From contig NZ_JAQJZJ010000004.1 of NCBI RefSeq assembly GCF_027988105.1, positions 124,001 through 188,000 of the forward strand: a stretch of 64,000 bases of DNA. Reading direction: 5' to 3'. The stretch is from Pseudomonas aestuarii. Its GTDB lineage: Bacteria > Pseudomonadota > Gammaproteobacteria > Pseudomonadales > Pseudomonadaceae. The position numbers were made by a program, and so were the translations under genes. Positions 1-64,000 of the stretch are shown here, in pieces; positions within the stretch are counted from its first letter, which is position 1, and every line of letters starts with the position of its first letter. The notes below the pieces were generated by a model. It did not search any database. It was given only the letters and a program-made list of their open reading frames with translations, and was not told the origin of the DNA.

Positions 1-272
1 GTCTCATAGGCCGCACGCAACTCGGCGTTGTTGCACACCGCATTGAGGTGACTGACCGGGCTCCAGGCGCGGCCCAGGCGATCATTCAATTCGTCGAGCG
101 CCAGCACCAGCCCGTCCCAACTCGGCTGGCTGGCCTGGCGGCCGAGCAACTCGGCGATGGCCGCGCGGTTGTCGGCGAGAATGCTATCGATGGCCGGCTC
201 GACGTGCTCCGGGCGAATTGCGGAGTAGGGCGGCAGGTCGAAATCTTGCAGCAGCGGATTGTTCGCAGTCAC
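1..272 (-). CDS. prlC: Oligopeptidase A (N-terminal part, cut by window edge)
   Basis: Zinc metallopeptidase of the M3 family that degrades oligopeptides, including cleaved signal peptides, in the cytoplasm. Only about the first 90 residues are present; the HExxH catalytic region lies outside the window. Read on the minus strand from a GTG at 272, the protein begins MTANNPLLQDFDLPPYSAI and continues with RPEHVEPAID, the usual start of PrlC/oligopeptidase A. The GTG was chosen because the recognisable family N-terminus begins exactly there. In P. aeruginosa prlC sits next to the same gamma-carbonic-anhydrase-like gene found just downstream here, which supports the call. Confidence 0.85.
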   Translation of the reverse strand, partial: MTANNPLLQDFDLPPYSAIRPEHVEPAIDSILADNRAAIAELLGRQASQPSWDGLVLALDELNDRLGRAWSPVSHLNAVCNNAELRAAYE

Positions 273-417
273 GGTGGCACCTTGGCTAATTCGGGCGGCG
301 TCGAACGCGCCGTAATGGCGGCTATCTTAATACAAGCCAGGCCCGCGGCCGCAGCAAAGCGCTCTATCGGCACGATTGACCTGACGGGAGCACATCAGCG
401 CGCCCCCGGCCGTGATG

Positions 418-2109
418 CTAGCCCTGGTAACACACCAACTGGTCGCGGCCGCCGCGCTTGGCGGCGTAGAGCGCCTCATCGGCGGCGGCAAACAGCTGTT
501 CGGGCTGTTCGAAGGGACCATCGGCCAGGCTGGCCAGGCCGATACTCAGGGTCAGGGGCACATCGCCCTCGTCCAGATTGGCCAGCTCGCGGCGCAAGCG
601 TTCGGCCAGCACCTTGGCGTCCTCTGCACTGCTGTTCGGCATGATCACGGCGAATTCCTCACCACCGTGGCGGCAGGCAATGAACGGCTTGCGCACCTGA
701 CATTGCAGCAGCCGCGCCAGCTTCTGCAGGGCGCGGTCGCCAGCCTGATGGCCGTGGTTGTCGTTGAAGCGCTTGAAGTGGTCGATGTCCAGCAGCAACA
801 GGCTGAGCGGCCGGCCGAGCTGACGCGCCACCTGCAGCTCCTTGTGCATCTGACTGTCAAAGTGGCGGCGATTGCACAGGCCGGTCAGGGCGTCCAGATA
901 GCTGCTGCGCTTCAACTCGCGCACCCGGCTGCCGAGGGCCAGCGACAGCAGCAGCATCTCGATCAGCGAGCCGAGCTGGAAGGCATTCTGCGTGAGCACA
1001 TTGTGCGGCAGCCAGCCGAAGGACTTCAGCATGTAGATCACCACCCCGACCAACAACGCGCTCCAGGCCAGCAGGTAGTAGCGGGCCGGACGGGCACCGG
1101 CCAGTAGCGCGACCACCCCGAGCAGCAGCAACTGCAGGGTGATCACCAGGGTCAGCGCGGCAAACGGCTGGATCAACTGGCCATAACTGAACCCGGGGAT
1201 GCCCAGCATCAGCAACACGCACAAGCCCTGCAGCACCTGACTGAGCCGATCCAGGCGCGGCGCCAACTGGCGGGTGGCGAGGATGCCGCGGGCGAACTGC
1301 AGGGCCCAGAGCAGCGACATCCCGAGCAGCAGCAGCAGGCTGTCATTGGCCAGGCGTGGGTTGTCCGGCCAGAGGAACTGGTAGCTCAGACCGTTGTGCA
1401 CGGCCATGTACAGGCCGTAGCAGCTGACATACAGCAGGTAGAAGAAGAATGCCCGGTCACGCACCACCAGGAACATGAACAGGTTGTACAGCACCAGCGA
1501 CAGGAAGGCGCCGTAGTAGAAGCCGTAGGCCAGCTGTTCCAGGCTGATGCGCTCGAACAGCGCCTGCGCCGAGGACAGGCTCAGGCCGATGTTGATCGGC
1601 CCGGCCGAGGCATAGCGCAGGTAATAGGTCTGCTCACTGTAGGGCGGCAGGTCCAGGCTGAAGATGAAATCGCGATGGTGGATCTCGCGGCTGGCGAAAG
1701 GCCGCCGGTCACCGGTGTTGCGCACCTGCCAGCTGCCATCTGGCTGAGGGCTCCAGAAGTCGAGCCAGTCGATCAGCGGATAGTCCTGGCGCAGCATCAG
1801 GTGGCGGATTTGCGCGCTGGGGTTGCTCAGGTGAACGCGCACCCACCAGGCCGAATGACTGAAGCCGAAATTGGCCGAGTCCGCTTGGTTGTCCCGGAAA
1901 TCCATGGCCTGGACCTGTTCCAGGCCGAGCTGGCCACTGGGGTCCTCCAGCAACTGCAGATGCGGCGCCAGGTTGAGCATCTCGCCCTGTTGTGGCGCAA
2001 GCAACGCGCTGGCCTCGGCCTGAACCAGCCCGAGACACAGCCACAGCGACAACCCTGCCAGCATGCGCCAGGCCGCCGCCCTTACACTCAATAAATCCCC
2101 CACCACCAT
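418..2109 (-). CDS. Membrane-bound diguanylate cyclase with 7TM-DISM sensor
   Basis: Predicted to make cyclic di-GMP in response to a periplasmic or membrane signal. From the ATG at 2109 the protein is 563 residues: a signal peptide-like hydrophobic stretch ending near QAEA, a periplasmic beta-rich 7TMR-DISMED2-type domain (about 45-180), seven hydrophobic helices (about 195-390) and a C-terminal GGDEF domain with an intact active site GGEEF at about 482-486. The inhibitory I-site (RxxD upstream of GGEEF) is not intact: the equivalent residues read RKPF. An upstream in-frame ATG at 2199 would add 30 residues, and one at 2064 would begin directly at the signal peptide, so the start is uncertain. 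It stands alone between prlC and the divergent carbonic-anhydrase-like gene. Confidence 0.85.
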   Translation of the reverse strand: MVVGDLLSVRAAAWRMLAGLSLWLCLGLVQAEASALLAPQQGEMLNLAPHLQLLEDPSGQLGLEQVQAMDFRDNQADSANFGFSHSAWWVRVHLSNPSAQIRHLMLRQDYPLIDWLDFWSPQPDGSWQVRNTGDRRPFASREIHHRDFIFSLDLPPYSEQTYYLRYASAGPINIGLSLSSAQALFERISLEQLAYGFYYGAFLSLVLYNLFMFLVVRDRAFFFYLLYVSCYGLYMAVHNGLSYQFLWPDNPRLANDSLLLLLGMSLLWALQFARGILATRQLAPRLDRLSQVLQGLCVLLMLGIPGFSYGQLIQPFAALTLVITLQLLLLGVVALLAGARPARYYLLAWSALLVGVVIYMLKSFGWLPHNVLTQNAFQLGSLIEMLLLSLALGSRVRELKRSSYLDALTGLCNRRHFDSQMHKELQVARQLGRPLSLLLLDIDHFKRFNDNHGHQAGDRALQKLARLLQCQVRKPFIACRHGGEEFAVIMPNSSAEDAKVLAERLRRELANLDEGDVPLTLSIGLASLADGPFEQPEQLFAAADEALYAAKRGGRDQLVCYQG

Positions 2110-2291
2110 CGAAAACCTGACCTTGCGTCTACGCGCCCCTCCGGCAACCGGGAGGAAGCTTTTTGCCGAATTCTGCCAGCACAAGTGGCCCTGAGCCATT
2201 AGTTTCCGGCGAGCGGTTCCGAGCGCAAGACCGGCGTTATCGGTCAGAGTTGATTACACTCAGGAAAAACCCAGCTCGGGAGACTCCCATC

Positions 2292-2837
2292 GTGGCCATC
2301 CGCAGTTACCAACAGTTCACTCCGCTGCTCGGCGAGCGGGTATTCGTCGATACTTCCGCCGTGGTGCTCGGCGATGTCGAAATCGGCGCCGACAGTTCGA
2401 TCTGGCCGCTGGTGGTGATCCGTGGCGACATGCACAGCATCCGCATCGGCGAGCGCACCAGCATCCAGGATGGCAGCGTGCTGCACATCACCCACGCCGG
2501 GCCCTTCAACCCGCGCGGCTACCCGCTGAATATCGGCGACGACGTGACCATCGGCCACAACGTCACCCTGCACGGCTGCAACATCGCCAACCGGGTGCTG
2601 ATCGGCATGGGCAGCATCATCATGGATGGCGCGGTGATCGATGAGGAAGTGGTGCTCGGCGCCGGCAGCCTGGTCACCCCCGGCAGCCACCTGGAAAGCG
2701 GCTACCTGTACATCGGCAGCCCGGCGAAACAAGCCCGCGAGCTGAGCGAAAAGGAACGCAGCTACTTCCGCTACAGCGCCGACAACTACGTGCGCCTGAA
2801 GGATCAGCACCTGATGGAAGAAGGTTACGCCGGCTGA
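2292..2837 (+). CDS. Gamma carbonic anhydrase family protein (YrdA-like)
   Basis: A 181-residue left-handed beta-helix protein of hexapeptide repeats (for example IGADSSIWPLVVIRGD) related to E. coli YrdA and gamma carbonic anhydrases. Metal-binding histidines are seen in HITHAG and IGHNVTLHGC, as in the family; whether it hydrates CO2 is not known. The GTG at 2292 was chosen because a Shine-Dalgarno sequence (GGGAG) lies about ten bases upstream and the family N-terminus (MAIRSYQQFTP) starts there; an ATG at 2163 would add 43 residues that do not match the family. It is divergent from the diguanylate cyclase and followed after 70 bp by a HAD phosphatase gene on the same strand. Confidence 0.9.
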   Translation: MAIRSYQQFTPLLGERVFVDTSAVVLGDVEIGADSSIWPLVVIRGDMHSIRIGERTSIQDGSVLHITHAGPFNPRGYPLNIGDDVTIGHNVTLHGCNIANRVLIGMGSIIMDGAVIDEEVVLGAGSLVTPGSHLESGYLYIGSPAKQARELSEKERSYFRYSADNYVRLKDQHLMEEGYAG

Positions 2838-2907
2838 CCACCTGGCGCGCTCCTGCCAGGATCGCGCGTCGTCCTTGCCCTGTTTTCAGCCCCTGGATAC
2901 TAGTGAC

Positions 2908-3555
2908 ATGCACTACCAGCACATCCTCTTCGACCTCGACGGCACCCTGACCGACCCGCGCGAGGGGATTACCCGTTCGGTGCAGCATGCGCTGGCGCAA
3001 CTCGGCATCGTCGAACCTGACCTGCAGGCGCTGGAGCATTTCATCGGCCCGCCGTTGCTGCAGTGTTTCATGCAGACCTATGGCTTCGACGAGGCCACGG
3101 CCTGGCGGGCGGTGGGGCATTACCGCGAAAGGTTTCGCGAGGTCGGGCTGTATGAGAATCGGCTGTTCGATGGCGTGGGCGAGCTGCTGGAACTGCTGCT
3201 CACGCAGCAGCGAACCCTGTATATCGCCACCAGCAAGCCGGCGGTATTTGCCGTGGAGATTGCCCGGCACTTCGATTTCGCCCGGCACTTCAAGGTGATA
3301 TACGGCAGCGAACTGGACGGCACGCGCACCGACAAGGTCGAGCTGATCGGCCATCTGCTGGAGCGGGAAGGCTTATCGGCCAATAGCACCCTGATGATCG
3401 GCGACCGCAAGCACGATTTGATCGGCGCACGGCGCAACGGCCTGGATGCGGCGGCGGTGGGCTATGGTTTCGGCAGCCATGAGGAGTTGCAGGCCGAGGC
3501 GCCGACCTATCATTTCGCCAGCCTGGCCGAACTGCACCGGGCCTTTATCGACTGA
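2908..3555 (+). CDS. HAD-superfamily hydrolase, phosphoglycolate phosphatase-like
   Basis: A 215-residue cytoplasmic phosphatase of the HAD family, subfamily IA. Motif I is FDLDGTLTD close to the N-terminus (nucleophile and acid/base aspartates), motif II includes the threonine in IATSKP, and motif III/IV is MIGDRKHDLIGA. The cap domain lies between motifs I and II. It resembles Gph/YjjG-type enzymes, but the substrate cannot be read from sequence. The ATG at 2908 was preferred over an upstream one at 2875 because the catalytic strand normally starts within a few residues of the N-terminus. It follows the gamma-carbonic-anhydrase-like gene, as in other pseudomonads. Confidence 0.88.
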   Translation: MHYQHILFDLDGTLTDPREGITRSVQHALAQLGIVEPDLQALEHFIGPPLLQCFMQTYGFDEATAWRAVGHYRERFREVGLYENRLFDGVGELLELLLTQQRTLYIATSKPAVFAVEIARHFDFARHFKVIYGSELDGTRTDKVELIGHLLEREGLSANSTLMIGDRKHDLIGARRNGLDAAAVGYGFGSHEELQAEAPTYHFASLAELHRAFID

Positions 3556-3605
3556 GACCCGGGATAGGCAGGCGTGAGGCGCGGATGGACAGGCCACTAC
3601 GCGAC

Positions 3606-3851
3606 TCACCCATTCTCCTGTCCGCCGTTCTTCTGGTAGATGATCTTCTTGGTGCCGCCGGCGCAGCTGCCGACCACCATGCTCTGATCCTGCACCTCGT
3701 CGTTGTCGACGATCTCCAGGGTGTAGCTGGACACGCCAGCGGCCTGGATCTTCACCTCGATTTCCTGCTTCAGTTCCTCGCAGGGCTTGGGCGCCGCCCA
3801 TGCAACGCTGCCGAGCAACCCAAGCAGCACCGCCACTGTCCATCGGTTCAT
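3606..3851 (-). CDS. Small secreted DUF1161 protein
   Basis: An 81-residue protein with a clear cleavable signal peptide (MNRWTVAVLLGLLGSVAWA) followed by a short mature domain with two cysteines, in PKPCEEL and VGSCAGG, that may form a disulfide in the periplasm. This matches the DUF1161 family as I recall it; no function is known. The ATG at 3851 was chosen because it places the signal peptide at the N-terminus. It is convergent with the HAD gene and lies 62 bp downstream of the lipoprotein peptidase gene on the same strand. Confidence 0.8.
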   Translation of the reverse strand: MNRWTVAVLLGLLGSVAWAAPKPCEELKQEIEVKIQAAGVSSYTLEIVDNDEVQDQSMVVGSCAGGTKKIIYQKNGGQENG

Positions 3852-3913
3852 CGTGCACCGCCTTGCTGTTGCGAAACTCTCCCCTGTTTGACTGGCGCGC
3901 GGTACAGCAAGTT

Positions 3914-4999
3914 CTAGCGGGCTTTGGCCAAGGCTTGCAGTGCCGCGGTGCGGTCCCCGGCTGGCAACTTGCCGAGAACGGCGGCTCGTCGATAGAAGCG
4001 CGACCAATCGCCGCCGACCTCGGCGAAGATGGTGGCGAACGCCGGGACCCACTTGTGGTACAGGCCGAACGGCAGCAGCTTGGCGTTGTTCAGCGGCGCC
4101 GCGACCCAGGCGTCGTAGCGGCCGCGACCGCCCCACTCGCGCTCACGCAGGGCGCGGTACTCCTGGCGCAGACGTTCGAACTCGGCCTGCTTGGCCACCC
4201 GCGTGGCGTCTGTTGTCAGGTCGCGGGCATACAGTTGCTTGAGGCGCGCGCGGCTGGCCAGCACCAGCGCGATGAACTGTTCATGCTGCCTGGCTTCGCG
4301 ACGCCCGCCGGCACTCAAGCCCAAGCCGCGCGCCTGCTGCCACTGGCGCAGTCCTTCGCGCTCGACGAAGGTGGCGAAGGATTCGTTGAACGCGGTGTCG
4401 TCGGCCACATACAGTTGCTGGTGGGCCAGTTCGTGGAAGATCACCGCCACCAGGCGTTCATCGCTCCAGCGCAGCATGCTGCTGAGAATCGGGTCGTCGA
4501 ACCAGCCCAGGGTGGAATAGGCCTCGACCCCGGCCAGGTAGGTGTCGAAGCCGCGCTGCTTGAGTAGGGCCGCCGCGCCACGGCCGCGGCCCAGGCTGTA
4601 GTAGCCGCGATAGGCCACGCAGCCGGCGATGGGAAAGCAGTGCAGCTCGGGCTGGACGGAAAACTCCGCCGTGGCGAACAGGTTCCACACCACGAAAGGC
4701 CGCTGGATATCGGCATACAGGCGGTAGCTGCGGTTATCCGGCAGGTCCAGCTCGGCACTGGCAAAGTCGCGCACCTGCTGAGTCAGAATCAGGCGTTGCT
4801 GCAGGCCGGGATCCACCTGCGGATCATGCAGCAAGGCAGCCACCGGTTGGCGCGCCTGCAGCAACTGCAGCTGACCCCGGGCCAGGTGGCCGTAATAATC
4901 CAGGGTGCCGCAACCGCCGAGTAACAGCAGCGCCGCCAGCAGCGGAACCCAGGGCCGGCAGATGGTGTCGACAAAAGAGTGAGCGATGCGATAGGTCAT
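3914..4999 (-). CDS. Predicted lipoprotein aminopeptidase (COG4324-like)
   Basis: A 361-residue membrane-anchored predicted zinc metallopeptidase. The N-terminus has a hydrophobic segment and a lipobox (LLLLGGC) about 30 residues in, which would make it a lipoprotein. The zinc-binding signature HELAH is present mid-protein, followed about 20 residues later by NESFATFVEREG, which supplies the third ligand and completes the gluzincin pattern. Such proteins are annotated as putative aminopeptidases; the substrate is unknown. A GTG three codons upstream (5008) is an alternative start. The gene precedes the DUF1161 gene on the same strand. Confidence 0.82.
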   Translation of the reverse strand: MTYRIAHSFVDTICRPWVPLLAALLLLGGCGTLDYYGHLARGQLQLLQARQPVAALLHDPQVDPGLQQRLILTQQVRDFASAELDLPDNRSYRLYADIQRPFVVWNLFATAEFSVQPELHCFPIAGCVAYRGYYSLGRGRGAAALLKQRGFDTYLAGVEAYSTLGWFDDPILSSMLRWSDERLVAVIFHELAHQQLYVADDTAFNESFATFVEREGLRQWQQARGLGLSAGGRREARQHEQFIALVLASRARLKQLYARDLTTDATRVAKQAEFERLRQEYRALREREWGGRGRYDAWVAAPLNNAKLLPFGLYHKWVPAFATIFAEVGGDWSRFYRRAAVLGKLPAGDRTAALQALAKAR

Positions 5000-5080
5000 A
5001 CCCAGCACGCTAGCGCATTGCAGCTGCTGTCCGCACTATCGGCGTACGCTAATTGCATAGCATTAACTGCGGAGTCTTCC

Positions 5081-5494
5081 ATGCGTTATCCAGCCCTGAT
5101 TGTCGGCCTGTTGCTTCTCAGCGCCTGTGCCTCACCGCTGCCGCCGCGCGACCCCGGCCTGGCCTGGGTCGACCTGTACACCACGGCCAGCGATCTGCTG
5201 ATGGCCGAGGAACTCGACGGCCAGCGCGTCAACGATGGCCGCTACTTCCAGATCACCCCGGGCGCCCACGAACTGATCGCACGCTACCAGTTCGACGTGC
5301 CGGGCGGCGGCAGCCTGATGGCCGAGCCGGTCCAGCGCACCTGCGAGATCCGCGTGCGCTATGACGACTTCGCCGCCGGTCAGCGCTACCGGATCGAAGC
5401 GCGGGAACTGGCGATGAGTGCCCAGGCCTGGCTCTACGACGCGCAACGCAATGTGCTGGCACGGGCCAAGGTACTGCGCTGCGGCGTGTTCTAG
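5081..5494 (+). CDS. Small lipoprotein of unknown function
   Basis: A 137-residue exported protein with a short type II signal peptide (MRYPALIVGLLLLSACAS; lipobox LSAC). The mature part contains a PEGA-like beta pattern (GRYFQITPGAHELIARYQF) followed by a pair of cysteines, suggesting a small outer-membrane or periplasmic beta domain. The ATG at 5081 is preceded by GGAG and puts the signal peptide at the N-terminus; an upstream start at 4979 would bury it. It is divergent from the predicted peptidase gene, with only 81 bp between the starts. Similar lipoproteins occur at this place in other pseudomonads; no function is known to me. Confidence 0.8.
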   Translation: MRYPALIVGLLLLSACASPLPPRDPGLAWVDLYTTASDLLMAEELDGQRVNDGRYFQITPGAHELIARYQFDVPGGGSLMAEPVQRTCEIRVRYDDFAAGQRYRIEARELAMSAQAWLYDAQRNVLARAKVLRCGVF

Positions 5495-5507
5495 CACGAG
5501 CCGGCAA

Positions 5508-5536
5508 GCCGATCCGCCGGCAACGGGTGGATCGGC
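5508..5536. terminator. Hairpin after the lipoprotein gene
   Basis: The inverted repeat GCCGATCC (5508-5515) and GGATCGGC (5529-5536) lies just after the stop codon of the lipoprotein gene. There is no T-run, so it is at best a weak terminator or an RNA-stabilising hairpin. Confidence 0.35.
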
Positions 5537-5600
5537 ACAATGCCGATGAGTGGGCCAGGCATGGGTTGCTGCACCCTGAGCCGCGCTCGGTCTACATCGC

Positions 5601-6026
5601 TCAGCTGTCGAGCACCGCTTCCAGGGTGATCTCGGCATTCAGCACCTTGGATACCGGGCAACCATTCTTGGCGGCCTCCACCGCCTGCTCAAAGGCGGCC
5701 CGATCCGCACCCGGGATCTTCGCGCGCAGGCTGAGATTCACGGCGGTTATGGCGAAGCCGCCGTCGACCTTGTCCAGCGTTACCTCGGCCTTGGTCTCGA
5801 TGCTTTCGGCGGTCATCCCGGCGTCACCCAGTTCCTTGGACAGGGCCATGGAAAAACAGCCGGCATGGGCCGCGCCGATCAGCTCTTCCGGGTTGGTGCC
5901 CGGCTGATCCTCGAAACGCGTATTGAAGCCATAGGGACTGCTGGACAAGGCACCGCTCTGGGTGGAAATAGTGCCTGTGCCGTCTTTGAGGCCGCCTTGC
6001 CAGTGGGCCGATGCTGTCTTTTTCAT
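5601..6026 (-). CDS. osmC: OsmC-family peroxiredoxin
   Basis: A 141-residue thiol peroxidase that reduces organic hydroperoxides. The two redox cysteines are visible in AHAGCFSMAL and KNGCPVSKVL, the peroxidatic and resolving cysteines of the OsmC/Ohr fold; the N-terminus MKKTASAHWQGGLKDGTG and the NPEELIGAAHAGCF block are typical of the OsmC branch rather than Ohr. It is probably induced by osmotic or stationary-phase stress in related bacteria, but no specific promoter was identified here. The downstream neighbour on the same strand is the lipoprotein region; upstream is the flavin monooxygenase gene, 67 bp away on the same strand. Confidence 0.93.
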   Translation of the reverse strand: MKKTASAHWQGGLKDGTGTISTQSGALSSSPYGFNTRFEDQPGTNPEELIGAAHAGCFSMALSKELGDAGMTAESIETKAEVTLDKVDGGFAITAVNLSLRAKIPGADRAAFEQAVEAAKNGCPVSKVLNAEITLEAVLDS

Positions 6027-6093
6027 CTAAACGCTCCATTGCATAAGGGCTACAGAGTTCAGAGGGCTATAGGCGCGACAAGTTCGCGGCGAT

Positions 6094-7095
6094 TTAGCCG
6101 GCACGCACCTGGGCGACAATCTCGAAGGCGCGCAAGCGGTCGGCGAACTCGTAAAGATCGCAGGTGAAGATCAGCTCGTCGGCGCCGGTCTGCTCCAGCA
6201 GCACCTCCAGGCGCGCCCGGACTTTCTCCGGGCCGCCGACCACCGCCATGCCGAAGAAGCTGGCAACCGCCTCTTTTTCGTGGGGCAGCCACAGCCCCTG
6301 CATGCTCTTGACCGGCGGTTTCTGCACCAGGCTGTGGCCACGGATCAGGGCAAGAATGCGCTGGTAGGCCGAGGTCGCCAGGTAGTCCGCCTGCTCGTCG
6401 CTGTCGGCGGCTACCAGTGGCACACCGAGCATCACATAGGGCTCATCGAGCACCGCCGAGGGTTTGAAGTGGTTGCGGTAGACGCGAATCGCCTCGTGCA
6501 TGTAGCGCGGCGCGAAGTGCGAGGCGAAGGCATAGGGCAGGCCTTTCTCGCCCGCCAACTGGGCGCTGAACAGGCTCGAACCGAGCAGCCAGATCGGCAC
6601 ATTGGTGCCTGTGCCCGGCATGGCGATGACCCGCTGATTCGGCGTGCGTGGGCCCAGATAGCCCTGCAACTCCTCGACATCGCGGGGGAAGTCATCGGCG
6701 CTGCCGCTGCGCTCGCGGCGCAGGGCATGGGCGGTGAACTGGTCGGCGCCGGGCGCGCGGCCCAGTCCCAGGTCGATGCGCCCCGGGTACAGGGTGGCGA
6801 GAGTGCCGAACTGCTCGGCGATCACCAACGGGGCGTGATTGGGCAGCATCACCCCGCCGGAGCCGACACGAATGGTCGTGGTGCCCGCGGCCAGGTAACC
6901 CAGCAGCACCGCGGTCGCCGAACTGGCGATACCGTCCATGTTGTGGTGCTCGGCCACCCAGAAGCGGGTGAAACCGAGGCGCTCGACATGTCGGGCCAGT
7001 GCCAGGGAGTTGTGCAACGCCTGCTCGGGTCCGCCGTCATCGCGGATCGGCGCGAGGTCGAGGGTGGAAATCTTGGTCTGTGCGAGTGCGCTCAT
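6094..7095 (-). CDS. Luciferase-like (LLM) flavin-dependent oxidoreductase
   Basis: A 333-residue TIM-barrel protein of the bacterial luciferase-like family, close to E. coli YhbW (group 1). Recognisable blocks are [19 protein letters not shown] near the N-terminus, [29 protein letters not shown] and [18 protein letters not shown]. It would use reduced FMN from a partner reductase; the substrate is unknown. The ATG at 7095 was chosen because an AGGGG Shine-Dalgarno lies just upstream; a start at 7161 would add 22 residues that do not look like the family. Confidence 0.88.
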
Positions 7096-7442
7096 CTGCC
7101 CCTGCCTGTTCGAATACGGTCTATCGAGGCGAGTCGACACCCGAGTGGAATGCGTGGGCATACTTTACGGCGTCCAGGGACGACCGGCCAGCAGGCGCCG
7201 CCTGCGCTGCACGGCGCGCGGCAGATCCTATGTCAGTGCGCCAGGACTGCAGGAGGGTGGCAAACCGACAACCCATCCACCAGCGCGGGGGATGGGTTGC
7301 CGGTTATCCACCCGGCTAGCGTCGCCCGCATCGACCCAGGCCAATCCGGGGCACGACCGTGGTCACAAGCCCCCTGCCCCGGATTGCCTTCGGGCTGCAT
7401 ATTTTCAAGGATCGCTGGGCGGCTGTTAAGCCAAGGGGCTGC
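7096..7442. other. Intergenic region, 347 bp
   Basis: The stretch between the flavin monooxygenase start and the end of the dodecin gene holds no supported gene. It contains one REP-like palindrome (listed separately at 7269-7299), a TTATCCACC sequence one base off a DnaA box just after it, and presumably the promoter of the monooxygenase gene, which I could not place. Confidence 0.6.
7269..7299. repeat. REP-like inverted repeat
   Basis: The arms CAACCCATCC (7269-7278) and GGATGGGTTG (7290-7299) form a perfect 10-bp inverted repeat with an 11-base loop. The GGATGGGTTG unit recurs at other intergenic sites in this window (near 25.7 kb and 39.4 kb), so it looks like a dispersed palindromic element of the Pseudomonas REP type. 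Confidence 0.6.
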
Positions 7443-7658
7443 TCAGCTATCGCTGATGCGGAAACCGACCTTGAGGGTCACCTGATAGTGGCCGACTTTG
7501 CCGTTTTCGATATGCCCGCGGTTTTCCAGGACTTCGTACCATTCCAGGTTGCGGATCGACTTGGCACACTCGGCCAGGGCATTGTTGATCGCCTCATCGC
7601 TGCTGATGCGCGAAGAGCCGACTACTTCGACTTTCTTGTAGGTGTGGTGATCAGACAT
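7443..7658 (-). CDS. Dodecin family flavin-binding protein
   Basis: A 71-residue protein, the usual dodecin length, which assembles into a hollow dodecamer that binds flavins (FMN, riboflavin or lumichrome) and acts as a flavin buffer. Family hallmarks seen are the YKKVEVVGSS start, the SSDEAINNALAECAKSIRNL helix, the key tryptophan in LEWYEV, and the GHYQVTLKVGF end strand. It is preceded by a clear Shine-Dalgarno (reverse complement of the GAGGAGAAACC region just upstream). It lies downstream of trpI on the same strand, 106 bp away. Confidence 0.92.
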   Translation of the reverse strand: MSDHHTYKKVEVVGSSRISSDEAINNALAECAKSIRNLEWYEVLENRGHIENGKVGHYQVTLKVGFRISDS

Positions 7659-7764
7659 GGCGGTTTCTCCTCGAAGGGGTAGTTAAACGCTAGTCGATAA
7701 GTCGGCAGTCCGCGGTTTCTCTTTGCTCGGATGAGCGGTACAGGCGGCGGTCGAATCGCCGCCT

Positions 7765-8652
7765 TCAGCCCGCCAACTCGCCGCGCAGCCACTCGGCCAG
7801 GCACTGCGCGCGCTTGTCCAGGCGCCGCGCGGGAACCCACAAGGCCAGCCGCGCCGGGGTTGCGACGAACCCCCAGGGGGCCACCAGACGCCCGGCTGCC
7901 AGATCGTCGGCAACCAGTTGTTGCGGCGCGATGGCCACGCCCAGGCCAGCCGCGGCGGCCTCCAGCAGGTAGTAGAGATGCTCGAAGCCCTGACCCAGCT
8001 TGAGTGCGCCCGACTCGAGGCCATTGCGCGCCGCCCAGCTCGGCCAGGCTTGCGGACGCGAGCTGGTGTGCAGCAAGGGTTCGCCCAGCAGTGCCGCTGC
8101 GGGTGCCTGGTGCAGCGCGGCAAAGCGCCCATAGCGCGGACTCAAGACCGGTCCTATGTGCTCGACCGCCAGCTCGAACACCTGCATGTCCGCCGGCCAG
8201 GGTGGCTCGGCAAACCACAGGGTGGCGTCGACCCCGGCGCGGCGTGGATCCAGCTCACCCTCGCTGGCCGAGAGTTGCAGGCGCAACTCCGGCAGTTCGC
8301 GATTGAGCCGATCCAGGCGCGGAATGAACCAGCGTGCCAGCAGGCTGCCCGGGCAGGCCAAGACGAAGGGCGCCTCGGCCTGCCCCTGCTGCAGTTCGCT
8401 GCAGACCGCCCGCAGCCGCTCGAACGCCTCGCTGCTGACATCGCGCAGGCGTACCCCGGCATCTGTGAGTTTAAGGCCACGCCCGTCCTTGACGAACAAG
8501 GCCACGCCGAGGTGCTCCTCCAGCGCCCGGAGCTGGCGGCTGACCGCGCCGTGGGTGACATGCAGCTGTTCTGCCGCCAGGCTGACGCTCTGCAGGCGGG
8601 CGGCGGCCTCGAACGCACGCAGGGCATTGAGGGGGGGGAGCGCTCGGGTCAT
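7765..8652 (-). CDS. trpI: TrpI, LysR-type activator of trpBA
   Basis: A 295-residue LysR-family regulator that in Pseudomonas activates trpBA in response to indoleglycerol phosphate. The N-terminal winged helix-turn-helix (about residues 7-65) includes [20 protein letters not shown] and [16 protein letters not shown], typical of the TrpI/GcvA branch; the rest is the periplasmic-binding-protein-like effector domain. The assignment to TrpI rather than another LysR protein rests on its divergent position 140 bp from trpB. The ATG at 8652 begins [15 protein letters not shown], as expected for the family. Confidence 0.92.
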
Positions 8653-8792
8653 CTGTGAGTTTTCCTGACAGGTTGCGGCAATCTTATCGCTTTTGTCCCG
8701 GCCCCCACAGCCTTATCCTGTGTCCATTGTCGCAGGAGCCGCAGGTCGCCATGCCCCGCCTCCCAGACGCCCAACACTCCCAGGAGAACGTC
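8653..8792. promoter_or_regulatory. trpI-trpB divergent control region
   Basis: This 140-bp region separates the divergent trpI and trpBA genes. In P. aeruginosa and P. putida TrpI binds the equivalent region and controls both directions; that is knowledge of the system, not a motif I could delimit. No leader peptide with tandem tryptophans was seen, so there is no sign of attenuation. A Shine-Dalgarno AGGAG (8782-8786) precedes the trpB start. Confidence 0.7.
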
Positions 8793-10004
8793 ATGACTTC
8801 ATTCCGCAGCGGCCCCGATGCCAACGGCCTGTTCGGCTCGTTTGGTGGCCAGTATGTCGCCGAAACCCTGATGCCGCTGATCCACGAACTGGCCGCGGAA
8901 TACGAGAAAGCCAAGGCCGACCCGAGCTTCCTCGAAGAACTGGCCTACTTCCAGCGCGACTTCGTCGGCCGGCCGAGCCCGCTGTATTTCGCCGAGCGCC
9001 TGACCGAGCATTGCGGCGGCGCGAAGATCTACTTCAAGCGTGAAGAGCTCAACCACACCGGCGCGCACAAGATCAACAACTGCATCGGCCAGGCCCTGCT
9101 GGCGCGGCGCATGGGCAAGCAACGCATCATCGCCGAGACCGGCGCCGGCATGCACGGCGTGGCCACCGCCACGGTAGCGGCGCGCTTCGGCATGGAATGC
9201 GTGATCTTCATGGGCACCACCGATATCGACCGCCAGCAGGCCAACGTCTTTCGCATGAAGCTGCTGGGCGCCACCGTGATTCCGGTGGTCGCCGGCACCG
9301 GCACCCTCAAGGATGCGATGAACGAGGCCCTGCGCGACTGGGTGACCAACGTCGACAACACCTTCTACATGATCGGTACCGTGGCCGGCCCGCACCCCTA
9401 TCCGGCAATGGTGCGTGACTTCCAGGCGGTGATCGGCAAGGAAACCCGCACCCAGATCCTCGCTCAGGAAGGCCGCCTGCCCGACAGCCTGGTGGCCTGC
9501 ATCGGCGGCGGCTCCAATGCCATCGGCCTGTTCCACCCCTTCCTCGACGACCAGGACATCCAGATTATCGGCGTCGAGGCGGCGGGTTACGGCATCGAAA
9601 CCGGCAAGCATGCCGCCAGCCTCAACGGCGGCGTACCGGGCGTGCTGCACGGCAACCGCACCTTCCTGCTGCAGGACGACGATGGCCAGATCATCGACGC
9701 CCACTCGATTTCCGCCGGCCTGGATTACCCCGGCATCGGCCCGGAACACGCCTGGTTGCATGAGGTCGGTCGGGTCGAATACACCTCGGTGACCGACCAG
9801 CAAGCCCTCGACGCCTTCCACCAGTGCTGCCGCCTGGAAGGCATCATCCCCGCGCTGGAAAGCGCCCACGCCCTGGCCGAAGTGTTCAAGCGGGCGCCGA
9901 CGCTGCCCAAGGAGCACCTGATGGTGGTCAACCTGTCCGGGCGCGGCGACAAGGACATGCAAACCGTGATGCACCACATGGGCGAACTGGAGAACCAAGC
10001 ATGA
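8793..10004 (+). CDS. trpB: Tryptophan synthase beta subunit
   Basis: Condenses indole with serine to tryptophan, using PLP; works in the alpha2-beta2 complex with TrpA. The 403-residue protein has the PLP-binding lysine in HTGAHKINN (Lys93), the GGGSNAIG phosphate-binding loop, and the conserved N-terminal [13 protein letters not shown]. The ATG at 8793 follows AGGAG by six bases and gives the standard length; the open frame continues upstream to 8655 but that part is not protein-like. Its stop codon overlaps the trpA start (ATGA), indicating translational coupling. Transcription is probably driven by TrpI from the region just upstream. Confidence 0.97.
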
Positions 10005-10810
10005 GCCGCCTACAGACGCGCTTTGCCGAACTGAAACAACAGAACCGCGCCGCCCTGGTGACCTTCGTCACCGCCGGCGACCCCAACTACGCCGCCTCGC
10101 TGGCGATCCTCAAGGGCCTGCCGGCGGCCGGTGCCGACGTGATCGAACTGGGCATGCCCTTTACCGACCCGATGGCCGATGGCCCGGCGATCCAGCTGGC
10201 GAATATCCGCGCTCTGGACGGCGGACAGAACCTGGCCAAGACCCTGCAGATGGTTCGCGAGTTTCGCCAAGGCGAGCAGAACACGCCGCTGGTGCTGATG
10301 GGCTACTTCAACCCGATCCACCATTACGGCGTGGCGCGCTTTATCGCCGAGGCCAAGGAGTCGGGAGTCGACGGCCTGATCGTGGTCGACCTGCCGCCGG
10401 AACATAACATCGACCTCTGTGATCCGGCGCAAGCGGCAGGCCTGGACTTCATCCGCCTGACCACCCCGACCACCGACGATGCGCGCCTGCCCAAGGTGCT
10501 CAACGGCAGCTCCGGCTTCGTCTACTACGTCTCGGTGGCCGGCGTCACCGGCGCCGGCGCGGCAACCCTGGAGCACGTCGAGCAAGCGGTGGCCCGCCTG
10601 CGTCGGCATACCGACCTGCCGATCAGCATCGGCTTCGGCATCCGCACCCCGGAACACGCGGCGACCATCGCCCGCCTGGCCGAAGGCGTGGTGGTCGGCT
10701 CGGCGCTGATCGACCAGATCGCCCATGCCGAGGACAGCGAACAGGCCGTTCAGGGCGTGCTGAGCCTGTGTCGCGACCTGGCCGACGGGGTGCGCAACGC
10801 CCGCCTGTAA
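10001..10810 (+). CDS. trpA: Tryptophan synthase alpha subunit
   Basis: Cleaves indole-3-glycerol phosphate to indole and glyceraldehyde 3-phosphate; indole is channelled to TrpB. The 269-residue TIM barrel has the catalytic Glu49 (VIELGMPF) and Asp60 (PMADGPAIQ) at the same numbering as E. coli, plus the phosphate-binding [10 protein letters not shown] and GVVVGSALI loops. The ATG overlaps the trpB stop in an ATGA junction. A strong terminator follows, so trpBA is a two-gene operon, separate from the other trp genes, as usual in pseudomonads. Confidence 0.97.
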
Positions 10811-10822
10811 CCCTCGCCAGCC

Positions 10823-10862
10823 AAAAAAGCCGCTATTGCCGCACAGGTGTAGCGGCTTTTTT
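10823..10862 (+). terminator. Rho-independent terminator after trpA
   Basis: A 12-bp perfect stem AAAAAAGCCGCT (10823-10834) and AGCGGCTTTTTT (10851-10862), with a 16-base loop and T-run built into the stem, starts 12 bp after the trpA stop codon. The A-run on the other side would let it also work leftward. Confidence 0.9.
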
Positions 10863-10987
10863 GTTTGGGAAGAACCTGCAGGCGAGCATCGATAGCCACC
10901 TGACTAGAAGAAATACAGAATAACCACAGTCAAAATCCGAATACTGTTGCCCATAATGGAATGACCCGCCCAACAGGAGATGCGCGA

Positions 10988-11899
10988 GTGGACAGGTTTC
11001 AGGAGATGCAGGTGTTTCTCGCCGTCGCCGAGGAGCAGGGCTTTGCCGCCGCCGCCCGCCGCTTGAGTCTGTCGCCGCCCAGCGTGACTCGCGCGGTGGC
11101 AGCCCTCGAAGAACGCATCGGCACCCTGCTGCTGGCGCGTACCACGCGCAGCGTGCACCTGACCGAAGCCGGCCAGCGTTATGTGGAAGACTGCCGACGG
11201 ATTCTCGTCGAGCTGGAGGAGGCCGAGGAATCCGCCGCCGGTAGCCATGCCATGCCCCGTGGCCTGCTGTGCCTGACCGCCCCGGTACTGTTCGGCGAAC
11301 TGTTCGTCACTCCGCTGATGGTCGACTACCTCGAGCAGCACCCGGCGGTGACGATCAAGGCCCTGCTGCTCGATCGCGTGGCGAGCATGGTCGACGAGGG
11401 CATCGATGTCGCCGTGCGCATCGGCCACCTGCCTGACAGCGGCTTGCACGCCGTGCCGGTCGGCCACGTGCGCCAGGTGGTCTGCGCATCCCCGGCCTAC
11501 CTGCAGCGGCACGGCCGGCCGGCCCATCCGCGCGACCTGCACGCGGCGCGCATCGTTCTCGCCGGCAGCAGCAGCCTGCTCACCGACTGGCAATTCAGCG
11601 CGCCCGAAGGGGTGCTGAGCATTCGCCCAGAGCCGCGCCTGGCGGTCAGCGCCAACCAGGCCGCGATCAATGCCGCCCAACTGGGCTGGGGCCTGACCCG
11701 CGTGCTCTCCTATCAGGTGGCCGCGCAGGTGGCCGCCGGCGAGCTGGAGCTGCTGTTGGAGCGCTTCGAGCCAGCGCCGCTGCCCATCCACGTGGTCTAT
11801 CAAGGCGGTCGCAGGGTACCGGCCAAGGTGCGCAGCTTTGTCGATTATTGCGTCGAGCGCCTGCGCGGCGACGCGGCACTCAATCCGCCGGCGCGCTGA
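10988..11899 (+). CDS. LysR-family transcriptional regulator (first of tandem pair)
   Basis: A 303-residue LysR protein of the CrgA/AaeR-like branch: the helix-turn-helix is in FLAVAEEQGFAAAARRLSLS followed by PPSVTRAVAALEERIG, then the effector domain with the PRGLLCLTAP start typical of this branch. The GTG at 10988 was chosen because AGGAGA (10975-10980) is correctly spaced before it and the protein then begins MDRFQEMQVF, matching its neighbour. It is followed after only 6 bp by a second, clearly paralogous LysR gene, so the two look like a tandem duplication. Targets are unknown; the downstream GST and oxidoreductase genes are candidates. Confidence 0.9.
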   Translation: MDRFQEMQVFLAVAEEQGFAAAARRLSLSPPSVTRAVAALEERIGTLLLARTTRSVHLTEAGQRYVEDCRRILVELEEAEESAAGSHAMPRGLLCLTAPVLFGELFVTPLMVDYLEQHPAVTIKALLLDRVASMVDEGIDVAVRIGHLPDSGLHAVPVGHVRQVVCASPAYLQRHGRPAHPRDLHAARIVLAGSSSLLTDWQFSAPEGVLSIRPEPRLAVSANQAAINAAQLGWGLTRVLSYQVAAQVAAGELELLLERFEPAPLPIHVVYQGGRRVPAKVRSFVDYCVERLRGDAALNPPAR

Positions 11900-11905
11900 C
11901 CGAGC

Positions 11906-12811
11906 ATGGACCGCTATCAACAGATGCGCGCCTTTCAGGCCGTGGCCGAAGCCCTCAGCCTGGCCGCGGCGGCGCGGCGCCTGAGCCTGTCCGCACCGAC
12001 GCTGACCCGCGCCATCGCCACCCTCGAGCAGCGTCTCGGCGCGCCTCTGCTGAGCCGCAGCACCCGCGGCGTACGGCTGACCGAGGCCGGCCAGCGCTTC
12101 GCCCTGGACTGCCAGCGCATCCTGCGCGAGGTGGCCGAGGCGGACGAGTTGGCCAGCGGCCTGCACCGGCAGCCGCGTGGCCTGCTGAGGCTGTCCACGC
12201 CGCTGCTGTTTGGTCAGCAGGTGCTGACGCCGATCCTGCTCGACTACCTGGATGCCTACCCCGAGGTGCAGATCCTCGGCCAGTACCTGGACCGCGTCCC
12301 CAACCTGCACGAGGAAGGGCTGGATGTCGCCATCCAGGTCGGCGAACTGGTGGACTCGTCCTTGTACGCCCTGCGGGTCGGGCATATTCGTCATGTGGTC
12401 TGCGCCAGCCCGGCCTACCTGGCCGCGCAGGGCGAGCCCGAGACCCCGCAGAGCTTGAGGGCACGGCAGATCATCCATTCGAGTGCCGATACGCGTTTGC
12501 CGGAATGGCGCTTTCAGCACAATGGTCAGGCTCTGACGGTGAACCTGCAGCCGCGCCTCAGTTGCGCCACCACCCAGGCGGCGATTGCGGCGGCCTGCCG
12601 GGACGCCGGCCTGACCCGCTGCATGAGCTATCAGATTCATGCGCAACTGCAGGCGGGCCACCTGCGAACGGTGCTGACCGCCTTCGAACTGCCCAGCCAA
12701 CCGGTCCACCTGGTTTACCGGGAAGGCCGCCGGGCCGCCGCGCGGGTGCGCAGCTTCGTCGATTTCGCCGCGGCGAAGCTGCGCCAGCACCCCGCGCTCA
12801 ATCCAAGCTGA
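11906..12811 (+). CDS. LysR-family transcriptional regulator (second of tandem pair)
   Basis: A 301-residue LysR regulator very similar in layout to the preceding gene: starts MDRYQQMRAFQAVAEALSL, helix-turn-helix in AAAARRLSLSAPTLTRAIAT, effector domain starting PRGLLRLSTPLLFGQQVLTP, and both proteins end with a (V)RSFVD...L(N)P motif. The similarity along the whole length, same strand and 6-bp spacing point to tandem duplication followed by divergence of the effector domains. It lies 225 bp upstream of the GST gene and probably regulates that operon or its own promoter, but this is inference from position. Confidence 0.9.
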   Translation: MDRYQQMRAFQAVAEALSLAAAARRLSLSAPTLTRAIATLEQRLGAPLLSRSTRGVRLTEAGQRFALDCQRILREVAEADELASGLHRQPRGLLRLSTPLLFGQQVLTPILLDYLDAYPEVQILGQYLDRVPNLHEEGLDVAIQVGELVDSSLYALRVGHIRHVVCASPAYLAAQGEPETPQSLRARQIIHSSADTRLPEWRFQHNGQALTVNLQPRLSCATTQAAIAAACRDAGLTRCMSYQIHAQLQAGHLRTVLTAFELPSQPVHLVYREGRRAAARVRSFVDFAAAKLRQHPALNPS

Positions 12812-12894
12812 CGGCCGCCACCGATTGTCGCAACAAGCCGAACCGCACAAGCTCGGCGCACGGCCGAGCAGGACTGCAACGGCCTCGGGGGTTA

Positions 12895-12940
12895 TTGCAG
12901 AAACTGAAACAGTGGATTGTCATTTCTGGTGATTCTGCAA
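12895..12940. promoter_or_regulatory. Inverted repeat, candidate LysR operator
   Basis: A perfect 8-bp inverted repeat, TTGCAGAA (12895-12902) and TTCTGCAA (12933-12940), frames a smaller dyad ACTGAAACAGT (12903-12913) in the 225-bp gap between the second LysR gene and the GST gene. Its size and place fit a LysR recognition plus activation site for the GST-oxidoreductase operon. No promoter boxes could be assigned with confidence. Confidence 0.45.
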
Positions 12941-13036
12941 TTTCCATCGGGAATGGATGATCACGTCCAGCGGCGCGGCCTCTGCAAATAGCACCCGCCG
13001 CCGAGCGATCCACTCAACTGCCTTGCGGAGCCTGCC

Positions 13037-13663
13037 ATGACCCAGAACGCCATCAAACTGTTTCATCATCCCCTGTCCGGCCACGCCCACCGGGTCGAGC
13101 TGATGCTGTCCCTGCTCGGCCTGCCAAGCAAACTGGTGTTCGTCGACCTGGCCACGGGCGCCCATAAGCAACCCGAATTCCTGGCGATGAATCCCTTCGG
13201 CCAGGTGCCGGTGATCGATGACAACGGCACCGTGCTGGCCGACTCGAATGCCATTCTGGTCTACCTGGCGCTGAAATACGGCGACGCTGGCTGGTTGCCC
13301 AGCGATGCCACAGCGGCTGCCGGCGTGCAGCGCTGGCTCTCGGTTGCCGCCGGGCCGCTTGCGGCGGGGCCCGCCCGCGCACGCCTGATCAGCGTGTTCG
13401 GCGCGCCCTACAACGCCGAAGAAGTGATCGCCAACGCCCACGCCCTGCTCCAGGTGATCGAGGTCGAATTGCAGGGTCGGCAGTTTCTGGTTGGCGAGCA
13501 GCCAAGCATCGCCGACATCGCTTGCTACAGCTACATCGCCCATGCGCCGGAGGGCAACGTGTCGCTGGCCGACTACCCGGCTATCCGCGCCTGGCTGGCG
13601 CGTATCGAAGCGCTGCCGCGCTTCGTGCCGATGCCGCGGACGGCCGCCGGCCTGCAAGCCTGA
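13037..13663 (+). CDS. Glutathione S-transferase family protein
   Basis: A 208-residue cytosolic GST. The N-terminal thioredoxin-fold domain begins [21 protein letters not shown], with the serine/histidine region where the catalytic residue of beta/theta-like GSTs sits, and includes the cis-proline loop [11 protein letters not shown] and the glutathione-contacting [10 protein letters not shown]; the C-terminal half is helical, with [14 protein letters not shown]. The start is preceded by GCGGAG. It is followed after 67 bp by the flavin/iron-sulfur oxidoreductase gene on the same strand, so it likely shares an operon and perhaps a detoxification or degradation role. Substrate unknown. Confidence 0.9.
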
Positions 13664-13730
13664 TTCGCCGCGCCGGTTGCCCGCACGCTGACCGGCGCCC
13701 TGTCGCCAGAGTAGCCCTGGAGTCGTCGCC

Positions 13731-15803
13731 ATGGTTTCCCCGCCTCACGAAAACACCCCCTCGCCCTGGCATGCCGGGGAAAAGGCCCTGCAGCAACGCG
13801 TCGGCGTGGCCGAGCGCATGGAGCAGTTCGGCCGCCGGGTGATCCGCAATCACCTGCCCGAGCAGCATCGCGAGTTCTACCGCCAGTTGCCCTTTATCCT
13901 GCTGGGTTCGGTGGATGCCGAGGGTAACCCCTGGGCCAGCATCCTCGAAGGCCGGCCGGGCTTTGTCCAGGCGCCGCAGCCGCGCCTGCTGCAACTGGAC
14001 TGCCGGCCCGACGCCAGCGACCCGGCGGCGGCCAATCTGGCCGATGGCGCGGCGGTCGGCCTGCTCGGCATCGAGCTGCACAGCCGCCGGCGCAACCGGG
14101 TCAACGGCCATGTGACGGGTTCTTCCGCGACCGGCTTCGCTGTGGTGGTGGAGCAGGCCTTCGGCAACTGCCCGCAATATATTCAGCAGCGCGAAGCGCA
14201 CTTCGTCCGCGAGCCAGGACCACGCCAAGGCCTGCAACATCAGCGCCTAGGCGCCCTGGATGAGGCCGCCCGCGCGCTGATTCGCGGCGCCGATAGCTGC
14301 TTCGTCGCCAGTTATATCGACCCGGACGGCGACCCCGCGCGGCGCTCGGTGGATGTCTCCCATCGCGGCGGCCAGGCCGGTTTCGTCCGGGTCGAGGGCG
14401 ACTGCCTGAGCCTTCCGGATTTCGCCGGCAACCTGCACTTCAACACCCTCGGCAACCTGCTGCTCAACCCGCGGGCCGGCCTGCTGTTCATCGACTTCAA
14501 CAACGGGGATCTGCTGCAGCTCAGCGGCCACAGCGAGATCATCTTCGATGGCCCCGAAGTGGCGGCCTTTCAGGGCGCCGAACGGCTCTGGCGACTGCAC
14601 GTCACCCAGCTGGTACGGCGGCCGGCGGCGTTGGCGCTGCGCTGGACATTTCAGGGCTTTTCGCCGAACAGTTTGATGACCGGCTCCTGGCCCCAGGCCC
14701 AGGCCCGCCTGCAGGGCGAAGCGCTGCGCCACAGCTGGCGCCGCCTGCGGGTGACGCGCATCGAGGAGGAAAGCGCGACTATCCGTTCGTTCTATCTTGA
14801 GCCCGGCGACGCCGCCGGCTTGCCGCTGTTTCAAGCCGGCCAGCACCTGCCCATCCGCCTGCACCTGCCGGGCACCTCGACGCCACTGATCCGCACCTAC
14901 AGCCTGTCCAGCGCACCCTCGGATGACTGCTGGCGCATCAGCGTGAAACGCGAAGGTGCGGTGTCCAGTTACCTGCACGAGCACGTCACGGTGGGCGACC
15001 TGATCGAGGCACGGGCGCCGCAAGGCAGTTTCGTCGTCGCTGCCGACGAACCGCGGCCACTGGTGTTGCTGGCCGCCGGCGTCGGCGTGACGCCCCTGCT
15101 GTCGATGCTGCGCGAGGTGGTCTATCAGGGCCAACGAATCCGCCGCACCCGCCGGACCTTCTTCGTGCAGAGCGCGCGCACCCTCGCTCAGCTACCGTTC
15201 AAGGATGAACTGGCAGAACTGATGAACCGCGCCGGTGATGCGCTGAGCGTGCTGCGCCTGCTCAGCCAGCCGGAGGCTCATGCCCGCGAAGGCGCGGACT
15301 TCGAACGGACGGGACGCATCGACACCCAGCTGTTGCAGACGCTGTTGCCCTTCGACGACTTCGATGTCTATCTGTGCGGGCCGAGCCGTTTCACTCAGGA
15401 CTTGTATGACTGCCTGCGCGCATTGTGCATCGCCGACGCGCGCATCCACGCCGAAACCTTCGGCCCCTCGACCCTGCGCCGCCAGCCCGACCCAGGCTCA
15501 GCGGCGCACGCACAACCGCCAGCCGCGACGGCTTCGGTGCCGGTGCTGTTTGCCCGGTCGGCCCAAGAGGCGCGCTGGACGCCCGAGGGTGGCAGCCTGC
15601 TGGAACTGGCCGAGAGGCGCGGCCTGAACCCGGAATTCAGCTGCCGGGGCGGCTCCTGTGGCACCTGTAGCACCCGCCTGGTCAGTGGTCAGGTGCATTA
15701 CCCGATTCCGCCGGCCGAGTTGCCGCCGAGCGGAGCAGTGCTGATCTGCTGCGCCATTCCGGCGCTCGATCCACAGGGTCACGGCCTGGTGCTGGACCTT
15801 TAA
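13731..15803 (+). CDS. Three-module oxidoreductase: PNPOx-like, flavodoxin-reductase-like, 2Fe-2S ferredoxin
   Basis: A 690-residue fusion. The first half (about 1-330) is a pyridoxamine-phosphate-oxidase-like FMN-binding split barrel ([54 protein letters not shown]). Next is a ferredoxin-reductase module (about 345-590) with the FAD motif RTYSLSS and NAD(P) motifs [14 protein letters not shown] and YLCGPSRF. The C-terminus (about 605-690) is a plant-type 2Fe-2S domain with CRGGSCGTC and a later CC. Electrons could pass from NAD(P)H through FAD and the cluster to the split barrel or a partner. Start at 13731 has GGAG upstream. The substrate is unknown; neighbours (GST, NTF2-like protein) suggest oxidative or xenobiotic chemistry. 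Confidence 0.9.
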
Positions 15804-15832
15804 CCCACCGCCCATTGTTGCGAGGCAACCCC

Positions 15833-16309
15833 ATGAATGACACTGAAACCCGTCCACCCTTGCCGCCCTTCAGCCGCGAAACGGCGATACAGAAAGTGCG
15901 CATGGCCGAAGATGGCTGGAACAGCCGCGACCCGCAGCGGGTGGCCCTGGCCTATACAGTCGACAGTCGCTGGCGCAACCGCGCCGAATTTCCCCAGGGC
16001 CGCGCCGAGATCCAGGCCTTCCTCGAAGGCAAGTGGCAACGCGAGCTGGAGTATCGCCTGATCAAGGAACTCTGGGCCCATGACGGCAACCGCATTGCCG
16101 TGCGCTTTGCCTACGAGTGGCACGACGCCGACGGCAACTGGTTTCGCTCCTACGGCAATGAGAACTGGGAGTTCGACGAGCAGGGCCTGATGCGCCTGCG
16201 CTACGCCAGCATCAACGACCTGTCGATCAGTGCCGCCGAGCGCAAGTTCCACTGGCCGCCAGGCCGGCGCCCGGATGATCACCCCGGCCTGAGCGAGCTG
16301 GGCCTGTAG
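15833..16309 (+). CDS. NTF2-like protein, DUF1348 type
   Basis: A 158-residue single-domain protein of the nuclear transport factor 2-like (SnoaL-like) superfamily: helices followed by a curved sheet with [15 protein letters not shown], the pair of aromatic strands [16 protein letters not shown] and [15 protein letters not shown], and [12 protein letters not shown]. The family often binds small hydrophobic ligands; many members have no known reaction. The ATG at 15833 was chosen over one at 15815 because a GAGGC sequence precedes it and the family starts there. It lies 29 bp after the oxidoreductase gene and is followed by a terminator, so it closes the GST operon. Confidence 0.85.
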
Positions 16310-16323
16310 CCGTCCACCCATGC

Positions 16324-16360
16324 AAAAGCCGTTTTGGCAGTCCGCAACAACGGCTTTTCT
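16324..16360 (+). terminator. Rho-independent terminator after the NTF2-like gene
   Basis: A perfect 10-bp stem AAAAGCCGTT (16324-16333) and AACGGCTTTT (16349-16358) with a 15-base loop begins 14 bp after the stop codon. It marks the end of the GST-oxidoreductase-NTF2 operon. Confidence 0.85.
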
Positions 16361-16440
16361 GTACGCTGGAGCGCCGACGCTTGCAGGGGCCTAGCACTGG
16401 GATACCTGCGCCCCCGAGCACAGGCGTTGTTCATGGCCGT

Positions 16441-17355
16441 TCAAGGCTGCGTCGCCTGCAAGCGCCGCTGCTGGGTCTTCTGCTGGCGGTAGCTGATCGC
16501 CGCGGCCGGCACCGGTGTGACCTTGCCGGTTTCCAGCCAGCGCTTCAGGCGGCTGGCATCGGCCATGTGGGTGTATTTGCCGAAGGCATCCAGCACCACG
16601 AAGGCCACCGGGCGCTTATTCATCACCGTGCGCATCACCAGGCAATGGCCGGCTTCGTCGGTGAAGCCGGTCTTGGTCAGCTGTACGCTCCAGCCGGCCT
16701 TGCGCACCAGGGCGTTGGTGTTGCGAAAACCCAGGGTGTAGTTGGGTTTGCGAAAGCGCACGGTCTGCTCCGGGGTGGTGCTCAGCTGGCCAAGCAGCGG
16801 GTACTGCTGGCTGGCCTTGAGCAACAGCACCAGGTCCGTGGCGGTGGAGACGTTGTGCTCGGACAGGCCGGTCGGTTCGACGTAGCGGGTGTTGCGCATG
16901 CCCAGCGCCTTGGCCTTGGCGTTCATGGCCGCGACGAAGGCCGCGTGGCCGCCCGGATAGTGGTGCGCCAGGCTGGCCGCCGCGCGATTCTCCGAGGACA
17001 TCAAGGCCAGCAGGAGCATGTCGCGACGGCTGATTTCGCTGCCCACCCGCACCCGGGAAAACACCCCCTTCATCTCCTGGGTGTCGCGGATGGTGATCGG
17101 TAGCACCTGCTCCAGCGGCAACCTGGCATCCAGCGCGACCATGGCGGTCATCAACTTGGTCACCGATGCGATCGGTACCACCACATCGGGGTTGCTGGAG
17201 TAGAGCACCTGGTTGCTCTGCAGGTCGACCAGCAGCGCACTGCCGGCGGCAAGCTCTTGCTGACGGGGCGCCTTGACGGCGGCATGGGCGTTCGATGCAA
17301 CTACAACGCAGCTGCAGATCAGCAGCAGACTGACGAGCGAATGACGGATATTCAC
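16441..17355 (-). CDS. pbpG: D-alanyl-D-alanine endopeptidase (PBP7)
   Basis: Periplasmic low-molecular-weight penicillin-binding protein that cleaves peptidoglycan cross-links. After a signal peptide ([22 protein letters not shown]) the three active-site motifs are present: SVTK (about residues 64-67), the SxN-type SSEN, and KTG in [13 protein letters not shown]. The length of about 304 residues fits PbpG. I chose the GTG at 17355, which places the signal peptide at the N-terminus, although no strong Shine-Dalgarno is visible; an ATG at 17424 would add 23 residues. It is convergent with the NTF2-like gene; in PAO1 pbpG is, from memory, elsewhere on the chromosome. Confidence 0.88.
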
Positions 17356-17494
17356 AGGACGATTCACAGGATGGGGTGGAAGGATGTCGGCACTGTCCCT
17401 TGCGCCCGGCGCAGTATACGGCACTCAGCTGCCGCCCTTGCAGTGTAGTGTAGGGTGCCTGCGCGGCGCCGCTTTGTCCGTTCGGCGGATGCTG

Positions 17495-18403
17495 TCAGGC
17501 GCCGCTCAACTCGCTTTGCAGCCAGTCGACGAACTGCTGAGTCAGGCGCTGGCGCCGTTTGCGCTCGGGCAGCACCAGGTAATAGCCGAATTCGGAACGC
17601 ACCTCGCCGGCACAGACCCGACAGAGCAGGTCCTGGGCCAGCAGCTCGTCGACCAGATGGTGCCAGCCGATGGCCACGCCCTGGCCGGCAATCGCCGCCT
17701 GGATCAGCAGGGTGTAGTTGTCGAAACGCAGGGCGCCGGCACCGGGCGCCGCGGCGACGCCCAAGGCATGGAACAGACCGTTCCAGTCAAACCAGCGCGA
17801 GCGACTCTCGGGGCGCAGGTGCAGCAGCGGCAATTCTGCCAGCGCCGCCGCCGGTAACGGCAACTGACGGCCGCGCAGCAACTGGGGGCTACAGACCGCA
17901 AATACCTCCTCGTTGAACAGCAGGCGGGCCTCGCCATGCTTGAAGCGACCGTCGCCGAAGGCGATGGCCACGTCGATGTCCGACGGCAGGGTGCCGAGGT
18001 CGCGCGCACTGCTGATCAGGCTGACGTCCACCTCGGGGTGGATCTGATGAAAACGCGGCAGGCGCGGCATCAACCAATAGGCGGCGAAGGCGAAATCGGT
18101 GGCCACCTGCAAGACCTCGTGCTGCTGCCGGGCGGTGACCGCCATCAGGCCGGCATCGAGCGACTCCAGCCCGCTGCGCACATAGCGCAGCAGTATCTCG
18201 CCGGCCTCGGTCAGGACGATGCCGCGATAGACCCGATCGAACAGACGGGTCGCCAGCTGCTGCTCCAGACGTTTGATCTGCTGGCTGATCGCCGGCTGGC
18301 TGCTGCCCAGTTCGCTCGCCGCCGCGGTGAAGCTCAGATGGCGGGCGGCGGACTCGAACACCCGCAACACATCCAGAGAGACGCCTTCGATACTCTCAAA
18401 CAT
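17495..18403 (-). CDS. LysR-type regulator of choline sulfate use
   Basis: A 302-residue LysR regulator, divergent from betC with 114 bp between the starts. The N-terminal helix-turn-helix includes ARHLSFTAAASELGSSQPAIS and QQIKRLEQQLATRLFDR; the effector domain follows. Its position matches the regulator paired with betC in many proteobacteria, which responds to choline-O-sulfate or a product of it. The specific role is inferred from position rather than from residues. The ATG at 18403 gives the usual short N-terminal extension before the first helix. Confidence 0.85.
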   Translation of the reverse strand: MFESIEGVSLDVLRVFESAARHLSFTAAASELGSSQPAISQQIKRLEQQLATRLFDRVYRGIVLTEAGEILLRYVRSGLESLDAGLMAVTARQQHEVLQVATDFAFAAYWLMPRLPRFHQIHPEVDVSLISSARDLGTLPSDIDVAIAFGDGRFKHGEARLLFNEEVFAVCSPQLLRGRQLPLPAAALAELPLLHLRPESRSRWFDWNGLFHALGVAAAPGAGALRFDNYTLLIQAAIAGQGVAIGWHHLVDELLAQDLLCRVCAGEVRSEFGYYLVLPERKRRQRLTQQFVDWLQSELSGA

Positions 18404-18517
18404 AAGCTGTAGTTATCCGAGTCATGTGTTTACAGCGGGTTTACCACATTTTTTGCAGGGCAGATTATCGCTAGCAGCAATTTCGCATAAATTTTTTATA
18501 TGGAATAACGGCTCGCC
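18404..18517. promoter_or_regulatory. Divergent control region of LysR gene and betC
   Basis: This 114-bp, AT-rich region between the divergent LysR regulator and betC must hold both promoters and the regulator binding site. It is clearly lower in GC than its neighbours (for example AATTTTTTATATGGAATAA just before betC). I could not define a dyad with confidence. Confidence 0.55.
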
Positions 18518-20026
18518 ATGAAACGTCCCAACATTCTCTTCATCATGGCCGACCAGATGGCCGCACCGCTGCTGCCGATCCATGATCCGGCCTCACCGAT
18601 CAAGATGCCCAACCTGGTACGCCTGGCCGAAACGGGCGTGGTATTCGATTCCGCCTATTGCAACAGCCCGCTCTGTGCCCCGTCACGCTTCACCCTGGTC
18701 AGCGGCCAGCTGCCGTCGAAAATCGGCGCCTACGACAACGCCGCCGACTTCCCCGGCGACGTGCCCACCTACGCGCACTACCTGCGCAGCCTCGGCTACC
18801 ACACGGCGCTGTCCGGCAAGATGCACTTCTGCGGCCCCGATCAGCTGCACGGCTACGAGGAGCGCCTGACCAGCGACATCTATCCGGCCGACTACGGCTG
18901 GGCGGTGAACTGGGACGCACCGGAAGAGCGCCTGAGCTGGTACCACAACATGTCCTCGGTATTGCAGGCCGGCCCCACCGTGCGCACCAACCAGCTGGAT
19001 TTCGATGAAGAGGTGGTGTTCAAGGCCCAGCAGTACCTCTACAACCACGTCCGCGAGAACGCCGAACAGCCGTTCTGCCTGACGGTGTCGATGACCCACC
19101 CGCACGACCCCTACTGCATCCCGGAAGAGTTCTGGAACCTGTACCGCGATGAGGACATCCCGCTGCCAGGGGTCAACATCGACCAGCAAGACCTCGACCT
19201 CCACTCGCAACGCATCCTCAAGGTCATCGACCTGTGGGGCAAGGAGCTGCCCGCGGAGAAGATCCGGGACGCGCGGCGCGCCTATTTCGGGGCCTGCAGC
19301 TATATCGACGCGAATATCGGCAAGCTGCTGAAAACCCTCGGTGATTGCGGCTTGGCCGAGGACACCATCATCGTCTTCTCCGGCGACCACGGCGACATGC
19401 TTGGCGAGCGCGGCCTCTGGTACAAGATGCACTGGTTCGAGATGGCCGCCCGGGTGCCCTTCGTGGTCCATGCGCCGCGCCAATTCGCCGCGCACCGGGT
19501 CAGCCAGTCGATGTCCACCGCCGACCTGCTGCCGACCCTGGTGGAGCTGGCCGGCGGCACGCTGGACCCCAGCCTGCCGCTCGATGGTCGCTCCCTGCTG
19601 CCACACTTGCAGGGCAGCGGCGGGCACGACGAAGTGCTCGGCGAGTACATGGGTGAAGGCACTAACAGCCCACTGATGATGATCCGCCGCGGCGACTGGA
19701 AATTCATCTATTGCGAACAGGACCCGCTGCTGTTGTTCAACGTGGCCAACGACCCGCACGAGCTGGAGAACCTGGCCCAGTCGCCCGAGCACCAGGGCCT
19801 GCTGGCCGAGTTCCTCGCGGACGCACGCCAGCGCTGGGACATTCCGGCGATCCATCAGGCCACCCTCGCCAGCCAGCGGCGTCGACGCTTCGTCGCCGAG
19901 GCGCTGACCAAGGGCAAGCTGAAGAGCTGGGACCATCAACCCATGGTCGACGCCAGCCAGCAATACATGCGCAACCACATCGACCTCGACGACCTGGAGC
20001 GCCGCGCCCGCTACCCGCGGCCATAA
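18518..20026 (+). CDS. betC: Choline-sulfatase
   Basis: Hydrolyses choline-O-sulfate to choline and sulfate, giving the cell a carbon, nitrogen and sulfur source and a precursor of glycine betaine. The 502-residue sulfatase has the CxPSR signature in PLCAPSRFTL; Cys53 would be converted to formylglycine. The N-terminal metal-binding block NILFIMADQM and the FSGDHGDMLGERGLW metal site are present, and the C-terminal extension has the KLKSWDHQPMVDASQQYMRN block typical of BetC. It has no signal peptide, so it is cytoplasmic. It is followed after 52 bp by the ChoX-type binding protein and then a SulP permease, consistent with one operon. Confidence 0.96.
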   Translation: MKRPNILFIMADQMAAPLLPIHDPASPIKMPNLVRLAETGVVFDSAYCNSPLCAPSRFTLVSGQLPSKIGAYDNAADFPGDVPTYAHYLRSLGYHTALSGKMHFCGPDQLHGYEERLTSDIYPADYGWAVNWDAPEERLSWYHNMSSVLQAGPTVRTNQLDFDEEVVFKAQQYLYNHVRENAEQPFCLTVSMTHPHDPYCIPEEFWNLYRDEDIPLPGVNIDQQDLDLHSQRILKVIDLWGKELPAEKIRDARRAYFGACSYIDANIGKLLKTLGDCGLAEDTIIVFSGDHGDMLGERGLWYKMHWFEMAARVPFVVHAPRQFAAHRVSQSMSTADLLPTLVELAGGTLDPSLPLDGRSLLPHLQGSGGHDEVLGEYMGEGTNSPLMMIRRGDWKFIYCEQDPLLLFNVANDPHELENLAQSPEHQGLLAEFLADARQRWDIPAIHQATLASQRRRRFVAEALTKGKLKSWDHQPMVDASQQYMRNHIDLDDLERRARYPRP

Positions 20027-20078
20027 TCGCGACAACCGACAAGCGTGCAACTACAACTAAAATAACTGGAGATGCCCC

Positions 20079-21005
20079 ATGAAAAAGATCAGCACCCTAT
20101 GTGCCGCGAGCCTGTTGATGGCTGTCGGCACCCTGCAGGCCCAGGCCGAAGACGCCCAATGCGCCACGGTCAAACTCGGCGATCCGGGCTGGAGCGACAT
20201 CGCGGTCACCAACGGCATCACCAGCTTCCTGCTCGACGGCCTGGGCTACAAGGCACAAACCCAGATCCTCGCCGTGCCGATCATCTTCGCCGGCCTGCAG
20301 AAGGGCCAGGTCGATGTCTTCCTCGGCAACTGGATGCCGGCGCAGCAAAGCAACTACGACAAGTTCGTCGCCAGCGGTGAAGTGGCCAAGCTGGCGCAGA
20401 ACCTCAGCGGCACCGAATACACCCTGGCAGTGCCGACCTACGCCTATGAGGCTGGGGTGAAGACCTTTGCCGATCTCGACAAGTTTGCCGAGCAGTTCAA
20501 GCACAAGCTCTACGGCATCGCCTCGGGCTCGCCGGCCAACGAATCGATCCGCAAGATGATCGAGTCCGACGAGTTCGGCCTGGGCGACTGGAAACTGGTG
20601 GAATCCAGCGAACAGGCGATGCTGGTGCAAGTCGGTCGTGCGGTGAAACGCGACCAGTTCGTGGTGTTCCTGGGCTGGACCCCGCACCCGATGAACGTCA
20701 ACTACGACATCAAGTACCTCAAGGGTGGCGAACAATATTTTGGCGAAAGCGGCAGCGTCAACACCCTGGCCCGCAAGGACTATGCCGCGCAATGCCCGAA
20801 CGTCAGCACGCTGCTGAGCAACCTGAGCTTCACTCAAGAGATGGAGAACAGCATCATGAACCAGGTGCTGAGCAAGCAGGCGAGCAACACCGAGGCGGTC
20901 AAGGCCTGGCTCCAGGCCAACCCGGCGATGCTCGAGGGCTGGCTCAAAGGCGTCACCACCCGCGATGGCGGCGACGCGATGGCGGCGGTCAAAGCTAAGC
21001 TTTGA
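20079..21005 (+). CDS. choX: Choline-type ABC transporter substrate-binding protein
   Basis: A 308-residue periplasmic solute-binding protein of the ChoX/glycine-betaine family. A signal peptide (MKKISTLCAASLLMAVGTLQAQA) is followed by a mature domain with conserved blocks VKLGDPGWSDIAVTNG and VFLGNWMPAQQ (ligand-binding tryptophans) and VVFLGWTPHPMN. It most likely captures choline, or choline sulfate, for uptake. No ABC permease or ATPase gene is adjacent, so it must share a transporter encoded elsewhere. The start has a GGAG Shine-Dalgarno. It lies between betC and the SulP permease. Confidence 0.9.
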   Translation: MKKISTLCAASLLMAVGTLQAQAEDAQCATVKLGDPGWSDIAVTNGITSFLLDGLGYKAQTQILAVPIIFAGLQKGQVDVFLGNWMPAQQSNYDKFVASGEVAKLAQNLSGTEYTLAVPTYAYEAGVKTFADLDKFAEQFKHKLYGIASGSPANESIRKMIESDEFGLGDWKLVESSEQAMLVQVGRAVKRDQFVVFLGWTPHPMNVNYDIKYLKGGEQYFGESGSVNTLARKDYAAQCPNVSTLLSNLSFTQEMENSIMNQVLSKQASNTEAVKAWLQANPAMLEGWLKGVTTRDGGDAMAAVKAKL

Positions 21006-21123
21006 ATCGCCAGGCTGGATTGCGTAGGGTGAACCCAGGTTCAGCCTGCGCTGGCCGCCCCGGATCGGCCGGGACTTTTGCGCGCCGGGGCAGTCCGCCT
21101 CCAGCCCCTAACTAGACGTCGCC

Positions 21124-22692
21124 ATGCAGCTACCCAACCGTCAAACCCTACTGCCCTTCCTCAGATGGCTGCCCAACACCAGCCGCCGCAGCCTCGGCAA
21201 CGATTTGCTGGTGGGCCTGAGCGGCGCCATCCTGGCTCTGCCGCAATCCATCGCCTATGCCTTGATCGCTGGCCTGCCTGCCGAGTACGGCCTCTATGCG
21301 GCCATAGTGCCGGTGATCATCGCCTGCCTGTGGGGCTCGTCCTGGCACCTGATCTGCGGGCCGACCGCGGCTATCTCCATCGTCCTGTTCACCAGCGTCA
21401 GCCCCCTGGCGACGCCGGGCAGCGACGATTTTATCGCGCTGATCCTGTTGCTGACCTTTCTCGCTGGGCTGTTCCAGTGGCTGCTCGGCCTGCTGCGCTT
21501 CGGCGCCCTGGTCAACTTCGTCTCGCACTCGGTGGTGCTCGGCTTCACCTTGGGCGCCGCGACGGTGATCGTACTCGGTCAGTTGCCCAACCTCATCGGC
21601 ATCAGCATGCCCAGCCAGGCCACGGCCCTGGCGACCCTGCTCAACCTCGGCGAACACCTGGCGGAAATCGACTGGCGCTCGCTGGCGCTGGCCCTCTTCA
21701 GCCTGGGCGTCAGCCTGCTGATAAGAAGATTCTGGCCACGCCTGCCGGCCCTGCTGGTCGGCATAGTCGCCGGCAGCCTGGCCGTATTGGCCTGGCCCGC
21801 CCAGCTCGGCGACATCGCCCTGGTCAGTGCTTTCGACGGCCAGCTGCCCCCGTTCAGCCCGCTACGCTTCGAGCTGGCGAGCATCCTGCAACTGCTGCCG
21901 GCAGCGGTGGCCTGCGGCATGCTCGGGCTGGTCACCAGCCTGTCGATTGCCCGTGCGCTGGCCAGCAAATCCCAGCAGTTCCTCGACGCCAACCAGGAGG
22001 TGCGCGCCCAGGGCTTGTCCAACCTGATCGGCCCCTGGTTCTCCGGTTCCTTGTCGGCCGGCTCCTTCACCCGCTCGGCCCTGAACCTGCAGGCCGGCGC
22101 CCGCTCGCCCCTGGCCGGGGTATTTTCCGCGCTGCTGGTGGCCCTGTTTGCCCTGGTCGGCGCCCGCCTGATCGCCCACATCCCGCTGCCCAGCATGGCC
22201 GCGAGCATCCTGCTGATCTGCTGGGGGCTGGTGGATATTGCCGGGATACGCGCATTGTTCCGGGTCAGTCGCTCGGAGTTCCTGGTGATGTTGCTGACCC
22301 TGCTCGCCACCCTGCTGCTGGAGCTGCAAACGGCGATCTATGCCGGGGTGCTGGCCTCGCTGTTCTTCTACCTCAAGCGCACCTCGCAGCCGCGGGTGAA
22401 GTTCTGGGAGGAGGGCGAGGAGGAATTGCTGCGCGTGGAGGGGTCGATCTTTTTCGGCGCCTGCCACTACCTGCAACAGATCATCCAGCGCAGCAAAGGC
22501 GAGCGGGTGATCATCGATGCCCACCACGTCAACTTCATCGATTACGCCGGGGTGGAAATGCTCCACCAGGAAGCACGCCGCCTGCTCGCGCAGGACCGTA
22601 GCCTGATCCTGCGGCGCGCCCGACCGCAGGTGATCGAGGAAATCCACAAGCTCGAAGGCGCCGAGCAGTGCCCGGTGCAGTTCGAGGATTGA
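21124..22692 (+). CDS. SulP-family sulfate permease with STAS domain
   Basis: A 522-residue integral membrane anion transporter. About 10-12 hydrophobic helices span residues 30-410, including the family signatures LPQSIAYALIAGLPAEYGLYA and IISLFTS-like LICGPTAAISIVLFTS; the C-terminal cytoplasmic STAS domain (about 435-522) carries VIIDAHHVNFIDYAGVEML. With betC upstream, it may import sulfate or export the sulfate freed by choline-sulfatase; direction cannot be read from sequence. It lies 118 bp after choX on the same strand and is convergent with aroE. Confidence 0.9.
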   Translation: MQLPNRQTLLPFLRWLPNTSRRSLGNDLLVGLSGAILALPQSIAYALIAGLPAEYGLYAAIVPVIIACLWGSSWHLICGPTAAISIVLFTSVSPLATPGSDDFIALILLLTFLAGLFQWLLGLLRFGALVNFVSHSVVLGFTLGAATVIVLGQLPNLIGISMPSQATALATLLNLGEHLAEIDWRSLALALFSLGVSLLIRRFWPRLPALLVGIVAGSLAVLAWPAQLGDIALVSAFDGQLPPFSPLRFELASILQLLPAAVACGMLGLVTSLSIARALASKSQQFLDANQEVRAQGLSNLIGPWFSGSLSAGSFTRSALNLQAGARSPLAGVFSALLVALFALVGARLIAHIPLPSMAASILLICWGLVDIAGIRALFRVSRSEFLVMLLTLLATLLLELQTAIYAGVLASLFFYLKRTSQPRVKFWEEGEEELLRVEGSIFFGACHYLQQIIQRSKGERVIIDAHHVNFIDYAGVEMLHQEARRLLAQDRSLILRRARPQVIEEIHKLEGAEQCPVQFED

Positions 22693-22702
22693 AACCCCGG
22701 AT

Positions 22703-23527
22703 TCACCCCAGCTGCAGCTGGCGGCGCAATTCGGCCAACACCGGCGCGCTGTCCGGGCGCACGCCGCGCCACAGGTAGAAGGCCTCGGCAGCCTGCTCGA
22801 CCAGCATGCCCAAGCCATCCAGGGTACGCGCCGCGCCCTGCTCGGCGGCCCAGCGGTTGAACGCGGTGGGCGCTTTGCCGTACATCATGTCGTAGCACAG
22901 GGTATGCCCCGGCGCGATCAGGCTTGACGCGATCGGCGGCAGCTCGCCGGCCAGGCTGGCCGAGGTGCCGTTGACGATCAGGTCCACCGGCGCATCGATC
23001 CAGTCGAAGCCGCTGGCGACTACCGGCCCCAGGTCGGCGAATTCGCGGGCCAGCTGTTCGGCCTTCTGCACCGTGCGGTTGGCGATCACCAGGGTCGCCG
23101 GCTGCTCGGCCAGCATGGGTTCGAGCACACCACGCACGGCACCGCCGGCACCGAGCAGGAGGATGCGTTTGCCGCGCAGGTCGAAGCCGGCGTTGACGGT
23201 CAGGTCACGCACCAGCCCGGCACCATCGGTGTTGTCGCCAAGCAGGCTGCCGTCATCCAGTTTCTTCAGGGTATTCACCGCGCCAGCACGCTGGGCGCGG
23301 GCACTGAGGCTGTCGGCCAGCTGAAAGGCCTGTTCCTTGAACGGCACGGTGACGTTGGCGCCCTTGCCTTGGGCGAAGAACGCCCGGGCAAAGCCGGGAA
23401 AGTCATCCAGCGGCGCGAGCAACGCCTCGTAGCTCAGCTGCTCGCCGGTCTGCGCGGCAAACAGGCGGTGGATCAGCGGCGACTTGCTGTGGCCGATGGG
23501 GTTGCCGAAGACGCCGTAACGATCCAT
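22703..23527 (-). CDS. aroE: Shikimate dehydrogenase
   Basis: Reduces 3-dehydroshikimate to shikimate with NADPH in aromatic amino acid biosynthesis. The 274-residue protein has the substrate-binding [16 protein letters not shown] near the N-terminus, the catalytic lysine in [22 protein letters not shown], and the NADP-binding loop [12 protein letters not shown] with NRT just after it. The start at 23527 gives the family N-terminus [10 protein letters not shown]; an ATG three codons upstream (23536) overlaps the hemF stop in an ATGA and is an alternative. It is translationally coupled or closely linked to hemF upstream. Confidence 0.95.
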
Positions 23528-23532
23528 CAGCC

Positions 23533-25599
<2,067 letters not shown>

Positions 25600-25800
25600 G
25601 CTGGGTTAGGTTTCGCACGCACAGCCCAATACCTGTCGCGCCGTAACCCACCATGGTCATCTGCGGCGCCTGAACAGATGGGTTAGGCGGCGATCCGCGC
25701 GGAGCGTAGGGCGGCTTCGGAGCGCAGCGACAACCCGCCAGCTTTATGCCGCGCGGCTGAACCATGGTGCACTGCCTGCGGCGAGTGACACCCTACAACA
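25600..25800. repeat. REP-like repeat cluster
   Basis: The gap between the convergent qor and tsaC genes is made of several imperfect palindromic units: GGGTTA near 25604 with GTAACCCACC near 25642, GATGGGTTAGGCGGCG near 25679, and GTAGGGCGGCTTCGG with ACAACCCGCC near 25706-25740. These resemble the GTAGG(A/G)TGGGTTA...TAACCCACC elements scattered between Pseudomonas genes. No coding capacity seen. Confidence 0.55.
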
Positions 25801-25803
25801 GCA

Positions 25804-26361
25804 TCAGGATGGTCGGATTACATCGCCACTGATCAGGTCACGAATCAGGCTGGGGTTCTTGCGCCCGCCCAGGGCGCCGCCGAGGACCTTGTCCAGTTGC
25901 CGCGGAAAGTACTGCTCGACCCGCAGGCGCGTGCGGGCCGCCGGGCGGCCGGCGGGGTTGGCCGAGGTCGAGACCAGCGGGCCGGTGAGGGCACAGAGTT
26001 GGCGCACCAGCGGGTGATCGCTGACGCGCAAAGCGACGCTGCTGTGCTCGCCGGTGATCCACTCGGGCAGGCGCTGCTGATGCGGGACCAGCCAGGTATT
26101 GGGCCCCGGCCAGGTGCTGGCCAGACGCTCTTGCCAGATCTCCGGCAGATCCTCGAGGAGAAAATCGAACTGCTCGATGCAGTCCGCCACCAGGATCAGG
26201 CCCTTGTCCATCGGCCGCTCTTTCAGCGCCAGTAGGCGCTCCACCGCGAGCTCGTTCCACGGGTCGCAGCCCAGCCCCCACACCGCCTCGGTCGGGTAAG
26301 CGATTATTCCGCCCTGACGCACCACCCGCGCCGCCTGCTGTACCTGCCACCTGCTGACCAT
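25804..26361 (-). CDS. tsaC: Threonylcarbamoyl-AMP synthase
   Basis: Makes threonylcarbamoyl-AMP from threonine, bicarbonate and ATP, the first step to t6A37 in ANN-decoding tRNAs. The 185-residue single-domain YrdC protein has the KRxxP-like entry [44 protein letters not shown] and [13 protein letters not shown]. The ATG at 26361 gives the family length; an ATG five codons upstream is possible. It is 42 bp after the dprA stop on the same strand, and the same dprA-tsaC-qor-hemF-aroE order is found in other pseudomonads. Confidence 0.94.
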
Positions 26362-26403
26362 CCACTGCACTCCCACCTATGCCTGCCGCGCAGTGTATCC
26401 AAG

Positions 26404-27516
26404 CTAGCGGGCGCGGCCCACCCAGCGTCCGGCTTCGCAGGCTATATGGCCGTCCAGCTCCAGCTCGGTGAGGGCCGCCAACACCTGCGGCAAGGGCCAA
26501 CCGCTGACCGCCGCCAGGGCTTCACTGCTGTGCGGCGCCGCATGCAGCAAGTCGAGCAACGGGTGCGCGAAGCGCTGGGCCGGACTTGCCTCGCTGGCCA
26601 ACGGCGGCTGCAGCTGCCAGCCACGCAGCGCTTCGAGGATATGCTCGATGCTTTCCACCAGCACGGCGCCATCGCGGATCAACTGATGGCAGCCGCGCGC
26701 GCCGGGATGGTGGATCGAACCGGGAATGGCATAGACCTCGCGGCCTTGCTCGGCCGCCAGCCGCGCGGTGATCAGCGAGCCGCTGGAAGGGCTGGCCTCG
26801 ACCACCAGCACGCCGAGGGACAGGCCACTGATGATGCGGTTGCGCCGAGGGAAATTGCCCGCATGCGGCGGGCAATCCAGTGGCAACTCCGACACCAGCG
26901 CACCACCATGCTCGACGATGTCCGCGGCCAACTGCCGGTGCCGCGCCGGATACAGGCGCTGCAAGCCGGTGCCGAGTACCGCGATGGTTTTTCCGGCCAC
27001 ATCCAGGGCACCTTGATGGGCCGCGCCGTCGATGCCCAGCGCCAGGCCGCTGGTGATCACGAAGCCGCCGGCGGCCAGGCTGCGAGCGAAGCTGTGCGCG
27101 GTATCCAGTCCGGGCCGTGAGGCGCGGCGACTGCCGACCATGGCCAGTTGCGGCTGCTCGAGTAGCGCCGGATCGCCGGCCACATAGAGCAAGGGCGGGG
27201 CATCGCCGAGTTCGGCGAGCAAGCCCGGATAAGCCGGGTCATCCCACATCAACAGATGATGCTGCTCAGCCTCCAGCCAGGCCAGGGCGGCAGTGGCGCG
27301 CTCACGCACCTCGCTGCTGCGCCGGGGTTCGGCACAGGCCGCCGGTAACCCCAGCGAACGCCAGGCACTGGCTGGTGCACTGAGGGCCGCGGAAGCGCTG
27401 TCGAAGGCACTGAGCAATTTGCGAAAACGCCGCGGGCCAAGCTCCGGCAGGCTGTGCAGGCGCAGGCGGGCTTCGAGTTCGGCAGGGGAGATACGGTAGC
27501 TGGGGCATTGCGCCAT
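26404..27516 (-). CDS. dprA: DNA-processing protein DprA
   Basis: Binds incoming single-stranded DNA in natural transformation and loads RecA. The 370-residue protein has an N-terminal SAM-like domain (HSLPELGPRRFRKLL), the Rossmann-fold core with GSRRASRPGLDTAHSFA, SGLALGIDGAAHQGAL, GTGLQRLYPARH and EASPSSGSLITARLAAEQGREVYAIPG, and a C-terminal winged helix (about 300-365). The ATG at 27516 was chosen because AAGGA lies eight bases upstream of it; another ATG three codons earlier is possible. It lies downstream of the LysM gene on the same strand. Confidence 0.94.
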   Translation of the reverse strand: MAQCPSYRISPAELEARLRLHSLPELGPRRFRKLLSAFDSASAALSAPASAWRSLGLPAACAEPRRSSEVRERATAALAWLEAEQHHLLMWDDPAYPGLLAELGDAPPLLYVAGDPALLEQPQLAMVGSRRASRPGLDTAHSFARSLAAGGFVITSGLALGIDGAAHQGALDVAGKTIAVLGTGLQRLYPARHRQLAADIVEHGGALVSELPLDCPPHAGNFPRRNRIISGLSLGVLVVEASPSSGSLITARLAAEQGREVYAIPGSIHHPGARGCHQLIRDGAVLVESIEHILEALRGWQLQPPLASEASPAQRFAHPLLDLLHAAPHSSEALAAVSGWPLPQVLAALTELELDGHIACEAGRWVGRAR

Positions 27517-27627
27517 GGCGATCATCCTTGATCGGTCGCGCCCGGAAACGTTGCGGGAACTACGGGCGGCAGGTAGCGGTGCAGCAGAGACCCCCGCCGC
27601 GCAGGCGCGCGGCTGGGGTTGGCGGCG

Positions 27628-28653
27628 CTAGGGGTTGCGTACCTTGTCCATCACCGCCAGCTGGCGGGTGGCGCCAAGGATCAGGCCATAGCTGAGTTTT
27701 TCGTAGGTGCGGAACACCATCAACAGACCGGCCCGCTCATCCGGGATCTTCACCGCTTCGCCGGTAATCCGATCGCGTACGGTTTCGCCGGTCTTGTACA
27801 CCGCCAGCACGCTGCCCTCGGCCAGGCCATCACGCGCACCCTTGTTCAGGGTGACCACGTCGAACTGGCCGATCTGGGTCACGCCACGCGGGACGTCGAG
27901 GATCAAGCCGTTGATTTCGCTGCTCGGCGCGCTGGGCATGAAGGTCGAGGTGATCGCCCGCTCTTCGGTGGCGAAAAGGCGATCGCCGAGGCGCACTTCC
28001 TGGGTTGTGCGGGTCAGGCTCATGGTGCCGATATCACCTTCCTCGGCAACGATCTCACCGCCGCCGATGTCATCGGCATTGATTCCGAGGAACTCCTGGG
28101 TGTCCGGGTCGACGTAGGTCTTGCCCTGGCGGAAGATGCCATACACCGGCGCAGTTTCGTCGAAGGAACCGCGCGCGTAAACCCGATCACCGGCACCGCT
28201 GACCACACGCTCGGCGTTACCGGCGACGATATAGGGTGCTCTCTCGAACGCTTCGGGGGTATCGACGATGCGGTTGCTCAGCAGGAAGCTGTTGATCGCC
28301 CCCAGCGGGATGGTCGGAATCGCTTCGGCCATCGGCGTGCTGCGGATCTGCGGCGACAGCTTGATGGTGCCACGCGACTCGCCACGGCTGAGCATCAGCC
28401 GTGGCTGGCCATCGACATAGACCAGGCTGAGTTGATCGCCGGGATAGATCAGATGGGGGTTTTCCACTTGCGGGTTGGCATGCCAGATTTCTGGCCACTT
28501 CCACGGCTCACTGAGAAACCGCCCGGAAATATCCCAGAGAGTATCGCCCTTGACCACGGTATAACGGTCTGGGTGACCGTCCTTGAGATGCACTTCGGCC
28601 TGGGCCAAGCCGCTAGCGGCAAGCAATAGCAGGGCGAGTAGTGATTTCCTCAT
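27628..28653 (-). CDS. Exported LysM-domain protein
   Basis: A 341-residue protein with a signal peptide (MRKSLLALLLLAASGLAQA) and an N-terminal LysM peptidoglycan-binding domain (YTVVKGDTLWDISGRFLSEP ... NPHLIYPGDQLSLVY, about residues 30-80), followed by a longer beta-rich region of unknown role. It probably sits in the periplasm bound to peptidoglycan. The ATG at 28653 is preceded by AAGGGA and begins the signal peptide. It is divergent from def with 152 bp between the starts, and precedes dprA on the same strand; this arrangement is conserved in Pseudomonas, and the gene's function is unknown to me. Confidence 0.88.
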   Translation of the reverse strand: MRKSLLALLLLAASGLAQAEVHLKDGHPDRYTVVKGDTLWDISGRFLSEPWKWPEIWHANPQVENPHLIYPGDQLSLVYVDGQPRLMLSRGESRGTIKLSPQIRSTPMAEAIPTIPLGAINSFLLSNRIVDTPEAFERAPYIVAGNAERVVSGAGDRVYARGSFDETAPVYGIFRQGKTYVDPDTQEFLGINADDIGGGEIVAEEGDIGTMSLTRTTQEVRLGDRLFATEERAITSTFMPSAPSSEINGLILDVPRGVTQIGQFDVVTLNKGARDGLAEGSVLAVYKTGETVRDRITGEAVKIPDERAGLLMVFRTYEKLSYGLILGATRQLAVMDKVRNP

Positions 28654-28805
28654 GCGGTGAATCCCTTTATTATGTGTCTTCACGTGGAGCGCCCTAGCGC
28701 CGCGACTAAACCCAGTAGTACTGCGGCGTGAAGCCGTTTTTCAATGCTGCTCATCATCTTAGCAGCGGATTTTGACTTTATTCCACAAGTGCATCACAAA
28801 CGCAT

Positions 28806-29312
28806 ATGGCTATCTTAAACATCCTCGAATTTCCCGATCCACGCTTGCGCACCATCGCCAAGCCGGTGGACATGGTCGACGACGCCCTGCGTCAATTGAT
28901 CGACGACATGTTTGAAACCATGTACGAAGCCCCGGGCATCGGCCTGGCCGCGACTCAGGTCAACGTGCACAAGCGCCTGGTGGTGATGGATCTATCGGAA
29001 GACCGAAGCGAACCCCGGGTGTTCATCAACCCCGAGTTCGAGACCCTTACCGACGAGGTGGAGCAGTACCAGGAAGGCTGCCTCTCGGTGCCGGGCTTCT
29101 ACGAAAACATCGACCGCCCGCAAAAAGTCAGGATCAAGGCGCTGGACCGCGATGGCCAGCCCTACGAACTGATCGCCGAAGGCCTGCTCGCGGTGTGTAT
29201 CCAGCACGAGTGCGACCATCTCAACGGCAAGCTGTTCGTCGATTACCTGTCCAACCTCAAGCGCGACCGGATCAAGAAGAAGCTGGAAAAGCAACATCGC
29301 CAGCAGGCTTGA
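28806..29312 (+). CDS. def: Peptide deformylase
   Basis: Removes the N-terminal formyl group from new proteins using an Fe/Zn centre. The 168-residue protein has all three motifs: motif 1 [10 protein letters not shown] (about 43-52), motif 2 EGCLSVPG with metal ligand Cys92, and motif 3 HECDHLNG with His134 and His138 and catalytic Glu135. It starts the def-fmt-rsmB-trkA group, although a terminator-like hairpin separates it from fmt. Confidence 0.97.
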
Positions 29313-29326
29313 GCCACACCCCGATA

Positions 29327-29358
29327 GAAGGCTTGCTGCGGCAAGCCTTCTTCTTTTT
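29327..29358 (+). terminator. Terminator-like hairpin between def and fmt
   Basis: A perfect 10-bp stem GAAGGCTTGC (29327-29336) and GCAAGCCTTC (29341-29350), loop TGCG, is followed by TTCTTTTT. It lies 15 bp after the def stop and should end or reduce transcription before fmt, which is unusual for a pair often co-transcribed. Confidence 0.85.
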
Positions 29359-29380
29359 CAGTAGTGATTAGCGAGAATCC

Positions 29381-30325
29381 ATGTCCGAGTCTTTGCGCAT
29401 CGTCTTTGCCGGCACCCCGGAGTTCGCCGCCGAACACCTCAAGGCCCTGCTCGATAGCCCGCATCAGATCATTGCCGTGTATAGCCAGCCGGATCGGCCG
29501 GCCGGCCGCGGACAGAAGCTCGCCGCCAGCCCGGTCAAACAGCTCGCCCTGCAGCATGCAGTTCCGGTCTATCAACCGCAAACCCTGCGCGACCCGGCAG
29601 CCCAGGCCGAGCTGGCCGCGCTCGCGCCGGACTTGCTGGTGGTGGTGGCCTACGGCCTGATCCTGCCGCAGGTGGTGCTGGACATCCCGCGCCTGGGCTG
29701 CATCAACAGCCACGCCTCGCTGCTGCCGCGCTGGCGCGGCGCCGCACCGATCCAGCGCGCCATCGAAGCCGGCGACAACGAATCCGGGGTCACCGTGATG
29801 CAGATGGAAGCTGGCCTGGACACCGGGCCAATGCTGCTGAAAGTCAGCACGCCGATTGCGGCCGACGATACCGGCGGCAGTCTGCACGACCGCCTGGCCG
29901 CGCTTGGCCCGCCGGCGGTGCTCGATGCCATCGCCGGCCTGGCCGCAGGTACCCTGGTCGGCGAGGTGCAGGACGACAGCCTGGCCACCTACGCGCACAA
30001 ACTGAACAAGGATGAAGCCCGTCTGGACTGGACGCGCCCGGCGCTGGAACTGGAGCGGCTGATCCGCGCCTTCCACCCCTGGCCGATCTGCCACAGCACC
30101 CTGACTGGCGCAGCGCTGAAGGTGCATGCGGCTGAGCCGGGCGAGGGCAGTGGTACACCCGGCCGCATACTCGCGGCCGACAAACAGGGCCTGACGGTTG
30201 CCTGCGGCCAGGGCGCGCTGCGCTTGACCCGCCTGCAACTGCCCGGCGGCAAGGCGCTTGATTTCAGTGACCTGTACAACAGTCGCCGCGAGCAGTTCGC
30301 CGTCGGCCTGGTGCTCGGCGTATGA
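29381..30325 (+). CDS. fmt: Methionyl-tRNA formyltransferase
   Basis: Formylates initiator Met-tRNA using 10-formyl-tetrahydrofolate. The 314-residue protein has the Rossmann start [15 protein letters not shown], the loop [18 protein letters not shown] that inserts in the acceptor stem, catalytic Asn and His in [18 protein letters not shown], and the C-terminal tRNA-binding OB domain. Its stop overlaps the rsmB start (ATGA), so fmt and rsmB are coupled. Confidence 0.97.
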
Positions 30326-31626
30326 ACCCTCGTCTCGCTGCCGCCCGTGCCCTGGCTGTCGTGCTCAATGGCAAAGCCTCCCTGGGCAGCAGCCTGCCAC
30401 CGCTGCTGGACAAGGTTGAGCAGCGCGACCGCGGCCTGGCCCAGGATCTGGCGTTCGGCACCGCACGCTGGCAACCACGCCTGGCGCTGATCGCCGAGCA
30501 ACTGCTGCAAAAACCTTTCAAGGCGGCCGACCGTGACGTCGAGGCACTGCTGCTGATCGGGCTGTATCAGCTGTTCTACACGCGTATTCCCGCCCATGCC
30601 GCCATCGGCGAGACCGTGGCCTGTATCGACAAATTGAAGAAGCCTTCGCTCAAGGGCCTGCTCAATGCCGTGCTGCGCAATGCCCAGCGCGAAAGCGAAA
30701 GCATTATTGCCAGCCTGGATCGCGATCCGGTGCTGCATAGCGCCCATCCACGCTGGCTGCAGAAAGCCCTGAAGGCCCAGTGGCCCGAACAATGGCAAGC
30801 CATCTGTGCGGCCAACAACGCCCATCCGCCGCTGATCCTGCGGGTCAATCGCCGCCTCGGCAGCCGCGATGACTACCTGGCTGAGCTGCGGCGCAGCGGA
30901 TTCGCCGCCGAACCCTGCACGTTCAGCCGCGACGGCATTCGTTTGCTGCAGGCGTGCGATGTCACCGGCTTGCCGGGTTTCGCCGCAGGCCTCCTCAGCG
31001 TGCAGGACGAGGCCGCGCAACTGGCCGCCGACCTGCTCGAACTGGCCCCTGGGCAACGGGTGCTGGATGCCTGCTGCGCACCGGGCGGCAAGACCTGTCA
31101 CCTGCTCGAGGCCGAACCGGCACTGGCCGGCGTGGTGGCGGTGGATCTGGAAGAAAAGCGCCTGGTGCGGGTGCGCGAAAACCTCAAGCGCCTCAATCTC
31201 GACGCCGAACTGATCGCCGCCGATGGCCGTGATACCGCTGCCTGGTGGGATGGCCAGGCGTTCCAGCGGATTCTCCTCGACGCGCCGTGCTCCGCCACCG
31301 GGGTGATTCGCCGCCATCCGGACATCAAGCTGACCCGGCAACCCGCGGATATTCCGGCGCTGGCCCAGTTGCAGGGCGAATTGCTCGATGCCCTGTGGCC
31401 GACCCTGGAAGTCGGCGGCATCCTGCTGTACGCCACCTGCTCGGTGCTGCCCATGGAAAACAGTGACAACATCGCCGCCTTTCTCGCCCGCACGCCAAAC
31501 GCTCGTGAACTGGAGATAAGCGCCGACTTCGGTCTCCAGACGACCCATGGTCGCCAGTTGCTGCCGCAAATCGACGGTCACGATGGTTTCTACTATGCCA
31601 AGCTGAGCAAGATCGCCGCATGCTGA
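30322..31626 (+). CDS. rsmB: 16S rRNA m5C967 methyltransferase
   Basis: Methylates cytosine 967 of 16S rRNA. The 434-residue protein has an N-terminal NusB-like RNA-binding domain (about 1-140) and a C-terminal SAM methyltransferase with motif [11 protein letters not shown] (about 249-258), the motif IV catalytic-assist cysteine in [17 protein letters not shown] (about 320), and the nucleophile cysteine in [15 protein letters not shown] (about 373). The start overlaps the fmt stop. trkA follows after 116 bp. Confidence 0.96.
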
Positions 31627-31742
31627 ACAGAGGCGTCGACAGGGCCAGGCCGCGCAGGCTTGAGTCCGGCGCAACGCCCGTATAACTGGAGTCGGTGGAC
31701 GGCAGCTGAACGCAGCCCGGCCCACCCAACAGGAGTGATCGC

Positions 31743-33116
31743 TTGAAAATCATCATTCTCGGCGCTGGCCAAGTCGGCGGCACCCTGGCGGAACACCTGG
31801 CCAGCGAGGCCAACGACATCACCGTGGTCGACACCGACGGAGATCGCCTGCGCGACCTCGGTGACCGTCTGGATATCCGCACCGTACAAGGCCGCGGCTC
31901 CTTCCCCACGGTGCTGCGCCAGGCCGGCGCGGACGATGCCGACATGCTGATCGCGGTAACCAACAGCGACGAAGTCAACATGATCGCCTGTCAGGTGGCC
32001 TACACCCTGTTCCATACCCCGACCAAGATTGCCCGGGTGCGCGAAGCGGCCTACCTGACCCGCTCCGGCCTGTTCAACAACGAAGCGATTCCGGTCGACG
32101 TGCTGATCAGCCCGGAACAGGTGGTGACCAACTACATCAAGCGCCTGATCGAATACCCCGGCTCGCTGCAGGTAATCGACTTCGCCGAAGGCAAGGCCCA
32201 GCTGGTGGCCGTGCGCGCCTACTACGGCGGCCCACTGGTCGGTCAGCAACTGCGCCAGTTGCGCGAACACATGCCCAATGTCGACACCCGGGTTGCCGCG
32301 ATCTTCCGCCGCAACCGGCCGATCATTCCCCAGGGCGACACCGTGATCGAGGCCGATGACGAGGTGTTCTTCATCGCCGCCAAAGGCCACATCCGCGCGG
32401 TGATGAGCGAAATGCGCCGCCTGGAAGTCAGCTACAAGAAGGTGGTGATCGCCGGCGGCGGGCACATTGGCGAGCGCCTGGCCGAGGCGATCGAGAGCCG
32501 CTATCAGGTGAAGATCATCGAGATGAACCCGGCGCGCTGCCGCTACCTCTCGGAAAACCTCGACAGCACCGTGGTCCTGCAGGGCAGCGCCTCCGACCGC
32601 GACCTGCTGGTCGAGGAGAACATCAGCGATGCCGACATCTTCCTCGCCCTGACCAACGACGACGAGGCCAACATCATGTCGTCCTTGCTGGCCAAGCGTC
32701 TCGGCGCGCGCAAGGTAATGACCCTGATCAACAACCCGGCCTATGTCGACCTGGTCCAGGGCGGCGAGATCGATATCGCCATCAGCCCGCAGCTGGCCAC
32801 CATCGGCACCCTGCTGACCCATGTGCGCCGTGGCGATATCGTCAGCGTGCACTCGTTGCGCCGCGGAGCCGCCGAAGCGATCGAGGCCATCGCCCACGGC
32901 GACGCCAAGTCGAGCAAGGTGGTCGGTCGCGCCATCAAGGACATCCCACTGCCGCCGGGCACCACCATCGGGGCGATCATCCGCGCCGAGGAAGTGCTGA
33001 TCGCCCACGACGCCACGGTGATCGAGTCCGGCGACCACGTAATCCTGTTCCTGGTGGACAAGAAGTACATCCGCGATGCCGAGCGCCTGTTCCAGGTCGG
33101 CCTGACGTTTTTCTGA
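31743..33116 (+). CDS. trkA: Trk potassium transporter NAD-binding subunit TrkA
   Basis: Peripheral membrane regulator of Trk potassium uptake channels. The 457-residue protein is a tandem of two RCK units, each with a Rossmann NAD-binding domain ([16 protein letters not shown] at the N-terminus; [15 protein letters not shown] at about 235) followed by a TrkA-C domain. The start is a TTG at 31743, chosen because AGGAG (31731-31735) is well spaced and the protein then begins [13 protein letters not shown] with no spare residues. The TrkH/TrkG pore subunit is not encoded nearby. Confidence 0.95.
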
Positions 33117-33130
33117 GCACAGGAGGGTTG

Positions 33131-33454
33131 ATGCTCGAATCCCTGGAAAAAATGCTGGCCAAGGGCGTGGACAATGCCCTGTTGCGCTTCGGCCTGGGCA
33201 AGGGCTATCTGGATGCAGGTGAACCGGCGCGCGCCGCCGACCACCTGCGGCGCTGCGTCGAGTTCGATTCCAAGTATTCGGCCGCCTGGAAGCTACTGGG
33301 CAAGGTGCTGCTGGCCGCCGAGCAACCGCTGGCGGCCCGCCAGGCCTGGGAGCAGGGCCTGCAAGCGGCCCGCGAGCATGGCGACAAGCAGGCGGAGAAG
33401 GAAATGACGGTATTCCTGCGCAAGCTGGATAAACGCCAGCAGCAACCCGAGTAG
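33131..33454 (+). CDS. Small tetratricopeptide-repeat protein
   Basis: A 107-residue soluble helical protein with about two TPR units (NALLRFGLGKGYLDAGEPARAADHLRRCVE and SAAWKLLGKVLLAAEQPLAARQAWEQGLQAA patterns). It is likely a protein-interaction adaptor; partner unknown. It starts 14 bp after trkA with AGGAGGG just upstream; a TTG one codon earlier is an alternative. It is convergent with the YhhQ-type transporter gene. The same gene follows trkA in other pseudomonads. Confidence 0.85.
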   Translation: MLESLEKMLAKGVDNALLRFGLGKGYLDAGEPARAADHLRRCVEFDSKYSAAWKLLGKVLLAAEQPLAARQAWEQGLQAAREHGDKQAEKEMTVFLRKLDKRQQQPE

Positions 33455-33494
33455 CTCACACGCAGTCGGCCCCCGGCTTGCTGTTGCGCCGCCA

Positions 33495-34154
33495 TCAACC
33501 TCGGGCAGACAGCACCTCGCGCTTGGGCACAGCCCGGGCGATGGCGTTGAGCAGCATGCCGTAGAGCGGTACGAAGAGCAGCAGGCTGATTGCCAGCTTG
33601 ATGGCGTAATCCACCGCCGCGATCTCCACCCAGTGCTCGGCCATGAACGGGTCGTTGCTTTGCCAGAAGGCGATGGAGAAGAAGGCGAAGGTGTCCAGCA
33701 GGTTGCCCAGCAGCGTCGAGGCGGCCGGGGCCACCCACCATTGACGCAGGTTGCGCAGGCGATCGAATACCTGGATATCCAGCAGTTGCCCGAGGACATA
33801 GGCGAGGAAGCTGGCCAGGGCGATGCGGGCGACGAACAGGTTGAACGCCAGCAACGCGCCAACGCCGGCGAAACTGCCGTTCTGGAACAGCACGGACACC
33901 CCATAAGAGGCGAGCAAGGCGGGCAGCATGACCCGCGCGATCACTTGCCGCGCCTGTCCTTTGCCGAGCAGACGGACGCTGAGGTCGGTCGCGAGGAAGA
34001 TGAACGGAAAGCTGAACGCGCCCCAGGTGGTCTGCCAACCGAACAGCGTCATGGGTAGCTGCACCAGGTAGTTGCTGGCAATGATGATGAGCAGGTGAAA
34101 GGCGATCAGGCCGGCCAGGGCCGGGCGCCAGATAGTCGCAGGGACGGTGGGCAT
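33495..34154 (-). CDS. yhhQ: Queuosine-precursor transporter (YhhQ/COG1738 family)
   Basis: A 219-residue inner-membrane protein with about six hydrophobic helices. The family imports 7-cyano-7-deazaguanine (preQ0) or preQ1 for queuosine tRNA modification. Recognisable blocks are SNYLVQLPMTLFGWQTTWGAF, FPFIFLATDLSVRLLG, NGSFAGVGALLAFN and STLLGNLLDTFAFFSIAFW. A preQ1-type riboswitch appears directly upstream and covers the Shine-Dalgarno, which supports the substrate assignment. The ATG at 34154 has AAGGA six bases upstream. Confidence 0.92.
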   Translation of the reverse strand: MPTVPATIWRPALAGLIAFHLLIIIASNYLVQLPMTLFGWQTTWGAFSFPFIFLATDLSVRLLGKGQARQVIARVMLPALLASYGVSVLFQNGSFAGVGALLAFNLFVARIALASFLAYVLGQLLDIQVFDRLRNLRQWWVAPAASTLLGNLLDTFAFFSIAFWQSNDPFMAEHWVEIAAVDYAIKLAISLLLFVPLYGMLLNAIARAVPKREVLSARG

Positions 34155-34160
34155 GGCATG

Positions 34161-34194
34161 TCCTTTTTGAATGAGATGGGGTTAGGGAACCCAT
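34161..34194 (-). promoter_or_regulatory. Probable preQ1-I riboswitch upstream of yhhQ
   Basis: On the minus strand the leader reads ATGGGTTCCCTAACCCCAT, then CTCATTC, then AAAAAGGA. ATGGG (34194-34190) pairs with CCCAT (34180-34176); the 9-base loop TTCCCTAAC can pair through TCC with GGA of the A-rich tail, making the H-type pseudoknot of preQ1-I aptamers. The GGGT...TAACCCC core closely resembles the known T. tengcongensis aptamer as I recall it. The tail contains the Shine-Dalgarno of yhhQ, so ligand binding would block translation. Confidence 0.75.
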
Positions 34195-34279
34195 TGCCGC
34201 GGCTGGAAATATTCTCCGCGCGGCATTCTAGCGTTTTCTTGACCGACAGGATAAGTTTTTGAGCGCTGTGGACGACTGC

Positions 34280-34543
34280 TCAACGCTCGATGAAGCGCAG
34301 GCCGATACCCTCGGCATCCACTCGCATCACTTCCATCTGCAGCACCGGCGCCTCGATCGGCAGATCCTGCACCTGGCCCGTGACTATCGTGCCTTGGAGC
34401 AGGGCCAGCAGATCCGGGTGTTTGACATAGACGCCGCCATCGGAGAGGTCGCGGGTCTGCGCCAACACTTCACCGAAACTCGGGTGGCAGATCTTGATCC
34501 GGCACTTCATCGAGGTACGAGGATGCTGGCGCTGGCTGGGCAT
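34280..34543 (-). CDS. PilZ-domain protein
   Basis: An 87-residue single PilZ domain, the usual cyclic di-GMP binding module. The N-terminal arginine-containing segment (PSQRQHPRTSMKCR) supplies an RxxxR-like motif and DLSDGGVYV is the D/NxSxxG motif, so ligand binding is plausible. The ATG at 34543 (protein start MPSQRQHPRTSMKCR) is the family start; the frame stays open upstream to 34621. It lies between the acyltransferase gene and yhhQ on the same strand. The partner or output is unknown. Confidence 0.85.
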   Translation of the reverse strand: MPSQRQHPRTSMKCRIKICHPSFGEVLAQTRDLSDGGVYVKHPDLLALLQGTIVTGQVQDLPIEAPVLQMEVMRVDAEGIGLRFIER

Positions 34544-34645
34544 AGAGGTGACCGTCCTAAGCGGGTGAGGCGCAATTATTAGCAGCGCAAGATTCTGCAG
34601 CCGCCGAGCAGCAATGGACAAAAGGCGCCGATCGGGCGCCTCGGT

Positions 34646-35533
34646 TCAATACCACTTCGGCTCGCCTGGCGGGCGCTTCTTGAAGCGTTTCATGCTCCAC
34701 ATGTACTGGCTCGGGTAGGCCCGCACGTATTTCTCGATAACCCCACTCATGGCTGCCACCGCGGTTTCCACATCGTCGCTGTACATCTCCGCCGGCGCCG
34801 CCTCGAGGATCACCTTGAAACCGGAACCATCGGCCAGACGCAGGGCATGCAGGAACACCCCGCAGGCCTTGCCGCCGACCAGCATGCCGGCCACGAACTT
34901 GCTGGTCAGCGCCTGGGTGGCCAGAAAGGGCACGAACACCCCCGCCGACAGGCTGGGTTCGGGGTCGGCGGGAATGCCCACGGCGCCGCCTTTGCGCACT
35001 TCCTTGATGACGCTGAGGATGCCTTCGCGGGTGGAGGGCGCCACCCGGTTGCCCAACTGCACGCGCTGCTGGCGCAACAATTCGTCGACCGCCTTGAGCT
35101 TGGGCGGCCGGTAGAAAATAATCGGCTTGCACTGGGCGCAGTAGAAGTGATTGAGCACTTCCCAATTGCCCAGATGGCTGGTGATGCCGACCACGCCCTT
35201 GCCGCTGGCCAGGGCCTGCTCGAGAACCTCCAGGCCCTCGACCTCACGGACCAGGCCGATGGACTTCTGTGCCGGCCAGATCCAGGCACAGGCGCTTTCG
35301 GTGAGGGTCTTGCCGATGTCCTTGAGGCTCTGCCCGACCAGGCGCTCACGCTCGTCCTCGCCCAGTTCGGGGAAGCACTTGGCCAGGTTGATCCGCACCA
35401 CCTCGCGCGAGCTGTTCGGCAGCTTCCACATCAGCCAGCCGATGAGATTGCCCACCGCCTGCACGGCGCGCCAGGGCAGCAGGGCGAACAGACGGAGAAA
35501 GCCGACCACCAGGCGGCCTTTGAATGCTTCCAC
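34646..35533 (-). CDS. Lipid A biosynthesis-type acyltransferase (LpxL/HtrB family)
   Basis: A 295-residue inner-membrane-associated acyltransferase that would transfer a secondary acyl chain to lipid A. The catalytic H(X4)E motif is in ITSHLGNWEVLNHF (about residue 115-125 of the protein), with IIFYRPPKLKAVDELLRQQR and the GIPADPEPS...G block further on. A GTG at 35533 was chosen because GGAG precedes it and the length agrees with the Pseudomonas homologue; the frame remains open upstream. It precedes the PilZ gene and follows tag on the same strand, with a palindromic repeat between. Confidence 0.9.
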   Translation of the reverse strand: MEAFKGRLVVGFLRLFALLPWRAVQAVGNLIGWLMWKLPNSSREVVRINLAKCFPELGEDERERLVGQSLKDIGKTLTESACAWIWPAQKSIGLVREVEGLEVLEQALASGKGVVGITSHLGNWEVLNHFYCAQCKPIIFYRPPKLKAVDELLRQQRVQLGNRVAPSTREGILSVIKEVRKGGAVGIPADPEPSLSAGVFVPFLATQALTSKFVAGMLVGGKACGVFLHALRLADGSGFKVILEAAPAEMYSDDVETAVAAMSGVIEKYVRAYPSQYMWSMKRFKKRPPGEPKWY

Positions 35534-35620
35534 GTACGACTCCAGGCAGTTGCATAAAAGCTGGCATTGTAACCGGCTGAACCGGTTGCGGGCGTGCCCC
35601 TTGGTTTGGGTTGGAAAATA

Positions 35621-35673
35621 GGGCGGGCGCAACCCGCCAGTCATGCGGATGATCCAGGCGGGTTGCCCCGCCC
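35621..35673. repeat. REP-like palindrome between tag and the acyltransferase gene
   Basis: GGGCGGGCGCAACCCGCC (35621-35638) and GGCGGGTTGCCCCGCCC (35657-35673) form a long inverted repeat with an 18-base centre. The GGCGGGTTG/CAACCCGCC unit also appears in the 25.7-kb repeat cluster. It may stabilise RNA or act as a terminator for tag. Confidence 0.6.
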
Positions 35674-35728
35674 AACAGGATGGGGCCGACCGGTAACCGC
35701 GGGGTGGCCTCGCTGAGTTCGGTCCGAC

Positions 35729-36283
35729 CTAGGCACCAACCAGCACGGCATAGCGGTCGCAATCGGTGGCGTGGTCCATGACCATCCCCGTGGCCTGCAT
35801 ATAGGCGTAGCAGATGGTCGGGCCGACGAAGGTGAAACCGGCCTTCTTCAGCGTCTTGCTCATGGCTTCGGCTTCCACGGTGACGCTCGGCATCTGGCTG
35901 CGCTCGCTGAAGTGATTGATCTTCGGCTGCCCGCCGACGAACGACCAGAGCAGCGCCACTGGATCCTCCAGCCGTAGCCAGGCCTGGGCGTTCTGCCGCG
36001 CGGCCTTTATTTTCAGGCGGTTGCGGATGATCCCAGGGTCTTGCATCAGGCTTTCCAGATACTCATCGCTCATTACGGCCACACGCTGCACGTCGAAGCC
36101 GAACAGCACCTCGCGGTAGCGTTCGCGCTTCTTCAGCACGGTGATCCAGGACAAGCCGGCCTGAAAGCCCTCCAGCAGCAATAACTCGAACAGGGCCTGG
36201 GGATCGCGCTGCGGCACGCCCCATTCCCGATCGTGATAGGCCTGATAGAGCGGGTCGTCGGTACACCAGAAGCAACGCGGCAT
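35729..36283 (-). CDS. tag: DNA-3-methyladenine glycosylase I
   Basis: Removes 3-methyladenine from alkylated DNA to start base-excision repair. The 184-residue protein has the zinc-snap ligands near both ends (Cys4 and His17 in MPRCFWCTDDPLYQAYHDREWG; His171 and Cys175 in MDHATDCDRY), the catalytic/aromatic pocket LLLEGFQAGLSWITVLKKR, and FVGPTICYAYMQATGM. The ATG at 36283 puts Cys4 in the right place; the frame extends to 36352. It is divergent from glyQ, 83 bp apart. Confidence 0.95.
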   Translation of the reverse strand: MPRCFWCTDDPLYQAYHDREWGVPQRDPQALFELLLLEGFQAGLSWITVLKKRERYREVLFGFDVQRVAVMSDEYLESLMQDPGIIRNRLKIKAARQNAQAWLRLEDPVALLWSFVGGQPKINHFSERSQMPSVTVEAEAMSKTLKKAGFTFVGPTICYAYMQATGMVMDHATDCDRYAVLVGA

Positions 36284-36366
36284 AGGGCCTTCCAGGGCGG
36301 TGGAGGCCGCGTCGATTGGGGTATACTCCCGCCCTTTCTGTCGCAGCCCCAACAGGTGAATTTTCC

Positions 36367-37314
36367 GTGAGCCAGACTACGCCTGCCGTGCGCACCTTCC
36401 AAGACTTGATCCTCACCCTGCAACAATACTGGGCCGAGCAAGGTTGTGTGGTGTTACAGCCTTACGATATGGAAGTGGGCGCCGGCACCTTCCACACTGC
36501 CACCTTTCTGCGCGCCATCGGCCCAGAGACCTGGAACGCCGCCTACGTGCAACCCTCGCGTCGTCCGACTGACGGCCGCTACGGCGAGAACCCCAACCGC
36601 CTGCAGCATTACTACCAGTTCCAGGTGGTCTTGAAGCCGAACCCGGAAAACTTCCAGGAGCTGTACCTCGGCTCGCTGCAGGCCATCGGCATCGACCCGC
36701 TGGTGCACGACGTCCGCTTCGTCGAGGACAACTGGGAATCGCCGACCCTCGGCGCCTGGGGTCTGGGCTGGGAAATCTGGCTGAACGGCATGGAAGTCAC
36801 CCAGTTCACCTACTTCCAGCAAGTCGGTGGCATCGAGTGCTACCCGGTGACCGGCGAGATCACCTACGGCCTGGAACGCCTGGCCATGTACATTCAGGGC
36901 GTCGATTCGGTCTACGACCTGGTGTGGACCGATGGCCAGTTCGGCACCGTCACCTACGGCGACGTGTTCCACCAGAACGAGGTGGAGCAGTCGACCTACA
37001 ACTTCGAGCACGCCAACGTCGACAAGCTGTTCGAGCTGTTCGACTTCTATGAGTCGGAAGCCAACCGCCTGATCGAACTGGAACTGCCGCTGCCAACCTA
37101 CGAGATGGTGCTCAAGGCCTCGCACACCTTCAACCTGCTGGACGCGCGCCGCGCCATTTCGGTGACCGCACGTCAGCAGTACATCCTGCGCGTACGCGCC
37201 CTGGCCCGCGCCGTGGCGCAGAGCTACCTGCAGGCGCGGCGCAAACTCGGCTTCCCGCTCGCCGCCCCCGACCTGCGTGATGAAGTATTGGCCAAGCTGG
37301 AGGCAGCAGAATGA
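36367..37314 (+). CDS. glyQ: Glycyl-tRNA synthetase alpha subunit
   Basis: The 315-residue class II catalytic subunit of the bacterial alpha2-beta2 GlyRS. Visible are [40 protein letters not shown], the ATP/glycine-site blocks and [22 protein letters not shown]. The GTG at 36367 was chosen because the Pseudomonas family N-terminus ([15 protein letters not shown]) begins there and gives the standard length. A TATACT -10-like box lies at 36322-36327, but no good -35 was seen. The stop overlaps the glyS start (ATGA). Confidence 0.96.
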
Positions 37315-39365
37315 GTGCGCACGATTTTCTGGTAGAACTGGGCACCGAAGAGCTGCCGCCGAAATCCCTGAACAGCCTGGGCCGAGCCTTCCTCGCCGGC
37401 ATCGAAAAGGGCCTGAAAGGCGCCGGCCTGAGCTATGGCCAGGTGCGCTACTACGCCGCGCCGCGCCGCCTCGCGGTGCTGGTCGAGCAGCTTGAAGAGC
37501 AACAGGCCGATCGCACCCAGAACCTCGATGGCCCGCCGCTGCAGGCCGCCTTCGACAAGGACGGCAACCCGACCCAGGCGGCGCTGGGCTTCGCCAAGAA
37601 ATGTGGCGTCGAGCTGGCCGAGATCGACCGCAGTGGGCCGAAGCTGCGATTCAGCCAGCGCATCCCTGGCCAGGCCGCCGCCGGCCTGCTGCCGGGCATC
37701 GTCGAAACCTCGCTGAACGAGTTGCCGATTCCCAAGCGCATGCGCTGGGGCGCGCGCAAGACCGAATTCGTCCGCCCGAGCCAGTGGCTGGTGATGCTGT
37801 TCGGCGACCAGGTGATCGATTGCGAAATCCTCGCCCAGAAATCCGGCCGGGTCTCGCGCGGCCACCGCTTCCACGCCAATCAGGAAGTGCGCATCTCGGC
37901 ACCGGCCAACTACGCCGAGGACCTGCGCAGCGCCTATGTGATCGCCGATTTCGCCGAGCGTCGCGCGCAGATTGCCGCGCGCATCGAGCAACTGGCCAGC
38001 GAGCAGCAGGGCACCGCGATAGTGCCGCCGGCGCTGCTCGATGAAGTCAGCGCCCTGGTCGAATGGCCGGTGCCGCTGGTCTGCTCCTTCGAGGAGCGCT
38101 TCCTCGACGTGCCGCAGGAAGCGCTGATCATCACCATGCAGGACAACCAGAAATACTTCTGCCTGCTCGATGCCAACGGCAAGTTGCTGCCGCGCTTCAT
38201 CACCGTGGCCAACATCGAAAGCAAGGATCCGCAGCAGATCATTTCCGGCAACGAGAAGGTGGTGCGCCCACGCCTGACCGACGCCGAGTTCTTCTTCAAG
38301 CAGGACCAGAAGCACAAGCTCGAGACCCTCAACCAGCGCCTGGCCAATGTGGTGTTCCAGGCCCAGCTCGGCTCGGTCTACGACAAGGCCAAGCGCGTTT
38401 CCGCCCTGGCCGGCTTCATCGCCCAGCGCGTCGGCGGCGACGCGACGCGTGCCGCGCGCGCCGGCCTGCTGTGCAAGTGCGACCTGGCCAGCGAGATGGT
38501 CGGCGAGTTCCCGGAGATGCAGGGCATCGCCGGCTATTACTACGCCAAGCACGACGGCGAGGCGGAAGACGTCGCCCTGGCCCTGAACGAGCAATACATG
38601 CCGCGCGGTGCCGGTGCCGAATTGCCAAGCACCCTGACCGGCGCTGCGGTGGCCCTGGCCGACAAGCTCGACACCCTGGTCGGCATCTTCGGCATCGGCA
38701 TGCTGCCCACCGGCAGCAAGGACCCCTATGCCCTGCGCCGAGCGGCCCTGGGCGTGCTGCGTATCCTGATCGAGAAACAGCTGGACCTGGATCTGGCGGC
38801 CACCATCGCCTTCGCCATCGAACAGTTCGACGGCAAGGTCAAAGCCGGCAATCTGGCGTCTCAGGTGCAGGACTTCATCTTCGACCGTCTGCGTGCGCGT
38901 TATGAAGATGAAGGCGTCGAGGTCGCCGTGTATCAGGCCGTGCGCGCGGTCAACCCGGTTTCGCCGCTGGACTTCGACCAGCGCGTGCAGGCCGTGCAGA
39001 CCTTCCGCACCCTGCCTGAAGCGGCGGCCCTGGCCGCCGCCAACAAGCGTGTATCCAATCTGCTGGGCAAGGCCGAAGGTCAGGTCGCCGCAAGTATCCA
39101 GGCCCACCACTTCGATACGCCGAGCGAGTTCACCCTCAACGCCGCCATCCAGCAGGCCGAACAGGCGGTGCAGCCACTGGCCGAGGCGCGTCAGTACAGC
39201 GCCGCCCTGGCGCAACTGGCCGGCCTGCGCGAGCCGGTGGACGCCTTCTTCGAGTCGGTACTGGTCAACGCCGAAGACCCGGCGGTGCGGGCCAACCGCT
39301 ATGCCCTGCTGGCCAAGCTGCGCGGCCTGTTCCTCGGCGTAGCCGATATCTCGGTGCTGAGCTGA
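37311..39365 (+). CDS. glyS: Glycyl-tRNA synthetase beta subunit
   Basis: The 684-residue tRNA-binding subunit of GlyRS, coupled to glyQ by a 4-base ATGA overlap. The N-terminal [17 protein letters not shown] is the family signature; [34 protein letters not shown] and the HD-like helical region ([36 protein letters not shown]-like) follow, with a C-terminal anticodon-binding domain. Normal length, no anomalies. It is followed by a REP-like repeat and gmhB. Confidence 0.96.
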
Positions 39366-39382
39366 CCCTTGCCTGATCGTAG

Positions 39383-39447
39383 GATGGGTTGAAGAAAGCG
39401 ATACCCATCATCACCTTCGCCGGATTGTGGCCACCACCGCAATCCGG
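39383..39447. repeat. REP-like double palindrome between glyS and gmhB
   Basis: Two inverted repeats lie back to back: GATGGGT (39383-39389) with ACCCATC (39403-39409), and CCGGATTG (39420-39427) with CAATCCGG (39440-39447). The GTAGGATGGGTTGAAGAAAG start resembles the commonly dispersed GTAGGATGGGTTGAGCGAAGCGATACCCATC element of pseudomonads. It may reduce read-through from glyS to gmhB. Confidence 0.65.
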
Positions 39448-39460
39448 CCACGGATGCCCC

Positions 39461-39991
39461 ATGAAACTGCTGATTCTCGACCGCGACGGCGTGATCAACT
39501 ACGACTCCGACGCCTATATCAAAAACCTCGACGAGTGGCGGCCGCTGCCCGGTGCCGTCGACGCCATCGCCCGCTTGTCCAAGGCCGGCTGGACGATCGC
39601 GGTGGCCACCAACCAGTCCGGTCTGGCGCGTGGCTATTTCGATCAGGCCGCGCTGGACGCGATGCACGAGCGCCTGCGCCAACTGGTCGCCGAGCAGGGT
39701 GGCGAGCTGGGGCTGATCGTGCACTGTCCGCATGGTCCGGATGACGGTTGCGACTGCCGCAAGCCAAAGCCCGGTATGCTCCAGCAGATAGCCGCGCACT
39801 ACGGCGTCAGTCTGGCCGGGGTGTGGTTCGTCGGCGACAGCAGCGGTGACCTTAAAGCCGCACTCGCCGTCGATTGTCAGCCGGTCTTGGTCAAGACCGG
39901 CAAAGGTCTGCTCACCCTGGCCCAGCCATTGCCTGCCGGTACCCTGGTATTCGATGACCTGGCAGCGGTCGCCAGCCAACTTATCCACTGA
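39461..39991 (+). CDS. gmhB: D-glycero-beta-D-manno-heptose-1,7-bisphosphate 7-phosphatase
   Basis: Dephosphorylates heptose bisphosphate in ADP-heptose synthesis for the LPS inner core. The 176-residue HAD phosphatase has motif I LILDRDGVIN (Asp7, Asp9), ATNQSGLARGYF (motif II), the zinc-loop cysteines/histidine in CPHGPDDGCDCRKPKPGM, and FVGDSSGDLKAA (motif IV). The ATG at 39461 puts the nucleophile at residue 7 as in the family. It is followed after 26 bp by the PlsC-like gene, as in PAO1. Confidence 0.95.
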   Translation: MKLLILDRDGVINYDSDAYIKNLDEWRPLPGAVDAIARLSKAGWTIAVATNQSGLARGYFDQAALDAMHERLRQLVAEQGGELGLIVHCPHGPDDGCDCRKPKPGMLQQIAAHYGVSLAGVWFVGDSSGDLKAALAVDCQPVLVKTGKGLLTLAQPLPAGTLVFDDLAAVASQLIH

Positions 39992-40017
39992 AATACAGCA
40001 GGACGGTAAACGCTCCC

Positions 40018-40791
40018 ATGTCGATATTGCAGACCATCAGAACCTTCCTCTTCTACCTGTTGCTGTCTGCCAGCGCGTGCTTCTGGTGCATCCTCAGCAT
40101 GTTCGTCGCACCCTTCCTGCCGTTTCGGGCGCGCTACCGTTTCGTCAATCAGACCTGGTGCCGCTGCGCCGTCTGGCTGGCCAAGGTGGTGATGGGTATC
40201 AGCTACCAGGTCACAGGCCTGGAGAACATCCCGCAGCGGCCCTGCGTGATCCTTGCCAAGCATCAGAGCACCTGGGAGACCTTCTTCCTCTCGGCGCTGT
40301 TCGAGCCACTGAGCCAGGTGATCAAGCGCGAACTGCTCTATGTGCCGTTCTTCGGCTGGGCCATGGCCATGCTCAAACCCATCGCCATCGACCGCAGCAA
40401 TCCCAAAGCCGCCCTCAAGCAACTGGCCAAGCAGGGTCACGAGCGCCTGGAACAGGGCGCCTGGGTGCTGATCTTCCCGGAAGGCACGCGGATCGCCACC
40501 GGCCAGATCGGCAAGTTCTCCCGGGGCGGCGCCGCCCTGGCGGTCAACGCCAACCTGCCGGTATTACCCATCGCCCATAACGCTGGCGAGTTCTGGCCCA
40601 AGCAAGGCTGGGGCAAAACCCCCGGCACCATTCAGGTGGTAATAGGCCCGGTCATGCAGGCCGAAGGCACAGGCCCGCGGGCGATTGCCGCGTTGAATGA
40701 TCGCGCCTTCGCCTGGATCAGCCAGGCACAGCGCGATATCGGTGCCCTGAGCACTGCAGATGCAGTCTGCGACACCAGCGATAGCCTCTAG
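40018..40791 (+). CDS. 1-acyl-sn-glycerol-3-phosphate acyltransferase-like (PlsC family)
   Basis: A 257-residue membrane acyltransferase with an N-terminal hydrophobic helix (TFLFYLLLSASACFWCILSM) and the four PlsC motifs: AKHQSTWETFFL (H-X4-E in place of the more common H-X4-D), YVPFFGWAMAM, FPEGTRIATG, and VLPIAHNAG. It would acylate lysophosphatidic acid to phosphatidic acid. In P. aeruginosa the equivalent gene (lptA) is next to gyrB; here an approximately 7.4-kb block separates them. The start has AGGA upstream. Confidence 0.92.
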   Translation: MSILQTIRTFLFYLLLSASACFWCILSMFVAPFLPFRARYRFVNQTWCRCAVWLAKVVMGISYQVTGLENIPQRPCVILAKHQSTWETFFLSALFEPLSQVIKRELLYVPFFGWAMAMLKPIAIDRSNPKAALKQLAKQGHERLEQGAWVLIFPEGTRIATGQIGKFSRGGAALAVNANLPVLPIAHNAGEFWPKQGWGKTPGTIQVVIGPVMQAEGTGPRAIAALNDRAFAWISQAQRDIGALSTADAVCDTSDSL

Positions 40792-40841
40792 CCAGCGGGC
40801 GGGTTCGTCACCATTGCGAATCCGCCGCCTACTGCGAAAAC

Positions 40842-40850
40842 TGTGGATAA
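40842..40850 (-). promoter_or_regulatory. DnaA box upstream of the lipid operon
   Basis: TGTGGATAA is a perfect consensus DnaA box on the minus strand (TTATCCACA). It lies in the 260-bp gap before the ynbA-like gene, with AT-rich sequence following (TTATTAACT near 40901). Apart from this box the gap holds no gene; a weak sigma-70 promoter (TTGTCG near 40880) is possible but unconvincing. Confidence 0.5.
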
Positions 40851-41051
40851 GCTGTGGGCGAAATATCGATAAAGCCCTCTTGTCGAATATAACTCCCTGA
40901 TTATTAACTCCTTTGCCTGGTGCATGGAAACTCGGCAGCTGGGTATAAGTTTTCAGCCGTTGCGCGAAACCGGCACCGATCCACGCTCACCGGGCAGCCA
41001 AAGCGGCTAAGCTGTTCGCCACTCCAGTGCACTGAAAGGGAACTCAGGCCG

Positions 41052-41657
41052 ATGCTGTCCATTTATCAACTCAAACCACACTTCCAGAACCTGCTGCGTC
41101 CCGGCGTAAAGTACCTCTACGACAGCGGCGTGAGTGCCAATCAGGTAACGTTGGCGGCGGCCATGCTGTCGCTGCTGCTCGGCAGCCTCCTGGCGATTTT
41201 CCATCAACACGCCTGGCTGTTCGCCTTGATCCCGCTGTGGATGCTGCTGCGCATGGCGCTCAACGCCGTGGACGGCATGCTCGCCCGCGAGTTCGACCAG
41301 CAATCGCGGCTCGGCGCCTACCTCAACGAACTCTGCGACCTGGTCGCCGACGGCGCCCTGTACCTGCCATTCGCCCTGCTGCCCGGCGTCTCGCCACAGC
41401 TGGTGGTGGTGCTGGTGCTGTTCGCCCTGATCAGCGAATACGCTGGCGTACTCGGCCCTATGGTCGGCGCCTCGCGCCGCTACGATGGGCCCATGGGCAA
41501 GAGCGACCGGGCCTTCTGTTTCGGCGTGCTGGGTGCCGGTGTGGCCAGCGGCCTGCTCCCTGCCAGCGGGATCAACGGCCTGCTCGCCCTGATTCTCGCC
41601 CTGCTGCTCTACACCCTCTATAACCGCGTGCGCCAAGGCCTGGCCGAAGCGGTGTGA
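41052..41657 (+). CDS. ynbA: CDP-alcohol phosphatidyltransferase, YnbA-like
   Basis: A 201-residue inner-membrane enzyme with about six hydrophobic helices. It would transfer a phosphatidyl group from CDP-diacylglycerol to an alcohol. The CDP-OH-P motif reads DGMLAR, 8 residues, G, AYL, N, ELC, D: the third aspartate of the classical DGxxAR(x8)G(x3)D(x3)D is Asn. E. coli YnbA has the same Asn from memory, so this may mark the subfamily. The ATG at 41052 starts MLSIYQLKPHFQNLLRPG, close to E. coli YnbA; the frame is open upstream to 40920. It is the first gene of a six-gene operon. The alcohol acceptor is unknown. Confidence 0.88.
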   Translation: MLSIYQLKPHFQNLLRPGVKYLYDSGVSANQVTLAAAMLSLLLGSLLAIFHQHAWLFALIPLWMLLRMALNAVDGMLAREFDQQSRLGAYLNELCDLVADGALYLPFALLPGVSPQLVVVLVLFALISEYAGVLGPMVGASRRYDGPMGKSDRAFCFGVLGAGVASGLLPASGINGLLALILALLLYTLYNRVRQGLAEAV

Positions 41658-41685
41658 CCGACTGATTCGAAATAGGGATATCTCG

Positions 41686-43443
41686 ATGCGCGAAGCCCAA
41701 GAACTGCGTTTTACCACCCATGACGGCGTAGAGCTGTTCTATCGCCACTGGCCTGCCGAGGTCGCTGACACTGCCGCGCCCAAGCGGGCCATCGTGATGT
41801 TCCATCGTGGCCATGAGCATGGTGGGCGCATGGCCCATCTGGTCGACGAATTGGCTATGCCCGGTTTCGAATTCTTTGCCTGGGATGCCCGCGGCCATGG
41901 CCTGTCGCCGGGCGAACGTGGCGACAGCCCGAGCTTTGCCACCAGCGTCCGCGACGTGCAGACCTTCATCGAGCATATCGTCGCCAGTCATGGACTGGCC
42001 GAGGCAGATCTCGCGGTACTGGCGCAGAGCGTCGGCGCCGTGGTGGTATCGGCCTGGGCCCATGACTACGCGCCGAAGATCCGCGCCCTGGTGCTCGCCT
42101 CGCCGGCCTTCAAGGTCAAGCTCTACGTGCCCTTTGCCAGGCCGGGCCTCAAGCTGATGCGCGCCTGGCGCGGCAATTTCTTCGTCAACAGCTACGTCAA
42201 AGCCAAGTTCCTAAGCCACGACCCGGCCCGCATCGCCTCCTTCGACAACGATCCACTGATCACCCGGGCGATTTCGGTCAATATGCTGCTCGGCCTGAAC
42301 GACGCCGCCGAGCGGGTGGTGGCCGATGCCCAGACGATCCAGATCCCTACCCAGTTGCTGATCTCCGGCGCCGACTTCGTGGTGCAGCGTAAACCCCAGG
42401 AGCAGTTCTTCGATCGCCTCGGCAGCCTGCACAAAGAGAAGCACATCCTGCCCGGCTTCTTTCACGACACCCTCGGCGAACGTGACCGCAGCCACGCCTT
42501 GAACCGCATCCAGCGCTTTCTCCTGCACTGCTTCGAAGAGCCGCTAGCATGTCCTTCGTTACTGGATGCCGACCGCCTCGGCGCGACCTGCGCCGAGGCC
42601 GAAAGCCTGGCTGCGCCGCTGCCGCCTAACTCGCTACGCGACCTCTACTGGCGCGCCACCCGCACCGGCCTCAAGTTCGGCAGCAGCCTGTCCGACGGGG
42701 TCAGGCTGGGCTTCGACACCGGCTTCGACTCCGGCAGCACGCTCGACTACGTCTACCGCAACCGGCCCAGCGGCAAGTCGGCGCTCGGCAAGTTGATCGA
42801 TCAGAACTACCTGAACTCCATCGGCTGGCGCGGCATCCGCCAACGCAAACTGCACGTGGAGGAGCTGCTGCGCCTGGCCATGGCCAAACTGCGCATGCAG
42901 GGCCAAGCCGTGCGCATCGTCGATATCGCCGCCGGCCATGGCCGCTATATCCTCGAAGCCCTGGACGGCATGGAACAACAACCCGACTCGATCCTGCTGC
43001 GCGACTACAGCGACATCAATGTGTGCGACGGCGCCGCGCTGATCGAACAGAAAGGCCTGGCGGCTATCGCCCGTTTCGTCAAAGGCGACGCCTTCGATCG
43101 CGACGATCTGGCCACACTCGATCCCAAGCCGACCCTGGCGGTGGTTTCCGGCCTGTATGAGCTGTTCGCCAGCAACCAGATGGTCGGCAACTCCCTAGCC
43201 GGTCTGGCGGCTGCGGTGGAAGAGGGCGGCTATCTGGTCTACACCGACCAGCCCTGGCACCCGCAACTTGAATTTATCGCCCGGGCCTTGACCAGCCACC
43301 GCAGCGGCGAAGCCTGGGTCATGCGCCGACGCAGCCAGGCAGAGATGGATCAGCTGGTCGAGGCCGCAGGTTTCCGCAAGCTGACCCAGCGCATCGATGA
43401 ATGGGGCATTTTCAGCGTCTCCCTGGCGCAGCGGGTGTGCTGA
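41686..43443 (+). CDS. ynbC: Bifunctional alpha/beta-hydrolase and SAM methyltransferase, YnbC-like
   Basis: A 585-residue two-domain protein, the same length as E. coli YnbC. The N-terminal alpha/beta hydrolase (about 1-290) resembles monoacylglycerol lipases: oxyanion region MFHRGHEHGGRM, nucleophile Ser115 in LAQSVGAV, Asp in LLISGADFVVQ and His in PGFFHDTLGE. The C-terminal half (about 380-585) is a class I methyltransferase with motif I VRIVDIAAGHGRYILEA (about 407). Both active sites look intact. AGGGA precedes the ATG, 28 bp after ynbA; the stop overlaps the ynbD start. Role in the lipid pathway unknown. Confidence 0.9.
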   Translation: MREAQELRFTTHDGVELFYRHWPAEVADTAAPKRAIVMFHRGHEHGGRMAHLVDELAMPGFEFFAWDARGHGLSPGERGDSPSFATSVRDVQTFIEHIVASHGLAEADLAVLAQSVGAVVVSAWAHDYAPKIRALVLASPAFKVKLYVPFARPGLKLMRAWRGNFFVNSYVKAKFLSHDPARIASFDNDPLITRAISVNMLLGLNDAAERVVADAQTIQIPTQLLISGADFVVQRKPQEQFFDRLGSLHKEKHILPGFFHDTLGERDRSHALNRIQRFLLHCFEEPLACPSLLDADRLGATCAEAESLAAPLPPNSLRDLYWRATRTGLKFGSSLSDGVRLGFDTGFDSGSTLDYVYRNRPSGKSALGKLIDQNYLNSIGWRGIRQRKLHVEELLRLAMAKLRMQGQAVRIVDIAAGHGRYILEALDGMEQQPDSILLRDYSDINVCDGAALIEQKGLAAIARFVKGDAFDRDDLATLDPKPTLAVVSGLYELFASNQMVGNSLAGLAAAVEEGGYLVYTDQPWHPQLEFIARALTSHRSGEAWVMRRRSQAEMDQLVEAAGFRKLTQRIDEWGIFSVSLAQRVC

Positions 43444-44798
43444 TTGCAGGCGCAGCGGTAAGTCGCGAAGCCGGGTTGTGGAAGCGCGGTGTGCTCTGGC
43501 TGCTGCTCTTGGCGCCGCTTTTTTTCGCCAGTTACAGCTTTGCCAACTGGCTAAGCGCTCAACGGGCGGACGTCGGCACCCTGGTGTTCGCCTGGGAAAG
43601 CCGGATACCGCTATGGCCGTGGACCATCGTGCCTTACTGGTCGATCGACCTGTTATACGGCTTGTCCTTTTTGCTGCCGGCGACCCGCCGGGAGATGGAT
43701 CGACACGGCCTGCGTCTGCTCAGCGTGCAGCTACTGTGCATCGCCGCGTTCCTGCTCTGGCCACTGCGTTTCACCTTCGAGCGGCCGGAACTGGATGGCC
43801 TGTTCGGCACGCTGTTCGATGTGCTGATGGGCTTCGACAAACCCTTCAACCAGGCGCCATCCCTGCATATCGCCCTGCTGGTGGTGCTCTGGCTGTGCTT
43901 CGCCCGCTATGCCACGGGTCTCTGGCGGGTATTGCTGCATGCCTGGTTCTTCTTGATCGGCATGTCGGTGCTGACCACTTGGCAGCATCATTTCGTCGAT
44001 GTGCCCACCGGGGTACTGGCCGGTTGCTGGTGCGTCTGGCTCTGGCCGCAGCAAGGCCCCAGTCCGCTGCTGGATTGGCAGCTGACGTGCGCTGCGCAGC
44101 GTTGGCGCCTGGCGTTGCGCTATGGCTTCGCCGCGGCCCTGCTGACGGCTGTGGCGGTGAATCTGGGAGGTGCCTGGCTATGGCTGCTATGGCCGGGATG
44201 CTCCTTGCTGCTGGTGGCGCTGAACTATGCGCTGTTCGGCGCGGCGGGCTTTCAGAAGGATGCCAATGGCCGCCTGAGCAGCGCCGCCTGCTGCCTGCTC
44301 GCGCCCTATCTGCTTGGCGTCTGGCTGAATTCACGCCTATGGACGCGTAAGCATCCGCAGGCAGACGAAGTCGGCGAGGGGGTTTGGCTTGGACGTATTC
44401 CTTCAGCAGGGCAGGCCGAACAGTTTCATGCCCAGCTGGACCTCTGTGCCGAGCTGCCGAACTGGTCGCCGGCCAAAGCCTATCGCTCGCTGCCGGTGCT
44501 CGACCTCACCGTACCCTGCCCGAACACGCTCCTGGCCGCCGCACAGGCAATCGAAGCGCTACGCCAGCAGGGTCCGTTGTTGGTCTATTGCGCGCTCGGC
44601 TATTCACGTAGCGCCTGCGCGGTAGCCGCCTGGTTGCTGCACAGCGGTCGTTGCCAGAACCTGTCAGAGGCGCTCGCCCAGCTGCGCCAGGCACGCCCAC
44701 AAGTGGTATTGAGCCAAGCCCACCTGCGAGCGTTAGAGGACATGCTGCAATTGCCCGGCAACGCGGCACCGGCGGTAGCATCAGCCCATGGTTACTGA
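43437..44798 (+). CDS. ynbD: Membrane PAP2-like and dual-specificity phosphatase, YnbD-like
   Basis: A 453-residue protein. The N-terminal ~300 residues hold many membrane helices and a PAP2/inositolphosphotransferase-like site: PSLH (residues 141-144) and HHFVD (about 184-188). The C-terminal ~120 residues are a cytoplasmic tyrosine/dual-specificity phosphatase domain with VYCALGYSRSA, catalytic Cys385 and Arg391. Together they suggest dephosphorylation of a lipid phosphate, as PgpB or PTPMT1 do for phosphatidylglycerol phosphate. The start is uncertain: GTG at 43437 overlaps the ynbC stop by 7 bases and was chosen because no Shine-Dalgarno supports the ATG at 43401. Confidence 0.85.
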   Translation: MLIAGAAVSREAGLWKRGVLWLLLLAPLFFASYSFANWLSAQRADVGTLVFAWESRIPLWPWTIVPYWSIDLLYGLSFLLPATRREMDRHGLRLLSVQLLCIAAFLLWPLRFTFERPELDGLFGTLFDVLMGFDKPFNQAPSLHIALLVVLWLCFARYATGLWRVLLHAWFFLIGMSVLTTWQHHFVDVPTGVLAGCWCVWLWPQQGPSPLLDWQLTCAAQRWRLALRYGFAAALLTAVAVNLGGAWLWLLWPGCSLLLVALNYALFGAAGFQKDANGRLSSAACCLLAPYLLGVWLNSRLWTRKHPQADEVGEGVWLGRIPSAGQAEQFHAQLDLCAELPNWSPAKAYRSLPVLDLTVPCPNTLLAAAQAIEALRQQGPLLVYCALGYSRSACAVAAWLLHSGRCQNLSEALAQLRQARPQVVLSQAHLRALEDMLQLPGNAAPAVASAHGY

Positions 44799-45243
44799 GA
44801 TGCAACTGTATACGGTGGCCTGCCTGCTACGCCGGGGCAAGACCCTCGATGGACTGTCCAGCGCGCTCAGCGTACTCGCCCTGCTGATCGGCCTCGCGCC
44901 GCTGTTGGGCGCCGTGATACAGCCATTGGCCGCCACGCTCTGCGCCCTGTTGCTGCTGCTGGGGCTGGCTGAAAAATATTGGGCGTTGCGTGTGGCCCTG
45001 GATGCCGAGCTATTCCAGCACCTGGCGGGCGACGCCGAGCAACTGGCGCGGCGTACCGTCGAGCTCGATCAGGCACTTGCCAGACTCGGTCTACAACCGC
45101 CGAACAATACCGCGCGCAGCTGGGTCGAGCGCAGTCGCGGCGCGTTGCGCTTGTTACGTCTGCAGGCACTCTCGCTGCTCGCGCAATTGTTGCTGGCCGT
45201 GGCGATCCTGCTCGGCCTGCCTTGGTTTTCAATCCCTGGATAA
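44788..45243 (+). CDS. Small membrane protein of the lipid operon, unknown function
   Basis: A 151-residue protein with two hydrophobic helices in the first half (about 24-65), a charged helical middle (DAELFQHLAGDAEQLARRTVELDQALARLG) and one more hydrophobic helix near the C-terminus. I do not recognise the family. It overlaps the end of ynbD by 11 bases (an ATG at 44800 is an alternative start) and is 9 bp before the next acyltransferase gene, so it is firmly inside the operon. It could be a scaffold for the flanking lipid enzymes; this is a guess from position. Confidence 0.75.
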   Translation: MVTEMQLYTVACLLRRGKTLDGLSSALSVLALLIGLAPLLGAVIQPLAATLCALLLLLGLAEKYWALRVALDAELFQHLAGDAEQLARRTVELDQALARLGLQPPNNTARSWVERSRGALRLLRLQALSLLAQLLLAVAILLGLPWFSIPG

Positions 45244-45252
45244 GGCATCTTC

Positions 45253-45873
45253 ATGCTCGCTTCCCTGACCGCTTTTGCCATTACCTCCGCCGCACGCCTG
45301 CTGACAGGCGCCCGTGCGCTCTGGATCGGCTGCACCGCCCAGCCAGTGCAACGGCTGTACTACGCCAACCACAGCAGCCATGGCGACTTCGTCCTGCTCT
45401 GGGCCTCGTTGCCGCCAGAATTGCGGTACACGACCCGCCCGGTGGCCGGTGCCGACTACTGGCAGCGAGACGGCTTGCGTCGCTATCTGATCAACCGGGT
45501 ATTCAATGGCGTACTGATCGACCGCGAGCGCAGTTCGCCCGACGCCAATCCGCTGCAACCCATGCTTGACGCCTTGGACCACGGCGATTCGTTGATCCTG
45601 TTCCCCGAGGGCACGCGCAATCTGGAGGATGGCCTGCTGCCATTCAAGAGTGGCCTCTACCACCTGGCCCAGGCGCGGCCACAGGTGGAGCTGATCCCGG
45701 TATGGATCGCCAACCTCAGCCGCGTCATGCCCAAGGGCAGGGCGCTGCCGCTACCGCTGCTGTGCACCCTGAGTTTCGGCGAGCCGCTGCAGCGACTCGA
45801 AACAGAGAATAAGAACGCGTTCCTCGAACGCGCGCGCAATGCCCTGCTGGCCATGGCACCCGAGGAGGTTTGA
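45253..45873 (+). CDS. Lysophospholipid acyltransferase (PlsC family) of the lipid operon
   Basis: A 206-residue acyltransferase with the classical PlsC motifs: YANHSSHGDFVLLW (H-X4-D), NGVLIDRERSS, FPEGTRNLEDGLLPFKSGLY, and VWIANLSRVMPKG. No strong N-terminal membrane helix is obvious. It would supply phosphatidic acid or acylate the product of the pathway. It is the second PlsC-type gene in the window, but its motifs differ from the first (H-X4-E there), so the two are not recent duplicates. The next gene (CdsA-like) follows with the stop and start almost overlapping. Confidence 0.9.
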   Translation: MLASLTAFAITSAARLLTGARALWIGCTAQPVQRLYYANHSSHGDFVLLWASLPPELRYTTRPVAGADYWQRDGLRRYLINRVFNGVLIDRERSSPDANPLQPMLDALDHGDSLILFPEGTRNLEDGLLPFKSGLYHLAQARPQVELIPVWIANLSRVMPKGRALPLPLLCTLSFGEPLQRLETENKNAFLERARNALLAMAPEEV

Positions 45874-45874
45874 G

Positions 45875-46819
45875 ATGGATCACAACACCCTGTTGCTGTT
45901 CGCCGGTATCGGCGCCCTGTTACTGCTGGCATCGACCATTGGCTTTTTGCTCAAGCGCCGCAGCGGCGACACACCCAATCCGGTCATCGACAACCTCAAT
46001 GCGCGGATCAACGCCTGGTGGGTGATGGTGCTGGTGATAGGCGCTGCCTTTCTGTTCGGCGATACCGGCGTCATCTTGCTGTTCTACTGCGTCTCGTTCT
46101 ATGCCCTGCGCGAATTCATGACCCTGACCCCAACCCGGCGCAGCGATTACCCGGCACTGGTGGCGGCCTTCTATTTCGCCCTGCCCATGCAGTACCTGCT
46201 GATCGCGTTGGACTGGTACGGCTTGTTCGCTATCTTCATCCCGGTTTACCTGTTTCTTCTGCTGCCGATTCTCGCCTCCCTGGGCGGCGATACCACGCGC
46301 TTCCTCGAGCGGGCGTCCAAGGTGCAATGGGGCCTGATGATCACGGTGTACTGCATCTCCTCGGTACCGGCACTGCTGACCCTCGACATTCCCGGATATG
46401 AAGGACGCAACCTGTTGCTGATCGCCTGGCTGATCATCGTGGTGCAGCTCTCCGATGTGCTGCAATACGTCTGCGGCAAGCTATTAGGCAAACACAAGAT
46501 CGCCCCACACCTGTCGCCCTCGAAGACTGTGGAAGGCTTTATCGGCGGTGTCAGCCTGGCTTGCCTGGTTGGCGCGCTGCTGTGCTGGATCACCCCGTTC
46601 AACTTCTGGCAGGCGGCGCTGATGGCCCTGGCCGTCAACCTGCTCGGGTTTTCCGGTGGCCTGGTGATGTCGGCGATCAAACGTGATCGCGGGGTAAAGG
46701 ATTGGGGCCATATGATCGAAGGCCATGGCGGCATGCTCGACCGCCTGGATTCGGTCTGCTTCGCCGCCCCGATATTCTTCCACTTCGTGCGCTACTGGTG
46801 GGTACCGGCACTGGTCTAG
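45875..46819 (+). CDS. ynbB: Phosphatidate cytidylyltransferase, YnbB/CdsA-like
   Basis: A 314-residue inner-membrane protein with about eight hydrophobic helices that would convert phosphatidic acid and CTP to CDP-diacylglycerol, the donor for the YnbA-like enzyme. CdsA-family motifs are clear: HLSPSKTVEGFIGG and the C-terminal signature KRDRGVKDWGHMIEGHGGMLDRLDS. GAGGAGGT (45862-45869) precedes the ATG. It closes the six-gene operon. It is separate from the housekeeping cdsA, which in Pseudomonas is elsewhere. No clear terminator follows. Confidence 0.9.
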   Translation: MDHNTLLLFAGIGALLLLASTIGFLLKRRSGDTPNPVIDNLNARINAWWVMVLVIGAAFLFGDTGVILLFYCVSFYALREFMTLTPTRRSDYPALVAAFYFALPMQYLLIALDWYGLFAIFIPVYLFLLLPILASLGGDTTRFLERASKVQWGLMITVYCISSVPALLTLDIPGYEGRNLLLIAWLIIVVQLSDVLQYVCGKLLGKHKIAPHLSPSKTVEGFIGGVSLACLVGALLCWITPFNFWQAALMALAVNLLGFSGGLVMSAIKRDRGVKDWGHMIEGHGGMLDRLDSVCFAAPIFFHFVRYWWVPALV

Positions 46820-46942
46820 ATTCAGTCAATCGGCCACCAGCTTCGCACCAGGGATACACCAGCCCCAGGTACTCGAGGGCTGTTTTATTCGGCTGCAGCC
46901 AAGCTCGAAATACCGTTCAGTTCATCCCCAGACGACCGGTTT

Positions 46943-47182
46943 TCAGCCATTGAACGATGCCAGCGCCGGCCGGTGCCGCCACATGATCGTCTCGGCATGC
47001 CGGGTAATCACCACCAGCCCCACTGTCTGAATTTCAAGCGGGGTGAATTTGAACAACAGGCCCAGCGCGTCCTGCACACTCACGTTGAGCAAAATGAACT
47101 TCGGGCGCCCCAGTTCCTCCGCCTTGATTCCAAGAATGTCGGTGTACAAGCACACCAGCGAATCGACTGGTAATCCTCCCAT
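46943..47182 (-). CDS. Small hypothetical ORF
   Basis: A 79-residue open frame with mostly G/C third codon positions and a protein-like composition (DILGIKAEELGRPKFILL; FKFTPLEIQTVGLVVITRHA). The ATG at 47182 is used; a GTG three codons upstream is possible and no good Shine-Dalgarno is seen. I do not recognise a family. It may be a real small gene or a remnant of a larger one, in a zone with other remnants. Confidence 0.35.
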   Translation of the reverse strand: MGGLPVDSLVCLYTDILGIKAEELGRPKFILLNVSVQDALGLLFKFTPLEIQTVGLVVITRHAETIMWRHRPALASFNG

Positions 47183-47293
47183 TGTTAGCACTCGGCAGAA
47201 ATAGAGGTCGGGCCGCTTGTTCGCTCGGTTACACCACCGCTATAACCCAACGCTTTGCTCGTACCCTGAGGGACTCCGCTCAACCGCGTATCC

Positions 47294-47319
47294 TGTTACG
47301 ACCGCCATGCTCAGGTAAC
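47294..47319. promoter_or_regulatory. CbrB-like upstream activator site
   Basis: TGTTAC (47294-47299) and GTAAC (47315-47319) form an inverted pair 15 bases apart, about 135 bases upstream of the predicted RNA start. This is close to the TGTTAC-N14-GTAACA site I recall for the NtrC-type activator CbrB upstream of crcZ and crcY. The spacing differs by one base. Confidence 0.6.
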
Positions 47320-47415
47320 GTAACTGAGTGATACGGAAACAGATCAGCCGCACTTCTCCCTAGCTGAAAAACCGATAATTTAGCAATCTGTTGATTTATA
47401 AGAATAATTTCAAGA

Positions 47416-47431
47416 TGGCACGCGCTGTGCT
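47416..47431 (+). promoter_or_regulatory. Sigma-54 promoter of the Crc-sequestering RNA
   Basis: TGGCACGCGCTGTGCT fits the sigma-54 consensus TGGCAC-N5-TTGCW with the invariant GG (47417-47418) and GC (47429-47430) elements exactly 10 bases apart. Transcription should start near 47442, right before the first A-rich Crc/Hfq motif. Confidence 0.85.
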
Positions 47432-47441
47432 GTATCTATGG

Positions 47442-47790
47442 CAGAACAACAACAAAAACAGTAAATAAAGAAAAACATCTCGACTCTGGCAAAACAAAAA
47501 CAAAACCGCAGAGAAGCAGCAAACCGATTTTTTTGGAGAGGGTAGGCTTTTCCGGGTTCATCCCGGCAACCAGTTTTAGAAGAATAAAACTACCTTGAGG
47601 TAGCTCGTTCTGGTTGGATCACCTGCTGACAAGGGGCTGTACCAGCAACCAAAAAAATACGTTTGCCCTTGATCCCTCTCGGGGATCTGATGAACAAGCC
47701 GTCGATCACTAATAACAACAACAGATTGCTGAACAAGAAAAACAAAGCACGGATTAATTATTAGAGGGGAGCCAATGGCTCCCCTCAGTG
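47442..47790 (+). ncRNA. CrcZ/CrcY/CrcX-family small RNA
   Basis: A roughly 350-nt non-coding transcript. These RNAs titrate Hfq/Crc and relieve carbon catabolite repression when CbrA/CbrB is active. Evidence: sigma-54 promoter at 47416, CbrB-like site upstream, and at least five A-rich AAnAAnAA-type motifs: AACAACAACAAAAAC (47445-47459), AAATAAAGAAAAAC (47463-47476), AAAACAAAAACAAAAC (47491-47506), AATAACAACAACAG (47711-47724), AACAAGAAAAACAAAG (47732-47747). Small hairpins lie between (47552-47566; CTACCTTGAGGTAG near 47590; GATCCCTCTCGGGGATC near 47671) and a strong hairpin ends it. The stretch is AT-rich, with no supported protein gene. Which member of the family it is cannot be decided without neighbours or alignment. 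Confidence 0.85.
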
Positions 47791-47796
47791 CTTTCT
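47764..47796 (+). terminator. Terminator hairpin of the Crc-sequestering RNA
   Basis: A perfect 10-bp stem GAGGGGAGCC (47764-47773) and GGCTCCCCTC (47777-47786) with a 3-base loop. The following AGTGCTTTCT is a weak T-run. It gives an RNA of about 350 nt, a size in line with the family. Confidence 0.8.
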
Positions 47797-47863
47797 GGCT
47801 TCTCCATCTTTCGCAGGTCAGTCTCGGCTCTCTAGGGTGAATGAACGACAGGATGATGCTATG

Positions 47864-47929
47864 GGCTAAGGCGCTGATGCTCCGGCCACGAACCCAATGC
47901 TGCCGCCGAATTTCGGCAATGTTGTCCAT
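47864..47929 (-). pseudogene. IS21-type istA transposase remnant (N-terminus only)
   Basis: On the minus strand, from an ATG at 47929, the first 22 codons read like the start of an IS21-family IstA transposase (MDNIAEIRRQHWVRG then RSISALA, the first part of its helix-turn-helix). After that the similarity stops, although the frame stays open into the RNA gene. It suggests that an IS21 element was once present here and was largely lost. Confidence 0.4.
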
Positions 47930-48085
47930 TGATACCCCCCAGACTCTTTAGGCAAATGACCGGATGGTTGCACACACCGGGGGGAGTACTACTGGACGCT
48001 ATTTACCCCGGGTAATCTGTAAATTTTTCCACGCAGCCTCACAAGTCGCCGCCACCTGAAGCCCGATAAACCATCCCCTCTAACG

Positions 48086-48124
48086 ACAAAACCCCGGCGG
48101 ACCTTTCGGTCACCGGGGTTTTGT
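48086..48124 (-). terminator. Rho-independent terminator after gyrB
   Basis: A 12-bp stem ACAAAACCCCGG (48086-48097) and CCGGGGTTTTGT (48113-48124) with the inner pair GACC/GGTC. It lies about 80 bases after the gyrB stop on the minus strand. A/T runs on both sides could let it act in both directions. Confidence 0.9.
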
Positions 48125-48204
48125 CGGCAGGGCAGGGGCCATTAACTTTGGCTAAAGCTTAGCTTTGAGCGCAAGGATAAATAACTCTGTCCATCCACAA
48201 GCGA

Positions 48205-50625
<2,421 letters not shown>

Positions 50626-51729
50626 TCACTCCCGGTGGTCATCGGTCTGGGTGATACGGCCATGTTCCACGTGGAACATGGCAACGGGCGTATCCGTGCG
50701 CCAGCCTTCCCTCAACAATTCATGGTCTACACAGGTGATGAACACCTGGCAGTGCAAGTCTTCTAACAAACGACACAAGGCACGGCGATGCTGCTCATCC
50801 AGTTCTGACGGCAAGTCATCCACCAGATAAATACATTGCCCACGCTTGGCCTGATTAACCAAATGGCCCTGGGCAATACGCAGGGCACAAATAACCAGTT
50901 TCTGCTGACCTCGCGACAATATCTCCGCGGCACTATGGGCTGCCAGACGCAATCTGAGATCCGCGCGCTGGGGGCCGGCCTGGGTATGACCTATTTGCTG
51001 ATCCCGGAGAAGGGAAGTGGCCAGCACTTCACTCAGTTCACGCTCCTTGTCCCAGCCGCGGTAATAACTGAGGGTCAAGCCTTCCAGCTCCAACAGCTCG
51101 CTCAGGGTGCGTTCGAACACCGGTTTCAAGGCCTTGATATAGGCTCTACGGTAACCATCGATCTCGTCGCTGGCCAGGCAAAGCTCACGGTCCCAGGCCG
51201 CCTGCGAAGCGGCGTCAAGTGTACCATGCCGCAGCCACGAGTTCCGCTGCCGCAGGGCCTTCTGCAGGCGCTGCCAGGCCGGCATAAAGCGAGGTTCCAC
51301 GTGGAACACACCCCAATCGAGAAACTGTCGACGAACCTTGGGCGCGCCTTCGAGCAAGCGGAAACTATCCGGGTTGATCAATTGCAAGGGCAGCGCTTCA
51401 GCCAATTGGGCAGCACTGCGCGCATTCTGCCCATCGATACGAATCTGCAACTCGCCCTGGCGATCACGGGAAATTCCCAGACTGCTTTGCCGGCCATCGG
51501 CCAGTTGCACTTCACCAAAAACAGTACAAGCCAGTTGCTCGTACTGAATCATTGGCAGTAGTCGGGTGCTGCGAAATGAGCGGGCCAACCCAAGCAAATG
51601 CACGGCTTCCAGCAAACTGGTTTTGCCGCTGCCATTGGCGCCGTGGAGGATATTGATACGCGGGGAGGGGGAGAGGGTCACCGGGTGCAAATTGCGCACC
51701 GCGGTGACCATGATGCGGGTGAGGGACAT
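50626..51729 (-). CDS. recF: DNA recombination and repair protein RecF
   Basis: SMC-like ATPase that helps load RecA at gaps. The 367-residue protein has Walker [19 protein letters not shown] (about residues 31-48), the ABC-type signature [17 protein letters not shown] and Walker [12 protein letters not shown]. It lies 7 bp after dnaN and 3 bp before gyrB. Two parS sites are embedded in this gene, one near the 3' end and one in the middle. Confidence 0.97.
50663..50678. other. parS site, perfect palindrome
   Basis: TGTTCCACGTGGAACA is the 16-bp consensus parS for chromosomal ParB. It lies in the 3' end of recF, about 4 kb from oriC. ParB and ParA are encoded at the other side of the origin in this window. 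Confidence 0.95.
51293..51308. other. parS site, one mismatch
   Basis: GGTTCCACGTGGAACA differs from the parS consensus at its first base only. It lies in the middle of recF, 630 bp from the perfect site, giving a parS pair near the origin. Confidence 0.9.
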
Positions 51730-51736
51730 TTAGCAG

Positions 51737-52840
51737 TTACAGACGCATGGGCATAACGACATAGGCGGAATCGTCGTTATCGGCTTCCTGTACCAGAGCA
51801 CTGCTATTGGAGTCGGACAGAATCAGGCGCACCTGATCAGTGGTCATCACACCCAGCACATCGAGCAGGTAACTGACATTGAAACCGATCTCCAACTGGT
51901 TACCGTTGTAGTCCACGGCAATCTCTTCTTCGGCCTCTTCCTGCTCCGGGTTGTTGGCCTGAATTTTCAGCAGGCCAGCCGCCAGTTGCAAACGGATACC
52001 CCGGTACTTTTCGTTGGAGAGAATAGCCGTGCGGCTGAACGCTTCGCGCAGACCTTGACGATCGGCGACCACCAATTTGTCGCCTCCGCGCGGCAGCACA
52101 CGCTCGTAATCGGGGAACTTGCCGTCAACCAGTTTGGAGGTGAAGGTAAACTCACCGGTGGTCGCACGAATATGATGCTGGCCCAGAACGATGCTGACGT
52201 TGGCATCCTGCTCGGTCAGCAGTCGCGCCAACTCGAGAATACCTTTGCGCGGCACTATCACCTGATGGCGTTCGGTCTGCTCGATCTCGGCGGCCATCGA
52301 ACACATGGCCAGACGATGACCATCGGTGGCGACTGCGCGCAAAATGCCCGTCTGAACTTCCAGCAACATACCGTTGAGGTAATAGCGCACGTCTTGCTGC
52401 GCCATGGCAAAACTGGTGCGTTCGATCAGGCGGCGCAGCCTGCTTTGGTTGAGGCTGAGGGTCAGCGAACCCGGGCCTTCCTCGACCGTGGGGAAGTCAT
52501 TGGCCGGCAAGGTCGACAGGGAGAAACGGCTACGTCCGGCCTTGACCAGCAACTTCTGATCGTCGACGCGGATGTCGATCAACGCATCATTCGGCAGGCT
52601 TTTGCAGATATCCATCAGCTTGCGCGCCGGTACGGTAATTTCACCGGGCTCGGCCGGCTCTTCCAGACTTACCCGGCCCACCAGCTCGACTTCGAGATCG
52701 GTACCGGTCAGCGACAATTGCTGGCCTTCGACCACCAGCAGCACATTGGACAGCACCGGCAAGGTCTGGCGGCGTTCCACGACGCCGGCGACCAGTTGCA
52801 GTGGTTTCAACAAGGCTTCGCGTTGAATAGTGAAATGCAT
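51737..52840 (-). CDS. dnaN: DNA polymerase III beta sliding clamp
   Basis: Ring-shaped processivity clamp of the replicative polymerase. The 367-residue protein begins MHFTIQREALLKPLQLVAGVVERRQTLPVLSN and ends with the conserved C-terminal YVVMPMRL, which shapes the partner-binding pocket. Three DNA-clamp domains of normal size. It lies 32 bp after dnaA and 7 bp before recF. Confidence 0.98.
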   Translation of the reverse strand: MHFTIQREALLKPLQLVAGVVERRQTLPVLSNVLLVVEGQQLSLTGTDLEVELVGRVSLEEPAEPGEITVPARKLMDICKSLPNDALIDIRVDDQKLLVKAGRSRFSLSTLPANDFPTVEEGPGSLTLSLNQSRLRRLIERTSFAMAQQDVRYYLNGMLLEVQTGILRAVATDGHRLAMCSMAAEIEQTERHQVIVPRKGILELARLLTEQDANVSIVLGQHHIRATTGEFTFTSKLVDGKFPDYERVLPRGGDKLVVADRQGLREAFSRTAILSNEKYRGIRLQLAAGLLKIQANNPEQEEAEEEIAVDYNGNQLEIGFNVSYLLDVLGVMTTDQVRLILSDSNSSALVQEADNDDSAYVVMPMRL

Positions 52841-52872
52841 GGTCTAGTCCCTTGCCTAGTGGAGTGGCGTAT

Positions 52873-54333
52873 TCAAGTGGTCAACGTACGCAGCAGATTC
52901 TTGTAATCCTCGCGGATGTCCGCGTCGGATTCCTTCAGTTCAGCAATCTTACGGCAAGCATGCAATACCGTGGTGTGATCGCGGCCGCCGAAGGCATCAC
53001 CAATCTCCGGCAGGCTGTGGTTGGTCAGTTCCTTCGACAGTGCCATCGCCACTTGTCGCGGTCTTGCCACCGAGCGTGAACGGCGTTTCGAAAGCAGATC
53101 GGAGATCTTGATCTTGTAGTACTCGGCCGTGGTGCGCTGGATATTGTCGATGCTGACCAGCTTGTCTTGCAGCGCCAACAAATCCTTCAGCGACTCGCGG
53201 ATCAACTCGATGGTGATGTCACGGCCCATGAAGTGCGAATGGGCAATCACGCGCTTGAGCGCGCCTTCCAGTTCGCGCACGTTGGAACGGATGCGCTGGG
53301 CAATGAAGAACGCCGCGTCGTGTGGCAAATCCACTTTGGCCTGATCGGCCTTCTTCATCAGGATCGCCACCCGGGTTTCCAACTCGGGCGGTTCGACCGC
53401 CACCGTCAGGCCCCAACCGAAGCGCGATTTCAGACGCTCTTCCAGGCCTTCGATTTCCTTCGGGTAGCGGTCACTGGTGAGAATTACCTGCTGGCCACCC
53501 TCGAGCAACGCGTTGAAGGTGTGAAAGAACTCCTCCTGAGAGCGTTCCTTTTTGGCGAAAAACTGAATGTCGTCGATCAGCAAGGCATCCACCGAACGGT
53601 AGAAACGCTTGAACTCGTTGATTGCATTCAACTGCAGTGCCTTGACCATATCGGCAACGAAGCGCTCGGAATGCAGGTACACCACCTTGGCATTCGGGTT
53701 CTTCTGCAACAGGTGATTACCCACCGCGTGCATCAAGTGGGTCTTACCCAGGCCCACGCCGCCATAGAGGAACAGCGGGTTGTAACCGTGCTTGGGATTG
53801 TCTGCCACCTGCCAGGCCGCCGCGCGGGCCAACTGGTTGGACTTGCCCTCGACGAAATTGTCGAAGGTGAAGGTACGGTTCAGGTAGCTGGTGTGCTTGA
53901 GTCCGCCTTCCACTTGGACCGTGCGCTCAGTGCGCGCGGGGGCGGTCTGGCTGGCAGCCCCGGCCATGGGGTCAAAACTGGAGCGCGATGGCTCTGACAG
54001 CGCAGGAGCGGCCTTCGGGGCGGCCACTGGCGTGCTGGTCACGACCGGCGCCGGTGCGGGAGCCGCAGCCACGCGCGGGGCGCTGCTGCGTTTGCTGCCT
54101 ATTAACAAGGACAGTGCCGGCATCATGCCGTTGGTGCGTTCGGCGAGCAATTCGAGCAGCCGCGTCAGGTACTTTTCATTGACCCAGTCCAGCACGAAAC
54201 GGTTCGGCGCATAGACGCGAAGCTCGTCGCCAGCGGCTTCGACCTGCAGCGGTCGGATCCAGGTATTGAATTGCTGGGCAGGCAGTTCATCGCGCAGAAG
54301 CTCTACGCACTGCTGCCAAAGTTCAACGGACAC
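52873..54333 (-). CDS. dnaA: Chromosomal replication initiator DnaA
   Basis: Binds DnaA boxes and melts the origin. The 486-residue protein has domain I ([25 protein letters not shown]), a Pro/Ala-rich linker domain II (about 85-140), AAA+ domain III with Walker [11 protein letters not shown] (191-200) and Walker [10 protein letters not shown], and the C-terminal DNA-binding domain IV with the signature [22 protein letters not shown] and [15 protein letters not shown]. It heads the dnaA-dnaN-recF-gyrB group and reads away from the origin region. Confidence 0.98.
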
Positions 54334-54760
54334 GGATAACCCCTAAATAGGAAAGCGGCGAGGCAAAAAACAAGCGCCATTGTAGCGACCGAAGACCGAG
54401 TTATCCACACGTAACGATCGCTCAGGTGAGATACCTGATGCCGGCCATCAGCCTTACCACTGGTCGATAACTGCAGATTCAACTCTGTGGATAACCCTGC
54501 TTGAGCCCAGCGGATAAGCCTGGGCATAAGTGGTGCATGAACCCAGCTGTGGATAACATGGCATTCCATCCCCAGCTTATCCGCTGCCTTCGCACAGCCG
54601 CAGCACGTCTTCCTGACAGACTTACCCTTCCGCATAAGCATCATGGATAAAGGGCTTGAGGCACTTATGCACAGAAAAGTGGCTTGCTAATAGTTATTAA
54701 CATTACAGAAAAGCTTTAAATATTCTCTTCTCTATATTCTTTATTAACGAAAATGCTGGT
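54334..54760. other. Replication origin oriC (dnaA-rpmH intergenic)
   Basis: The gap between dnaA and rpmH contains three perfect DnaA boxes: TTATCCACA at 54401-54409, and TGTGGATAA at 54486-54494 and 54548-54556; TTATGCACA at 54665-54673 and CATGGATAA at 54642-54650 are weaker. An AT-rich unwinding element runs from about 54690 to 54750 and includes TATTCTTTATTAAC (54735-54748). In Pseudomonas the functional origin has been mapped to this gap. The dnaA promoter must also lie here. Confidence 0.9.
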
Positions 54761-54766
54761 TGGAAA

Positions 54767-54795
54767 TTGACCTGACCCTTGGGATTCTCTAGAAT
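54767..54795 (+). promoter_or_regulatory. Sigma-70 promoter of rpmH
   Basis: TTGACC (54767-54772), a 17-base spacer and TAGAAT (54790-54795) form a good promoter 60 bases upstream of the rpmH start. It probably drives rpmH-rnpA-yidD-yidC. Confidence 0.8.
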
Positions 54796-54854
54796 CGCCG
54801 GTCTCTTAAAACGGGGGCCATTCCGGCCCGTAGTCGACAGCCAGGTAACACGCC

Positions 54855-54989
54855 ATGAAACGCACTTTCCAACCCAGCACTATCAAACGCGCTCGCACTC
54901 ACGGTTTCCGTGCTCGTATGGCCACCAAGAACGGCCGTGCTGTCCTGTCGCGTCGCCGCGCCAAGGGCCGTAAGCGTCTCGCCGTCTAA
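54855..54989 (+). CDS. rpmH: 50S ribosomal protein L34
   Basis: A 44-residue, highly basic ribosomal protein: [20 protein letters not shown] at the start, then [20 protein letters not shown] and RLAV, matching L34 along its full length. It stands next to rnpA, 11 bp downstream, as in nearly all bacteria. The neighbouring oriC and promoter are upstream. Confidence 0.98.
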
Positions 54990-55000
54990 ATTTCGGTATC

Positions 55001-55405
55001 GTGGTGAGTCGAGACTTCAGTCGGGAAAAGCGTCTGCTAACCCCCCGACAATTCAAGGCAGTCTTCGACTCCCCTAGCGGCAAAGTTCCGGGCAAAAATG
55101 TCCTGCTGCTGGCGCGCAACAACCAGCTTGACCACCCCCGCCTGGGTTTGGTGATCGGCAAGAAGAGCGTCAAGCTCTCGGTTGAGCGCAATCGCCTGAA
55201 ACGCCAGATCCGCGAATCGTTCCGCCTCCACCAGGACAACCTGGTCGGTTGGGACATCGTAGTGGTTGCGCGTAAGGGCCTGGGCGATCTGCAGAATGCC
55301 GAACTGGCTCACCAGTTCGGCAAGCTCTGGAAACGCCTCGCACGCAACAAACCCAGCCCGGAAACTTCTACCCCTATCGGGATAAACGACAGTCCCCATG
55401 CGTAA
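55001..55405 (+). CDS. rnpA: Ribonuclease P protein component
   Basis: Basic protein subunit of RNase P, which processes tRNA 5' ends together with the RNA subunit (rnpB, not in this window). The 134-residue protein has the RNR-type signature [14 protein letters not shown] and the N-terminal [15 protein letters not shown]. The start is GTG at 55001; another GTG at 55004 is equally possible. The 3' end overlaps yidD by 8 bases. Confidence 0.96.
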
Positions 55406-55643
55406 ACTGGCCTTGGTTCCAATCCAGTTCTACCGCTATGCCATCAGTCCTTTGATGGCCAGCCACTGTCGTTTTTATCCAAGCTGCTCCTGCTACGCGC
55501 ATGAAGCCATCGAACAACAAGGCCTCATGCGTGGTGGCTGGCTGGCATTGCGCCGGCTCGGCCGCTGTCACCCGTGGAATCCCGGTGGCTACGACCCGGT
55601 TCCCCCCGCGAAAACCTCCCGTTCCTCTTCGATGGCCGAATAA
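55398..55643 (+). CDS. yidD: Membrane protein insertion efficiency factor YidD
   Basis: An 81-residue membrane-associated protein, with the conserved core [32 protein letters not shown] and the C-terminal [16 protein letters not shown]. It helps YidC-dependent insertion of inner-membrane proteins. It overlaps rnpA and ends 2 bp before yidC, so the genes are one operon. Confidence 0.96.
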
Positions 55644-55645
55644 TC

Positions 55646-57394
55646 ATGGATATTCAACGCTCGATCCTGATCGTCGCCCTGGCAATCGTGTCCTATATGA
55701 TGGTTCTCCAGTGGAACCAGGACTACGGTCAAGCTGCCCTGCCGACTCAGACTGCAGCAGTCAGCAGTACCGTTCCGAGCTTGCCGGATACCACTGCCCG
55801 CGCCCAAACCGCCAGCGGTGACGACATACCGACTGCAGCCCCTGCCGCCGAATCAGGCTCCATCAGCGTTGCCCCAGTGGCCGTCAGTGACCAACTGATT
55901 CGAGTGAAAACCGACGTCCTGGATCTGGCCATCGATCCACGGGGCGGTGATGTGGTGGAGTTGCGGTTGCCGCAGTACCCGCGCCGGCAAGACCACCCGG
56001 AAGTGCCTTTCCAACTGTTCGATAACGGCAGCGAGCGCACCTATCTGGCGCAAAGCGGTTTGATCGGCGCTAACGCGCCGGACCGGTCCAGCGGCCGTGC
56101 CCTGTGGAGCAGCGACAAGCAGAGTTATGAATTGGCTGAAGGCCAGGACAGTCTGCAGGTCGACCTCAAGCTCAGCGAAGACGGGGTCAATTACATCAAA
56201 CGCTTCACCTTCACCCGTGGCCTGAATCCTGAGTGCTCGCCCGCCGAACAACAGCTGAAAAAGCCCGGTTGCGTAGACCCTGCGGCTTATCAGATGACCG
56301 TCAGCTATCTGATCGACAATCAGAGTGGCAAAGCGTGGAGCGGCAATATGTTCGCTCAGCTAAAGCGCGATAGCAGTGATGATCCCTCGTCGACCACCGC
56401 CACCGGCACCGCCACCTACCTGGGTGGCGCGCTCTGGACACCCGAAGAGTCATACAAAAAAGTGTCGATGAAAGATATCGACAAGCAAGCTTTTAAAGAA
56501 ACCGTTGAAGGAGGCTGGGTTGCCTGGCTGCAGCACTACTTTGTCACTGCCTGGATTCCCGAGAAAGGCACGACCAACCAGGTACAGACTCGCAAAGACA
56601 GCCAAGGCAATTACATTGTCGGCTTTACCGGTCCGGCCGTTCAGGTTGCTCCCGGCGCCCAAGGCGAAATCAATGCCATTCTGTATGCCGGCCCGAAGCT
56701 TCAAGGTCACCTGAAAACCCTGTCCCCCGGGCTCGAGTTGACGGTCGACTACGGCATTCTGTGGTTCATTGCCCAGCCAATCTTCTGGTTACTGGAACAT
56801 ATCCACAGCATCTTGGGCAACTGGGGCTGGTCGATCATCGTCCTGACCATCATCATCAAACTGATCTTCTTCCCGCTGTCTGCCGCCAGCTACAAGTCGA
56901 TGGCGCGCATGCGTGCTGTAGCGCCGAAACTGGCTGCTCTGAAAGAGCAGTTCGGAGATGACCGGCAGAAGATGTCCCAGGGCATGATGGAGCTGTACAA
57001 AAAAGAGAAGATCAACCCACTGGGCGGTTGCCTGCCGATCCTGGTACAGATGCCGGTGTTCCTGGCCCTGTATTGGACTCTGCTGGAAAGCGTTGAAATG
57101 CGTCAGGCCCCGTGGATGTTCTGGATTACCGACCTGGCGATCAAGGATCCGTTCTTCATCCTGCCGATCATCATGGGCGCCACCATGTTCATCCAGCAGC
57201 AGCTCAACCCGACACCGCCGGATCCGATGCAGGCCAAGGTGATGAAGCTGATGCCTGTCATCTTCACCTTCTTCTTCCTCTGGTTCCCGGCCGGTCTGGT
57301 GCTGTACTGGGTCGTCAACAACTGCCTGTCCATCGCTCAGCAGTGGTACATTACCCGCAAGATTGAAGCGGCAACCAAGGCGGCTGCGGCCTGA
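55646..57394 (+). CDS. yidC: Membrane protein insertase YidC
   Basis: Inserts membrane proteins alone or with SecYEG. The 582-residue protein has an N-terminal membrane anchor (RSILIVALAIVSYMMVLQW), a large periplasmic beta-sandwich domain (about 60-340) and the C-terminal five-helix insertase core (WFIAQPIFWLLEHIHSILGN, NPLGGCLPILVQMPVFLALYW, and so on). The ATG at 55646 gives the family start MDIQRSILIVAL; an upstream in-frame ATG at 55574 lies inside yidD. A hairpin follows the gene. Confidence 0.97.
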   Translation: MDIQRSILIVALAIVSYMMVLQWNQDYGQAALPTQTAAVSSTVPSLPDTTARAQTASGDDIPTAAPAAESGSISVAPVAVSDQLIRVKTDVLDLAIDPRGGDVVELRLPQYPRRQDHPEVPFQLFDNGSERTYLAQSGLIGANAPDRSSGRALWSSDKQSYELAEGQDSLQVDLKLSEDGVNYIKRFTFTRGLNPECSPAEQQLKKPGCVDPAAYQMTVSYLIDNQSGKAWSGNMFAQLKRDSSDDPSSTTATGTATYLGGALWTPEESYKKVSMKDIDKQAFKETVEGGWVAWLQHYFVTAWIPEKGTTNQVQTRKDSQGNYIVGFTGPAVQVAPGAQGEINAILYAGPKLQGHLKTLSPGLELTVDYGILWFIAQPIFWLLEHIHSILGNWGWSIIVLTIIIKLIFFPLSAASYKSMARMRAVAPKLAALKEQFGDDRQKMSQGMMELYKKEKINPLGGCLPILVQMPVFLALYWTLLESVEMRQAPWMFWITDLAIKDPFFILPIIMGATMFIQQQLNPTPPDPMQAKVMKLMPVIFTFFFLWFPAGLVLYWVVNNCLSIAQQWYITRKIEAATKAAAA

Positions 57395-57430
57395 TAAGGC
57401 GGAGCTTGTAAGCTCGAGCAAGCCGTTAAC

Positions 57431-57456
57431 AAGACGCCCCCATCGTGGGGCGTCTT
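57431..57456 (+). terminator. Hairpin between yidC and mnmE
   Basis: AAGACGCCCC (57431-57440) and GGGGCGTCTT (57447-57456) form a perfect 10-bp stem with a 6-base loop, 36 bp after the yidC stop. There is no T-run, so termination may be partial. Confidence 0.6.
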
Positions 57457-57480
57457 GCTATCCAGCGTTTGGAGTTCAGC

Positions 57481-58848
57481 ATGTCAGCAGTCCGTGAAAC
57501 CATTGCCGCCGTTGCGACAGCCCAGGGCCGTGGTGGCGTCGGCATCGTGCGTGTCTCGGGGCCCTTGGCAGGGAAACTGGCCCTGGCGATTTGCCAGCGT
57601 GAACTGAAACCACGCTATGCCCATTACGGGCCTTTTTTTGCCGATGCCGAACAGGTGCTGGATGAGGGCCTGGCCCTGTACTTTCCCGGGCCCAACTCCT
57701 TTACCGGCGAGGATGTACTGGAACTGCAAGGCCATGGCGGCCCGGTGGTACTCGACTTGCTCCTGCGCCGCTGCCTGCAACTTGGCGCGCGCCAGGCCCG
57801 TCCCGGCGAGTTCAGCGAGCGGGCATTCCTCAACGACAAACTCGACCTGGCCCAGGCCGAGGCGATTGCCGACCTGATCGAAGCCAGCTCGGCACAGGCC
57901 GCGCGCAATGCCTTGCGTTCTCTACAAGGCGAGTTCTCGCGCCGCGTGTATGGCCTGACCGAACGCCTGATCAGCCTGCGCATCTACGTCGAGGCGGCCA
58001 TCGATTTTCCCGAAGAGGAAATCGACTTTCTTGCCGATGGCCATGTGCTCAGCCTGCTCGAGGGCGTTCGTGCCGATCTTGCCGAAGTGCTGCGCGAAGC
58101 AGGCCAGGGTGCGCTGCTGCGCGATGGCATGACAGTGGTGATCGCCGGGCGGCCGAACGCCGGAAAATCCAGTTTGCTCAATGCCCTGGCCGGCCGCGAA
58201 GCAGCCATCGTCACCGAGATCGCCGGCACCACCCGCGACGTACTGCGCGAACATATCCACATCGATGGCATGCCGTTGCACGTGGTGGATACCGCTGGCT
58301 TGCGCGACACCCAGGATCAGGTGGAAAAGATCGGCGTCGAGCGCGCACTTAAAGCCATTGGCGAAGCCGACCGTATTCTCCTGGTGGTCGATGCCACTGC
58401 TGCAGAAGCCGACGACCCCTTCTCGCTATGGCCGGAGTTTCTCGCTCAGCGTCCCGCCCCGGGCAAAGTCACCCTGATTCGCAACAAGGCCGACCTGTCC
58501 GGCGAAGCCACTGCCCTGGAAGTCGGCAGCGATGGCCATGTAACCATCAGCCTGTCGGCCAGATCCAGCGCCGGTCTCGATCTGCTGCGCGAGCACCTGA
58601 AAGCCTGCATGGGCTACGAACAGACTGCCGAGAGCAGCTTCAGTGCCCGCAGGCGCCATCTGGAGGCGTTGCGCCTCGCCGCTAGCCATCTCGACCACGG
58701 TCACGCTCAGCTGACCCTGGCAGGGGCCGGTGAGCTGCTCGCCGAAGACCTGCGCCTGGCGCAACAGACTCTGGGCGAGATCACCGGGGCGTTCAGCTCC
58801 GACGACCTGCTCGGCCGGATATTTTCCAGCTTCTGTATCGGCAAGTAG
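57481..58848 (+). CDS. mnmE: tRNA modification GTPase MnmE
   Basis: With MnmG adds (carboxy)methylaminomethyl groups to U34 of several tRNAs. The 455-residue protein has the N-terminal tetrahydrofolate-binding domain ([22 protein letters not shown]), helical domain, an inserted G domain with P-loop [14 protein letters not shown] (from about 223), GTTRD, DTAGLRD and NKADLS, and the C-terminal catalytic CIGK. Its partner mnmG is 687 bp downstream, separated by the second origin-like region. Confidence 0.97.
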
Positions 58849-59139
58849 CGAGCGCCTTCCCCACGGTGAGCTGGGCGGTACTCCGTTGCAGCTCGACCGC
58901 GCCTGGTTGAATGAGCCGCGCAACCCGGCTACGTAAACCCCGTATGAGCGCAGCGATGGCAATCGCTGCCACACCATCGCTCAACGCCTTCAGCTCCTGC
59001 GAACGCTAGAAATCCCCCCTGCGTCTACCCAATCCTGCGACTTGGGCGACCTTGTCCTGGCCAACGACTTCACGATTGCATCCTTCAGGCAGTCATCGTC
59101 TTGGCCAAACGCGGTTTTACATGCGGTTATTTTCCCGTC
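58849..59139. other. Intergenic stretch after mnmE, no gene seen
   Basis: These 290 bases follow mnmE and precede the AT-rich origin-like part. They are GC-rich, carry no supported gene, terminator or tRNA, and open frames here have no recognisable product. Confidence 0.6.
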
Positions 59140-59410
59140 TAAGCCCTGTGGAAAACCGGGCCTGAGCCCGGTCCATAACCCGGTGATAAAACTGAGGATA
59201 AATGCCCCTGTGGATAACCATCACTTTAATCCACAGGCTGTCTACCGCTACCGAACAGGCTAACGGCAGGATTATCACAGCCTTTTGAAACGCTACAGGG
59301 CACATGGTCATTGAGCTGTAGCGATCTATCCACAGAAAAGCGCTGCATACTTTATAAACATAAAAACAAAGATCTATATAAATCTATTCTTTTATTCTTT
59401 ATTAACCGGA
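59140..59410. other. Second origin-like region (mnmE-mnmG intergenic)
   Basis: Contains one perfect DnaA box (TGTGGATAA, 59209-59217) and several one-base variants: TGTGGAAAA (59147-59155), TGAGGATAA (59193-59201), TAATCCACA (59227-59235), CTATCCACA (59326-59334). An AT-rich element follows (59345-59405) and ends in TATTCTTTATTAAC (59393-59406), the same 14-mer as in oriC next to rpmH. P. aeruginosa is reported to have a second origin a few kb from the first; the place fits. It is also the position of oriC in E. coli relative to mnmG. Confidence 0.65.
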
Positions 59411-59535
59411 AGCTCTGAGAGGACCAACGCAGGCTGGCTATTTTTTGTGCAAAAGGCTTCTTTCACACCGGCTAAATCCCTATACTCGCCGGCTTTCCAG
59501 CTTTTCAAAGCTTCTCAACAGGCACGAGGTGCGTG

Positions 59536-61427
<1,892 letters not shown>

Positions 61428-61428
<1 letters not shown>

Positions 61429-62075
61429 TGTCAGTGGTAACCAGCAAGCACGCCGAAGAACTGGCGCAAGGCGCCCTCGAGCTGGGCGTCGAGGTATCCG
61501 CCCTGCAGCAGGAACAGTTGCTGGCCTATCTGGCGCTGCTGATCAAGTGGAACAAGGCCTACAACCTCACCGCGGTGCGCGACCCGGACGAAATGGTTTC
61601 GCGCCACCTGCTCGACAGCCTGAGTGTGCAGCCCTACGTCTTCGATGCTGGGGATAACTGGCTGGACGTCGGCAGTGGTGGCGGCATGCCGGGCATTCCC
61701 CTGGCCATCCTGTTCCCCGAGCGGCAATTCACCCTGCTCGACTCCAACGGCAAGAAAACCCGCTTTCTCACTCAGGTGAAGCTGGAGCTGAAACTGACCA
61801 ACCTGGAAGTTATCCACAGCCGGGTCGAGGCCTTCAAGCCGCCGCAGCCATTCAGCGGTATCGTTTCCCGTGCTTTCAGCAGCCTGGAGGATTTTGCCAA
61901 CTGGACCCGCCATCTCGGCGATGGCCAGAGCCAGTGGCTGGCCATGAAGGGCGTGCATCCGGACGACGAACTGCAAGCTCTGCCGGCCGACTTCCGCCTG
62001 GCAGCCACCCATGTGCTCAAGGTTCCCGGTTGCCAAGGTCAGCGTCATCTGCTGATACTGCGTCGCTCGGTCTAG
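61428..62075 (+). CDS. rsmG: 16S rRNA m7G527 methyltransferase
   Basis: Methylates N7 of guanine 527 of 16S rRNA; loss gives low-level streptomycin resistance. The 215-residue protein has the SAM-binding [21 protein letters not shown] and the N-terminal [23 protein letters not shown]. Its start shares a base with the mnmG stop (TGATG). A perfect DnaA box (TTATCCACA at 61810-61818) lies in the coding sequence. Confidence 0.96.
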
Positions 62076-62087
62076 GGGGAACGCAAC

Positions 62088-62876
62088 ATGGCTAAAGTAT
62101 TCGCAATCGCCAACCAGAAAGGCGGCGTGGGCAAGACCACCACCTGCATCAATCTGGCGGCCTCGCTGGTTGCGACCAAGCGCCGCGTCCTGCTGATCGA
62201 TCTTGATCCACAGGGTAACGCCACCATGGGCAGCGGTGTGGATAAGCATGCCCTGGAGCATTCGATCTACGACGTGTTGATCGGTGAATGCAACCTGGTC
62301 GAGGCCATGCAGTATTCCGAGCACGGTGGTTACCAGTTGCTGCCGGCCAACCGTGACCTGACGGCTGCGGAAGTCGGCCTGCTGGAAATGAAAATGAAGG
62401 AAAGCCGCCTGCGTAACGCCTTGGCGCCGATCCGCGAGAACTACGATTACATCCTCATCGACTGTCCACCGGCACTGTCGATGCTCACGGTCAATGCCCT
62501 GGTGGCCGCCGATGGGGTGATCATCCCCATGCAATGCGAGTATTTCGCCCTGGAAGGCTTGAGCGACCTGATCAACAGCATTCAGCGCATTGCGCAAATG
62601 CTCAATCCTTCGCTGAAGATCGAAGGCCTGCTGCGTACCATGTACGACCCGCGCATCAGCCTGACCAACGATGTAACGGCGCAGCTCAAGCAGCATTTCC
62701 CCGACACGCTGTACCAAACCGTTATCCCGCGCAACATTCGCCTGGCCGAGGCCCCTAGCTACGGCATGCCGGCGCTGGTTTATGACAAGCAATCCCGTGG
62801 CGCCATTGCCTACCTGGCCTTGGCTGGCGAGTTGGTTCGCCGTCAGCGCGCCGGCGCCCACACCGCAACCGCATAA
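62088..62876 (+). CDS. parA: Chromosome partitioning ATPase ParA (Soj)
   Basis: Walker-type ATPase that moves ParB-parS complexes after replication. The 262-residue protein has the deviant Walker A KGGVGKTT (residues 11-18), LLIDLDPQGNATMGSG, and DYILIDCPPALSMLT. It lacks the long N-terminal regulator domain of plasmid ParA, as in chromosomal Soj. A perfect DnaA box (TGTGGATAA at 62237-62245) lies inside it. GGGGGAA precedes the start, 12 bp after rsmG; parB follows after 10 bp. Confidence 0.97.
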   Translation: MAKVFAIANQKGGVGKTTTCINLAASLVATKRRVLLIDLDPQGNATMGSGVDKHALEHSIYDVLIGECNLVEAMQYSEHGGYQLLPANRDLTAAEVGLLEMKMKESRLRNALAPIRENYDYILIDCPPALSMLTVNALVAADGVIIPMQCEYFALEGLSDLINSIQRIAQMLNPSLKIEGLLRTMYDPRISLTNDVTAQLKQHFPDTLYQTVIPRNIRLAEAPSYGMPALVYDKQSRGAIAYLALAGELVRRQRAGAHTATA

Positions 62877-62886
62877 GGAACTCCGC

Positions 62887-63759
62887 ATGGCCGTCAAGAA
62901 ACGAGGGCTGGGACGTGGCTTGGACGCCCTGCTGGGGGGCACCACCGTCACTGCTCTGCAGGAAGAAGCTGCCCAGGTCGATAGCCGCGAGCTGCAATAC
63001 GTGCCCCTGGACCTGATCCAGCGCGGCAAGTACCAACCGCGCCGTGACATGGATGCCACCGCGCTGGATGAACTGGCGCAGTCGATCAAGGCCCAGGGTG
63101 TGTTGCAACCGATTGTGGTGCGGCCGATTGGCGAAGGGCGTTTCGAGATAGTCGCCGGAGAACGGCGCTGGCGTGCCTGCCAGCAGGCTGGCCTGGACAA
63201 GATCCCGGCCATGGTGCGCGAACTGCCCGACGAGGCAGCGATCGCCATGGCGCTGATCGAGAACATCCAGCGTGAAGACCTCAACCCGATCGACGAGGCC
63301 GTTGCCCTGCAACGGCTGCAGCAGGAATTCCAGCTTACCCAGCAGCAGGTGGCTGAGGCCGTGGGCAAATCCCGCGTGACCATCACCAACCTGCTGCGCC
63401 TGATCGGTCTGCCGGACGAGATCAAGACCCTGCTGTCCCATGGCGATTTGGAGATGGGCCATGCGCGTGCCCTGCTGGGTCTGCCTGCGGAACAACAGGT
63501 CGAAGGGGCGCGACACGTTGTCGCACGAGGGCTGACAGTACGACAAACCGAAGCCCTGGTACGCCAGTGGTTGAGTGGCAAAGACAAGCCGGTTGCGGCG
63601 CCCAAGGCCGACCCGGATATAAGTCGTCTGGAGCAGCGCCTGGCCGAGCGCCTGGGCTCTCCGGTGCAGATCAAGCACGGGCAGAAGGGCAAAGGCCAAC
63701 TGGTGATTCGCTACAGCTCACTGGATGAATTGCAGGGTGTTCTGGCCCACATCCGCTGA
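62887..63759 (+). CDS. parB: Chromosome partitioning protein ParB
   Basis: CTP-dependent DNA-sliding protein that loads at parS. The 290-residue protein has the N-terminal RGLGRGLDALLGG (ParA-stimulating peptide), the CTP-binding region with GERRWRACQQAG and ENIQREDLNPIDEA, the helix-turn-helix LTQQQVAEAVGKSRVTITN (about 150-172) and the C-terminal dimer domain. Two of its binding sites, parS, are in recF. The ATG at 62887 follows AAGGAA. Confidence 0.97.
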   Translation: MAVKKRGLGRGLDALLGGTTVTALQEEAAQVDSRELQYVPLDLIQRGKYQPRRDMDATALDELAQSIKAQGVLQPIVVRPIGEGRFEIVAGERRWRACQQAGLDKIPAMVRELPDEAAIAMALIENIQREDLNPIDEAVALQRLQQEFQLTQQQVAEAVGKSRVTITNLLRLIGLPDEIKTLLSHGDLEMGHARALLGLPAEQQVEGARHVVARGLTVRQTEALVRQWLSGKDKPVAAPKADPDISRLEQRLAERLGSPVQIKHGQKGKGQLVIRYSSLDELQGVLAHIR

Positions 63760-63804
63760 AACAATTGACCATGTAGCAGGTTCACGTAAATCACTACCTG
63801 GCTG

Positions 63805-63833
63805 TTGAACCGGGGAACCTGCGCCCCTATACT
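63805..63833 (+). promoter_or_regulatory. Sigma-70 promoter of the ATP synthase operon
   Basis: TTGAAC (63805-63810), a 17-base spacer and TATACT (63828-63833) form a strong promoter about 70 bases upstream of the atpI start. Confidence 0.85.
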
Positions 63834-63906
63834 TTGCGCGCTTTTGTCGGCACGAAATATGCCAGGCCGTTGATTTGAGGCGGCCGACACCGTAGGGACT
63901 GTGACG

Positions 63907-64000
63907 ATGGATGTACGCAAGCCAAATCGCACGCCCTTTCATCGTTTAGCGGTGTTTCCGGTCTTGTTGACCCAGTTGGCTGTACTACTGTTAGCGGCTG
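63907..64000 (+). CDS. atpI: ATP synthase subunit I (N-terminal part, cut by window edge)
   Basis: Only the first 31 codons are present: MDVRKPNRTPFHRLAVFPVL then LTQLAVLLLAA, entering the first membrane helix. AtpI is a small membrane protein encoded first in the atp operon that helps assemble the c-ring. The position after parB and its own promoter fit the Pseudomonas atp operon. The start at 63907 agrees with the family N-terminus; a GTG two codons upstream (63901) is possible. Confidence 0.85.
   Translation, partial: MDVRKPNRTPFHRLAVFPVLLTQLAVLLLAA

Follow-up and report, generated by a model that had tools for sequence, protein, structure and literature searches.

A six-gene, putatively lipid-synthesising ynb-type locus in Pseudomonas aestuarii, with a conserved three-gene kernel and an optional accessory block

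Layout and gene content of the locus

The window analysed was a 64,000-nucleotide stretch of Pseudomonas aestuarii contig NZ_JAQJZJ010000004.1, and the locus within it consists of six genes, A to F (Table 1). All six open reading frames were confirmed to be open, on the forward strand and with the coordinates of the first-pass annotation. Genes A and B are separated by 28 bp, B and C overlap by 43 bp, C and D overlap by 11 bp, and 9 bp lie between D and E. The start of gene F is probably 45875 rather than 45839, as the likely ribosome-binding sequence places it there and the alternative start falls within the PlsC gene; with this start, the gap between E and F is 1 bp. The reading frames and their spacing agree with the first-pass description of six packed genes on a single strand. 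Its family assignments also stand, with five of the six proteins (A, B, C, E, and F) scoring above the curated Pfam cut-offs.

A sigma-70 promoter scan of the upstream gap gave no match. The terminator-like sites numbered 9 against 5.9 ± 2.4 expected, which is near chance, and the scan as a whole is uninformative on co-transcription. A role in phage defence was rejected, as PADLOC models were matched by none of the six proteins.

Table 1. Genes, domains, and sequence features of the locus (positions in the window).
Feature	Position	Strand	Basis
Gene A, YnbA-type CDP-alcohol phosphatidyltransferase, 201 aa, kernel	41052..41657	+	ORF; PF01066
Active-site signature of A, N71-x2-D74-G75-x2-A78-R79...G88-x3-N92-E93-x2-D96-x3-D100	41262..41351	+	Alignment of homologues
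Gene B, YnbC-type fusion, 585 aa, accessory	41686..43443	+	Pfam; AlphaFold2; PDB comparison
Hydrolase domain of B, N-terminal, monoacylglycerol-lipase-like, residues 31-267	41776..42486	+	Pfam boundaries
Methyltransferase domain of B (PF12147), C-terminal, class I, residues 275-583, motif I D413-x-A-x-G-H-G-R-Y	42508..43434	+	Pfam, alignment
Gene C, YnbD-type PAP2 + dual-specificity phosphatase fusion, 465 aa, accessory	43401..44798	+	ORF, Pfam
PAP2 domain of C, residues 124-218, P153-S-L-H156, Q195-H-H-x2-D200	43770..44054	+	Pfam, alignment
Dual-specificity phosphatase domain of C, residues 338-446, C397-x5-R403, D368	44412..44738	+	Pfam, alignment
Gene D, small membrane protein, 151 aa, accessory	44788..45243	+	ORF; hydropathy
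Gene E, PlsC-type acyltransferase, 206 aa, NHSSHGD and FPEGTR boxes, kernel	45253..45873	+	PF01553, 62.5 bits
Likely ribosome-binding sequence, GAGGAGG	45862..45868	+	Sequence read; places F start at 45875
Gene F, YnbB-type CdsA paralogue, 314 aa, kernel	45875..46819	+	PF01148 (CTP_transf_1), 241.8 bits

Catalytic residues of the encoded proteins

The start of gene A is shared by its homologues, and YnbA matched the CDP-OH_P_transf profile (PF01066) with 34.3 bits against a cut-off of 22. An eight-residue signature, D1xxD2G1xxAR...G2xxxD3xxxD4, is called absolutely conserved in this superfamily in PMC4634129. In the YnbA family, D1 and D3 were replaced by Asn in 107/107 sequences and the remaining signature positions were kept, whereas the canonical control enzymes had DDDD in 32/32 and Asn-Asn in 0/32. 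Asn was also present at D1 and D3 in the homologues from Moraxella, Fusobacterium, and Pseudanabaena, and E. coli YnbA has the same Asn-Asn motif. E93, adjoining D3, was kept in 19/19. On these alignments the YnbA family is a divergent subfamily and not a canonical PF01066 member, as it passes the profile and departs from the eight-residue signature. With these two replacements by Asn, YnbA could be inactive or could perform other chemistry.

The nearest curated families of YnbA were archaetidylinositol phosphate synthase (NF040950, 68.6 bits) and phosphatidylinositol phosphate (PIP) synthase (NF045883, 47.1 bits), both far under their cut-offs of 180 and 170, and ten YnbA relatives scored 56-79 bits against NF040950, all under 180. 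The best PDB profile match was a PIP synthase (E 5.6e-11). YnbA belongs to the same superfamily as these two enzymes, probably shares their fold, and retains the second acceptor Arg, since R192 aligns with R195 of MtPgsA1 and is Arg in 107/107. K150xxR153 of YnbA lies one residue off R152xxR155 of MtPgsA1, in an alignment beside a flexible loop. The nearest curated families, the best PDB profile match, and the kept counterpart of R195 are consistent with phosphatidylinositol(-phosphate) synthesis as in mycobacteria or archaea. However, R94 of MtPgsA1, called critical and conserved in inositol-phosphate users in PMC6506517, corresponds to a position after D4 that holds V (83), L (13), I (9), or M (2) in the 107 sequences. 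YnbA further differs from the solved PIP synthase in Asn at D1/D3 and in the unmatched K135/R137. The P. aestuarii genome gave no match to inositol-1-phosphate synthase (PF01658), and inositol could be taken up from outside. An inositol pathway of this type is highly improbable, and YnbA was rejected as a PIP synthase on three tests, namely the curated cut-off, R94, and PF01658. The alcohol-phosphate acceptor of the first-pass annotation is putative: one phosphate-binding Arg of PIP synthase is kept in YnbA, and R94 is replaced in 107/107.

In the PlsC-type acyltransferase, N39, H40, S42, H43, D45, and the FPEGTR box were invariant in 103/103 sequences. Gene F showed the aligned signature K-R-D-x-G-V-K-D-W-G...E-G-H-G-G-x-L-D-R-x-D-S, with D301, R302, D304, and S305 in 103/103, and thus carries both the CTP_transf_1 profile and the DR-x-DS signature of CDP-diacylglycerol (CDP-DAG) synthase. 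The profile and the C-terminal GHGG-x2-DR-x-DS are shared with CdsA. Unlike housekeeping-type CdsA, F has Glu and not Pro preceding GHGG (99/103) and is a separate paralogue. All six genomes searched contained a YnbB-type copy 54-59% identical to F and a second, less similar copy of the housekeeping type.

The YnbC-type fusion matched Hydrolase_4 (242 bits) and Methyltransf_20 (PF12147, 509.5 bits), and its AlphaFold2 model reached pLDDT 88.5 and pTM 0.91. The hydrolase domain matched 7ozm with Z 30.4 and rmsd 2.4 over 272 residues (monoglyceride lipases, Z about 30), and the candidate triad S115, D230, and H260 was invariant in 107/107. The fold and the Ser-Asp-His residues are common to monoacylglycerol lipase and lysophospholipase L2, the latter being a weak curated match far under its cut-off. 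The domain is unlike monoacylglycerol lipase in its fusion to a methyltransferase and in its elbow, A-Q-S-V-G, in which the first position of G-x-S-x-G is Ala in 104/107. The methyltransferase domain matched 3ocj (Z 23.1, 255 residues, rmsd 3.4) and has a stand-alone relative in Pseudanabaena; this structure match and the weak profile matches gave no indication of a substrate.

The YnbD-type protein matched DSPc with 49.2 bits and PAP2 marginally, with 27.5 bits against a cut-off of 27.2 (AlphaFold2 pLDDT 82.2, pTM 0.80). Its PAP2 residues P153, S154, H156, H196, H197, and D200, which belong to motifs C2 and C3 (PSxH; H-x3-D), and Q195 were invariant in 104/104 sequences, as were C397 and R403 of the phosphatase half. 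D368 was found in 16/16 and aligned with an Asp of Tk-PTP that we take to be the general acid. The structure matches of the phosphatase half included PTPMT1 (Z 16.2), tied with protein phosphatases, and did not single out a lipid phosphatase; a PAP2 structure was absent among the matches listed, which carries no weight against PAP2. The PAP2 core residues and the intact Cys/Arg loop are shared with PgpB/PAP2 lipid phosphatases and PTPMT1-type PGP phosphatase, whereas in gene C the two are joined in a single polypeptide and their active sites are predicted to face opposite sides of the membrane. Loop charges and the AlphaFold2 model suggest that one active site probably lies on each membrane face, PAP2 on the periplasmic and the dual-specificity phosphatase on the cytoplasmic side. 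The first-pass proposal that YnbD removes the phosphate would be possible for the predicted cytoplasmic half, but not for the PAP2 half if it faces the periplasm as predicted. E. coli YnbD, a relative of C, does not replace PGP or C55-PP phosphatases according to PMC7413402.

Gene D has hydrophobic stretches at about residues 18-62 and 119-151 and matched no Pfam family. A D-like reading frame adjoins C even where C stands apart from the rest (L169, 45 bits), and plasmids of Shinella (46 bits) and Burkholderia (58 bits) also carry D-like frames.

Conservation of the kernel and accessory genes

The YnbA profile matched 52 of 398 sampled Pseudomonadota genomes. All 27 genomes with PF12147 were within these 52, and the other 25 were without it. 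The probability of this association by chance was 8e-28 when genomes were treated as independent, which by shared ancestry they are not, and 4e-11 when counted by genus. At 22 examined loci from the 25 genomes, A, E, and F occurred together in 19; neither C nor D was matched at any of the 22, and B-like sequence was matched once, weakly. A, E, and F were also found in a Pseudomonas genome (G190) at the equivalent gyrB-plsC site, on a Caballeronia plasmid with B, C, and D absent, and on a cyanobacterial plasmid in the order A F E with a stand-alone methyltransferase.

On this distribution the six genes are two blocks, a kernel of A (YnbA), E (PlsC), and F (YnbB) and an optional accessory block of B, C, and D. 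The accessory block sits between the YnbA and PlsC genes. The first-pass grouping is thus supported for the genes of PlsC, the CdsA-like enzyme, and the CDP-alcohol transferase, which form the conserved kernel, but B, C, and D are optional to it. A role in remodelling or lipid salvage is quite unlikely. The lipase-like domain would deacylate, PlsC would reacylate, and CdsA and YnbA would rebuild ordinary lipids, in line with the monoacylglycerol-lipase fold in one operon with PlsC and the weak lysophospholipase L2 match; however, the kernel occurs without the hydrolase at those 19 loci, and its CDP-alcohol enzyme is unlike canonical ones.

Homologous loci numbered 106 (26 from the phylum sample and the best 80 of 211 named loci), a set skewed to close relatives and including two pairs with identical B proteins. 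The gene order was A B C D E F in 90 of them and A B C E F in 9 more. With A B C (D) E F recurring in 99/106 loci, the layout is not a chance one. The first-pass placement of the operon beside the origin is correct for P. aestuarii, with gyrB at 48205-50622, but gyrB lay within the fetched stretch of only 22/106 loci; another 10/106 had the glyS-gmhB-plsC flank alone, without gyrB.

F was absent beside A and B in three genomes, all with a YnbB-type F elsewhere, and C was absent from the locus in two genomes and found elsewhere in one of them; G296 had no C in the whole genome. A homologues without a YnbB-type gene were found in G287 (L207, degenerate at D1) and, as weak A matches, in G368 and G268. 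Apart from the Asn change in A, every catalytic residue that was checked in these proteins (A, B, C, E, and F) was invariant.

E. coli A34 has adjoining homologues of A, F, B, and C, with profile matches of 233 (A), 235 (F), 487 + 314 (B, in two pieces), and 436 bits (C); the annotation of this assembly gives ynbC a frameshift. The resemblance of A, B, C, and F to ynbA, ynbC, ynbD, and ynbB, proposed at first pass, was therefore recovered at one locus, and B relatives were found in 4559/5426 E. coli genomes. In E. coli the genes run A F B C, whereas in P. aestuarii B to E lie between ynbA and ynbB. The E. coli locus is without PlsC and without a D-like gene, and therefore the set is not indivisible. 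On a Citrobacter plasmid the order is A F E B C, and the next gene encodes a small hypothetical protein whose D match is only marginal (11.7 bits). The earlier statement that the functions are not established is correct only in part, as YnbB (CDP-DAG, MPIase) and YnbD have been tested in print (PMC6362211, PMC7018664, and PMC7413402). The six-gene set or the A-E-F kernel had no apparent description among the literature matches listed, a search that did not extend to subscription papers and preprints.

Proposed product and its meaning

The families, residues, linkage, and kernel/accessory split are read from the sequence itself. Genes for PgsA, PssA, and Pcs, each past a curated cut-off, and a second CdsA gene lie outside the locus in the P. 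aestuarii genome. Because these canonical genes lie elsewhere, an additional product is likely, as first proposed, and it is probably a phospholipid other than PG, PS, and PC. A reserve route to ordinary PG or PC would fit the PlsC, CdsA, and CDP-alcohol families, which are also those of housekeeping phospholipid synthesis. It is the least probable of the readings, given those separate genes and the failure of E. coli YnbB to substitute for CdsA (PMC6362211) and of YnbD to substitute for PGP phosphatase (PMC7413402). A PG, PC, or PS back-up was rejected as first choice on the same grounds.

According to PMC6362211 and PMC7018664, YnbB of E. coli forms CDP-DAG in vitro, brings back MPIase without restoring bulk phospholipid, does not replace CdsA, and raises MPIase when overproduced; the review PMC7018664 describes YnbB as serving MPIase synthesis, to which it has been called dedicated. 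The kernel might accordingly make an MPIase-like pyrophosphate glycolipid from CDP-DAG and a sugar-1-phosphate via YnbB or YnbA, with PAP2 recycling the lipid pyrophosphate, and the altered YnbA metal ligands could suit a phosphate nucleophile. This is unlikely, as a ynbB knockout is reported to show no MPIase defect, ynbB is dispensable for phosphoglyceride-linked ECA (PMC8609368), and the linkage to methyltransferase and lipase-like domains is left unexplained. Because the ynbB gene travels with those of YnbA and PlsC, its location suggests that YnbB mainly supplies CDP-DAG to YnbA.

We therefore favour, at somewhat better than even confidence, a private module for phospholipid synthesis, to which some genomes add a finishing block. 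The substrate order, the product, the membrane sidedness, and the role of D are inferred. PlsC would convert lysophosphatidic acid to phosphatidic acid, and the YnbB-type CdsA would convert this to CDP-DAG. YnbA, with its rewired site, would pass the phosphatidyl group on to an acceptor that is not glycerol-3-phosphate, serine, or choline, the three used by the canonical enzymes of this cell, and the kernel would yield a minor phospholipid, phosphatidyl-X. The cytoplasmic phosphatase half of C may dephosphorylate the new head group. Gene B would act through both of its halves, the methyltransferase methylating the head group or the lipid and the lipase-like half trimming or transferring one acyl chain. 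The PAP2 half would act at the periplasmic face once the lipid has been flipped, and gene D may hold the parts together at the membrane.

A recurrent head-group gene was not found in the flanks by clustering of 18 divergent loci or among the flank proteins examined (20 and some of a further set, part of the flanks). The neighbours shared in this clustering came mostly from close relatives, and one cluster (L043, L051, L057) reaches across two families. A citrate or dicarboxylate carrier was observed twice (L056, L147), and a WG-repeat protein, a WYL regulator, and others once each.

It is a bold and rather improbable extension that YnbA and its relatives constitute, within the CDP-alcohol phosphotransferases, a second type of catalyst marked by Asn at D1/D3 and Glu beside D3, which works with its own PlsC and CdsA in a reaction not known for the superfamily. 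In one such reaction a phosphate oxygen would receive the phosphatidyl group, so that a pyrophosphate-linked glycolipid results; another would start from a CDP-lipid different from ordinary CDP-DAG. The finishing block would then process the resulting lipid on both inner-membrane faces. The fixed Asn-Asn motif offers a sharp test between ordinary and other chemistry, and the kernel/finishing split predicts the order of gene action. In nearly all examined cases, YnbA-like genes adjoin their own acyltransferase and their own CDP-DAG synthase, an arrangement that is partly present in E. coli.

Gene content of the locus and its recurrence in other genomes

Six plus-strand genes, A to F, were found between a PlsC-type gene and gyrB in this 5.16 Mb assembly. 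A encodes a YnbA-type CDP-alcohol phosphatidyltransferase (Pfam CDP-OH_P_transf), B a YnbC-type hydrolase-methyltransferase fusion (Hydrolase_4 and Methyltransf_20), C a YnbD-type fusion of two phosphatases (PAP2 and DSPc), E a PlsC-type acyltransferase (Acyltransferase), and F a YnbB-type CdsA paralogue (CTP_transf_1). D encodes a small membrane protein, for which a Pfam search gave no family. The ORFs and their families bear out the six-gene, single-strand set described in the first-pass annotation. The longest ORF for F begins within E; a GAGGAGG motif lies upstream of an ATG one base past the stop of E. By gene B, the nearest named relatives were Pseudomonas borbori and P. tumuqii, at 90% identity among the best 80 of 211 loci.

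The interval separating the operon from gyrB contains a complete catabolite-repression sRNA of the CrcZ family (RF01675, 244.8 bits), and a sigma-54-like TGGCACG-N4-GTGC is located immediately 5' of it. The genome contains three sRNAs of this family (349, 245, and 205 bits). The usual neighbour of crcZ is cbrB.

Coordinates of features in the window and in the fetched loci (L-numbers)
Feature	Record	Position	Strand
PlsC-type gene bordering the operon	Window	40018-40791	
Start of F by longest ORF	Window	45839	+
GAGGAGG motif	Window	45862-45868	+
ATG of F downstream of the motif	Window	45875	+
CrcZ-family sRNA	Window	47443-47819	+
gyrB bordering the operon	Window	48205-50622	-
WG-repeat protein gene	L053	9208-11358	
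YnbA-like, hydrolase-like, and methyltransferase-like stretches	L145, Moraxella osloensis plasmid	6254-8746	
Hydrolase-methyltransferase fusion relative	L146, Kosakonia cowanii plasmid	6992-8620	
A F E and stand-alone methyltransferase	L148, Pseudanabaena plasmid ABRG53d	4640-7795	
Second-subtype A with PlsC and YnbB-type CdsA	L166	6095-8435	
Frame ending in a YnbA-like stretch	L207	6743-7972	

Co-occurrence and gene order, the check proposed with that annotation, were surveyed at 106 loci with gene B homologues. Of these, 26 came from further genomes in the phylum, and the rest were the 80 best among 211 named loci (79 Pseudomonas and one Pantoea by title). The order A B C D E F was present at 90 loci and A B C E F at 9, and a more sensitive search detected a D-like ORF in seven of these nine (22-41 bits). 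Two of the other seven loci carried A B C with an inverted A, and one had F and E inverted ahead of A B C D; the arrangements A B, A B E F, A B C D, and A B D E F were each seen once. At one locus (L053), a gene for a 717 aa WG-repeat protein sits between B and C.

The arrangement varied further on other replicons. On a Citrobacter plasmid, the order A F E B C is followed by a small hypothetical protein that matches D marginally, and one E. coli plasmid carries A F E B plus a C fragment interrupted by an IS66 element. The E. coli chromosomal ynbA to ynbD genes follow the order A F B C. Burkholderia and Shinella plasmids contain all six genes, rearranged further. On a Pseudanabaena plasmid, A F E are accompanied by a stand-alone methyltransferase. 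Because the genes recur in varied orders and surroundings, these comparisons point to a functional unit. On the Pseudanabaena plasmid, the four genes directly adjoin a nif gene cluster. The 2.1 Mb Fusobacterium record labelled as a plasmid (L147, NZ_CP084075.1) is probably a chromosome, and several records listed as E. coli plasmids, at 4.8-4.9 Mb, are apparently chromosomes mislabelled likewise.

Distribution of A, E, and F relative to B, C, and D

With an E-value limit of 1e-10, the A profile matched 52 of 398 Pseudomonadota genomes. Methyltransf_20, which identifies B, was present in 27 of 398 genomes, judged by their handles to be the same 398, and all 27 fell within the 52. The chance of this nesting would be 8e-28 if the genomes were independent, which they are not, and 4e-11 by genus. 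Thus, 25 genomes had A without B, and loci were fetched from 22 of them (20 plus two). A, E, and F occurred together at 19 of these 22 loci (17/20 and 2/2). No match of at least 25 bits to C or D was obtained at the 22 loci, although D is poorly conserved and a divergent D could escape. A weak B-like match (78 bits) lay 2 kb away at L210, a single case among the 22.

Locus L206 held a truncated A and F, with E absent. At L207, A stood alone with a degenerate D1 signature position, and the genome was without a YnbB-type gene; its YnbA-like stretch ends a 410-residue frame and has lost D1. A was also alone at L209, with a YnbB-type gene (43%) elsewhere. Among the genomes with unfetched loci, G127 has a YnbB-type gene less than 1 kb from A, and G268 and G368 gave weak A matches and no YnbB-type gene. 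A Pseudomonas genome (G190) carries A E F only, at the same gyrB-plsC site. B, C, and D are absent from a Caballeronia plasmid that carries A, E, and F.

Displaced genes were mostly found elsewhere in the same genome. Three genomes (G296, G253, and G043) had no F next to A and B; in all three, F was located elsewhere, with E adjoining it in two. C was absent from the locus in G204 and G296, and was found elsewhere only in G204, about 42 kb off with a D-like ORF. In G043, which has A B C D, another A-like gene is accompanied by an E and an F of its own. Taken together, the joint presence of A, E, and F without B, C, and D, the nesting of B within A genomes, and the displaced parts divide the set into a kernel (A, E, and F) and a finishing block (B, C, and D) that is dependent on it. 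The core idea of the first-pass annotation, a lipid-synthesis module, survives, and its single, nearly complete six-gene pathway becomes a kernel with an optional block.

Active site of the YnbA type and its possible acceptor

PMC4634129 describes the CDP-alcohol phosphotransferase signature D1xxD2G1xxAR...G2xxxD3xxxD4 as having eight absolutely conserved residues, of which D1 to D3 bind metal and D4 is the likely base. The window protein and its 106 homologues had Asn at D1 and D3 in 107/107, with the remaining signature positions invariant, and a Glu directly followed the second Asn in 19/19. Asn was also present at both positions in the Moraxella, Fusobacterium, and Pseudanabaena proteins (signature Arg being Lys, Asn, and Arg, respectively). 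Of 22 additional A-type ORFs, 21 shared the two Asn, and L207 departed from the pattern. The canonical controls had D at all four positions in 32/32 (30 PF01066 loci plus PgsA and PssA of this genome); this control is narrow, because the loci are the best 30 from 114 gammaproteobacterial genomes and probably mostly PgsA.

The YnbA subtype has V, L, I, or M after D4. A second subtype, at 13 loci, has Arg after D4 and a hydrophobic residue replacing the signature Arg. At L166, this subtype (Asn-Asn with Arg after D4) is accompanied by its own PlsC and YnbB-type CdsA, and the genome has A B C D elsewhere.

For both subtypes, the top curated families were archaetidylinositol phosphate synthase and PIP synthase, far below cut-offs. 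PMC6506517 reports that R94, just past D4, is critical for inositol phosphate; its counterpart was absent from the YnbA type in 107/107. A counterpart (R192) of R195, which helps bind the acceptor phosphate, was present in 107/107. K150xxR153 resembles R152xxR155 with an alignment offset of one residue. A phosphorylated acceptor is therefore possible. No match to inositol-1-phosphate synthase (PF01658) was found in the genome, and gene order at the examined loci gave no pointer to the head group. Elsewhere, the genome contains genes for PgsA (188.5 bits against a cut-off of 109.1 for TIGR00560; under the narrower NF008090 cut-off), PssA (127.8 bits, cut-off 107), and Pcs (409 bits, cut-off 300), and a second CdsA-type gene.

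The other enzymes, published homologues, and the proposed pathway

The AlphaFold2 model of B (pLDDT 88.5, pTM 0.91) contained two domains. One resembles monoacylglycerol lipase (Z 30.4 to 7ozm, rmsd 2.4, 272 residues) and has S115, D230, and H260 invariant among homologues; the other is a class I methyltransferase (Z 23.1 to 3ocj, rmsd 3.4, 255 residues). The topology of C was derived from model helices (pLDDT 82.2, pTM 0.80) and loop charges over 16 sequences. Loops 90-98, 169-175, 214-234, and 282-300 were positive (mean K+R 1.8, 1.5, 3.4, and 2.9 versus D+E 0.8, 0, 1.9, and 1.2), and the loops bearing PAP2 residues were negative or uncharged (K+R/D+E 2.4/3.2 and 0/0), as was loop 54-72 on the same side (K+R 1.7 versus D+E 2.1). 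These features suggest a periplasmic PAP2 site and a cytoplasmic cysteine phosphatase. E and F kept their family boxes; F has Glu before GHGG in 99/103, and the other CdsA of this genome has Pro there.

On the Moraxella osloensis plasmid, a single open frame contains a YnbA-like stretch (185 bits) and a hydrolase-like one (215 bits), and a stop codon and then a methyltransferase-like stretch follow; patatin-like phospholipase, short-chain dehydrogenase, CdsA-like, and PAP2 genes are neighbours. If not decayed, this gene would link YnbA and the hydrolase directly. The fusion relative on the Kosakonia cowanii plasmid (38% identity) has genes for ACP, beta-ketoacyl synthase, MaoC, and FabG as neighbours in place of the lipid kernel, and may thus serve another pathway there.

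In E. coli, YnbB overproduction increases MPIase, YnbB cannot stand in for CdsA, and ynbB is dispensable (PMC6362211). According to a review, YnbB makes CDP-DAG in vitro, which corrects the earlier statement that none of the functions is established, and its knockout leaves phospholipids and MPIase unchanged (PMC7018664). YnbD cannot replace PGP or C55-PP phosphatases (PMC7413402). YnbC disruption led to polyphosphate accumulation and diffuse LtrA, with polar effects possible (PMC2435150). YnbA is termed uncharacterised, an old cholinephosphotransferase guess being withdrawn (PMC3781023), and ynbB is listed as very weakly expressed and fitness-important (PMC5053530). Other papers give screens, expression lists, and fitness remarks (PMC13313352, PMC8609368, PMC9068703, and PMC13031359). 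Among the matches listed by the literature search, no paper seems to report on the set of six or on the A-E-F kernel.

A private phospholipid module is the best account of these comparisons, and confidence in it comes from the kernel counts. PlsC, the YnbB-type CdsA, and YnbA would act in that order, and in some lineages the kernel product would then be methylated, deacylated, and dephosphorylated.
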